Below, piece after piece: positions 1-39,809 of a stretch of 39,809 nucleotides of DNA (position 1 is the stretch's first letter; each line of letters begins with the position of its first letter). The stretch is from contig VBJD01000039.1 in NCBI GenBank assembly GCA_005887995.1, forward strand, positions 1 to 39,809, given 5' to 3'. The notes beneath the pieces were generated by a model. That model was not told the DNA's origin. It saw only the letters and a list, made by a program, of their open reading frames with translations, and searched no databases. This stretch comes from Chloroflexota bacterium (lineage in GTDB: Bacteria > Chloroflexota > Limnocylindria > P2-11E). Both the position numbers and the translations under genes were made by a program.

Positions 1-571
1 GCTCGACCTCCAGCGTGACCTCCTTTTCCGCGCGCGCCTGCTGCCGTACGTAATTCACGAGGTCACTGGACCGCGTGACCGTGCGGTCGTCGATCTGCCG
101 CACGACATCGCCCTTCATGAGTCCCGCGAGCGCGGCGGGCGAGTTCGGCATCACCTCGGCGATCTGGACGTCGCCCGTCGGACCCGTCGTGCCGGACGCG
201 AACGCGATCGTGAGCGCGGCGAGCGCGAGCACGACGTTCATCGCGACACCGGAGACGAGCACGATCGCCTGCACCCACCACGGCTTCGACGTGAACGCGC
301 GCGGATGTCCTTCGCCTTCCTGATGGATCGCGAAGTCGTCCTGCCCGAGAATGCGCACGTAGCCGCCGAACGGGATCGCGCGGACGGAATAGTCGATCTC
401 GTCCACCTGGAAAGCGAGGAGCCGCGGGCCGAAGCCGATCGCGAACTCGAGGACCTTCATCCCGAGCAGCCGCGCCGTGGCGTAGTGCCCGAGCTCGTGG
501 ATCGCGACGATGAGCGTGAACGTGACGAGGAAGAGGACGACGTTACGCGGATCGGAGAAGAGCGCGCCCAT
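1..571 (-). CDS. rseP: Site-2-protease-type zinc metalloprotease RseP (partial, runs off window start)
   Basis: Reverse frame reads MGALFSDPRNVVLFLVTFTLIVAIHELGHYATARLLGMKVLEFAIGFGPRLLAF...GGYVRILGQ with HExxH and a PDZ-like segment (VMPNSPAALAGLMKGDVVRQID). ATG overlaps the dxr stop (ATGA). Confidence 0.92.
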   Translation of the reverse strand, partial: MGALFSDPRNVVLFLVTFTLIVAIHELGHYATARLLGMKVLEFAIGFGPRLLAFQVDEIDYSVRAIPFGGYVRILGQDDFAIHQEGEGHPRAFTSKPWWVQAIVLVSGVAMNVVLALAALTIAFASGTTGPTGDVQIAEVMPNSPAALAGLMKGDVVRQIDDRTVTRSSDLVNYVRQQARAEKEVTLEVE

Positions 572-1683
572 CAGCGCAGCACCGGCTCCTCGCGGAGCGC
601 GCCACGCACCTCGGCATCGATGTGACGGATCTCGGCCAGGCTCGGCTCGGCGGACCTGGCGTGCGCGCGACCGAGCGTCGCACCGCGGTGCAGGTACACG
701 GCGATCTCATCGAACGCGATCTCTTTCCGGAGGAACCGATCGACCGCGACCTCATCCGCGGCGACGAGGCCGATCATCGCGGAGAGATCGCCGGACCGCG
801 CCGTCTCGAGCACCGTCGCGAGGCACGGGTACCGCGTGGCGTCGACCGGCTCGAACCGCAGCGTGCGCGGCATCGTCCAGTCGATCGCGCGCGTCGGCGC
901 GGGCGCGTGCTTCCAGAGGAGCGCGTACTGGATGAAGAGGCGCATGTCGGGCTCGGCGAGCTGCGCCTTCACGCTGCCGTCGGCGAGCTCGACCATGGCG
1001 TGGACCATCGATTCGGGGTGGATGACAACGTCGATGCGATCGTAGGTGAGGTCGTAGAGCCAGCGCGCCTCGACGATCTCGAACCCTTTGTTCGTGAGTG
1101 TCGCCGAGTCGATCGTGATCTTCGGCCCCATGCGCCACGTCGGATGGCGCAGGGCCAAGTCCGGCGTCACCGCGGCGAGCTCGACCAGCGGCAGCGTGCG
1201 GAACGGCCCGCCCGACGCCGTGATGAGCACACGCCTCACCTCCTCGGGCCGCGTGCCGACCAGGCACTGCCACAGCGCGCAGTGCTCGCCATCGACCGGC
1301 CGCAGCCGGTCCCCCGCGCCGGCGACGTGACGGCGCACCAGGTGTCCACCTGCGACAAGCGTCTCCTTGTTCGCGAGCGCCACGGACTTCCCCGCCTCGA
1401 GCGCAGCGAGCGTCGGCTCGATGCCGTCGATTCCGGTCGTCGCGACGAGCACCAAATCGACATCCTTGGCTGTTGCTGCCGCGACGAGGGCGCTGACGCC
1501 GCCGTCCCGCTCCGCGACGATCGCGCGCGCGCCGAAGCGCGACGCGAGGACCGCGAGGTCGTCGGCGTTGCGCCGTGACGCGAGCACGGTCGCGCGCAAG
1601 CGATCGGGATGCGCCATGACGACCTCGAGCGCCTGACGACCGATCGAACCCGTCGCGCCGAGTATCGCGACACGCGTCACCAC
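571..1683 (-). CDS. dxr: 1-deoxy-D-xylulose 5-phosphate reductoisomerase
   Basis: VTRVAILGATGSIGRQALEVV N-terminus, TASGGPFR, PTWRMGPKITIDSATLTNKGFE, HPESMVHAMVE motifs. GTG start chosen by homology. Confidence 0.95.
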   Translation of the reverse strand: MVTRVAILGATGSIGRQALEVVMAHPDRLRATVLASRRNADDLAVLASRFGARAIVAERDGGVSALVAAATAKDVDLVLVATTGIDGIEPTLAALEAGKSVALANKETLVAGGHLVRRHVAGAGDRLRPVDGEHCALWQCLVGTRPEEVRRVLITASGGPFRTLPLVELAAVTPDLALRHPTWRMGPKITIDSATLTNKGFEIVEARWLYDLTYDRIDVVIHPESMVHAMVELADGSVKAQLAEPDMRLFIQYALLWKHAPAPTRAIDWTMPRTLRFEPVDATRYPCLATVLETARSGDLSAMIGLVAADEVAVDRFLRKEIAFDEIAVYLHRGATLGRAHARSAEPSLAEIRHIDAEVRGALREEPVLR

Positions 1684-1729
1684 GTGTCCATCATCCCAGA
1701 CCACTCACCGCAGTCGTCCCACGTGTTCC

Positions 1730-2596
1730 TTATCCGCGGGCCAGCGCGAGTACGAGGGCCACGGCTGGCGCGACGAAGATGAGGCTATCGATGCGGTCGA
1801 GGACGCCACCATGTCCGGGGAATAACGTCCCGGAGTCTTTCGCACCCGCCACGCGTTTGATCCCTGACTCGAAGAGATCGCCGCCGAACCCCACGGGCCC
1901 GACAAGGACGGCGACGAGGAGCGCGGGTCCGGTCTTCATCCCGGCAGACACCGCGATCAGTAGCGCGACGACGCCCGCCGCGGCGAACCCCGCGAGCGTC
2001 CCCTCCCACGTCTTGCCCGGGCTGATGGTCGGCGTGATCCGACGGCGTCCGATGCGCGATCCGACGAGGTACGCGGTGCTGTCGCCGACCCACGTCGGAA
2101 CCAGCGCGAGCAGGAGCCACACCGGCAGATCGCCGAGCCAACCGCGCGTGGCGCTGCCGTTCGCGATCCAGAGCCGGATGAGGAAGCCGAAGCCGAGACC
2201 GATGTAGATCGACCCGGCGAGCGTGAAGACCGCGCCGAGAATGCGGGGTGTTGGCTCATGCCGAGCCACCTGCGCGAGCAGGGCCACGATCGTGAGGACG
2301 CCGAACGCAGTGACGATGACGAGCACCATGACTGGGCCGGTCACGCTCAAGCCAACTACACCGGTGCCGCGGTCTATGAGGTGCGCCCCGACGAAGGCGA
2401 GCGTCGTCAGTACGCCGAGCGTCCACGGCTGATAGGAGCGGTAGCGGAAGAGGCCGCGCAGCTCGACGTACGCGAGCAGGGCGAGGATGGCAACGAGCGC
2501 CGCGAAGACGGGCCAGGGTGCGAAGAGCGCGGCGAGGACGACGACCGCGTAGACGATCGCGGTGATCGTGCGTCGCTCGAGGTCCGCCGTGCCCAT
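1730..2596 (-). CDS. cdsA: Phosphatidate cytidylyltransferase
   Basis: Multi-TM protein with C-terminal SPGKTWEGTLAGF...DLFESGIKRVAGAKDSGTLFPGHGGVLDRIDSL signature. Confidence 0.93.
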   Translation of the reverse strand: MGTADLERRTITAIVYAVVVLAALFAPWPVFAALVAILALLAYVELRGLFRYRSYQPWTLGVLTTLAFVGAHLIDRGTGVVGLSVTGPVMVLVIVTAFGVLTIVALLAQVARHEPTPRILGAVFTLAGSIYIGLGFGFLIRLWIANGSATRGWLGDLPVWLLLALVPTWVGDSTAYLVGSRIGRRRITPTISPGKTWEGTLAGFAAAGVVALLIAVSAGMKTGPALLVAVLVGPVGFGGDLFESGIKRVAGAKDSGTLFPGHGGVLDRIDSLIFVAPAVALVLALARG

Positions 2597-2603
2597 GGGC
2601 CGG

Positions 2604-3293
2604 CTAACGTCCAAAGCGGCGCTCGCGATCGGCGTACGAACGCAGCGCGTCATCGAGGTCTTTCACCTGGAAGTCCGGCCACAGGACCGATGTCGCCCAC
2701 ATCTCGGCGTACGCGACCTCCCAGAGCAGGAAGTTGGACACACGTAGCTCTCCACCGGTGCGGATGAGCAGGTCCGGGTCCGGGTGATCCGGCGCGTACA
2801 GGCGCGACGCGATCGCGGCCTCGTCCACCTGATCCGGCTCGATGCCATCCTTCACGATCGCGCGCACCGCGTCGACGATCTCTGCTCGCCCGCCGTAGTT
2901 GAACGCGAGCGTCATGACGCCGCGCTTGCAGACCGACGTCGCATCCACCGCGCCGGCGATCGCCTTCTGTAGCGCGGGCGTGAGGTCGTGTAGTCGCCCG
3001 ATCACGCGAAGGCGCACGTCGTCCTTTATGAGCGATGCCGTCTCGCGCCGGATCGTCTCCTCGAGGAGCGCCATGAGACCGCTCACCTCATCGGGTTCGC
3101 GCGACCAGTTCTCGGTGGAGAACGAATACAGCGTCAGGTATTCGACGCCGCGCTCGCGCGCCGCGCGCAGCGTCCGGCGGATCGTCTCGACCCCGGCGCG
3201 ATGACCGGCGATCGCGGGGAGGTGACGCTGCCGCGCCCAGCGCCGGTTCCCGTCCATGACGATCGCGATGTGGCGCGGCACGGGCCCCGACAT
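2604..3293 (-). CDS. uppS: Undecaprenyl diphosphate synthase
   Basis: HIAIVMDGNRRWARQR, GHRAGVETIRR, LTLYSFSTENWSR, RTGGELRVSNFLLWEVAYAEMW. Confidence 0.95.
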   Translation of the reverse strand: MSGPVPRHIAIVMDGNRRWARQRHLPAIAGHRAGVETIRRTLRAARERGVEYLTLYSFSTENWSREPDEVSGLMALLEETIRRETASLIKDDVRLRVIGRLHDLTPALQKAIAGAVDATSVCKRGVMTLAFNYGGRAEIVDAVRAIVKDGIEPDQVDEAAIASRLYAPDHPDPDLLIRTGGELRVSNFLLWEVAYAEMWATSVLWPDFQVKDLDDALRSYADRERRFGR

Positions 3294-3302
3294 TCGTCGA
3301 GG

Positions 3303-3862
3303 CTAAACCTCCAGGATCTCCTTCTCTTTGCCCTGCCCGATCTCGTCGGCCATGAGGATGTAGCGGTCCGTGAGCTTCTGGAGCTGCGCCTCGGCACGCT
3401 TGACCTCGTCGGCGGTCACGCCCGAGCTCTTCTCCTTCGTCTTCATCTCCTCATGCGCGTGCCGGCGCATCGTTCGGATCTCCACGCGGCCTTCCTCGAC
3501 CTTCTTGTGGAGGATCTTCACGAGGTCGCGCCGCCGCTCCTCGTTGAGCGCGGGGATGTTGAGGCGGATGAGGTTCCCGTCGTTGCTCGGCGCGAGGCCA
3601 AGATCCGATGCGGTGATCGCCTTCTCGATGGACTTGATGAGGCCCTTGTCCCACGGCTGGATGACGATCTGCCGCGGCTCCGGCGCGCTGATCGCTGCGA
3701 GCTGGATGAGCGGCGTGTCCGTGCCATATGCCTCGACCTGCAGGTTCTCGACGAGCGACGGCGCGGCGCGCCCGGTGCGGACCGTGGCGATGTCGTGACG
3801 CAGTGCGTCGATCGCCTTGCGAAAACGTGCCTCGGTCTGCGCGAGTAGGTCTTCGAGCGCCA

Positions 3863-3863
<1 letters not shown>
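3303..3863 (-). CDS. frr: Ribosome recycling factor
   Basis: RTGRAAPSLVENLQVEAYG, PWDKGLIKSIEKAITASDLGLAPSNDGNLIRLNIPALNEERRRDLVK. Confidence 0.95.
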
Positions 3864-5081
<1,218 letters not shown>

Positions 5082-5957
5082 CTAGCTCTCCTCGACTTCC
5101 TTGTCTGCTTCCACGGGAGCTCCGCCGATCGGGAACTCGTCTTCTTCCTCCGGCTCGTACACGCGCGGGGTCCGCTTGGCGCGCGGCACGCCGATGCCAC
5201 CCTCGATCTCCGACGCGGTCGTCGCCGGTGCGTAGCCCATGTCCTCCGGCGTCGCCTCCTTGCGGCTCGCGTCGAACATCGAGCGTCCCTCGATGACCGC
5301 ATCGGCCATCTTCTGGCAGATGAGCTTCACCGCGCGGATCGCGTCGTCGTTCGCCGGGATGATGACGTCGATGAGGTCGGGATCGCAGTTCGTGTCGACC
5401 ATCGCGACGATCGGGATCTCGAGACGGCGCGCCTCTTCGACCGCGATGTGCTCGCGATGCGGGTCGACGACGAACAGCGCTCCGGGCAGCCGCTTCATCT
5501 CGCGCACCCCGGCGAAGTAACGGTCGAGCTGTGCGAGCTCGTCCTCGAGACGCTGCGCGTCCTTCTTCGGCATGGTCGCGAAGTCGCCACGCTCCTTGCG
5601 CTCGTGCAGCTCGTTGAGGCGGTTGATGCGCTTTTGGATCGTCACGAAGTTCGTGAGGAACCCGCCGAGCCACCGTTGGTTGATGTAGTGCATCCCCGCG
5701 CGCTTCGCCTCTTCGGCGATGGACTCCTGCGCCTGCTTCTTCGTTCCGACGAAGAGGATCTGCCCGCCGCTGCCGGCGAGATCCCGCATGAACGTGTACG
5801 CGTCCTCGACGCGCGTGAGGGTCTGCTGGAGGTCGATGATGTGGATGCCATTGCGCTCCATGAAGATGAAGCGCTTCATCTTCGGATTCCAACGGCGCGC
5901 CTGGTGCCCGAAATGGACGCCCGACTCGAGCAGCTGCTTCATGGTGACGACGGCCAC
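5082..5957 (-). CDS. rpsB: 30S ribosomal protein S2
   Basis: [84 protein letters not shown]. Confidence 0.97.
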
Positions 5958-6199
5958 GTGACTCTCCCTTTTGTTCCTCCGCTTCCGTCAACTCGCTCCG
6001 TTCCGAGAGGGCGCCGGGCGGCGCCATCGGAGGGTCGGAGCCGATCGGGAAGCGTGCGTGATACCGAGCTCTTCACTCGGTCCGCGAACAATTGTACCAA
6101 CCAGGCGCGCTGGCACCGGCCATGCGTTCTGTCGCCGATATGGCGCGATACGACGAGAACCGGGTCCCCCGTGGCACGAGCCGCCGCTGGGAGGTGCTC

Positions 6200-6526
6200 A
6201 TGTCCGAGGACCAGGGCGAGCGCTCACCTGCGCGGCGCCGCCGCGCCATCGACGTGTGTGCGGAGCACCGCATCCTGCGGGAGATCCCAGACGCGCTGCT
6301 GCGTGAGATGCCGCTGCTCGATGAGGGGACGACCCTTGAGAGGCGTCACGAGTACCTCGACCTCCACGACCCGGCACGTGCCGACTTCCGTGCCGAGGGG
6401 GGCGAGGTGGTGAAGCCCGGGCAGCGGGTCATCGCTCGGACGGACGTCAGCGTGGAGGCTTGGGAAGAGCTCCGAGCCGCCTGCGACCGCCTGGTGCACC
6501 GGCGCGCACTACCGCGGGCGTCCTGA
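6200..6526 (+). CDS. Conserved-looking hypothetical protein
   Basis: MSEDQGERSPARRRRAIDVCAEHRILREIPDALLREMPLLDEGTTLERRHEYLDLHDPARADF...; open frame ending just before an inverted repeat; start uncertain. Confidence 0.55.
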   Translation: MSEDQGERSPARRRRAIDVCAEHRILREIPDALLREMPLLDEGTTLERRHEYLDLHDPARADFRAEGGEVVKPGQRVIARTDVSVEAWEELRAACDRLVHRRALPRAS

Positions 6527-6531
6527 AATAC

Positions 6532-6559
6532 GAGAGCCCGGTCTCTCGACCGGGCCCTC
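6532..6559. terminator. Candidate bidirectional terminator hairpin between convergent genes
   Basis: GAGAGCCCGGTC-tctc-GACCGGGCCCTC, 12-bp stem with one non-Watson-Crick position, located between the stops at 6526(+) and 6584(-). Confidence 0.6.
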
Positions 6560-6583
6560 GCGGACTACGACGTCGTGGTCGCT

Positions 6584-6736
6584 CTACGTCAGGTTGTTGC
6601 CGATGTTGCTGAAGATGTTCTGCAGCTGGCCGCGGAGGAAGACCATGGCCACGATCACGGCGATAGCGATGACGGCGATGATGAGTGCGTACTCGACAAG
6701 GCCCTGGCCCTCTTCCTCACGAAGGAACGTAATCAT
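6584..6736 (-). CDS. flp: Flp/Fap-type class III (type IVb) pilin
   Basis: MITFLREEEGQGLVEYALIIAVIAIAVIVAMVFLRGQLQNIFSNIGNNLT: G(Q)GLVEYALI processing motif plus hydrophobic helix; AGGAGGT Shine-Dalgarno just upstream. Confidence 0.88.
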   Translation of the reverse strand: MITFLREEEGQGLVEYALIIAVIAIAVIVAMVFLRGQLQNIFSNIGNNLT

Positions 6737-6892
6737 CCGAAGGACCTCCTTCCTTGCATGCTCGGCGTCCGTACACACGGGCTCCGCCGTGGAAAAGTCT
6801 AGGGTTGCCTCACCCGTCGACAATCCACCATTTCGACTATTACCGGGCGTACTGATACGACAAGAACTGCCCGAAATCGGCGGTTCTTCCGC

Positions 6893-7207
6893 CTAGCGGA
6901 AGTCTGGGTGACCCCGTTCTGAGACCTTCGCGCGCAACTGCTCGAGCGCGCTCGGGGGTCGCTCGACCGGCGGCGGATGCCCGCCGAACGTGTCCGCGAT
7001 CGCATCGCGAAGCTCTTCAAGCGTGCAACCGAAGAGCTCGCTACTCGTCTCGAACTCAGCGCGCAGACGGAGGAAACCGAACCGGTTGTGACGTGAGACG
7101 TCCATGCCGCGGCAGAGCTCCTCGAGGAGGAGATAGAGACTCGCGCGTCGATCCCGCCCGAGGCTATCGATCCACTTCTCGAGTAGCCCGCGCGCCCTCG
7201 CGTCCAT
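6893..7207 (-). CDS. Hypothetical protein
   Basis: MDARARGLLEKWIDSLGRDRRASLYLLLEELCRGMDVSRHNRFGFLRLRAEFETSSELFGCTLEELRDAIADTF...; collinear with the dinG-like gene. Confidence 0.5.
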   Translation of the reverse strand: MDARARGLLEKWIDSLGRDRRASLYLLLEELCRGMDVSRHNRFGFLRLRAEFETSSELFGCTLEELRDAIADTFGGHPPPVERPPSALEQLRAKVSERGHPDFR

Positions 7208-7247
7208 CGCGCGATTCTCGCATCGTCGCGTTCGTCTCACTCGCGCC

Positions 7248-9932
7248 CTAGCCGCGTCCGACGAACTGCGCGACCGTCGTCGCGACCTCCGTCATGGGGA
7301 CACGGCGAACGCGTGCGTCCGGTAACGACGCGAGCAGTTCTCCGCCGTAGTCACGCAGCAGCACGCGCCGGTCGAGCAGGACGACCGCGCCGCGATCGGT
7401 CTTCGTCCGGATGAGACGGCCGAAGCCCTGCCGCAGGCGGAGCGCGGCCTGGGGCAGATGGAATTCGCGGAACGGATCTTCGTATCGCTCCGACCGGCCC
7501 TGAACGAGGGGATCGTCGGGCACGGCGAACGGGAGCCGCGCGATGACGACGCATTCGAGCATCTCGCCCGGCAGATCGATGCCCTCCCAGAACGACTGCG
7601 TGCCAAGCAGCACCGTGCGACCTTTCGCGAAGCGCTCGAGCAGCGCTCGTCGGGATCCGTCGATGCCCTGCGTGAGGACGGTGATGCCTGTCTCCTCGAG
7701 TGGCCCGAGACGCGAGGCGACGTCACGCATCGATCCGTGGGCGGTGAACAGGACCAGCGTGCGCCCTTCGAGCGCGTGGCCGATGTCGGAGATCGTCGCG
7801 GCTGCCTCATCGGCGAACTCGGGGCTGCCGGGGAGCGCGCCATCGTTCGGGACGACGAGGATCGCCTGCGTCGCGTAGTCGAACGGCGATCCGAAGGCAC
7901 GCGCGTCCGCGAGGTCCGCGATGCCGAAGCGATCCGTCGCGAACGCGAACGACCCCGCGACGGCGAGCGTCGCCGACGTGAACACGGTGGAGCGTCGCGG
8001 CTCGACGAGACCGCGCCGTATGGCCTCGCCCAGGTGCGATGGCGCGACGCGCAACACCATGTCGCCCTCCGGCCGGCGCTCGAGCCACACGATGTCGCTC
8101 TGACGCGGCGTGTGGATGGCGCGCGTCACCGCGCTCCGCAGATAGGAGAGCTCGCTCGCGGCGGACTCAAGGTCGGTCCGCTCGTCCTCATCCGTGGTGC
8201 GCAAGAGAAGGCGCTCCGCCGCCGTGCCGACGCCGGCGACCGCCTCGACGAATCGCTCTCCGGCGAGCTCGACCGGCAGCCAGCGTTCGTCGCTCGCGCG
8301 GAGACCGCCGGTCACGCGACGCCGGTCCTCGAGCGCACCGGGCTCGAGCACCGCGGCGAGCGCGGCGAAGACCTCGCTCGCGCGCGCCTGCGCGCTCGCG
8401 ACCTCTTGCCGAATGCGCTCGGCCTCCTCCACGCGCTCATCGCGTAGACCGGCGGTCACCGCGGGCGCGTGCGCGACGCGATCGAGCGCGCGACGGACGA
8501 CGCGGTCGTCGAATGTGATGCCGAAGGCGTCGGTCGCGACTTCTTCGAGCCGGTGCGCCTCGTCGACGACGAGGTGCTCGGCAGCGGGCAGCAGCGCGCC
8601 ACGCATGCGCGCGTCCTGCAGTAAGAGCGCGTGGTTGGTCACGACGATGCCTGAGCGTGCCGCATCTTCACGCGCTCGCTGGAGATAGCACCCGCCCGCG
8701 ACGCGCGCGCAGCGCCGCGCGTCGCAGGTCTCGTCGTCAGCTGAGATGCGTGGCCACAGATCGGACTCCGCGCCGAGCAGGTTGAGCTCCGACCGATCCC
8801 CCGTGGTCGTCGACAGCCGCCAGATGAGCGTCTTCAGCGCCAGACGTGCCTCCTCGCGCGTCTGTGCGAGCCCGCGGAACTGCTGCCAGCGGCGCGGGCA
8901 GAGGTAGTTCGTGCGCCCCTTCAGCACGGTCACCGGCACGCGTGTACCGAGCGCGCCCTGCACCGCGGGCAGGTCCTTTCGCATCAGCTGATCCTGCAGC
9001 GGCAGCGTGTGCGTACTCACGATGACGCGCTCGCCTTCGCCGGCGCGCGCGAGCGCAGGGACGAGGTACGCGAGCGACTTCCCCACTCCCGTGCCGGCCT
9101 CCGCGACGAGCGGTCCCCCGTCGCGCATGGTCAGTTCGATCGCTCGCGCGAGCTCGCGCTGTTCGGTCCGCTCCTCGAACCCTTCGAGTCCGCGTGAGAG
9201 CGGACCGTCGTGAGCGAACGCGACGTCGACGGCGATCGCGGCCGACGGTGGTGAAGGCGCCATCGCCTCCGTGGGCCGCGCGAGCGCGACATCGTCCCAT
9301 GCCCCCCGCACCGCGCCGGACGCGGCCTCAGCGAAGAACGCGACGAACGCGGGACCGAGGAGCGGCGCGTAGGCGAGGGCTTCCTCGAGCACCGCGATAG
9401 GCAGCACTCGCGCGCGAGCGGCAAGATCCGCAAGGACTCCTGCGCACGTGATCGCGTCCGCGAGCGCGCGATGTGCGGCGTCGGGTGTGATCCCCGCGGC
9501 GGCGGCCAGCGACTGCAGCGCGTACGTCGGCGCGCTGGGCATGAGCATCGACGCGAGTTCGACCGTGTCGAGCCGGTCGGGCGCGGGCAGCCCGGCGGCT
9601 TGGAGAAAGGCGAGATCGAAGCCAACGTTGTGCCCGACGACGGCGGCCGGTCCGATGAACGCGGCGAGCTGGCCAAGCGCGATCGCGGGTGGTGGCGCGC
9701 CCCGCAGATCCTCGTCGCGGATGCCGGTGAGTCGCGTGATCGCGGGATGCAGATCGACGCCCGGGTCGACGAAGGTGCTGAAACGCTCGCCGACGTTCAC
9801 CGCTCCGTCTGGTGCGAGGCTGACGTGGGCAGCGCCGATCTCGACGACGGAATCGGACGCCGGATCGAACCCGGTGGTCTCGAGGTCGAGCGCGACGAGC
9901 TCTATGTGGGTCTCGGTTCTAGCGCCGCGCAG
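7248..9932 (-). CDS. dinG: DinG-family helicase with N-terminal DEDDh (DnaQ-like) 3'-5' exonuclease domain
   Basis: Exonuclease motifs VALDLETTG, VGHNVGFDLAFL, HRALADA; helicase AEAGTGVGKSLAYLVPAL, VVDEAHRLEEVA, Fe-S-type cysteines (NYLCPRR...TCDARRC...GGCY), GQGFGRLIRT. Start uncertain: upstream limit is a CTG at 9932; the first canonical start at 9800 would delete the DLETTG motif. Confidence 0.88.
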   Translation of the reverse strand: MRGARTETHIELVALDLETTGFDPASDSVVEIGAAHVSLAPDGAVNVGERFSTFVDPGVDLHPAITRLTGIRDEDLRGAPPPAIALGQLAAFIGPAAVVGHNVGFDLAFLQAAGLPAPDRLDTVELASMLMPSAPTYALQSLAAAAGITPDAAHRALADAITCAGVLADLAARARVLPIAVLEEALAYAPLLGPAFVAFFAEAASGAVRGAWDDVALARPTEAMAPSPPSAAIAVDVAFAHDGPLSRGLEGFEERTEQRELARAIELTMRDGGPLVAEAGTGVGKSLAYLVPALARAGEGERVIVSTHTLPLQDQLMRKDLPAVQGALGTRVPVTVLKGRTNYLCPRRWQQFRGLAQTREEARLALKTLIWRLSTTTGDRSELNLLGAESDLWPRISADDETCDARRCARVAGGCYLQRAREDAARSGIVVTNHALLLQDARMRGALLPAAEHLVVDEAHRLEEVATDAFGITFDDRVVRRALDRVAHAPAVTAGLRDERVEEAERIRQEVASAQARASEVFAALAAVLEPGALEDRRRVTGGLRASDERWLPVELAGERFVEAVAGVGTAAERLLLRTTDEDERTDLESAASELSYLRSAVTRAIHTPRQSDIVWLERRPEGDMVLRVAPSHLGEAIRRGLVEPRRSTVFTSATLAVAGSFAFATDRFGIADLADARAFGSPFDYATQAILVVPNDGALPGSPEFADEAAATISDIGHALEGRTLVLFTAHGSMRDVASRLGPLEETGITVLTQGIDGSRRALLERFAKGRTVLLGTQSFWEGIDLPGEMLECVVIARLPFAVPDDPLVQGRSERYEDPFREFHLPQAALRLRQGFGRLIRTKTDRGAVVLLDRRVLLRDYGGELLASLPDARVRRVPMTEVATTVAQFVGRG

Positions 9933-9957
9933 CGGCGGGGGGTGCGGTCATCGTCGC

Positions 9958-9975
9958 ACAGGTCGTGGCACCTGT
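9958..9975. promoter_or_regulatory. Perfect dyad ACAGGT-N6-ACCTGT in a divergent intergenic region
   Basis: ACAGGT CGTGGC ACCTGT read directly between the dinG-like gene (-) and the LysM gene (+). Confidence 0.4.
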
Positions 9976-10013
9976 CCTGCACCTTTCCGCGGCCACACAG
10001 CAAGGAGGACGAC

Positions 10014-10289
10014 GTGGCAGAGAAAGAGCAGGAGAAACCCGACTTCGCGCCCAAGGAATACAAGATGCCGAAGTTCGACTTCTCGGACACCGACGTCGGC
10101 AAGAAGGCCGCAGCCGAGACGGCGACGAAGACGCACACCGTTGAGAGCGGCGACAGCTTGTGGGCGATCGCCGAGGCGGAGCTCGGCGACGGCAAGCGCT
10201 GGAAGGAGATCTACGAGCTGAACAAGGACGTCATCGGCGACAACCCGGATCTGATCAAACCGGGGCAAGAGCTCAAGCTGCCGTCGTAG
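10014..10289 (+). CDS. LysM-domain protein without an obvious signal peptide
   Basis: GTG start with GGAGG upstream; HTVESGDSLWAIAEAELGDGKRWKEIYELNKDVIGDNPDLIKPGQELKLPS. Confidence 0.88.
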   Translation: MAEKEQEKPDFAPKEYKMPKFDFSDTDVGKKAAAETATKTHTVESGDSLWAIAEAELGDGKRWKEIYELNKDVIGDNPDLIKPGQELKLPS

Positions 10290-10354
10290 CCGCGGAGCGG
10301 CGGCGCTGGCGCCGTAGCGAAGCGGAGGCGCCCAACGGGCCCGAGCTGTCGGAT

Positions 10355-10384
10355 GACGGGAGGTCTCATTAGAGACCTCCCGTC
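10355..10384. terminator. Bidirectional terminator hairpin between convergent genes
   Basis: Perfect 13-bp stem GACGGGAGGTCTC-atta-GAGACCTCCCGTC between stops at 10289(+) and 10390(-). Confidence 0.78.
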
Positions 10385-10389
10385 ACTTA

Positions 10390-10812
10390 TTAATCAGAAG
10401 GCAGCTGCGTCGCGGCGCGAAGCCTCCTCACGACGGCGTGCAGCATGTTCACCGCGATCGCCGGGTCTTGATACAAGACGTCCTGGAATTGTCGTGGCGA
10501 TAGCACGAGACATCTGAGCGCTGTCGTCGCAGCGACGGTGGCCGTCCGAGCGCCGTTGTCGAGGAGCGCGATCTCGCCGAAGTAGTCGCCCGCGCCGAGC
10601 GTCGCGACGGTCTTTCCGCCGCGCTTCACGTCAGCGTCGCCCGACAGGATGATGAAGAACTCGCCACCGCTCCTGCCCTGCTCGGTGAGCACTCTGCCTG
10701 CGCTGACGTCGACCTCGTCGACACGAGACGCGATGAACTCGAGCTGCTTCTCGTTGCAGGTGTCGAACAGCGGCACTTTTCGCAGGCGATCGATGCGCGG
10801 ATCCTTCGCCAC
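10390..10812 (-). CDS. Cyclic nucleotide-binding (Crp/cNBD-type) domain protein
   Basis: VPLFDTCNEKQLEFIASRVDEVDVSAGRVLTEQG...GAGDYFGEIALLDNGARTATVAATTA, a phosphate-binding-cassette-like signature; GTG overlaps the GDH stop. Confidence 0.85.
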   Translation of the reverse strand: MAKDPRIDRLRKVPLFDTCNEKQLEFIASRVDEVDVSAGRVLTEQGRSGGEFFIILSGDADVKRGGKTVATLGAGDYFGEIALLDNGARTATVAATTALRCLVLSPRQFQDVLYQDPAIAVNMLHAVVRRLRAATQLPSD

Positions 10813-12089
10813 TACGGATAGATGCCTCGCGTCAGGGTCGCCTCCGCAACTCGGTGCACCGCCACCATGTACGCAGCGGTCCGCATGTCGACCTTGTGCT
10901 TCTTCGACATGTCGAGCACATCGTTGAACGACTTCACCATGACCTCCTTCAGGCGCGCGTTGATCGTCGCCTCGCGCCAGAAGAGGTTTTGGAGGTCCTG
11001 CACCCACTCGAAGTACGACACGGTGACGCCGCCGGCATTGCACAGGATGTCGGGGATGAGGAATACGTCCTTGTCGAAGAGGATCCGGTCGGCCTCGGGG
11101 CTCGTCGGACCGTTCGCCGCTTCCGCGACGATCTTTGCCTTGATCCTGGGCGCGTTGTGCTCGCCGATCTGGTTTTCGATCGCGGCCGGGATGAGGATGT
11201 CGCAGTCCAGCTCGATGAGCTCGGCGTTCGTGACCCTCTCCGTACCGGGGAAACCGACGACGGACCCGGTCTCGCGCTTGTAGGCGTCGACCTTGTTCGG
11301 GTCGAAGCCCTTTGGATTGAAGATGCCGCCGCTCGTGTCCGAGACGGCGAGCACCTTCCCGCCGAGCTCGTGCATGAGCTTCGCCGAGAACGAGCCCGCG
11401 TTGCCGAAGCCCTGCACGACCACCCGCGCACCTTCGAGGTCCATCCCGAGGTGCTTCGCCGCCTCGATGATCGTGTAGACCGCGCCGCGCGCGGTCGCCT
11501 CGTTGCGGCCTTCGCTCCCGCCGATCGAGAGCGGCTTACCGGTGACGACCGCCAGGGCGGTGTATCCCTGGTGCATCGAATAGGTGTCCATGATCCAGGC
11601 CATCGTCTGCGCGTTCGTGTTCACGTCGGGCGCGGGGATGTCGCGCTCCGGTCCGATGAGGAGCGCGATCTCCGTGGTGTAGCGGCGAGTCAGCGTCTCG
11701 AGCTGCTGCTGACTCATCATCTTCGGATCGCAGACGACACCACCCTTCGCGCCGCCGTACGGGATGCCGACGACCGCGCACTTCCAGGTCATCCACATCG
11801 CGAGCGCCTTGACCTCGTTGAGCGTCACCGACGGGTGGTAGCGGATGCCACCCTTGCCGGGGCCGCGTGTCGTGTTGTGCTGGATGCGGTAACCGGTGAA
11901 GACCTTCACCGCGCCGTCCGCCATGCGCACCGGGAAGTGGACCGTCAGCTCGCGCTGGCACTCCGCGAGGATCGCGCGCATGTTCGGGTCGAGGTGCAAA
12001 CGATCGGCGGCGATGCCGAACTGCTCCTGGGCGATCGACCACGGGTCGCGCTGGGTGTGATCGATGACCGCTGACTTGCTCGTTGCCAC
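10812..12089 (-). CDS. gdhA: Glu/Leu/Phe/Val family (NAD(P)) glutamate dehydrogenase
   Basis: GYRIQHNTTRGPGKGGIRYHPSVTLNEVKALAMWMTWKCAVVGIPYGGAKGGV, PAPDVNTNAQTMAWIMD, VVVQGFGNAGSFSAKL, AEAANGPTSPEAD. Confidence 0.95.
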   Translation of the reverse strand: MATSKSAVIDHTQRDPWSIAQEQFGIAADRLHLDPNMRAILAECQRELTVHFPVRMADGAVKVFTGYRIQHNTTRGPGKGGIRYHPSVTLNEVKALAMWMTWKCAVVGIPYGGAKGGVVCDPKMMSQQQLETLTRRYTTEIALLIGPERDIPAPDVNTNAQTMAWIMDTYSMHQGYTALAVVTGKPLSIGGSEGRNEATARGAVYTIIEAAKHLGMDLEGARVVVQGFGNAGSFSAKLMHELGGKVLAVSDTSGGIFNPKGFDPNKVDAYKRETGSVVGFPGTERVTNAELIELDCDILIPAAIENQIGEHNAPRIKAKIVAEAANGPTSPEADRILFDKDVFLIPDILCNAGGVTVSYFEWVQDLQNLFWREATINARLKEVMVKSFNDVLDMSKKHKVDMRTAAYMVAVHRVAEATLTRGIYP

Positions 12090-12100
12090 GTCTTCCTCCG

Positions 12101-12718
12101 TTACCGCGCGGGATTGATCTTCTCGACGACGAGCCAATCGCCGGTCGTGCGACCGGCAGCGTACGCGGAGTTCCAGTTCTTCAGCACGACGCGCTTGAAT
12201 CCCTGCTGCCCGAGGGTGTCGCGCCAGGAGCGAAGACCGCGGGCGACGTACGGCGTCAGGCGCACGTTGAGGCTCGGCGCGAGTACGCCTTCGAGGTGGC
12301 GCCGGCGCTCGAGCAGCGGCACCTCGATGAGCGAGTCGCCGTCGACCTCGAGGAGATCGAACGCCGCGAAGATGCGCCGGCCGCCCGTCGGCCTGGTGAT
12401 CGCGTTGCCGTTCGCGTCGATCTCGAGCTCCTCCTCGTCCTGCCACGCGTCGACGAGCACGCCGTCGAAGATGGCAGTCGTCGCCCGCGTGTCGGCCACG
12501 ATCGCGTCGTACAGCTCGCGCGGCCCCTCGATGCCTCCGGCATAGCCGACATAGCGAGGACCGTCATGACCCACTCGGACGAGCGCCCGCGTCCCGCTCC
12601 ACTCTGGCTCGAGGATGTGGCCCTCTGGCTCCGGGCGCTCGCGCACGTAGCGCGGCCGCTGCGGCAACAGGTCCGCTGAAATGGCGTTTTTCAAGGGTTT
12701 TCCGGCCGAGTATCCCAC
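12101..12718 (-). CDS. Degenerate ATP-dependent DNA ligase-like (nucleotidyltransferase-fold) protein, no OB domain
   Basis: Ligase-like layout EPEWSGTRALV (motif I position, K replaced by E), FDGVLVDA (III), IFAAFDLLEVDGDSLIEVPLLERRRHLEGVL (IIIa), GFKRVVLKNWNSAYAAGRTTGDWLVVEKI (IV/V region); ends right after. GTG start at 12718 uncertain. Confidence 0.65.
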   Translation of the reverse strand: MGYSAGKPLKNAISADLLPQRPRYVRERPEPEGHILEPEWSGTRALVRVGHDGPRYVGYAGGIEGPRELYDAIVADTRATTAIFDGVLVDAWQDEEELEIDANGNAITRPTGGRRIFAAFDLLEVDGDSLIEVPLLERRRHLEGVLAPSLNVRLTPYVARGLRSWRDTLGQQGFKRVVLKNWNSAYAAGRTTGDWLVVEKINPAR

Positions 12719-12722
12719 CCTC

Positions 12723-12765
12723 TTGACAGGCAGAACAGACGTTCTAGAGTGCGAACGTCCGTTCG
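12723..12765 (+). promoter_or_regulatory. Sigma70-type promoter overlapped by two GAAC-N4-GTTC (SOS/LexA-type) boxes
   Basis: TTGACA (12723-12728), 16-nt spacer, TAGAGT (12745-12750); box 1 AGAACAGACGTTCT (12732-12745), box 2 CGAACGTCCGTTCG (12752-12765). Confidence 0.7.
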
Positions 12766-12790
12766 AACCATGTCTGAGGGGAGCTCTGAA

Positions 12791-13003
12791 ATGGCCATCG
12801 CCACGGTCGCCGTCCTTGTCACTCCGTCTCCACGCAACAGCGCGGCGGTCTCGCCTTCCCGAGTGCCGCCGCGCGTCTATACCCCCTACCCGACGCGTCG
12901 GCTCACCCGGCCGATGGCGGTTCGGGCCGACGCGGAAGCGGCGAGCGGGACCACTGGCCGGTCGCGCTTGCCGTTCTTCCGCGGACGGCGCGAACGCAGC
13001 TAG
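12791..13003 (+). CDS. Small basic hypothetical protein (70 aa), predicted SOS-controlled
   Basis: ATG with GAGGGGAG SD at 7-nt spacing downstream of the promoter; MAIATVAVLVTPSPRNSAAVSPSRVPPRVYTPYPTRRLTRPMAVRADAEAASGTTGRSRLPFFRGRRERS. Confidence 0.55.
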   Translation: MAIATVAVLVTPSPRNSAAVSPSRVPPRVYTPYPTRRLTRPMAVRADAEAASGTTGRSRLPFFRGRRERS

Positions 13004-13890
13004 GGCGCCTTCTTCTTCGACTCGCCGTCGCCGCCCGCGAACGCAGCGAGCGGCGCGGCGAGAGCCGAGAACTCCGTCGGGATGATGAACTTCGTGGACG
13101 GCGACGCGCCGAGCTGACGCAGTGCGTCGAGGTACTGCAGCGTGATGGTGCGTCCGTCGGCGTGGCTCGCCATCTCGTTGATCTTGTCGAGAGCGAGAGC
13201 GAACCCCTCGGCGCGCAGGATCTGCGCCTGCCGCTGCCCCTCGGCCTGCAGGATGTTGGACTGCTTATCGCCTTCAGCGACGAGGATGGCGGAGGCGCGC
13301 TTGCCCTCGGCCTCCGTGACCGAGGCACGACGAGTCCGCTCGGCAGTCAGCTGACGGTTCATGGCCTCCTGCACGTCGCGAGGCGGTGTGAGCTCGCGGA
13401 TCTCGACCGTCGTGACCTTCACGCCCCAGCGCTGCGTCACCTCGTCGAGCTTTGCGCGCAGGACCTCGTTGATCTGCTCGCGTTTTGCGAGCACGTCGTC
13501 CAGGAGGATGTCGCCGATGACCGCGCGCAGCGTCGTCGTCGCGATGCCCGTCACGGCGGTGCGGAAGTTCTGGATCTTCAGCACCGAATCGGCGGCTTGC
13601 TCCTCGATCACCTTCTGGTAGATGAGGAAGTCGATCGAGATCGGTGCGTTGTCCTTGGTGATGCAGGTCTGCTGAGGGATCTCGACGACGAACTCACGCA
13701 GATCGACGTTGATGCCGACCTGGATGGGTGGCGGGAGTAGGAGCACGAGCCCCGGGCCGGCCATCTTCTGATACTTCCCGAGCGCCAGCACCACCAGGCG
13801 CTGGTACTGAGGCACGATGTGGATGATCGTGCGCAGGATCAGGATCAAGATGACGCCCGCGAAGATCAGGATCGCAAGACCGATATCCAT
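13000..13890 (-). CDS. SPFH/band-7 (stomatin/slipin-like) membrane protein
   Basis: N-terminal TM helix, HIVPQYQRLVVLALGKYQKMAGPGLVLLLPP, ELTPPRDVQEAMNRQLTAERTRRASVTEAEGKRASAILVAEGDKQSNILQAEG. Confidence 0.93.
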   Translation of the reverse strand: MDIGLAILIFAGVILILILRTIIHIVPQYQRLVVLALGKYQKMAGPGLVLLLPPPIQVGINVDLREFVVEIPQQTCITKDNAPISIDFLIYQKVIEEQAADSVLKIQNFRTAVTGIATTTLRAVIGDILLDDVLAKREQINEVLRAKLDEVTQRWGVKVTTVEIRELTPPRDVQEAMNRQLTAERTRRASVTEAEGKRASAILVAEGDKQSNILQAEGQRQAQILRAEGFALALDKINEMASHADGRTITLQYLDALRQLGASPSTKFIIPTEFSALAAPLAAFAGGDGESKKKAP

Positions 13891-15224
13891 CAGGACGCTC
13901 CCCTCCCCGGTGACGAATCGCTCGGTTCGACGATAAGGCTGAGGCCCTCCCTGCGTTTCACGCGGACGGCGCTGCCCCTCGGTATCGCACCGCCCTCGCT
14001 GCGCGCGGACCAGTCTTCGCCCGCGACGTACGCGACGCCGATCGGTCCGATGTCGCTCTTCGCCACGCCGGTCGCACCCACGAGCGCAGGCGAGCCGCCG
14101 GCCCAGGCGAGCTGACGAGTCGAGATGGCGAAGCGCGCGACGAAGAAGAAGAACGCGCCCGACACGAGCGCGACGGTGGCGATGACCACGGGATCGACGT
14201 CGGCGCGGAGACCTGGGAACGTCGGCCGCAGCGGCGGGAACAGGATGATCGTGCCCGCGATGAGCGCGACGAGACCACCGGCCGTGAGCAAGAAGTGGCT
14301 GGCGATCTTGATCTCGGCGACGAAGAGCACGACCGAGAAGATCATGAGCGCGATCCCGGCGGCGTTCGCGTCGAGCGTGCCGAACGCGAACAGCGCGAGG
14401 ATCACCGCGATCACACCGATGATGCCCGGGAAGATGAGGCTCGGATTGCTGAGCTCGAAGATGATCCCGTACGTTCCGATCGTGAACAGCAGCACCGCGA
14501 TCTGCGGGTCGACGATGAGGTGGAGGAAGTTGTCGATCGGTGTCGGCGCGCCGTCACCGACGAGCGCGCCCTTCGTCGCCAGCGTCACCGTCCCGGCCGC
14601 GGTGGTGACCTTGCGTCCGTCGATCTTCACCAGCAGGTCATTGACGTCACTCGCGATCACGTCGACCACGCCGATCTTCACGGCGTCATCCGACCCGATG
14701 CTGACGCTCTTGCGGACGGCGTCCTCCGCCCACTGCTCGTTGCGTCCACGCGCCTTCGCGATGTTGACGATGTGCGCGACCGCGTCGTTCTCGGCCTTGA
14801 GGCGCAGGTCGCCTTGGATGTCGCCGCCCGACGAGTCCACCGGGTGGGCCGCGCCGATGTTCGTCGACGGCGCCATCGCCGCGACGTGGCCGGCCATGGT
14901 GATGAACGTCCCGGCGGACGCGGCCCGCGATCCGGCCGGGGCGACGTAGGTCACGATGGGAACGCCCGCGGCGAGGAAGCGCGCGGTGATCTTGTAGGTG
15001 GAGTCGATGAGGCCGCCGGGCGTGTCGATGACGAAGACGACCGCGGCGACGTGTCGCTGGTCGGCCTCGTCGAGGACGCGGTCGACGTAGCGCGCGGTGA
15101 TGGGGTTGATCACGCCTTCGATCCGGCCGACGAGGACGGTATTCGAGTCCGCGCCGGCGGCCGCCATGCCCAAGAGGCCCAGCGCCACGGCGACCAGCGA
15201 GACCAGCCGCACGATGAAGCGCAT
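13890..15224 (-). CDS. nfeD: NfeD-family membrane-bound ClpP-class serine protease
   Basis: Signal peptide, VFVIDTPGGLIDSTYKITARFLAAGVPIVTYVAPAGSRAASAGTFITMAGHVAAMAPSTNIGAAHPV, C-terminal TMs and NfeD-type soluble domain; paired with SPFH gene. Confidence 0.93.
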   Translation of the reverse strand: MRFIVRLVSLVAVALGLLGMAAAGADSNTVLVGRIEGVINPITARYVDRVLDEADQRHVAAVVFVIDTPGGLIDSTYKITARFLAAGVPIVTYVAPAGSRAASAGTFITMAGHVAAMAPSTNIGAAHPVDSSGGDIQGDLRLKAENDAVAHIVNIAKARGRNEQWAEDAVRKSVSIGSDDAVKIGVVDVIASDVNDLLVKIDGRKVTTAAGTVTLATKGALVGDGAPTPIDNFLHLIVDPQIAVLLFTIGTYGIIFELSNPSLIFPGIIGVIAVILALFAFGTLDANAAGIALMIFSVVLFVAEIKIASHFLLTAGGLVALIAGTIILFPPLRPTFPGLRADVDPVVIATVALVSGAFFFFVARFAISTRQLAWAGGSPALVGATGVAKSDIGPIGVAYVAGEDWSARSEGGAIPRGSAVRVKRREGLSLIVEPSDSSPGRGAS

Positions 15225-15270
15225 TCATCGAGGATAGCCCTCGCCCGCCGTCGGACCGCGTTTTCGAGAA

Positions 15271-15636
15271 CTAACGGTCCTCCTTCACGAGGCGCAATCG
15301 CACGGGCACGCGGCCGCGCTCGACGTACCAGTCCGCGACCCATTCCTGGCCGTATTTCGTGCGCCAGAGCTCGATGAGCTCACGTAGCGCCGCAGCCTCG
15401 TCCGTGATCGGCTCGCGGCGCACCGCGATCTCGTGCGCGCCCACGCGAACCGTCGCGCGCGGATCGCGATCGAGGTTGCGCAGCCAATCCGCGTCGCGAT
15501 CGGTGCGCAGCCAGAGCGACTCGCCGTCGTAGGCGAACCACACCCTCACGGAATGCGGTCGGCTGCTTCGGCGGCCGGCCGTGATGAGCTCGAGCTCATC
15601 CGTCGCGCGCAACGCGTCAGCGAGTTCGTCGGTCAT
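15271..15636 (-). CDS. Pyridoxamine 5'-phosphate oxidase / F420-type flavin-binding split-barrel family protein
   Basis: LITAGRRSSRPHSVRVWFAYDGESLWLRTDRDADWLRNLDRDPRATVRVGAHEI. Confidence 0.78.
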   Translation of the reverse strand: MTDELADALRATDELELITAGRRSSRPHSVRVWFAYDGESLWLRTDRDADWLRNLDRDPRATVRVGAHEIAVRREPITDEAAALRELIELWRTKYGQEWVADWYVERGRVPVRLRLVKEDR

Positions 15637-16279
15637 CCGAGTGTCGGCGCGAGGCGCTCGAGGGCGGCTTGCTGCGCGGCGACGTACGCCGGGGTCCATC
15701 CATGCCCGCCGGGGATGACCTCGATGTGCGCGTGCGGTGCCGACTCGCGCACGAGCGCTGCCGTCCGTGCGGCGTCGACGAAGGCGTCGTGTTCCGCGAG
15801 AAGCACCGCGACGGGTCTACGCCAGTCACGCAGAGCCGCGACGCGGTCGCCCCGCAACAGATCGCGCGCAAGCTCGCGCCCGGCGCGCACGTCGGCGCGC
15901 AGCAGATCCGCCTGGTCGTGTGCGAGCTGCGGCGCTTCGACCTCGGCGGCGTTCGCGAAAAGAAGACGATGCGCCGTCGCGAGCAGCGTGCTGCGACGCA
16001 GCGGACCGAAGAGCCCGCCGATGGGCGACGCTAGGAGCGCGAGCTGGAGACGGATCGCCGGACGGATGAGCGCCGGTCGCAGGAACGGCGTGTGGAGCAG
16101 CAGGGCAAAGACGGCACGCCGTTGCAGCCCGGGAGATCAGGAACGATCACGCGAAAACGCGGCGTGAGCGCGGGCAGCCAGCGCAGCACGTTGTGATTGG
16201 ATCCGTTCCAGCCGTGGAAGACGACAAGCGGCGGACCGCTCCCCTCGTCGATGAGCGCCGAGCCGCCGCTAGCGGACAC
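15633..16279 (-). pseudogene. Alpha/beta hydrolase, disrupted (internal loss plus frame change)
   Basis: N-terminal frame: LIDEGSGPPLVVFHGWNGSNHNVLRWLPALTPRFRVIVPDLPG; C-terminal, different frame: VFALLLHTPFLRPALIRPAIRLQL...RRPVAVLLAEHDAFVDAARTAALVRESAPHAHIEVIPGGHGWTP. GxSxG elbow absent. Confidence 0.72.
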
Positions 16280-16298
16280 GGCGCACCATTTCCCCGCG

Positions 16299-17753
16299 AT
16301 GGAGTGGCTGCGCGCCGACGACTACTGGGTCGCGCGGATCGTTTTCCAACGTGCGCTCGCGCTCATCTACCTCATCGCGTTCGTCGCCGCGCTGCGTCAG
16401 TTCCCCGCCCTGCTCGGCGAGCGCGGGCTCCTTCCGGTGCCAGAGTTCGTCAGGCGGCTGCGCTTCATGGACGCGCCGAGCATCTTCCAGTGGCGCTACT
16501 CCGACCGCCTGCTCAGGACCGTCTCGTGGACCGGCATCGCGCTCGCCGCGCTCGCGCTCATCGGCGCCACCGACCTCATGCCGACGCCGATCGCGATGCT
16601 GGCCTGGTTCGCGATGTGGGCCATGTACCTCAGCATCATGAACGTCGGTCAGACCTTCTACGCGTTCGGCTGGGAGAGCCTGCTGTGCGAGACCGGGTTC
16701 CTCGCGATCTTCTTCGGCAACACGCAGCTCGCACCGCCGATCCCGATCGTGTATCTGCTCCGCTGGCTGGCATTCCGCGTCGAGTTCGGCGCGGGGCTCA
16801 TCAAGATGCGCGGTGATCGCTGCTGGCGCGACCTCACGTGCCTGTACTACCACCACGAGACGCAGCCCATGGCCAACCCGCTCTCGTGGTATTTCCATCA
16901 CCTGCCGAAATCGTTCCACCGCTTTGAGGTGCTCGGCAATCACTTTGCGCAGCTCGTCGCGCCGATCTTCCTCTTCGCGCCGCAACCGATCGCCTCGCTC
17001 GCGGGTCTCGTAGTCATCGGGACGCAGGGCTGGCTCGTTCTCTCCGGCAACTTCGCGTGGCTGAACCTGGTCACGATGACCATCGCGGTGGCGAGCCTCG
17101 ACGACCGTGCGTTCGCGGTCGTCGGCATCGTGAAGCCCGAGCGAGCGTCGGCACTGGTCGGCACAGACGGGATCCCGCTGTGGTTCGGCGTCCTTGTCCT
17201 CGCGCTCACCGGCCTCATCCTCGGGCTCTCCTACCGCCCGGCGCGCAATCTCCTCTCGCGCCGCCAGCTCATGAATTACTCGTTCGACCCCTTCCACATC
17301 GTGGGGACGTACGGCGCGTTCGGCAGCGTCACGAAGGAGCGCGACGAGGTCGTCGTCGCGGGCACGACCGATGCCGTCATCCTCCCGACGACCGAGTGGC
17401 GCGAGTACGAGTTCAAGGCGAAGCCCACGGACGTCATGCGCCGGCCGCCGCAGTACGCGCCCTATCACCTACGCCTCGACTGGCTCATGTGGTTCGCGGC
17501 GATGTCGTCGCCCATGTACCACGAGTGGTTCGTGCCGATGATCACGAAGCTGCTCGAGGCCGATCGTCAGCTGCTGCGCCTGCTCCGTCACGATCCATTC
17601 GGCGGCGAGCGCCCCCGCTTCGTCCGTGCGCTGCTGTACCGCTACCGGTTCACGACGCCCGCCGAGCATCGCGCGACCGGAGCGTGGTGGCACCGCGAGC
17701 TCATCGGGGATTACCTACCGCCGGTGACGCTGCGGAGGCTCGAGCGGTCCTAG
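16299..17753 (+). CDS. Lipase maturation factor (LMF1)-family membrane protein
   Basis: DDYWVARIVFQRALALIYLIAFVAALRQFPALLGERGLLPVPEF, YAFGWESLLCETGFLAIFF, LLRWLAFRVEFGAGLIKMRGDRCWRDLTCLYYHHETQPMANPLSWYFHHLP. Confidence 0.92.
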   Translation: MEWLRADDYWVARIVFQRALALIYLIAFVAALRQFPALLGERGLLPVPEFVRRLRFMDAPSIFQWRYSDRLLRTVSWTGIALAALALIGATDLMPTPIAMLAWFAMWAMYLSIMNVGQTFYAFGWESLLCETGFLAIFFGNTQLAPPIPIVYLLRWLAFRVEFGAGLIKMRGDRCWRDLTCLYYHHETQPMANPLSWYFHHLPKSFHRFEVLGNHFAQLVAPIFLFAPQPIASLAGLVVIGTQGWLVLSGNFAWLNLVTMTIAVASLDDRAFAVVGIVKPERASALVGTDGIPLWFGVLVLALTGLILGLSYRPARNLLSRRQLMNYSFDPFHIVGTYGAFGSVTKERDEVVVAGTTDAVILPTTEWREYEFKAKPTDVMRRPPQYAPYHLRLDWLMWFAAMSSPMYHEWFVPMITKLLEADRQLLRLLRHDPFGGERPRFVRALLYRYRFTTPAEHRATGAWWHRELIGDYLPPVTLRRLERS

Positions 17754-18442
17754 CTGCGGCCCGAAATGGTGGCGATGTCGGCCTCGTTCCCGGCCGGGTC
17801 GGCGAGCGTCCACCACGACGGCGCGAACTGATCGCGCACCATGCGACCGCCCGCGGCGAGCGCCGCCTTGATGCGCGCCTCGGCCTCCTCTCGCGGCACC
17901 CAGACGCAGATGTGGATCGCGCCGAGGCCGTCCTTGCGCGGCTCCTTCATCGGCTCGAACCAGAACCCGGCCCCGCGGCCGCGCGGATCCATGAGGTCCT
18001 CGTTGGGCGTATCGGGACGGCGCTCGTAACCGAGCACCGCCTGCCAGAACGGCATCACCTGCGCGGTGTCCGTCGCGCCGGGGATGACGAGCAGGCTCTG
18101 GACCTTCGACGGGTCGGCCGCGAATTGGAGCTTCCGCGCGGCCGCCGAGATCTGACGCGCCAGCTCGACGTCGCGCGTGCTCATGCCGAAGTAGTCCTTG
18201 GTGATCGTGATCAGGCTCACGGTCACGCCGTCGCGCCGAACGTCCACGGCGACCTGAGGCTCGTCGACGCGCGGCAACGCGCTGATCGCCTGCACGAGCC
18301 GCGCGCCCTCCGCGAATGATGGGGCGCGGAAGTACGCGCATGCGCCGTCGCTGCCGACGAGGCGCCAGTCCTCCACCCCTTCCGACTCGACGAACTGCGA
18401 GGGGCTGATCTGTTCGGCCTTTGCGCTCTCCGTCAATGCCAT
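17750..18442 (-). CDS. PCD/DCoH-like domain fused to VOC (glyoxalase-like) domain
   Basis: N-terminal SPSQFVESEGVEDWRLVGSDGACAYFRAPSFAEGARLVQAISAL...VSLITITKDYFGMSTRDVELARQIS; C-terminal MPFWQAVLGYERRPDTPNEDLMDPRGRGAGFWFEPM...IHICVWVPREEAEARIKAAL...WWTLADPAGNEADIAT. Confidence 0.8.
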   Translation of the reverse strand: MALTESAKAEQISPSQFVESEGVEDWRLVGSDGACAYFRAPSFAEGARLVQAISALPRVDEPQVAVDVRRDGVTVSLITITKDYFGMSTRDVELARQISAAARKLQFAADPSKVQSLLVIPGATDTAQVMPFWQAVLGYERRPDTPNEDLMDPRGRGAGFWFEPMKEPRKDGLGAIHICVWVPREEAEARIKAALAAGGRMVRDQFAPSWWTLADPAGNEADIATISGRS

Positions 18443-19593
18443 TTCACGCGGCCCTCCTTATCCGACGGCCAGTCGGCGTCCGCATCGTCCACGAGTATCA
18501 CGAACTGCCCGGCCCAATGTGGCACGGGATATGAGCCGTCGTTCCGATCGATCGCGAGCAGCGAACCGTCGGGCATGCGGATCGGGCTGATGTACGTGAA
18601 GCGCAGCCACCACTCGTCGCCGTACCACTCATCGAGCGCGAGCGGCTGTCCGGTCTGGAAGCCCGGCGTGCGGTACTTGTCCGGACGATGGTTCTGCGTC
18701 TCGGGGCGCATGTCGCCGCGCTGTGGATCCATGACGATGACCTGCGAGAACGCGTTCGCCGGATCGTCGTAGAACGTGCCGAACGTCCCGGTGAAACCGA
18801 CGAGCACCGGGTCGTGCTGTCCCGCGAGGCTGATGACGTGCACGGGCTTGCCGCTGCGCGCGAGCCAATAGATCGCGGACTTCGTGGCCTCCTCGCGGGT
18901 CGGCAGCCGGTAGTAGTGGTAGTTGTTCCGCGCGTCGAGCTTCTTCTGCATCGCCGCGATCGCCGCCGGATCGATGCCTGGATCGCGGCTTTTGTTGAAC
19001 GCCTGGCCCTGCTGAAGGATCTGCGTCGCGGTCAGCGGGTCGTTGTTCGTCGTGTACTTCTCAACGATCCGCACGCTGGCGGCCGCGCATGCAAGCGGAT
19101 CGCCGCGCGCGTCCTCAAATTCGGTGAACCAGGTCAGGCCGCTCAGCTTGTCGCCCATCGTCTTGAACTTGTGCTCGAACGAGAATGTGCCGCGGCTGGT
19201 CGTGAGCGCGAGGTTCGCGGTGTAATCCGTCGCGCCACGGAGCAGCCCCTGGCAGGTCATGAGGCCCTTCGTGCCCGTCGCATCGACCGACGACTCGCAC
19301 GGGAAGCCCGGATCCGGCGCGACGGCCACCTTCGCGGCCGTGATCTTCTCGCTCGCGGTCCACGCGGCGCGCATGTACCGCGCGGTCTGGGTGCAGCAGG
19401 TGTCCTGCGTGAACGTCACGTCGGGCGGCTTCGAGTTCGGCGTCGCACTCGCGCCGGGTGACGCGCCGATGCCACCTGGTGCGGCGGCACGACCGAAGAC
19501 GAAGTTGCCGATCGCGAACGCGAAGACGAGCGCGATCGCCACAAGGGTCATCTGCCCGATACGTTCGCCGCGCGTAAACATCGATCCGCCCAT
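18433..19593 (-). CDS. Membrane-anchored extracytoplasmic protein, possible C39-like (papain-fold) domain
   Basis: Single N-terminal TM (MTLVAIALVFAFAIGNFVFG), then ordered Cys (PLACAAASVRIVEKY), His (GKPVHVISLAGQHDPVLVGF) and Asp (VIVMDPQRGD) segments reminiscent of peptidase C39-like proteins; family call is inference. Confidence 0.55.
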   Translation of the reverse strand: MGGSMFTRGERIGQMTLVAIALVFAFAIGNFVFGRAAAPGGIGASPGASATPNSKPPDVTFTQDTCCTQTARYMRAAWTASEKITAAKVAVAPDPGFPCESSVDATGTKGLMTCQGLLRGATDYTANLALTTSRGTFSFEHKFKTMGDKLSGLTWFTEFEDARGDPLACAAASVRIVEKYTTNNDPLTATQILQQGQAFNKSRDPGIDPAAIAAMQKKLDARNNYHYYRLPTREEATKSAIYWLARSGKPVHVISLAGQHDPVLVGFTGTFGTFYDDPANAFSQVIVMDPQRGDMRPETQNHRPDKYRTPGFQTGQPLALDEWYGDEWWLRFTYISPIRMPDGSLLAIDRNDGSYPVPHWAGQFVILVDDADADWPSDKEGRVKWH

Positions 19594-19606
19594 ATCCTCG
19601 CATCCC

Positions 19607-20869
19607 GTGGATCCCCGTCCCATCACGCCGCTTCGCCGCGCCCTCGAGGACGCTCGGGTGCGTGTTCCCGCGTCGAAGAGCATCGCGAACCGCGAGCTTG
19701 TCCTCTCGGCGATCGGGTCGGGGCGTTCGCGCATCGTTGTCGGCGACATGGATCCGGGCGACGACGTGCACGCGATGGCCGAGGCGCTCACCGCCCTCGG
19801 CCACGAGGTGCGCTGGGATGCCGGTCACATCGACGTCACGCCGCTCCAGGTCCCCTACGCGCACGCGTCGGTCGACGCGCGGGACGCGGGCACCGTCGCC
19901 CGCTTCATCTCGGCCCTTGCCGCGCTGTCCGATGCGGAGACTCGCGTGGACGGCTCGGAGCGCATGCGCGGCCGGCCGATGGCCGCCATCGCCGCCGCGC
20001 TACGGTCGCTCGGAGCGACCGTCGACGGCGAGGCCTTGCCGTTCGTGATCCACGGCCCGCTGCGCGGCGGCGAGGTGAGCGTTCCCGGCTACGAGTCCAG
20101 CCAGTTCGCGTCCGCGCTTCTGCTCGTCGCGCCGCGCATGCGGAATGGCGTCAGCCTGCGGATCAGCGGCGAGCTCGTGAGCGCGCCGTTCATCGACATG
20201 ACCGCGACTGCGCTCGAGGGCCGAGGCGTGCGCGTCGAACGCGCGTCGATGCGGCACTTCGTCGTCGCGCCGCAGAAGGTGAAGGCACGATCGGTCACCA
20301 TCCCCGGTGACCTGACCGCGGCGACGTACCCCGCTGCGGCCGCGGCGATCCTCGGCGGATCGGTGACGATCGAGAACGCATCGGCGACGCACCACGTCGG
20401 CGGACAGGGCGACGCGCGCTTCTTCGACCTCATCGCCGAGATGGGCTGCGAGGTGTCGGGCGGGTCACGCGCGATCACCGTCCGTCGACGAGGCGCGCTC
20501 TCGGGTGTCGTCGCGAACGTCGCGGACTGCTCCGACGTCTTCCCCACTCTCGCGGTCATCGCCACGCAGGCCGCGACCCCGACCGAACTCGACGGCCTCG
20601 CCCACACGCGTCGACAGGAGTCCGATCGCCTCCGCGCGGTGGCCGCGGCCATCACGGCACTTGGCGGCCGCGCGCGCGCCTTCGCCGACGGCATCCGGAT
20701 CGAACCTGCGCCCCTGCACGACGGGGTCGTCGATGCGCAGGGCGATCACCGCATCGCGATGGCCTTCTCGGTGCTCGGCCTGCTCGTGCCTGGTGTCGCG
20801 ATCGCGGGCTGGCAGTCGGTCGCGAAGACCTTCCCGTCGTTCTACGAGATGCTGCGGTCCCTCCGCTGA
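19607..20869 (+). CDS. aroA: 3-phosphoshikimate 1-carboxyvinyltransferase
   Basis: VPASKSIANRELVLSAI, DARDAGTVARFISALAA, DGSERMRGRPM, TRRQESDRLRAVAAAITALGG, DAQGDHRIAMAFSVLGL. GTG start. Confidence 0.93.
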   Translation: MDPRPITPLRRALEDARVRVPASKSIANRELVLSAIGSGRSRIVVGDMDPGDDVHAMAEALTALGHEVRWDAGHIDVTPLQVPYAHASVDARDAGTVARFISALAALSDAETRVDGSERMRGRPMAAIAAALRSLGATVDGEALPFVIHGPLRGGEVSVPGYESSQFASALLLVAPRMRNGVSLRISGELVSAPFIDMTATALEGRGVRVERASMRHFVVAPQKVKARSVTIPGDLTAATYPAAAAAILGGSVTIENASATHHVGGQGDARFFDLIAEMGCEVSGGSRAITVRRRGALSGVVANVADCSDVFPTLAVIATQAATPTELDGLAHTRRQESDRLRAVAAAITALGGRARAFADGIRIEPAPLHDGVVDAQGDHRIAMAFSVLGLLVPGVAIAGWQSVAKTFPSFYEMLRSLR

Positions 20870-21678
20870 TCGCGATCCATCTCTAGACGCGCGGCGCGCG
20901 CGGCGCGCAGAAAGTCGCGGAGCTGCGCCCGGTCGCGGTCGACGATCACATTGCTCAGCCACTCGAGCTGATCGGCAAGCGTCTTGGTCGCCTTCGCGAC
21001 GGTCATCGAATTCGAGAGCAGCAGGTCGAGAGCGAGCTCTTCCGGCGTCAGTGCCAGCCGCGTCGCGTCACGAAGTCCCGGCCCGGCGAACTCGAGCGGC
21101 TGCGCTGTCGCGACCATCGCCGTCGCCGCGGCCGCCGCGAGCGGCAGCCCCGACAGGTACGCGACCGCGCGATCGTGCACATCGGCGGAAACGACCGTCG
21201 CGTCGCCGCCCGCATCTCGAGCGAGGATGCCGGCCACCGCCATGGCCTGGCTGTCGCTGCTCGCCGTCGGCACGACGAGAAACAGCCGGTCGCGAAAGAG
21301 ATCCGCGCGCGCTGCCGCGAAACCGGCGTCGGTCGAACCGGCCATCGGATGCAGGCCCACGATGCGGGCGCCGCTCGCATCCTCACGCGCGAACGCGTCC
21401 ACGGGAGCGCGCACCGATGCGACATCGATGAGAACGGCGCCGTCGGCCTTCGGCGCGAGCGCGGCAAGCGTCGGCAGAACGGCGCTCATCGGCGTCGCGA
21501 CGATGACCGCGTCCGCGGGAACGAGCGCCTCGACGCGTTCAACGCCGGGGATGCCGGCGCGTGCCGCTGCCTCTCTCACGTCGCGCGCCACGTCGAAGGC
21601 GCGCACCTCATGACGCTCACGGAGGGCGAGCGCGAGCGAACCGCCGATCAGGCCGAGACCCGCGACGCCGATCCGCAT
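20842..21678 (-). CDS. tyrA: Prephenate dehydrogenase
   Basis: MRIGVAGLGLIGGSLALALRERHEVRAFD, GLHPMAGSTDAGFAAARADLFRDRLFLVVPT. Tail overlaps aroA by 28 bp. Confidence 0.92.
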   Translation of the reverse strand: MRIGVAGLGLIGGSLALALRERHEVRAFDVARDVREAAARAGIPGVERVEALVPADAVIVATPMSAVLPTLAALAPKADGAVLIDVASVRAPVDAFAREDASGARIVGLHPMAGSTDAGFAAARADLFRDRLFLVVPTASSDSQAMAVAGILARDAGGDATVVSADVHDRAVAYLSGLPLAAAAATAMVATAQPLEFAGPGLRDATRLALTPEELALDLLLSNSMTVAKATKTLADQLEWLSNVIVDRDRAQLRDFLRAARAARLEMDRDQRRDRSIS

Positions 21679-21682
21679 CGCG

Positions 21683-22717
21683 CTATGCGCGCGCGGCGTC
21701 GGCGACGGGACGGCCGACCGCTCGTGCGACGGCCGCGACCTGGGTCATCGCGGCGGCGAAGTTCTCGAACGTCAGCGACTGGAAGCCGTCAGAGAGCGCG
21801 TGGTCAGGGCTCGGGTGCACCTCGATGAGCAGGCCGTCCGCCCCCGCCGCGACGGCAGCCAGCGCGATCGGGGCGACGAGGTACCACTTCCCGGTGCCGT
21901 GCGATGGGTCGCCGATCACCGGCAGATGCGTGAGGCGTTTGAGGAGCGGGATCGCGTTCACGTCGAAGGTGTTGCGCGTGTACCTCTCGAACGTGCGGAT
22001 CCCGCGCTCGCAGAGGATGACGTTCCGGTTTCCGCGCGCGAGAACGTACTCGGCCGACAGGAGGAACTCCTCGACGGTCGCGGACATTCCTCGCTTGAGG
22101 AGGACCGGCTTCGGCTGTTCGCCGACGGCATCCAGCAGTGCGTAGTTCTGCATGTTCCGCGCGCCGATCTGCAGGCAGTCGGCCACCCGCGCGACGGCCT
22201 CGACATCGCCAGGCGAGAGCACCTCGGTGCAGATGGCGAGGCCCGTATCTGCGCGCGCTTCCGCGAGGATCTCGAGGCCGTCGAGCCCGAGCCCGCGGAA
22301 TGCGTACGGCGAGGAGCGCGGCTTGAATGCACCGCCGCGGAGCACGGTCGCGCCGGCCGCGCGGACCGCGCGCGCAGTGGCCAGCGTCTGCTCGCGGGAT
22401 TCGATGGAGCACGGTCCGGCCATGACGGCGAGTGGCGCGCCGCCGCCAACGGGAACGCCGTCGACAGAGACCACCGTGTCCTCGGCGATCACCTCGCGCG
22501 ATGCGAGCTTGAACGGCCGACTCACCGGCACGACCTCCGCGACGCCCGGGAGCGACTCGACCGCCTCGGCCGCGGCACGCGAGGTCGACCCGAACGTACC
22601 GATGGCGACGCGCTCCGCGCCCGGCAGTGGCACCGGCTTGATGCCGAACTCCTCGATGCGCGCGATGACCGCGTCGATCTCCTTCTGCGTCGCGCCGCGC
22701 TTCATGACGACGAGCAC
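21683..22717 (-). CDS. aroF: 3-deoxy-7-phosphoheptulonate synthase (AroF type with N-terminal ACT/ferredoxin-like domain)
   Basis: [90 protein letters not shown] overlaps the aroH stop. Confidence 0.95.
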
Positions 22718-23115
22718 TATGCCTTCTCCTTCGCATCGCCCGGCGTCTCGACCGCCCATGCCGGCCGCAGCGAACGCGCACCGTGCAGGAACGCGTGGCG
22801 CACCTCGCGCTGCGAACGGTTCGTGTTCCATGCGATGAGGACGCGCACGCACTTGCCGAGCGCGCCCGGGACCGGGATCTCCTGCCCACAGATGAGCGGG
22901 ACGTCGCTCCATCCCATGCCCGCGCGCGCGGCGTCGGCGGGAAACGCCGCATCGAGGTCGGGCGTCACCGTGAACCAGATATAGCCGATGTCCTCGGGCT
23001 TGAGACCGTTGATGTCCATGAGAACTCGGAGCAGCTCGAGCGTGCCGTCGACGATCGCGCGGGCGTCATTCGCGCGCACCGTCGTCGCGCCGCGGATGCC
23101 GCGGACGGCGCTCAC
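22717..23115 (-). CDS. aroH: Chorismate mutase, AroH class
   Basis: [81 protein letters not shown]. Confidence 0.93.
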
Positions 23116-23930
23116 GAGCGACCCGCTTCGACCAGCGATCGCACGAAATCGCGGAGCGCGGTCGCCCGGTCCGGTACGGCGGCGCGGCCGATGACGTCGA
23201 GCACCGCGCTCCCCACGGCCACGCCGTCCGCGACGCCGCGCAGCGCCGCAACATGCGTGGGTGTCGCGATGCCGAACCCGACCGCGACGGGAAGCGTCGT
23301 GTGCCGTCGCACGCGCGCGACTAGGTCGCCCACGTCCGGGCCGAGGCGATCGCGCGCGCCTGTGACGCCGGTCAGCGAGACGCAGTAGACGAAGCCGCGC
23401 GCCGAGGGCAGCAGCCGCGCCAGCCGCTCGTCCGGCGTCGTCGGCGCGTAGAGGTCGACGCGCACCAGACCCGACGGCGCGAAGGAGCGATCGAGCTCCG
23501 CGCTCTCCTCGGCGGGCATGTCGGGCACGATCACCCCGGCGATGCCCGCGGCGCGCAGGTCGGACGCGAGCCGCTCGTAGCCGCGGCGGTAGAAGGGATT
23601 CGTGTATCCCATGAGCTGCACCGCGGCGTCGCGCTCGCGCACCAGGTCGGCACCTTCGCGGATGCAGTCGTCGAGCGTCACGCCGTTGCGCAGCGCTGTC
23701 TCGCTCGCGCGCTGGACGGTGCTGCCGTCGGCGAGTGGATCGCTGAACGGCACGCCGAGCTCGACGATGTCCGTGCCGCCGTCGAGCGCGGCGCGGAGCA
23801 GCGGCGCGGTCGCGTCGCGATCCGGATAGCCAACGGTGAGATAGACCACGACGGCGAGACGCCGTTCGGCGCGCGCTTTGGCGAACGCGCGCTCGAGACG
23901 GACCTTGCCATCGACGGTCAGCGTCGCCAT
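23112..23930 (-). CDS. trpA: Tryptophan synthase alpha subunit
   Basis: GGTDIVELGVPFSDPLADGSTVQRASETALRNGVT, QLMGYTNPFYRRG, GVIVPDMPAEES, PVAVGFGIATPTHVAAL. Confidence 0.95.
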   Translation of the reverse strand: MATLTVDGKVRLERAFAKARAERRLAVVVYLTVGYPDRDATAPLLRAALDGGTDIVELGVPFSDPLADGSTVQRASETALRNGVTLDDCIREGADLVRERDAAVQLMGYTNPFYRRGYERLASDLRAAGIAGVIVPDMPAEESAELDRSFAPSGLVRVDLYAPTTPDERLARLLPSARGFVYCVSLTGVTGARDRLGPDVGDLVARVRRHTTLPVAVGFGIATPTHVAALRGVADGVAVGSAVLDVIGRAAVPDRATALRDFVRSLVEAGRS

Positions 23931-25102
23931 CAGGCGAGACGCTCCATGACCGTGTCGAGGTCCTTGTCGCCGCGCCCCGAGAGGCACACGAGGACGTCCG
24001 TGTCCGCTCCGTGGTCGTCACGGATGTGCGGGAGATCGGCGATCGCGTGGGCGGGCTCGAGCGCGGGGATGATGCCCTCCGTTCGCGACAGCAGCTGGAA
24101 GCCCTCGAGCGCCTCGACGTCGGTGCGCGAGACGTAGCGCACGCGACCCGTCTCGTGCAGGTATGCGTGCTCGGGACCGACGCCGGGATAGTCGAGGCCC
24201 GCGGAGACCGAGTGCGTTTCGCGTATCTGACCGTCGTCGGTCTGCAGCACCAGGCTGCGGGCTCCGTGCAGCACGCCCTCGCGTCCGCCGACGATCGACG
24301 CGGCGTGCTTGCCGCTCTCGATGCCAAGGCCGCCCGCCTCGACCCCGCGCAGCTTCACGTCGCGATCCGCGATGAACCCGCTGAAGATCCCCATCGCGTT
24401 CGAGCCACCGCCGACGCACGCGACGACGACATCGGGGAGCTTCCCGACGCGTTCGACATGCTGCGCGCGCGCCTCGCGTCCGATGACCGACTGGAAATCG
24501 CGGACCATCGCCGGATACGGATGCGGCCCAACCACGGAGCCGAGCAGGTAGTACGTCGTGCGCACGTTGGTCACCCAGTCCCGGATCGCCTCGTTGATCG
24601 CGTCCTTCAGCGTGCGGCTGCCGGCATCGACCTCGCGGACCTCTGCGCCGAGCAGCTTCATCCGGAAGACGTTCGGATGCTGGCGACGCACGTCCTCGGT
24701 GCCCATGTAGACGATGCACTCGAGACCGAGCAGCGCGCACGCGGCCGCCGCCGCGACGCCGTGCTGACCCGCTCCGGTCTCGGCGACGATGCGATGCTTC
24801 CCCATCCGCTTCGCGAGGAGCGCCTGGCCGAGCGCGTTGTTGATCTTGTGCGCGCCTGTGTGTGCGAGATCCTCGCGCTTGAGTGTTACGCGGCGCAGGC
24901 CGACCTCGCGCGCGAGCCGTGACGCGTCGGTGAGCGGTGTCGGACGGCCGACCCATTCGCGCAGAAGTCGGTCGAACTCCTGCGTGAACGCCTCGTCGCG
25001 GCGCGCGTCATCGAACGCGCGCTCGAGCTCGCCGACGGCAGGCATGAGCGTCTCGGGTAGGTACTGCCCGCCGAATCGTCCGTAGCGACCCGTCGTACTC
25101 AC
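23930..25102 (-). CDS. trpB: Tryptophan synthase beta subunit
   Basis: [79 protein letters not shown]. Confidence 0.97.
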
Positions 25103-25983
25103 CGGCGCAGGACCACCACCGACGGACGGGGACCGCGCGGTATTGCTGCGAGCTCGCTCACCAGACGCGTCGAGTCGAGTTCGCGCATGAGCGCGGTGCC
25201 GACGAGGACCGCATCGACGCGCGCGGGCAGAAGCCTCGCGTCGTCGGCGCTGCTGATGCCCGACTCCGCGACGAGGAGCTGGCCGTCCTTGGCGAAGGTG
25301 TGAAGCTGACGAACGCGACCGATGTCGATCTCCTGCGGATTCCGCAGGTTGCGCGCGTTCACGCCCACGGTCAGCGCTCCGCACTCGACCGCGCGCCCGA
25401 ACGCGACTGCCTCGTGCGCCTCGACGAGCGTACCCATCGATAGCTCCGAGGCGGCGCGGCGAAATCGCCGGATCTGCTCATCCGTGAGGATCTCGGCGAT
25501 GAGGAGGACGGCGTCGGCGCCGGCGGCACGCGCTTCGAGGATCTGGTACTCATCGATGACGACATCCTTCGCGAGGATCGGAAGCAGCGTGGCTTCACGG
25601 ATACGGCGCAGGTCGTCGAGCGAACCGCCCCAGAACACCGGCTCTACGAGCACGGAGATCGCCGCCGCGCCGCCCGCGGTGTACTGGAGCGCCTGACCCG
25701 CCACATCGAGCGACGCCGCCGCGAGACGCCCGAGCGCGGGAGACACGCGCTTGACCTCGGCGATTACCGCCAACTTCCCTCGCTGACGCGCGACACGGAT
25801 GGCGTGATCGAAGGCGTTCGCTACGCCGCCCATCGCGACGCGTCCGCGGATCGATGGGATGTGCGTGCGCGTCCACGCGTTGTGCGGCAAGTCCGCGAGC
25901 AGCTGCTCGACTGGGCGGGCGCGCTTTGCCTGTGTCACGTACTCGCGCCGTCGCGCGACGACCTGTTCCAGGAAGTCGGTCAT
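25099..25983 (-). CDS. trpC: Indole-3-glycerol-phosphate synthase
   Basis: [79 protein letters not shown]. Confidence 0.95.
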
Positions 25984-27017
25984 GCCGTCGCCGCCTCCGC
26001 CGCACCGAGACGCTGGCTCGTCGCGACGAATTGCTCTAGCCGATCTCGCGCAGCGCCGGAGTCGATCGCCTTCGCCGCGACGGTGACGCCTTCGCGGAGC
26101 GTGCCGGCAAGACCTGCGACATAGCAGGCGGCCGCGGCATTCATCAGCACGGCCGTCCGCGCGCCGCTCTTCGCGCCGGAGAGGACGTCGCGTGCGATAC
26201 GCGCGTTCGTCGCGGCGTCCCCGCCGACGATCGCCTCCCGCGCCGTCCGTTCGAGCTTCATCTCAGCGGGCGAGATCGATCCATCGCGCACGCTATCGCC
26301 GCGCACCTCCCACGTCCGAGTCTCGGCCGACGGGCTGATCTCGTCGAGACCGTCTGTGCCGAAAACGACGAGCGCGTGGACGACGGCAAGCTCACCGAGC
26401 GCCTTCGCGAGCTTCTCGCCGATCTCGGCGCTCGCGACACCGAGCACGTACCGTCGGACACCGGCCGGGTTGGCAAGCGGCCCGAGCAGGTTGAACACGG
26501 TGCGAATCCCGAGCTCGCGCCGCACCGGCCCGGCGTGGCGCATCGCGGGGTGGAACTTCGGCGCGAACATGAACCCGATCCGCGTTTCGTCGACGCAGCG
26601 CGCCACGCCATCGGGACCGAGGTCGATCCTCACCCCGAGCGCCTCGAGCACATCAGCGCTGCCGCAGGCGCTCGATGCCGCACGGTTGCCGTGCTTCGCC
26701 ACCCGCGCACCCGCGCCCGCTGCGACGAGCGACGCGATGGTCGAGAGGTTGATGCTGTTCGATCGGTCACCTCCGGTCCCGACCACGTCGATCGCGCCAT
26801 CGGCGACCGGGACGCGCACCGCATGCGCACGCATCGCCGACGCGAATCCGGCGATCTCCTCGGGCGATTCGCCGCGCACGTGGAGCGCCGCGACGAGCCC
26901 GCCGAGCTGTGCAGGTGTCGCCTCGCCGGCCATCACCGACGTCATCGCCGCTTCCGCCTCCGCGCGCGTCAGCGTGCGTCCGCTCGCGACGATCCCCAGT
27001 GCCTCACGCGCGTCCAA
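25980..27017 (-). CDS. trpD: Anthranilate phosphoribosyltransferase
   Basis: VDVVGTGGDRSNSINLSTIASLVAAGAGARVAKHGNRAASSACGSADVLEALG, FMFAPKFHPAMRHAGPVRRELGIRTVFNLLGPLANPAG. TTG start (GGAG-N8-TTG) proposed. Confidence 0.95.
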   Translation of the reverse strand: MDAREALGIVASGRTLTRAEAEAAMTSVMAGEATPAQLGGLVAALHVRGESPEEIAGFASAMRAHAVRVPVADGAIDVVGTGGDRSNSINLSTIASLVAAGAGARVAKHGNRAASSACGSADVLEALGVRIDLGPDGVARCVDETRIGFMFAPKFHPAMRHAGPVRRELGIRTVFNLLGPLANPAGVRRYVLGVASAEIGEKLAKALGELAVVHALVVFGTDGLDEISPSAETRTWEVRGDSVRDGSISPAEMKLERTAREAIVGGDAATNARIARDVLSGAKSGARTAVLMNAAAACYVAGLAGTLREGVTVAAKAIDSGAARDRLEQFVATSQRLGAAEAATA

Positions 27018-27579
27018 CGAAGTTCTCCAGCATGCGCAGCCCATCGACGGTGAGCACCGATTCAGGATGGAACTGCACGGCTTCGAGCGGCAGCGTCGTG
27101 TGACGCAGTCCCATGACGACACCGTCGTCGGCGCGTGCCGTGACGATGAGCTCGGACGGCAGGCTCGCCTCGTCGACCATCAGCGAGTGATAGCGCGTCG
27201 CCTCCGTCGGAAGCGGTACGCCGACGAAGAGGCCCTTGCCGTCGTGCCGCACGACGCTCGTCTTGCCGTGTCGCGGCTCGGGCGCGCGCACGACGCGGGC
27301 GCCGAACGCGATCGCGGCACACTGCAGGCCGAGACAGACGCCGAGCGTCGGGATGCCCATCGCCGGCGCCTCACGCACGAGCGCCGGCGAACGGCCGGCC
27401 GCCTCGGGCCGTCCGGGGCCGGGTGAGATGACCAGGCGGTCGGGGCGCGATGCGAGCGCGGCATCGAGTTTCGGGTCGTCGGCGCGGATGACGTCGACAG
27501 TCGCGCCGAGCGAGGACATCGCCTGCGCGAGGTTGTAGGTGAAGGAGTCGTAGTTGTCGACGAGCAGCACGCGCGTCAT
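27004..27579 (-). CDS. trpG: Anthranilate synthase component II (glutamine amidotransferase)
   Basis: VLLVDNYDSFTYNLAQ, ISPGPGRPEAAG, GVCLGLQCAAIAFGARVVRA, AVQFHPESVLT. Confidence 0.95.
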   Translation of the reverse strand: MTRVLLVDNYDSFTYNLAQAMSSLGATVDVIRADDPKLDAALASRPDRLVISPGPGRPEAAGRSPALVREAPAMGIPTLGVCLGLQCAAIAFGARVVRAPEPRHGKTSVVRHDGKGLFVGVPLPTEATRYHSLMVDEASLPSELIVTARADDGVVMGLRHTTLPLEAVQFHPESVLTVDGLRMLENFVGRA

Positions 27580-29078
27580 GCGAGCGTCCCGCCGTTCGCG
27601 ATCTCGATCGCGCGCAGGAGCGCCTTCGCCTTCGCGCGCGTCTCCTCCTCCTCGGCCTGCGGATCCGAATCCGCCACGATGCCCGCGCCGGCCTCGATGC
27701 GACACACCGCCTGCGCGCCGCGATCGCCGAGCTGAGCGGATTTCGTGATCGTCGCTGTGCGGATGGTGATGCAGGTGTCCATCTGCCCATCGAATCCGAG
27801 ATACCCGACCGCGCCCGCGTACGGACCGCGCTGATCCTCCTCGAGCTCGGCGATGCGCTCCATCGCGCGGATCTTCGGCGCGCCCGACACGGTGCCCGCC
27901 GGGAAGCACGCGCGGAAGGCGTCGAGGGCATCGAGCCCATCCGCGAGCTCGCCCTCGACGACGGACGTGAGATGCATCACGTGCGAGAAGCGATCGACGC
28001 GCATCAGCTCTTTCACCTTGACGGTGCCGGGACGCGAGACGCGCCCGATGTCGTTGCGCGCGAGGTCCACCAGCATCACGTGCTCGGCGCGCTCCTTCTC
28101 GGAGCGGCGAAGCGCGAGCTCGTTCGCCGCATCCTCGGCGTCGTCGGCGCCACGCGGACGCGTGCCCGCGATCGGGTGCATCACCACCCGTCCGTTCTCG
28201 ACCCGCACGAAAGGCTCGGGCGACGCGCCGACGAGTGTTGCGGGCGGCGTGTCGATGAGGAACATGTACGGCGACGGATTCACGTGGCGCAGCGCGCGGT
28301 AGAGCGCCAGCGCGTCGGGCGCGGGGCGCACGTCGAACCGCTGCGCGAGCACGATCTGGATGCAGTCACCTTCCGCGATGAGTTCGCGCGCGCGACGGAC
28401 GCGCTCCATGTAGTCCTCGGACGTCCCGTTCGCCGTGACCGTCGTTTCGCGCTGCGCGGCCGTCGCGAGCGATGGGAGCGGCGCATCGAGCGCGGCGAAG
28501 ACGCGGTCGATCATGCGCCCGGCGTTGCCCGATTCGGTCGCGTCGTCGTGCGCGAGGACGGTGAGCGTGTGGCGCAGATGATCGAACGCGACGACCGTGT
28601 CGTAGATGCCGAAGACCATCTCCGGCAGACCCCACGGGGCATACGGGTCGTTGCGCGCGAGCGGCAGTCGCTCGAAGCGGCGTGCGACCTCGTAGCTGAC
28701 GAACCCGACGGCGCCGCCGCTGAACCGTGGCAGACCGGTTTGCGGGGCGCGACGGTAGCCACGCATGTGCTCTCGAAGCGCGACGATCGGATCTGCCGCT
28801 GGGTACGCGGCCAGCCACCCCGCGCCGCGCGGATCGCGGTCGGGGTTCGTCCACGTATTGATCGAGACCTCGCCGTCGCGGAAGTACAGCGTCTCGCGCG
28901 GCGCGACGCCGATGAACGAGAAGCGACCCATGCGCTCGCCGCCTTCGGCGGACTCGAGGAGGAACGCGCCGCCGAGCGCACGCAGCTTCGCGAACGCCGA
29001 GACCGGCGTCTCGAGATCCGCGAGACGCTCGCGCATCACCGGCACGAGTTCTGTCGTCCGCTGCGTCGTGACCGCCAT
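27576..29078 (-). CDS. trpE: Anthranilate synthase component I
   Basis: DCIQIVLAQRFDV, SPEPFVRVENGRVVMHPIAGTRPRG, MLVDLARNDIGRVSRPGTVKV, RACFPAGTVSGAPKIRAMERIAELE. Confidence 0.96.
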   Translation of the reverse strand: MAVTTQRTTELVPVMRERLADLETPVSAFAKLRALGGAFLLESAEGGERMGRFSFIGVAPRETLYFRDGEVSINTWTNPDRDPRGAGWLAAYPAADPIVALREHMRGYRRAPQTGLPRFSGGAVGFVSYEVARRFERLPLARNDPYAPWGLPEMVFGIYDTVVAFDHLRHTLTVLAHDDATESGNAGRMIDRVFAALDAPLPSLATAAQRETTVTANGTSEDYMERVRRARELIAEGDCIQIVLAQRFDVRPAPDALALYRALRHVNPSPYMFLIDTPPATLVGASPEPFVRVENGRVVMHPIAGTRPRGADDAEDAANELALRRSEKERAEHVMLVDLARNDIGRVSRPGTVKVKELMRVDRFSHVMHLTSVVEGELADGLDALDAFRACFPAGTVSGAPKIRAMERIAELEEDQRGPYAGAVGYLGFDGQMDTCITIRTATITKSAQLGDRGAQAVCRIEAGAGIVADSDPQAEEEETRAKAKALLRAIEIANGGTLA

Positions 29079-29103
29079 TCGCTCTCCCTTCGCGAGAAAT
29101 GAA

Positions 29104-29375
29104 AGACCCTCGCTCCCTACATCGGGACGAGGGTCGTGGTGCCACCCGAACTTGCCGACCTCAGAGCACCCCGTGCCGCGTGTCGGCCTCAGCCTCCACC
29201 TTCATGGAGCGCCCGTTGGTAACGGCGGGCTTCCGGCGAGGGGTACTGACTCCCGCGTTCTCCCCCGCGTCTTGCGAGATCCATTCGCACCGTCTCCGCG
29301 CTCCCGGCTCTCACCAGCCCCGGTTCGCTGCCGCGCTTGGACGGCCTACTCGTTCTCGCTCGAACGACGTTCGGC
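29104..29375 (-). ncRNA. Tryptophan-specific T-box riboswitch leader (UGG specifier) upstream of trpE
   Basis: Minus strand 5'->3': GAGTA motif (29351-29347), GGTGCGAA-TGG-A specifier (29283-29281), T-box GGGTGGCACCACG (29147-29135), terminator GACCCTCGTCCC-loop-GGGAGCGAGGGTCTTTC. 5' boundary approximate. Confidence 0.88.
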
Positions 29376-29379
29376 GGCA

Positions 29380-29403
29380 AATGTAGCCGAAACTGCCCGA
29401 TTT
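29380..29403 (-). promoter_or_regulatory. Candidate -10/-35 upstream of the T-box leader
   Basis: Minus strand TGGCCA - about 18 nt - TACATT; -10 at 29385-29380; weak -35. Confidence 0.35.
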
Positions 29404-29497
29404 TGGCCAGGCTCGCGCCCACCTTCGGGCGCGAAAAGCCGCTCCGTACAGTGGGCTGGTGAGAGATGTGCGAGGGGGCGGTCGCCCGCTCGGTCCC

Positions 29498-29926
29498 ATG
29501 GCGATCCGCTCGACGCTGCCGACCCACCCGGCGGCCAAGATCCGGGAGATCCTGCGCGGTCTGCCCACGGCGACCGGATACCGCGTCACCGTGAAGGCGC
29601 TGCGCTACCGCACGGCGCCCCACCTCCAGGCGTTCACCTACTGGGGCGAGCCCGAGATCGTCATCCAGGTCCCTGAGCCCTTCCGGCCCTTCCATGAGCT
29701 CGTCGACCTCGGGGCGCTTGGCACGCCCAACGTGTACTTCCCCACGCGCCGCGACGTGATCCGCTTCCTTTACCTCCACGAGTTCTGCCACTGGTGGCTG
29801 TATCTCACGCACGGCTGGGGATCCTCGGCCGAGATCCAGTGCGATCGCTACGCGTTCGCCAACTATCGGCGTCGCGGCATCGTGCGCCCGCCTGCGGTGC
29901 GCACACCGTGGGAGCGCGCCGCTTAG
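29498..29926 (+). CDS. Zincin-like putative metallopeptidase
   Basis: FLYLHEFCHWWLYLTHGWGSSAEIQCDRYAFANYRRRG: HExxH followed by a downstream E as in gluzincin/ImmA- or SprT-like proteins. Start uncertain (alternative GTG at 29459). Confidence 0.65.
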   Translation: MAIRSTLPTHPAAKIREILRGLPTATGYRVTVKALRYRTAPHLQAFTYWGEPEIVIQVPEPFRPFHELVDLGALGTPNVYFPTRRDVIRFLYLHEFCHWWLYLTHGWGSSAEIQCDRYAFANYRRRGIVRPPAVRTPWERAA

Positions 29927-30435
29927 GAGTTCGCGGCTGACTCCGCGCGCCGATCGCTGGCCGCGAGCCCTTCCAGCGTCACGAGCGGCAGCTGCATCGC
30001 GGGCGGGACGATGAGGTCGTAGCGCCGAACGAGCGCGTTCACCTCGCCGATCGCGGACGCGAGCTCGGCGCGCACGCGTGTGTCGCGCGTCGTCGTCGCG
30101 TGCGTCGCTTCGAGGATGCGATCTGCCGGCAGCTCGGCGAGGAGCCGCGTTCGGTCATGAAGCCACTGACGATGCGCATGAACGCGCAGCCGGATCTTCT
30201 CGGTCCGCGCCTCGATCTCCTTGCGCATGTCGACCCACTCCGGCTGAGCGCCCGCGTTCCGCATCAGACGGCGCGCCGCCCACGAGTCGGACGGCCCGTC
30301 GTCATCCGCGGGGAACGGCGCGCCCTGACCGGCGAGGCCGCGCAGCCGCCCGGATTCATTCATCTCGCGGATACGTCTCTCGACGTCGCGCTCGATCCGA
30401 CGGAGCTTCGGGCTCTTGTCGTCCACCGCCGTCAA
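29923..30435 (-). CDS. DUF1992 (DnaJ homolog subfamily C member 28-like conserved domain) protein
   Basis: VERRIREMNESGRLRGLAGQGAPFPADDDGPSDSWAARRLMRNAGAQPEWVDMRKEIEART. Confidence 0.8.
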   Translation of the reverse strand: MTAVDDKSPKLRRIERDVERRIREMNESGRLRGLAGQGAPFPADDDGPSDSWAARRLMRNAGAQPEWVDMRKEIEARTEKIRLRVHAHRQWLHDRTRLLAELPADRILEATHATTTRDTRVRAELASAIGEVNALVRRYDLIVPPAMQLPLVTLEGLAASDRRAESAANS

Positions 30436-30438
30436 GTA

Positions 30439-31140
30439 TCAGGCGATGCGGGCGGTAACGGCTCCCTGCGGCCCGACCGCGACGGCGGTCGGAACGAGCG
30501 CGACGCCGTATTTGCGCGCGAGCTCGGGCCGCCGCGACACGTCGACGGTCACGACACGACGCCCTGACGCACGCAGCTCGCGCTCGAGGGTGTGGCAGTC
30601 CGTGCACAGCGGATGCGTGAACTGGACGACGGTCTCGCCGTCGTGACGGTCCGCGCCGAGCTCGGCGAGGTCGATGCGCTCGATGCTGCCGGGACGAATG
30701 CCGCGTATGCGTGCCACGATCTTGTACATCTCGCAGCCCACGCACAGTCCGGTCGTGGCTGCGAGGAGCGCAAGTGCCGCGACGATGAGGCCGAGGCCCC
30801 AGCCGATCGTGGCCGATCCAGCGAGGTGCCCGAGCGTCGCCGCGCCGAGGAAGATGACGCCGACGATGTTCGCGAAACGCGGCGGCCGGCTGTCCTCGAT
30901 CGGGCCTTCGCCGAAGCGGGGCTGCAGTACCTCGAAGTAGAGCAGGCACGGCAGGCAGTAGCGGCGTCCGAAGGTGAGGCCGATCGCAAGCTGCGCCGCG
31001 AGGAGACCGAGGATCGGCCACCAGCCGGTCACAAAGGCGATGAGCGAGAGCGTGCCGACGATCGCCTGATTCGTGCGCGGCGCGCGCGAATCGATGACGT
31101 CCGTATCGCGCCAGGGGTCTGCCGTGCGCGTGAGCCTCAC
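30439..31140 (-). CDS. DUF4395-like membrane domain fused to a thioredoxin-like domain
   Basis: IDSRAPRTNQAIVGTLSLIAFVTGWWPILGLLAAQLAIGLTFGRRYCLPCLLYF...; C-terminal VVQFTHPLCTDCHTLERELRASGRRVVTVDVSRRPELARKYGVALVPTAVAV (CxxC). Confidence 0.72.
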   Translation of the reverse strand: MRLTRTADPWRDTDVIDSRAPRTNQAIVGTLSLIAFVTGWWPILGLLAAQLAIGLTFGRRYCLPCLLYFEVLQPRFGEGPIEDSRPPRFANIVGVIFLGAATLGHLAGSATIGWGLGLIVAALALLAATTGLCVGCEMYKIVARIRGIRPGSIERIDLAELGADRHDGETVVQFTHPLCTDCHTLERELRASGRRVVTVDVSRRPELARKYGVALVPTAVAVGPQGAVTARIA

Positions 31141-32222
31141 TTCGTCGCCGCCAGAGTTGCCACGGCTACTGCGTCGCGGCGCCCAGTCGCGTTGGCGCGC
31201 CCGACGAGCCAGCGGGCGAAGCGCGCGTGCGGATCGAAGCCCACGAGCTCGACGGCCTCGGTGACGAAGTTCGAGAGCGCATTGATGTCATAGACGTACG
31301 GGAGGCCGTCACGTGCCGCGATCAGGTATTCGACGCCACCCACGTCGAGGCCGCCACCGCGAGCGATGCGCAACACGTCGTCGACGATCTCGGTCGGCGC
31401 ATCGATGGCCTCGATCGTGAGCGCGCGCTTCGCTGACGCGTCCACGACGCAGTTGTCTGCCCAACCACTCGTTGGCACTCGTGCCCAACCACTCGTTGTC
31501 ACTCGTGAGCCGGACTCGCTCCTCGCGGCGGAGCCGTTCGTCGCTCGACTCTCTTTCTCCCCATCGGGTGTTTGGCAGATGTCGGCGGGACAGAGATTGA
31601 AGTCGCGAGACGATTCGTTGTGGATCTTGATCGCGTACAGGTATTCGCCGTCGAGGAACTCGACGCGTTGGATCGATCCGTCGGCCGTCTCGAGGAACTC
31701 CTGAACGATCCCGGTGCCGTCCGGACCGAGATCGAGCGTTGGCAGCGTCTCGCTCAGCTCGTCGTCCGAGTCGACGCGTCGCATGAGCGCGCCGGATCCA
31801 CCGACGTTCGGCTTCACGATGAGCGGGTAGCGAAGCTCGCGCGCCGCATCGGGGATCTGCGCAACGTCGGTGACGACGCGCGCCGCGGGAGCGCGGACGC
31901 CGAGCTCGGCGAGCAGCGCGAGCTGCCGCGCTTTCGACGTCTCCAGCGCGAACGCCTGGGAGCCATTCACCACGGGTACGCCGCGTCGTTCGAGGAACGG
32001 CACGAAGTCACGCGCGGCGCGGATGCTCGCCGCGTGCCCGCGCAGGTACGAAGACGGCGAAACCTTGTTCACCGCGAGCGACCAGTCGGGCGCGCGTCCC
32101 GCCGGATCGAAGACGAGGTCGTTCGCGAAGACGCGCACGACGTCGGCGTCTTCGTTCTCTAGCGCCGCGAAGAGCGGCGCCATCCAGGCCTCGTTCTCGT
32201 AAAGGACGGCGATCTGACCCAC
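31137..32222 (-). CDS. RimK-like ATP-grasp protein with low-complexity insertion
   Basis: VNGSQAFALETSKARQLALLAELGVRAPAARVVTD, RYPLIVKPNVGGSGALMRRV, IVQEFLETADGSIQRVEFLDGEYLYAIKI, GGLDVGGVEYLIAARDGLPYVYDINALSNF. GTG start. Confidence 0.85.
   Translation of the reverse strand: MGQIAVLYENEAWMAPLFAALENEDADVVRVFANDLVFDPAGRAPDWSLAVNKVSPSSYLRGHAASIRAARDFVPFLERRGVPVVNGSQAFALETSKARQLALLAELGVRAPAARVVTDVAQIPDAARELRYPLIVKPNVGGSGALMRRVDSDDELSETLPTLDLGPDGTGIVQEFLETADGSIQRVEFLDGEYLYAIKIHNESSRDFNLCPADICQTPDGEKESRATNGSAARSESGSRVTTSGWARVPTSGWADNCVVDASAKRALTIEAIDAPTEIVDDVLRIARGGGLDVGGVEYLIAARDGLPYVYDINALSNFVTEAVELVGFDPHARFARWLVGRANATGRRDAVAVATLAATK
31459..31506. repeat. Tandem 24-bp x2 in-frame repeat inside the ATP-grasp gene
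   Basis: GCCCAACCACTCGTTGGCACTCGT then GCCCAACCACTCGTTGTCACTCGT (one mismatch), coding RV(T/P)TSGWA twice. Confidence 0.92.
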
Positions 32223-32337
32223 AAGCCCTCCGTGACTGCCTAAATCCGAGCCTAGCGCTCGGAATTCGTGACGCGCGAATCCAGGGGCCGAATTCCGTGC
32301 ACCTTGCCCTCGCGCGCTTCGATACGCTCGCGCCGGC

Positions 32338-34263
32338 GTGACCGACGCTCTCTCCTTTGGGCCGCTCCGAGCGCTCAGCACCGCGAGCCTCGAGCGCCTG
32401 CTCGCCGGTTCGCCGCGCGCCACCTTCCGTCCGCGTGAGGTCCTCGTGCGCGAAGGCGATCGCGCCGACTTCGCGCTCGCGATCGTCGCCGGTCGGGTGC
32501 GCATCACACAAGGAAGTCCGCCGGTACTCCTCGCGTCGCCGACGGCGCCGGTGCTCATCGGCGAGATGGCGATCGTGGCGCGCACCACGCGCAACGCGAC
32601 GGTCACCGCGATCACCCACGCGCGTGGCTATCGCATCCCCGCGAAGCTGCTCCGCGATGCCATGGCCGAGGAGCCCGAGTTCGAGCGAGAGCTGAGCGCG
32701 TTCGCGGCGGTACGGGCCGGCAACAACTTCCTCCGCAGGTCGAGCCCGTTCGCGGATCTGCCCTCGGCGACGATCGAGGCGCTCGCCGCAACGCTCGAGC
32801 CGGCCACCTTCTCAAAGGGCGACGTGCTCATGAGCGAGGGCGAGGCGGGCGACGACGCATACCTTTTGCGTGAGGGCGACGTCGAAGTCCTTCGCGGCGA
32901 CCGGCGACTCGCGACGCTCGGGCCGGGCTCCTTTGTCGGCGAAGTCTCGGTGCTCACGCGCACGAAGCGGACGGCCACGGTCCGCGCGCGAGGCGACGTG
33001 AAGGTGTTCCGACTCCGCGGCGACGATGTCCGTCCGATCATCAAGCGGCACCAGGATCTCGTCGCGCGGCTCGAGAGCACGATGCAATCCCGGCACACGC
33101 CGCGACACGCCGGCGAGGTCGTCGTCGCGCCAGCTCCGGACGATCCCGACGCGGTCCTGCTTCGTGACGAGAACGGATCCGCGTACCTGAGGGTGACGCG
33201 CGACGCGCTGGCGATCTACCGCGACATCGATGGGGAGCGCACGCTGCGCGACCTGGCGATGCGGCATTTCGAGCGCACCGGCGCGCTCGATCCAGCGGGC
33301 GTATTCGAGACGGTCGCGACGCTGCAGGCCGCGGGTCTGGTGACCGCACCGCGTGTCGCGAGCGACGAGCCCGACGGCCGCATTCTCCGCGCGCTCGACC
33401 TCCTGCTCGCGCCGCGAGTCGAACTGGCTGACGCGGACGGACTCGCCACTGCGCTACAGCGCGTGTTCGGCTGGGCCTTCACGACAGGCGGCGCCGTCGC
33501 CGGGATCGTCGTCGGCGCGGTCGGCCTCGTCGCGCTCCTTCGCGTGTTCCGCCAGTCAGATCCGAGCGACTTCGGGCTCGCCGGGATCCTCGTGGCCTTC
33601 GCCGGCCTGCTCGTCGCCGGCATCGGCCATGAAGCGGCACACGCGGTCGCGACGAAGGTGGAGGGTCGCCGCATCGGACGCGCCGGGATGGGCCTGATCT
33701 GGTTCACGCCGGTCGTGTACGTAGACACGAGCGACGCCTGGCTCATCGCCGCGCAGCGGCGGATCCGCGTCAACGCCGCCGGCCCGCTGTTCAACTTCGC
33801 GCTCGCCGGTGTCGCGAGCCTCGCCGCGCTCGTGCTGAACGGCCAGGCCCAGGACCTCGCGATCTGGCTCGCCTTCGCGAACCTGCTCTCCGTGGTGTTC
33901 AACCTGTCGCCGCTGCTCGAATTCGACGGCTATTACGTGCTCGAGGACCTCACGCGCGTGAACGCGCTCCGCCGGAAGGCGCTCCGCTTCGTCTTCAGCG
34001 ACCTCGTGAGCGGCCCACGTCGGCCACTCACTCGTCTCGAGCGCGGCTTTCTCGTGTATGCGGCGGGCGTCGTCGCGTACGTCCTCGTCATGACGATCGT
34101 CGTTCTCGCCGGCGTGCCCGCGCTCGTGAACGGAATGCTCGAGGGGCGTGTCCCGAGCGTGCTCATCCCGCTCATCGGCGGCGGGCTCGCTCTGGGCATG
34201 ACGGCCCTGTTGGTGATGCCGTTCGTGAACGAAGTCGTCGCGGCGCGGAGCGCCGCGGATTAG
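32338..34263 (+). CDS. Multidomain membrane protein: two cyclic-nucleotide-binding domains + PqqD-like domain + M50 (site-2-type) metalloprotease
   Basis: cNBD1 PVLIGEMAIVARTTRNATVTA, cNBD2 LGPGSFVGEVSVLTRTKRTATVRA, PqqD-like DAVLLRDENGSAYLRVTRDALAIYRDIDGERTLRDLAMRHFERTG...VFETVATLQAAGLV, then TMs with GIGHEAAHAVATKVEGR and NLSPLLEFDGYYVLEDL. Confidence 0.88.
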   Translation: MTDALSFGPLRALSTASLERLLAGSPRATFRPREVLVREGDRADFALAIVAGRVRITQGSPPVLLASPTAPVLIGEMAIVARTTRNATVTAITHARGYRIPAKLLRDAMAEEPEFERELSAFAAVRAGNNFLRRSSPFADLPSATIEALAATLEPATFSKGDVLMSEGEAGDDAYLLREGDVEVLRGDRRLATLGPGSFVGEVSVLTRTKRTATVRARGDVKVFRLRGDDVRPIIKRHQDLVARLESTMQSRHTPRHAGEVVVAPAPDDPDAVLLRDENGSAYLRVTRDALAIYRDIDGERTLRDLAMRHFERTGALDPAGVFETVATLQAAGLVTAPRVASDEPDGRILRALDLLLAPRVELADADGLATALQRVFGWAFTTGGAVAGIVVGAVGLVALLRVFRQSDPSDFGLAGILVAFAGLLVAGIGHEAAHAVATKVEGRRIGRAGMGLIWFTPVVYVDTSDAWLIAAQRRIRVNAAGPLFNFALAGVASLAALVLNGQAQDLAIWLAFANLLSVVFNLSPLLEFDGYYVLEDLTRVNALRRKALRFVFSDLVSGPRRPLTRLERGFLVYAAGVVAYVLVMTIVVLAGVPALVNGMLEGRVPSVLIPLIGGGLALGMTALLVMPFVNEVVAARSAAD

Positions 34264-34514
34264 CGCTTCTTCTGCGAAGGGGCTTTGAGGATCGGCGACG
34301 AGGTCTTGATCGACATGCCTGCGGAGAGATCGGTCTTCGAGATGCGCTCCTCGAGTCGCTCCGCGCGCGCTGTGCCGGTGGTGAACGTCGCTCGCTCCTC
34401 CGGCGTCAGGTCGTAGCCGGCGAGCGCCGCGGCGGGATCACGCGCGAGGAGGGCGCGGAACGCTGCGTCGGTCATCGCGCGCTCGATGATCATCTCCCGG
34501 GCTTCCCCCGACAC
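34260..34514 (-). CDS. Small leader-peptide-like protein (NHLP/LigA-subunit-like N-terminus), candidate RiPP precursor or relic
   Basis: GTG with GGGAGGG SD; MSGEAREMIIERAMTDAAFRALLARDPAAALAGYDLTPEERATFTTGTARAERLEERISKTDLSAGMSIKTSSPILKAPSQKKR: D-x-x-FRxxLxxDPxxALxxYxLTxEE pattern followed by short Ser/Thr-rich tail. Confidence 0.68.
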   Translation of the reverse strand: MSGEAREMIIERAMTDAAFRALLARDPAAALAGYDLTPEERATFTTGTARAERLEERISKTDLSAGMSIKTSSPILKAPSQKKR

Positions 34515-35076
34515 GTTTCCCTCCCACGGACAGCGGCACCGCCGCGCGCGAAGTGTAGCGCGGACCCTTCGATGAGACGTGGCTCTCGATGACGTGCACC
34601 GCGTCGGCGGTGAAGCGCAGCGGCGACATTCGCACCGCGTCCAGTGCGGTCGCGATCGCGCGCGCCTCCTTCGTCGTCGCCTTCTCGCGCACGCGTCCGA
34701 GGGTGACGTGCGCGCGGAACGGTTTCTCGTCGAATGCGATCGACCGCGCCACGAGTGCGTCGCGAACGGCCGTCGCGAGCGCGGATGCGTCGTCCGCACC
34801 CGCGCTCATGCCGAGCCACGCGACGCGCGGCGGTCCGGACTTCGGAAAACGGCCAGCGTGGTCGAGTTCGATATCGAACGCGGCATGTCCGTCCGCTGCG
34901 CTGCGGACGGCCGCGATCACGGCGTCGAGACGATCGTCGGGTGTGCTGCCGAGGAACGCGAGCGTGAGGTGCATGAGCTCCGGCTCGACGCGGCGGAGTC
35001 CGGCGAGGTCGGGGAGCGCGGCGAACGCGGACGCCGCGACGTCACTCGGTAGTGGGATCGCGATGAAAAGACGCAG
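34438..35076 (-). CDS. thpR: RNA 2',3'-cyclic phosphodiesterase (LigT/ThpR family)
   Basis: LRLFIAIPLPSDVAASAFAALPDLAGLRRVEPELMHLTLAFLG and PFRAHVTLGRVRE (two HxTL motifs). N-terminus preserved only if initiated at CTG (35076). Confidence 0.85.
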   Translation of the reverse strand: MRLFIAIPLPSDVAASAFAALPDLAGLRRVEPELMHLTLAFLGSTPDDRLDAVIAAVRSAADGHAAFDIELDHAGRFPKSGPPRVAWLGMSAGADDASALATAVRDALVARSIAFDEKPFRAHVTLGRVREKATTKEARAIATALDAVRMSPLRFTADAVHVIESHVSSKGPRYTSRAAVPLSVGGKRVGGSPGDDHRARDDRRSVPRPPRA

Positions 35077-35097
35077 GCCGCGAGGTTAGCGCGAGCG

Positions 35098-35232
35098 CTA
35101 GATGCCGGCGGCGTGCGCCTGGTCAGCGACGAGGAGCGCGAGGAATGTGAGGCCCAATAGGAACGACAGTCCGGAAAGGAGCGCCATGCGCAGCACTTCG
35201 CTCTGGTCGATGCGCGCGCGGGTCGCAGTCAC
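35098..35232 (-). CDS. Small single-TM membrane protein (44 aa)
   Basis: GTG ORF: MTATRARIDQSEVLRMALLSGLSFLLGLTFLALLVADQAHAAGI; below the ORF-track length cut-off. Confidence 0.5.
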   Translation of the reverse strand: MTATRARIDQSEVLRMALLSGLSFLLGLTFLALLVADQAHAAGI

Positions 35233-35435
35233 GAGCCTGCTCACGCATCACCGAATGAGCAAACCGCATGCCGCTCGTTACGCCGCTAGACGAGCAAGTA
35301 ACGACCGCGTAACGACGGCCGCGACGAGCCGAAACGGCGAGCGGCGAACGACGGCCGAAGCGGCGGCACGAGCGGAGAGCGCCGGGCGCTCGAAGCGAGT
35401 GCTATCGGTCACGCGAGGCTGCCGACGCGAGCGAG

Positions 35436-37396
<1,961 letters not shown>

Positions 37397-37400
<4 letters not shown>

Positions 37401-38827
37401 CGTGGGCCTCGATTCCCGCCTTTGCGGCGTGCTTCTGACATCGATGCTACCCGACGTTTACGCGTTTGATTCCCAACTTGGTCCTCACCCGCCGTGCGAC
37501 CGGTTCCCGCTGGCCCTGCCGCGATAACGACATCTCCGCTCTCCGGTGACGGCGTGACTCCCGGGACCCAGATCACATCTTGTTCAACGGTCAAAAGCGG
37601 CCATCTGTCGCGCTGCCGTTCAGGGACCTTCGCGTCGACGAAAACGTCCCGCAGCTTCCCGCGCTTCAGGACGCGGTCGCCCGGACGTCTCGCGCGGACG
37701 ACCAGATTCGCCGCGGTCGCATCGTCGACGCGGGCCGTGAATGGAAGGCCGTCGGCTGCCATATCCAAGTTGATGCGCCAGCCGTGCCAATGCACGCCGG
37801 AGCCTTTCGCCAGGCGCTGTGGAGTGCGTTCCTCTTCGTTCGCTACCGCCTGGCGCGCGACGAAGTTCAGGCGCGCGTATTCGCGAACCGCGCTGCCACC
37901 AGGTAGGTCAAGTCGACGTGTACCCGCGGTCGAGGACGCCAGCGCTGCGAGCGCAGCGCGATTGCGCGCGGTGAGCGTGCCGCCGGTCTGCGTGCGCCAC
38001 CAGCGCACGAGGGCGCTGCCGCGGGCGGCGGCGTTACTTGGTAGGCGCCTGACGTCCAGCACCTTCGTCGTCGCTGTGTCGTTGATCGCAGCGTCCGCTG
38101 CGCGTACGACATTCTCGACATCAGCGTTCGCGTTCAGCTGTGCGTCGGCCTCGGTCGCAGCCTCCGCGAACCGCGCGAGAGCCGCGCGCACCCGAGGATT
38201 GATCCTTCCGAGCTCGGGGATCACGTTGCGCCGGATGCGGTTACGCGCAAAGCGCAGCGAACGATTCGAGGGATCCTCGCGCGGCTTGATCTTGGTGGCC
38301 TTGCAGATCGCCGTCGTCTCCGCGCGCCCGATCGCGAGAAGCGGTCGCGCGATGCCGTCGCGGAGCGGACGCATGCCTGCGACGCCGGCGAGGCCCGATC
38401 CCCGCGTGAGGTGTAGAAGCACGGTCTCGGCTTGGTCGTCGATCGTGTGTCCCGTAACGATCGTCGTTGCGCCGATCTCCTGCGCGACGCGGCGGAGGAA
38501 TGCGTAGCGCTGCTCGCGCGCGTCGTCCTCACTCTTCGGCGCGCGCTGCGCCCGTCCGACGCGGATCGGAGCGCCGATGTGGTTCGCGATCTCGGCGACG
38601 AACTGCGCATCCTTCGCCGCATCGCGCGGGCGCGTGCGGTGGTCGAAATGCGCGACGTGCAGGACGAGCCCGAACTCCTCGCGCAGCTCGGCGGCGATGA
38701 GTGCGAGCGCCGTCGAGTCCGTTCCGCCGGAGACCGCGAGGACGATCGGCCCGGGGCGGAAGATCTCGTGGCGGCGTGCGAAGGCGCGGACGGCCGAGAC
38801 GATGCCGCGTGGCCGAGGGGCTGCCAC
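37397..38827 (-). CDS. tilS: tRNA(Ile)-lysidine synthase
   Basis: PP-loop [88 protein letters not shown]. Confidence 0.93.
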
Positions 38828-38830
38828 TGG

Positions 38831-38905
38831 TGGCTGGGGGCGGATTCGAACCGCCGATCTGTGGGTTATGAATCCACTGCTCTAGGCCGACTGAGCTACC
38901 CAGCC
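38831..38905 (-). tRNA. tRNA with CAT anticodon (elongator tRNA-Met, or possibly tRNA-Ile2)
   Basis: GGCTGGG...TAGCTCAG...TTCATAA anticodon loop...GGTTCGAATCC...CCCAGCC-A; acceptor stem fully paired. Confidence 0.9.
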
Positions 38906-38912
38906 CGCTAAG

Positions 38913-39419
38913 TCATGATTTTAGGTCGTCGGAGCGCTCAGAAGCGATGCGCGCACGAAACTCCTGCTCGGTCATCCGATGCTTGCGAACGTTGCACGAG
39001 TGGCACGCCGGAATGATGTTGCCGATGGTGTTGTCGCCGCCGCGCGAGAGTGGTATTCGGTGGTCCGCGTCGAGCGGTCCCTTCGCGCCACAGTAGCCGC
39101 AGGCTCCTGCGTACTGTTCGACGAGTGCGCGCCACTCGGCCCCTGTGAACGAGCCTGGCGCCGCGCGTTTGCGAGCGCGATAGCCCTGGTCCTTCGCGCG
39201 ACGCACCTCGGGATGTGCATCAAGCCAAGCCTTCTTGATGGCAGCGATCTCCGCGCCGCGGCGGGCGTGGGCGGCGCGTCTGTACTCGCGGTCCCGGACC
39301 CGATTTAGCTCAGGGTTTCGGGCGCGCCAACGTCGCATCGCCTCGCGCGCCTTCTCGGGATTCCGCTTCATCCACTCGCGGCCGTATGCGCGCCCGCGCT
39401 CGGGATCCTTGTAAGCCAT
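38913..39419 (-). CDS. HNH endonuclease
   Basis: GACGYCGAKGPLDADHRIPLSRGGDNTIGNIIPACHSCNVRKHRM: two CxxC pairs flanking DADHRIP..GGxxxxxNxxPAC. Confidence 0.93.
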   Translation of the reverse strand: MAYKDPERGRAYGREWMKRNPEKAREAMRRWRARNPELNRVRDREYRRAAHARRGAEIAAIKKAWLDAHPEVRRAKDQGYRARKRAAPGSFTGAEWRALVEQYAGACGYCGAKGPLDADHRIPLSRGGDNTIGNIIPACHSCNVRKHRMTEQEFRARIASERSDDLKS

Positions 39420-39468
39420 CGCTCGGTCTGATATCTGACCGGCGACCGCGTATCAATAGGACTCGAGC

Positions 39469-39497
39469 CAAAAAGAAACCCGGCGCTATGGCCGGGT
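39469..39497 (-). terminator. Intrinsic terminator downstream of tRNA-fMet
   Basis: Minus strand ACCCGGC-catagc-GCCGGGT followed by TTTCTTTTT. Confidence 0.85.
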
Positions 39498-39502
39498 CAC
39501 TG

Positions 39503-39574
39503 TTGCGGGGAAAGGATTCGAACCTCTGACCTCAGGGTTATGAGCCCTGCGAGCTACCACTGCTCCACCCCGCG
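39503..39574 (-). tRNA. Initiator tRNA-fMet (CAT)
   Basis: CGCGGGGTGGAGCAG...CAGGG-CTCATAA-CCCTG...AGGTTCGAATCC...CCCCGCAA: three G-C pairs in anticodon stem and C1xA72 mismatch. Confidence 0.95.
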
Positions 39575-39591
39575 ACGAACATTGTAGCCCT

Positions 39592-39809
39592 TCACTTCGC
39601 GCCGAGGAACACCGCGATCCATCGCATCAGTCGGCTCGGTCGCTCGACTTGTGCCGCATTCGCATCACGTGGACTCGAATTCCGCTGCACCGCAATAAGC
39701 GCTTCCCACGGCCACACCCATCCGAGCTGCTTCGCCTTCTCGATGACGTAGTCGGTCCCCTTCTTCTCTGCGAGCGACGCCTGGAGTTGGCCGTTGCGCG
39801 CCTGCTCAC
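39592..39809 (-). CDS. Septum formation initiator (FtsB/DivIC-like), partial at window end
   Basis: ...EQARNGQLQASLAEKKGTDYVIEKAKQLGWVWPWEALIAVQRNSSPRDANAAQVERPSRLMRWIAVFLGAK*: coiled-coil then YVxxxA+xLGWVxPWE-type segment; family call tentative. Confidence 0.55.
   Translation of the reverse strand, partial: EQARNGQLQASLAEKKGTDYVIEKAKQLGWVWPWEALIAVQRNSSPRDANAAQVERPSRLMRWIAVFLGAK

Follow-up and report, generated by a model that had tools for sequence, protein, structure and literature searches.

A predicted LexA-repressed promoter with two operator boxes precedes a conserved gene for a small basic protein in Chloroflexota

Introduction

The motif GAAC-N4-GTTC has been stated for LexA/DinR operators (PMC3323433), and several LexA boxes are present on a single promoter, P1, in phage GIL01 (PMC4551915). 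SOS division inhibitors differ between lineages and have little sequence in common; those known from Gram-positive bacteria contain a membrane span, and their genes are usually adjacent to lexA (PMC6851548). Full-text literature searches found no paper describing a LexA regulon in Chloroflexota. We analyzed a 39,809-nucleotide stretch of contig VBJD01000039.1 from a Chloroflexota bacterium (hereafter "the window"), in which one promoter carries two GAAC-N4-GTTC palindromes ahead of a short gene. The LexA operator is of the known GAAC-N4-GTTC kind and multi-box promoters are known; the family of the target protein is new.

Results

Two palindromic boxes on one promoter

The window contained only two exact GAAC-N4-GTTC sites, both at one promoter (Table 1). 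AGAACAGACGTTCT (12732-12745) and CGAACGTCCGTTCG (12752-12765) are centred at 12738.5 and 12758.5, 20 bp apart, and the 12-mers of the two boxes are almost one word if read in opposite orientation (GAACAGACGTTC vs. GAACGGACGTTC). Two exact boxes separated by no more than 40 bp were found in 0 of 400 Markov-1 random windows. The first-pass annotation had described a pair of such palindromes with this spacing, laid over TTGACA-N16-TAGAGT so that one was in the spacer and the other at the expected start site, and had considered so close a pair very unlikely by chance. The sequence agreed with this description at every coordinate, and the random windows bore out the estimate of chance. GGGGAG or GGGGTG was found again ahead of the start codon in relatives.

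Table 1. Features of the predicted LexA-controlled promoter and its flanking genes in the window
Feature	Position	Strand	Basis
Pseudo-ligase (adenylation domain of ATP-dependent DNA ligase, catalytic residues absent)	12101-12696	-	Pfam PF01068; start TTG 12696 or GTG 12718
Probable -10 element of divergent gene, GATACT on minus strand	12711-12716	-	GGATACTC conserved in many relatives
-35 element, TTGACA	12723-12728	+	Sequence; same in 19/19 double-box relatives
LexA box 1 (predicted), GAACAGACGTTC	12733-12744	+	In 16-bp -35/-10 spacer; exact match, 23.5 bits
-10 element, TAGAGT	12745-12750	+	Sequence; relatives have TATCAT, TATTAT, TAATAT
LexA box 2 (predicted), GAACGTCCGTTC	12753-12764	+	Over expected start site (about 12757); exact match, 14.5 bits
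Likely ribosome-binding site, GGGGAG	12778-12783	+	7 nt before ATG; sequence
Target gene, 70-aa basic protein, core RVPPRVYTPYPTRRLTRPMAV	12791-13000 (stop to 13003)	+	Alignments, pN/pS, profile hits

The host LexA and its operator

The host genome (3.02 Mb in 231 contigs, 87% complete) encodes one full LexA (TIGR00498, 206 bits; domains PF01726 and PF00717). The Ala-Gly cleavage site (AAGEP), the catalytic Ser (GKSM) and the Lys (TLKRF) are all kept in this protein, and it matched solved LexA structures. On the lexA promoter itself, GAACATCCGTTC occupies the spacer between -35 and -10, as box 1 does, and is located 47 bp ahead of the start of the lexA match. The layout is TTGACA-N3-box-GGTATGGT, which reads TTGACATCA-GAACATCCGTTC-GGTATGGT, and this box recurs at this position in the lexA promoters of congeners. 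A search of the host genome revealed 46 exact GAAC-N4-GTTC sites, vs. 11 for a reversed-pattern control. Sites with a fuller consensus preceded uvrB, rmuC, and the genes for a PHP-domain DnaE polymerase, a DnaB-type helicase and a RecA-like/ImuA-like protein; such sites also preceded a serine recombinase and an Hrq1-like helicase.

A weight matrix was trained on 13 SOS-type sites from the host and its relatives, with the window excluded. Among the exact sites, 12 formed a cluster with scores of at least 22.5 bits, and the others formed a tail. Box 1 was inside the top cluster, level with the sites of uvrB and rmuC, and in a congener its word is found upstream of the RecA-like/ImuA-like gene; box 2 scored below box 1 and the classic sites. 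These findings support the identification of GAAC-N4-GTTC as the operator of the host LexA, since the motif is present on the promoter of lexA itself and at classical SOS genes. The first-pass annotation had proposed that the operator be derived from the promoters of lexA and recA. This held for lexA but not for recA: in four congeners including the host (L122-L125), no box was found within 400 bp upstream of recA, even with one mismatch. In those congeners lexA and the RecA-like/ImuA-like paralogue, unlike recA, do carry the box. The recA gene thus appears to be outside the regulon and, because it has no recognisable box, the induction circuit may differ from that of textbook SOS.

Several other sites were observed. 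The DnaB-type replicative helicase gene has a LexA box that ranks among the best in the genome (L055:2071; host contig C122:12270) and is an unusual SOS target. A second two-box locus, with boxes 34 bp apart, precedes a DEAD/Hrq1-like helicase gene on host contig C107 (L053:2049 and 2083). Boxes at L036:747, L052:2066 and L070:2035, two of them strong, adjoin short ORFs that encode zinc-finger-like CxxC motifs; one of these ORFs had a very weak match to HNH endonuclease. The loci may be mobile or homing elements linked to damage.

The divergent gene

The gene divergent from the target gene encodes a pseudo-ligase. Foldseek assigned it the ligase fold. The motif I Lys is replaced by Glu, Asp or Ala in all 20 aligned members (EPEW, EPDW or EPAW, vs. 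GKW in LigD), and a profile alignment with Mycobacterium tuberculosis LigD placed the replaced residue at the motif I Lys. Motifs III and IV are also altered, with loss of Glu. Judged by these residues, the product is predicted to be catalytically dead. Close homologues of the pseudo-ligase were confined to the same order; a more distant homologue that also lacks the Lys belongs to a different family of the class (L163).

The double operator could be a shared switch for the small gene and the pseudo-ligase gene, which would then form a two-gene damage-inducible unit. Box 1 of the window overlaps the position expected for the -35 element of the minus-strand promoter. Wherever both genes were recovered they are adjacent and divergent, and this holds for another family of the order as well. 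However, in L028 and L106 the -10 element of the pseudo-ligase gene is located about 40 bp further away and clear of the boxes, with the promoter of the small gene unchanged. The downstream Band_7 gene, convergent to the small gene, also stays adjacent, so plain synteny accounts for the gene pairing. Co-occurrence was therefore set aside as proof of a functional pair with the pseudo-ligase: gene order is kept throughout the neighbourhood, and the missing genes seem to reflect assembly gaps. Because the pseudo-ligase gene has an apparent -10 element of its own, clear of the boxes in two relatives, we consider shared control possible but unlikely, and do not favour it; LexA control of the pseudo-ligase is doubtful and probably not consistent among relatives.

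The small basic protein

Homologues of the small protein are 65-93 aa long and have the common core WRxPPRVY[ST]P...RR..RPMAVP. In a search of 177 genomes of the class, a protein profile had one match in each of 27, with E values down to 1e-26. Twenty-six of these genomes belong to one family and one to a sister family, all within one order. Two genomes of the family had no profile match; in one the contig ends beside the locus, and the other also lacks the neighbour gene, so that the absences look like assembly gaps. Weak protein matches elsewhere in the phylum (G494, G508) were rejected; they had neither the box nor a matching protein core. No match to the small protein was found in Pfam, NCBIfam, PHROG or PDB sequences. 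The first-pass annotation had predicted that the products would not be those of classical SOS genes, which was right for this unit: the product is a small protein of an undescribed family. The family is conserved wherever the locus is readable, and the protein is therefore probably a component of the bacterial DNA-damage response that is new and specific to this lineage.

AlphaFold returned an unstructured chain (pLDDT 64, pTM 0.16), and the protein is accordingly predicted to be disordered. The protein in the window has a pI of about 12; members had a median pI of 12, a charge of +11, 14% Pro and 18% Arg. No membrane span was detected by hydropathy in 24 members, in which the best 19-residue value had a median of 0.54 and a maximum of 1.31, below the usual membrane threshold. 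These values bear on whether the protein might be an SOS inhibitor of cell division, akin to YneA, SosA, ChiZ and SidA. Its size and predicted SOS control fit such a role; however, no segment reaches the membrane threshold, and lexA is on contig C122 whereas the small gene is on C71. We regard this role as improbable, although still a candidate.

In close relatives, pN/pS was 0.08-0.52 in frame and mostly >1 in shifted frames; the small ORF is under purifying selection as a coding sequence. The small gene ends at the end of the convergent Band_7 ORF (13000), and transcriptional read-through would be antisense to Band_7, but a functional RNA, e.g. such an antisense with the small ORF incidental, is very hard to reconcile with the in-frame constraint, the conserved start context and ribosome-binding site, and the recovery of the family by a protein profile.

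Conservation of the promoter

The relatives are uncultivated Chloroflexi represented by MAGs; soil-depth samples supplied many of these and groundwater supplied one. The double-box promoter pattern was present in 19 of the 177 genomes of the class, once per genome and at the same locus, with 0 control hits. TTGACA, both half-sites of box 1, and the T, A and last T of the -10 element were invariant in all 19. The first-pass annotation had made its reading depend on conservation of the boxes in close relatives, and every family member inspected did have at least one box upstream of the small gene. Box 2 was kept at a spacing of 20-22 bp in most genera. Genera g6 and g8 and one g7 genome had a single box only, and the other remaining members had two boxes at different spacings. 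Box 2 is thus not essential to the unit. In single-box relatives (L021, L026, L029, L030, L093), the small protein starts only about 10 nt past the -10 element, an arrangement that suggests a leaderless mRNA.

Across relatives, the half-sites and the last core base of box 1 are fixed and the rest of the core is variable. This pattern fits LexA and not a dedicated repressor. Many TetR operators are similar palindromes, and the two box words here are near-identical in opposite orientation, but ownership of the palindromes by a local non-LexA repressor, e.g. of the TetR type, is most improbable given the freely varying core, the absence of a regulator gene among the immediate neighbours, and the presence of the same motif on lexA and repair genes.

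When the collection was searched with the promoter pattern, other double-box promoters preceded different genes, which were named by eye: a small HTH-like gene (SAR202), a LexA-like gene (betaproteobacterial MAG) and a radical-SAM photolyase-like gene (another Chloroflexi MAG). In marine Chloroflexi, one of them SAR202 (L110:1943-1986, L113, L115), the same double-box promoter precedes the gene for a 109-aa helix-turn-helix-looking protein.

Discussion

The promoter is very probably LexA-repressed and damage-inducible, with occlusion by LexA that would be relieved through RecA-stimulated self-cleavage. The lexA gene, the motif, the promoter geometry, its conservation and the selection on the protein can be read from the sequence; from these we infer LexA binding, induction and a function for the protein. 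In the undamaged cell, LexA dimers on the two boxes, one in the -35/-10 spacer and the other over the start site, would exclude RNA polymerase, and this pairing of boxes may provide tight repression. Upon damage, RecA filaments on DNA would stimulate self-cleavage of LexA, and both boxes would be vacated. The strong promoter would then give a single-gene mRNA and a very basic, disordered cytosolic protein of ~70 aa. As a last step, the W-R-x-P-P-R-V-Y-[ST]-P...R-P-M-A-V-P core might bind a partner within the damage response; candidate partners are nucleic acids and proteins of replication, repair, division or translation.

A more speculative proposal, which we put forward tentatively as an outside prospect, is that the protein founds a new class of SOS effectors. 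Such a peptide, disordered and rich in Pro and Arg, would act via a short linear motif rather than a membrane span or an enzyme fold, e.g. by pausing translation or binding the replisome, perhaps with the divergent dead ligase as partner. Its core is reminiscent of proline-rich ribosome-tunnel peptides.

The unit points to an uncharacterised, conserved, predicted SOS-controlled protein family in Chloroflexota. The analysis supplies an operator motif and a list of about ten genes predicted to belong to the regulon, and it singles out one candidate effector specific to the lineage.

With the LexA/DinR operators of Firmicutes and Actinobacteria, the host system has in common the palindrome, its position in the promoter and a complete set of LexA catalytic residues. 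It differs in its phylum, Chloroflexota, in having a promoter with two boxes spaced by 20 bp, and in that recA is apparently outside the regulon. The set of LexA boxes on one promoter is a likeness to GIL01 P1; however, the unit described here is a chromosomal, conserved, single-gene unit, and no phage genes were present among the scanned ORFs of the window. The pseudo-ligase has the adenylation-domain fold and the FDLL and NS-Y motifs in common with the LigD-type ligase (1vs0), but is stand-alone, about 200 aa long, and has lost the motif I Lys and the motif III/IV Glu. Small size, lineage-specificity and SOS control, the last of these predicted for the small protein, are features in common with YneA, SosA, ChiZ, DivS and SidA (PMC6851548). 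In contrast to them, the small protein has neither a membrane span nor LysM and is not encoded adjacent to lexA; it is strongly basic and rich in Pro and Arg.
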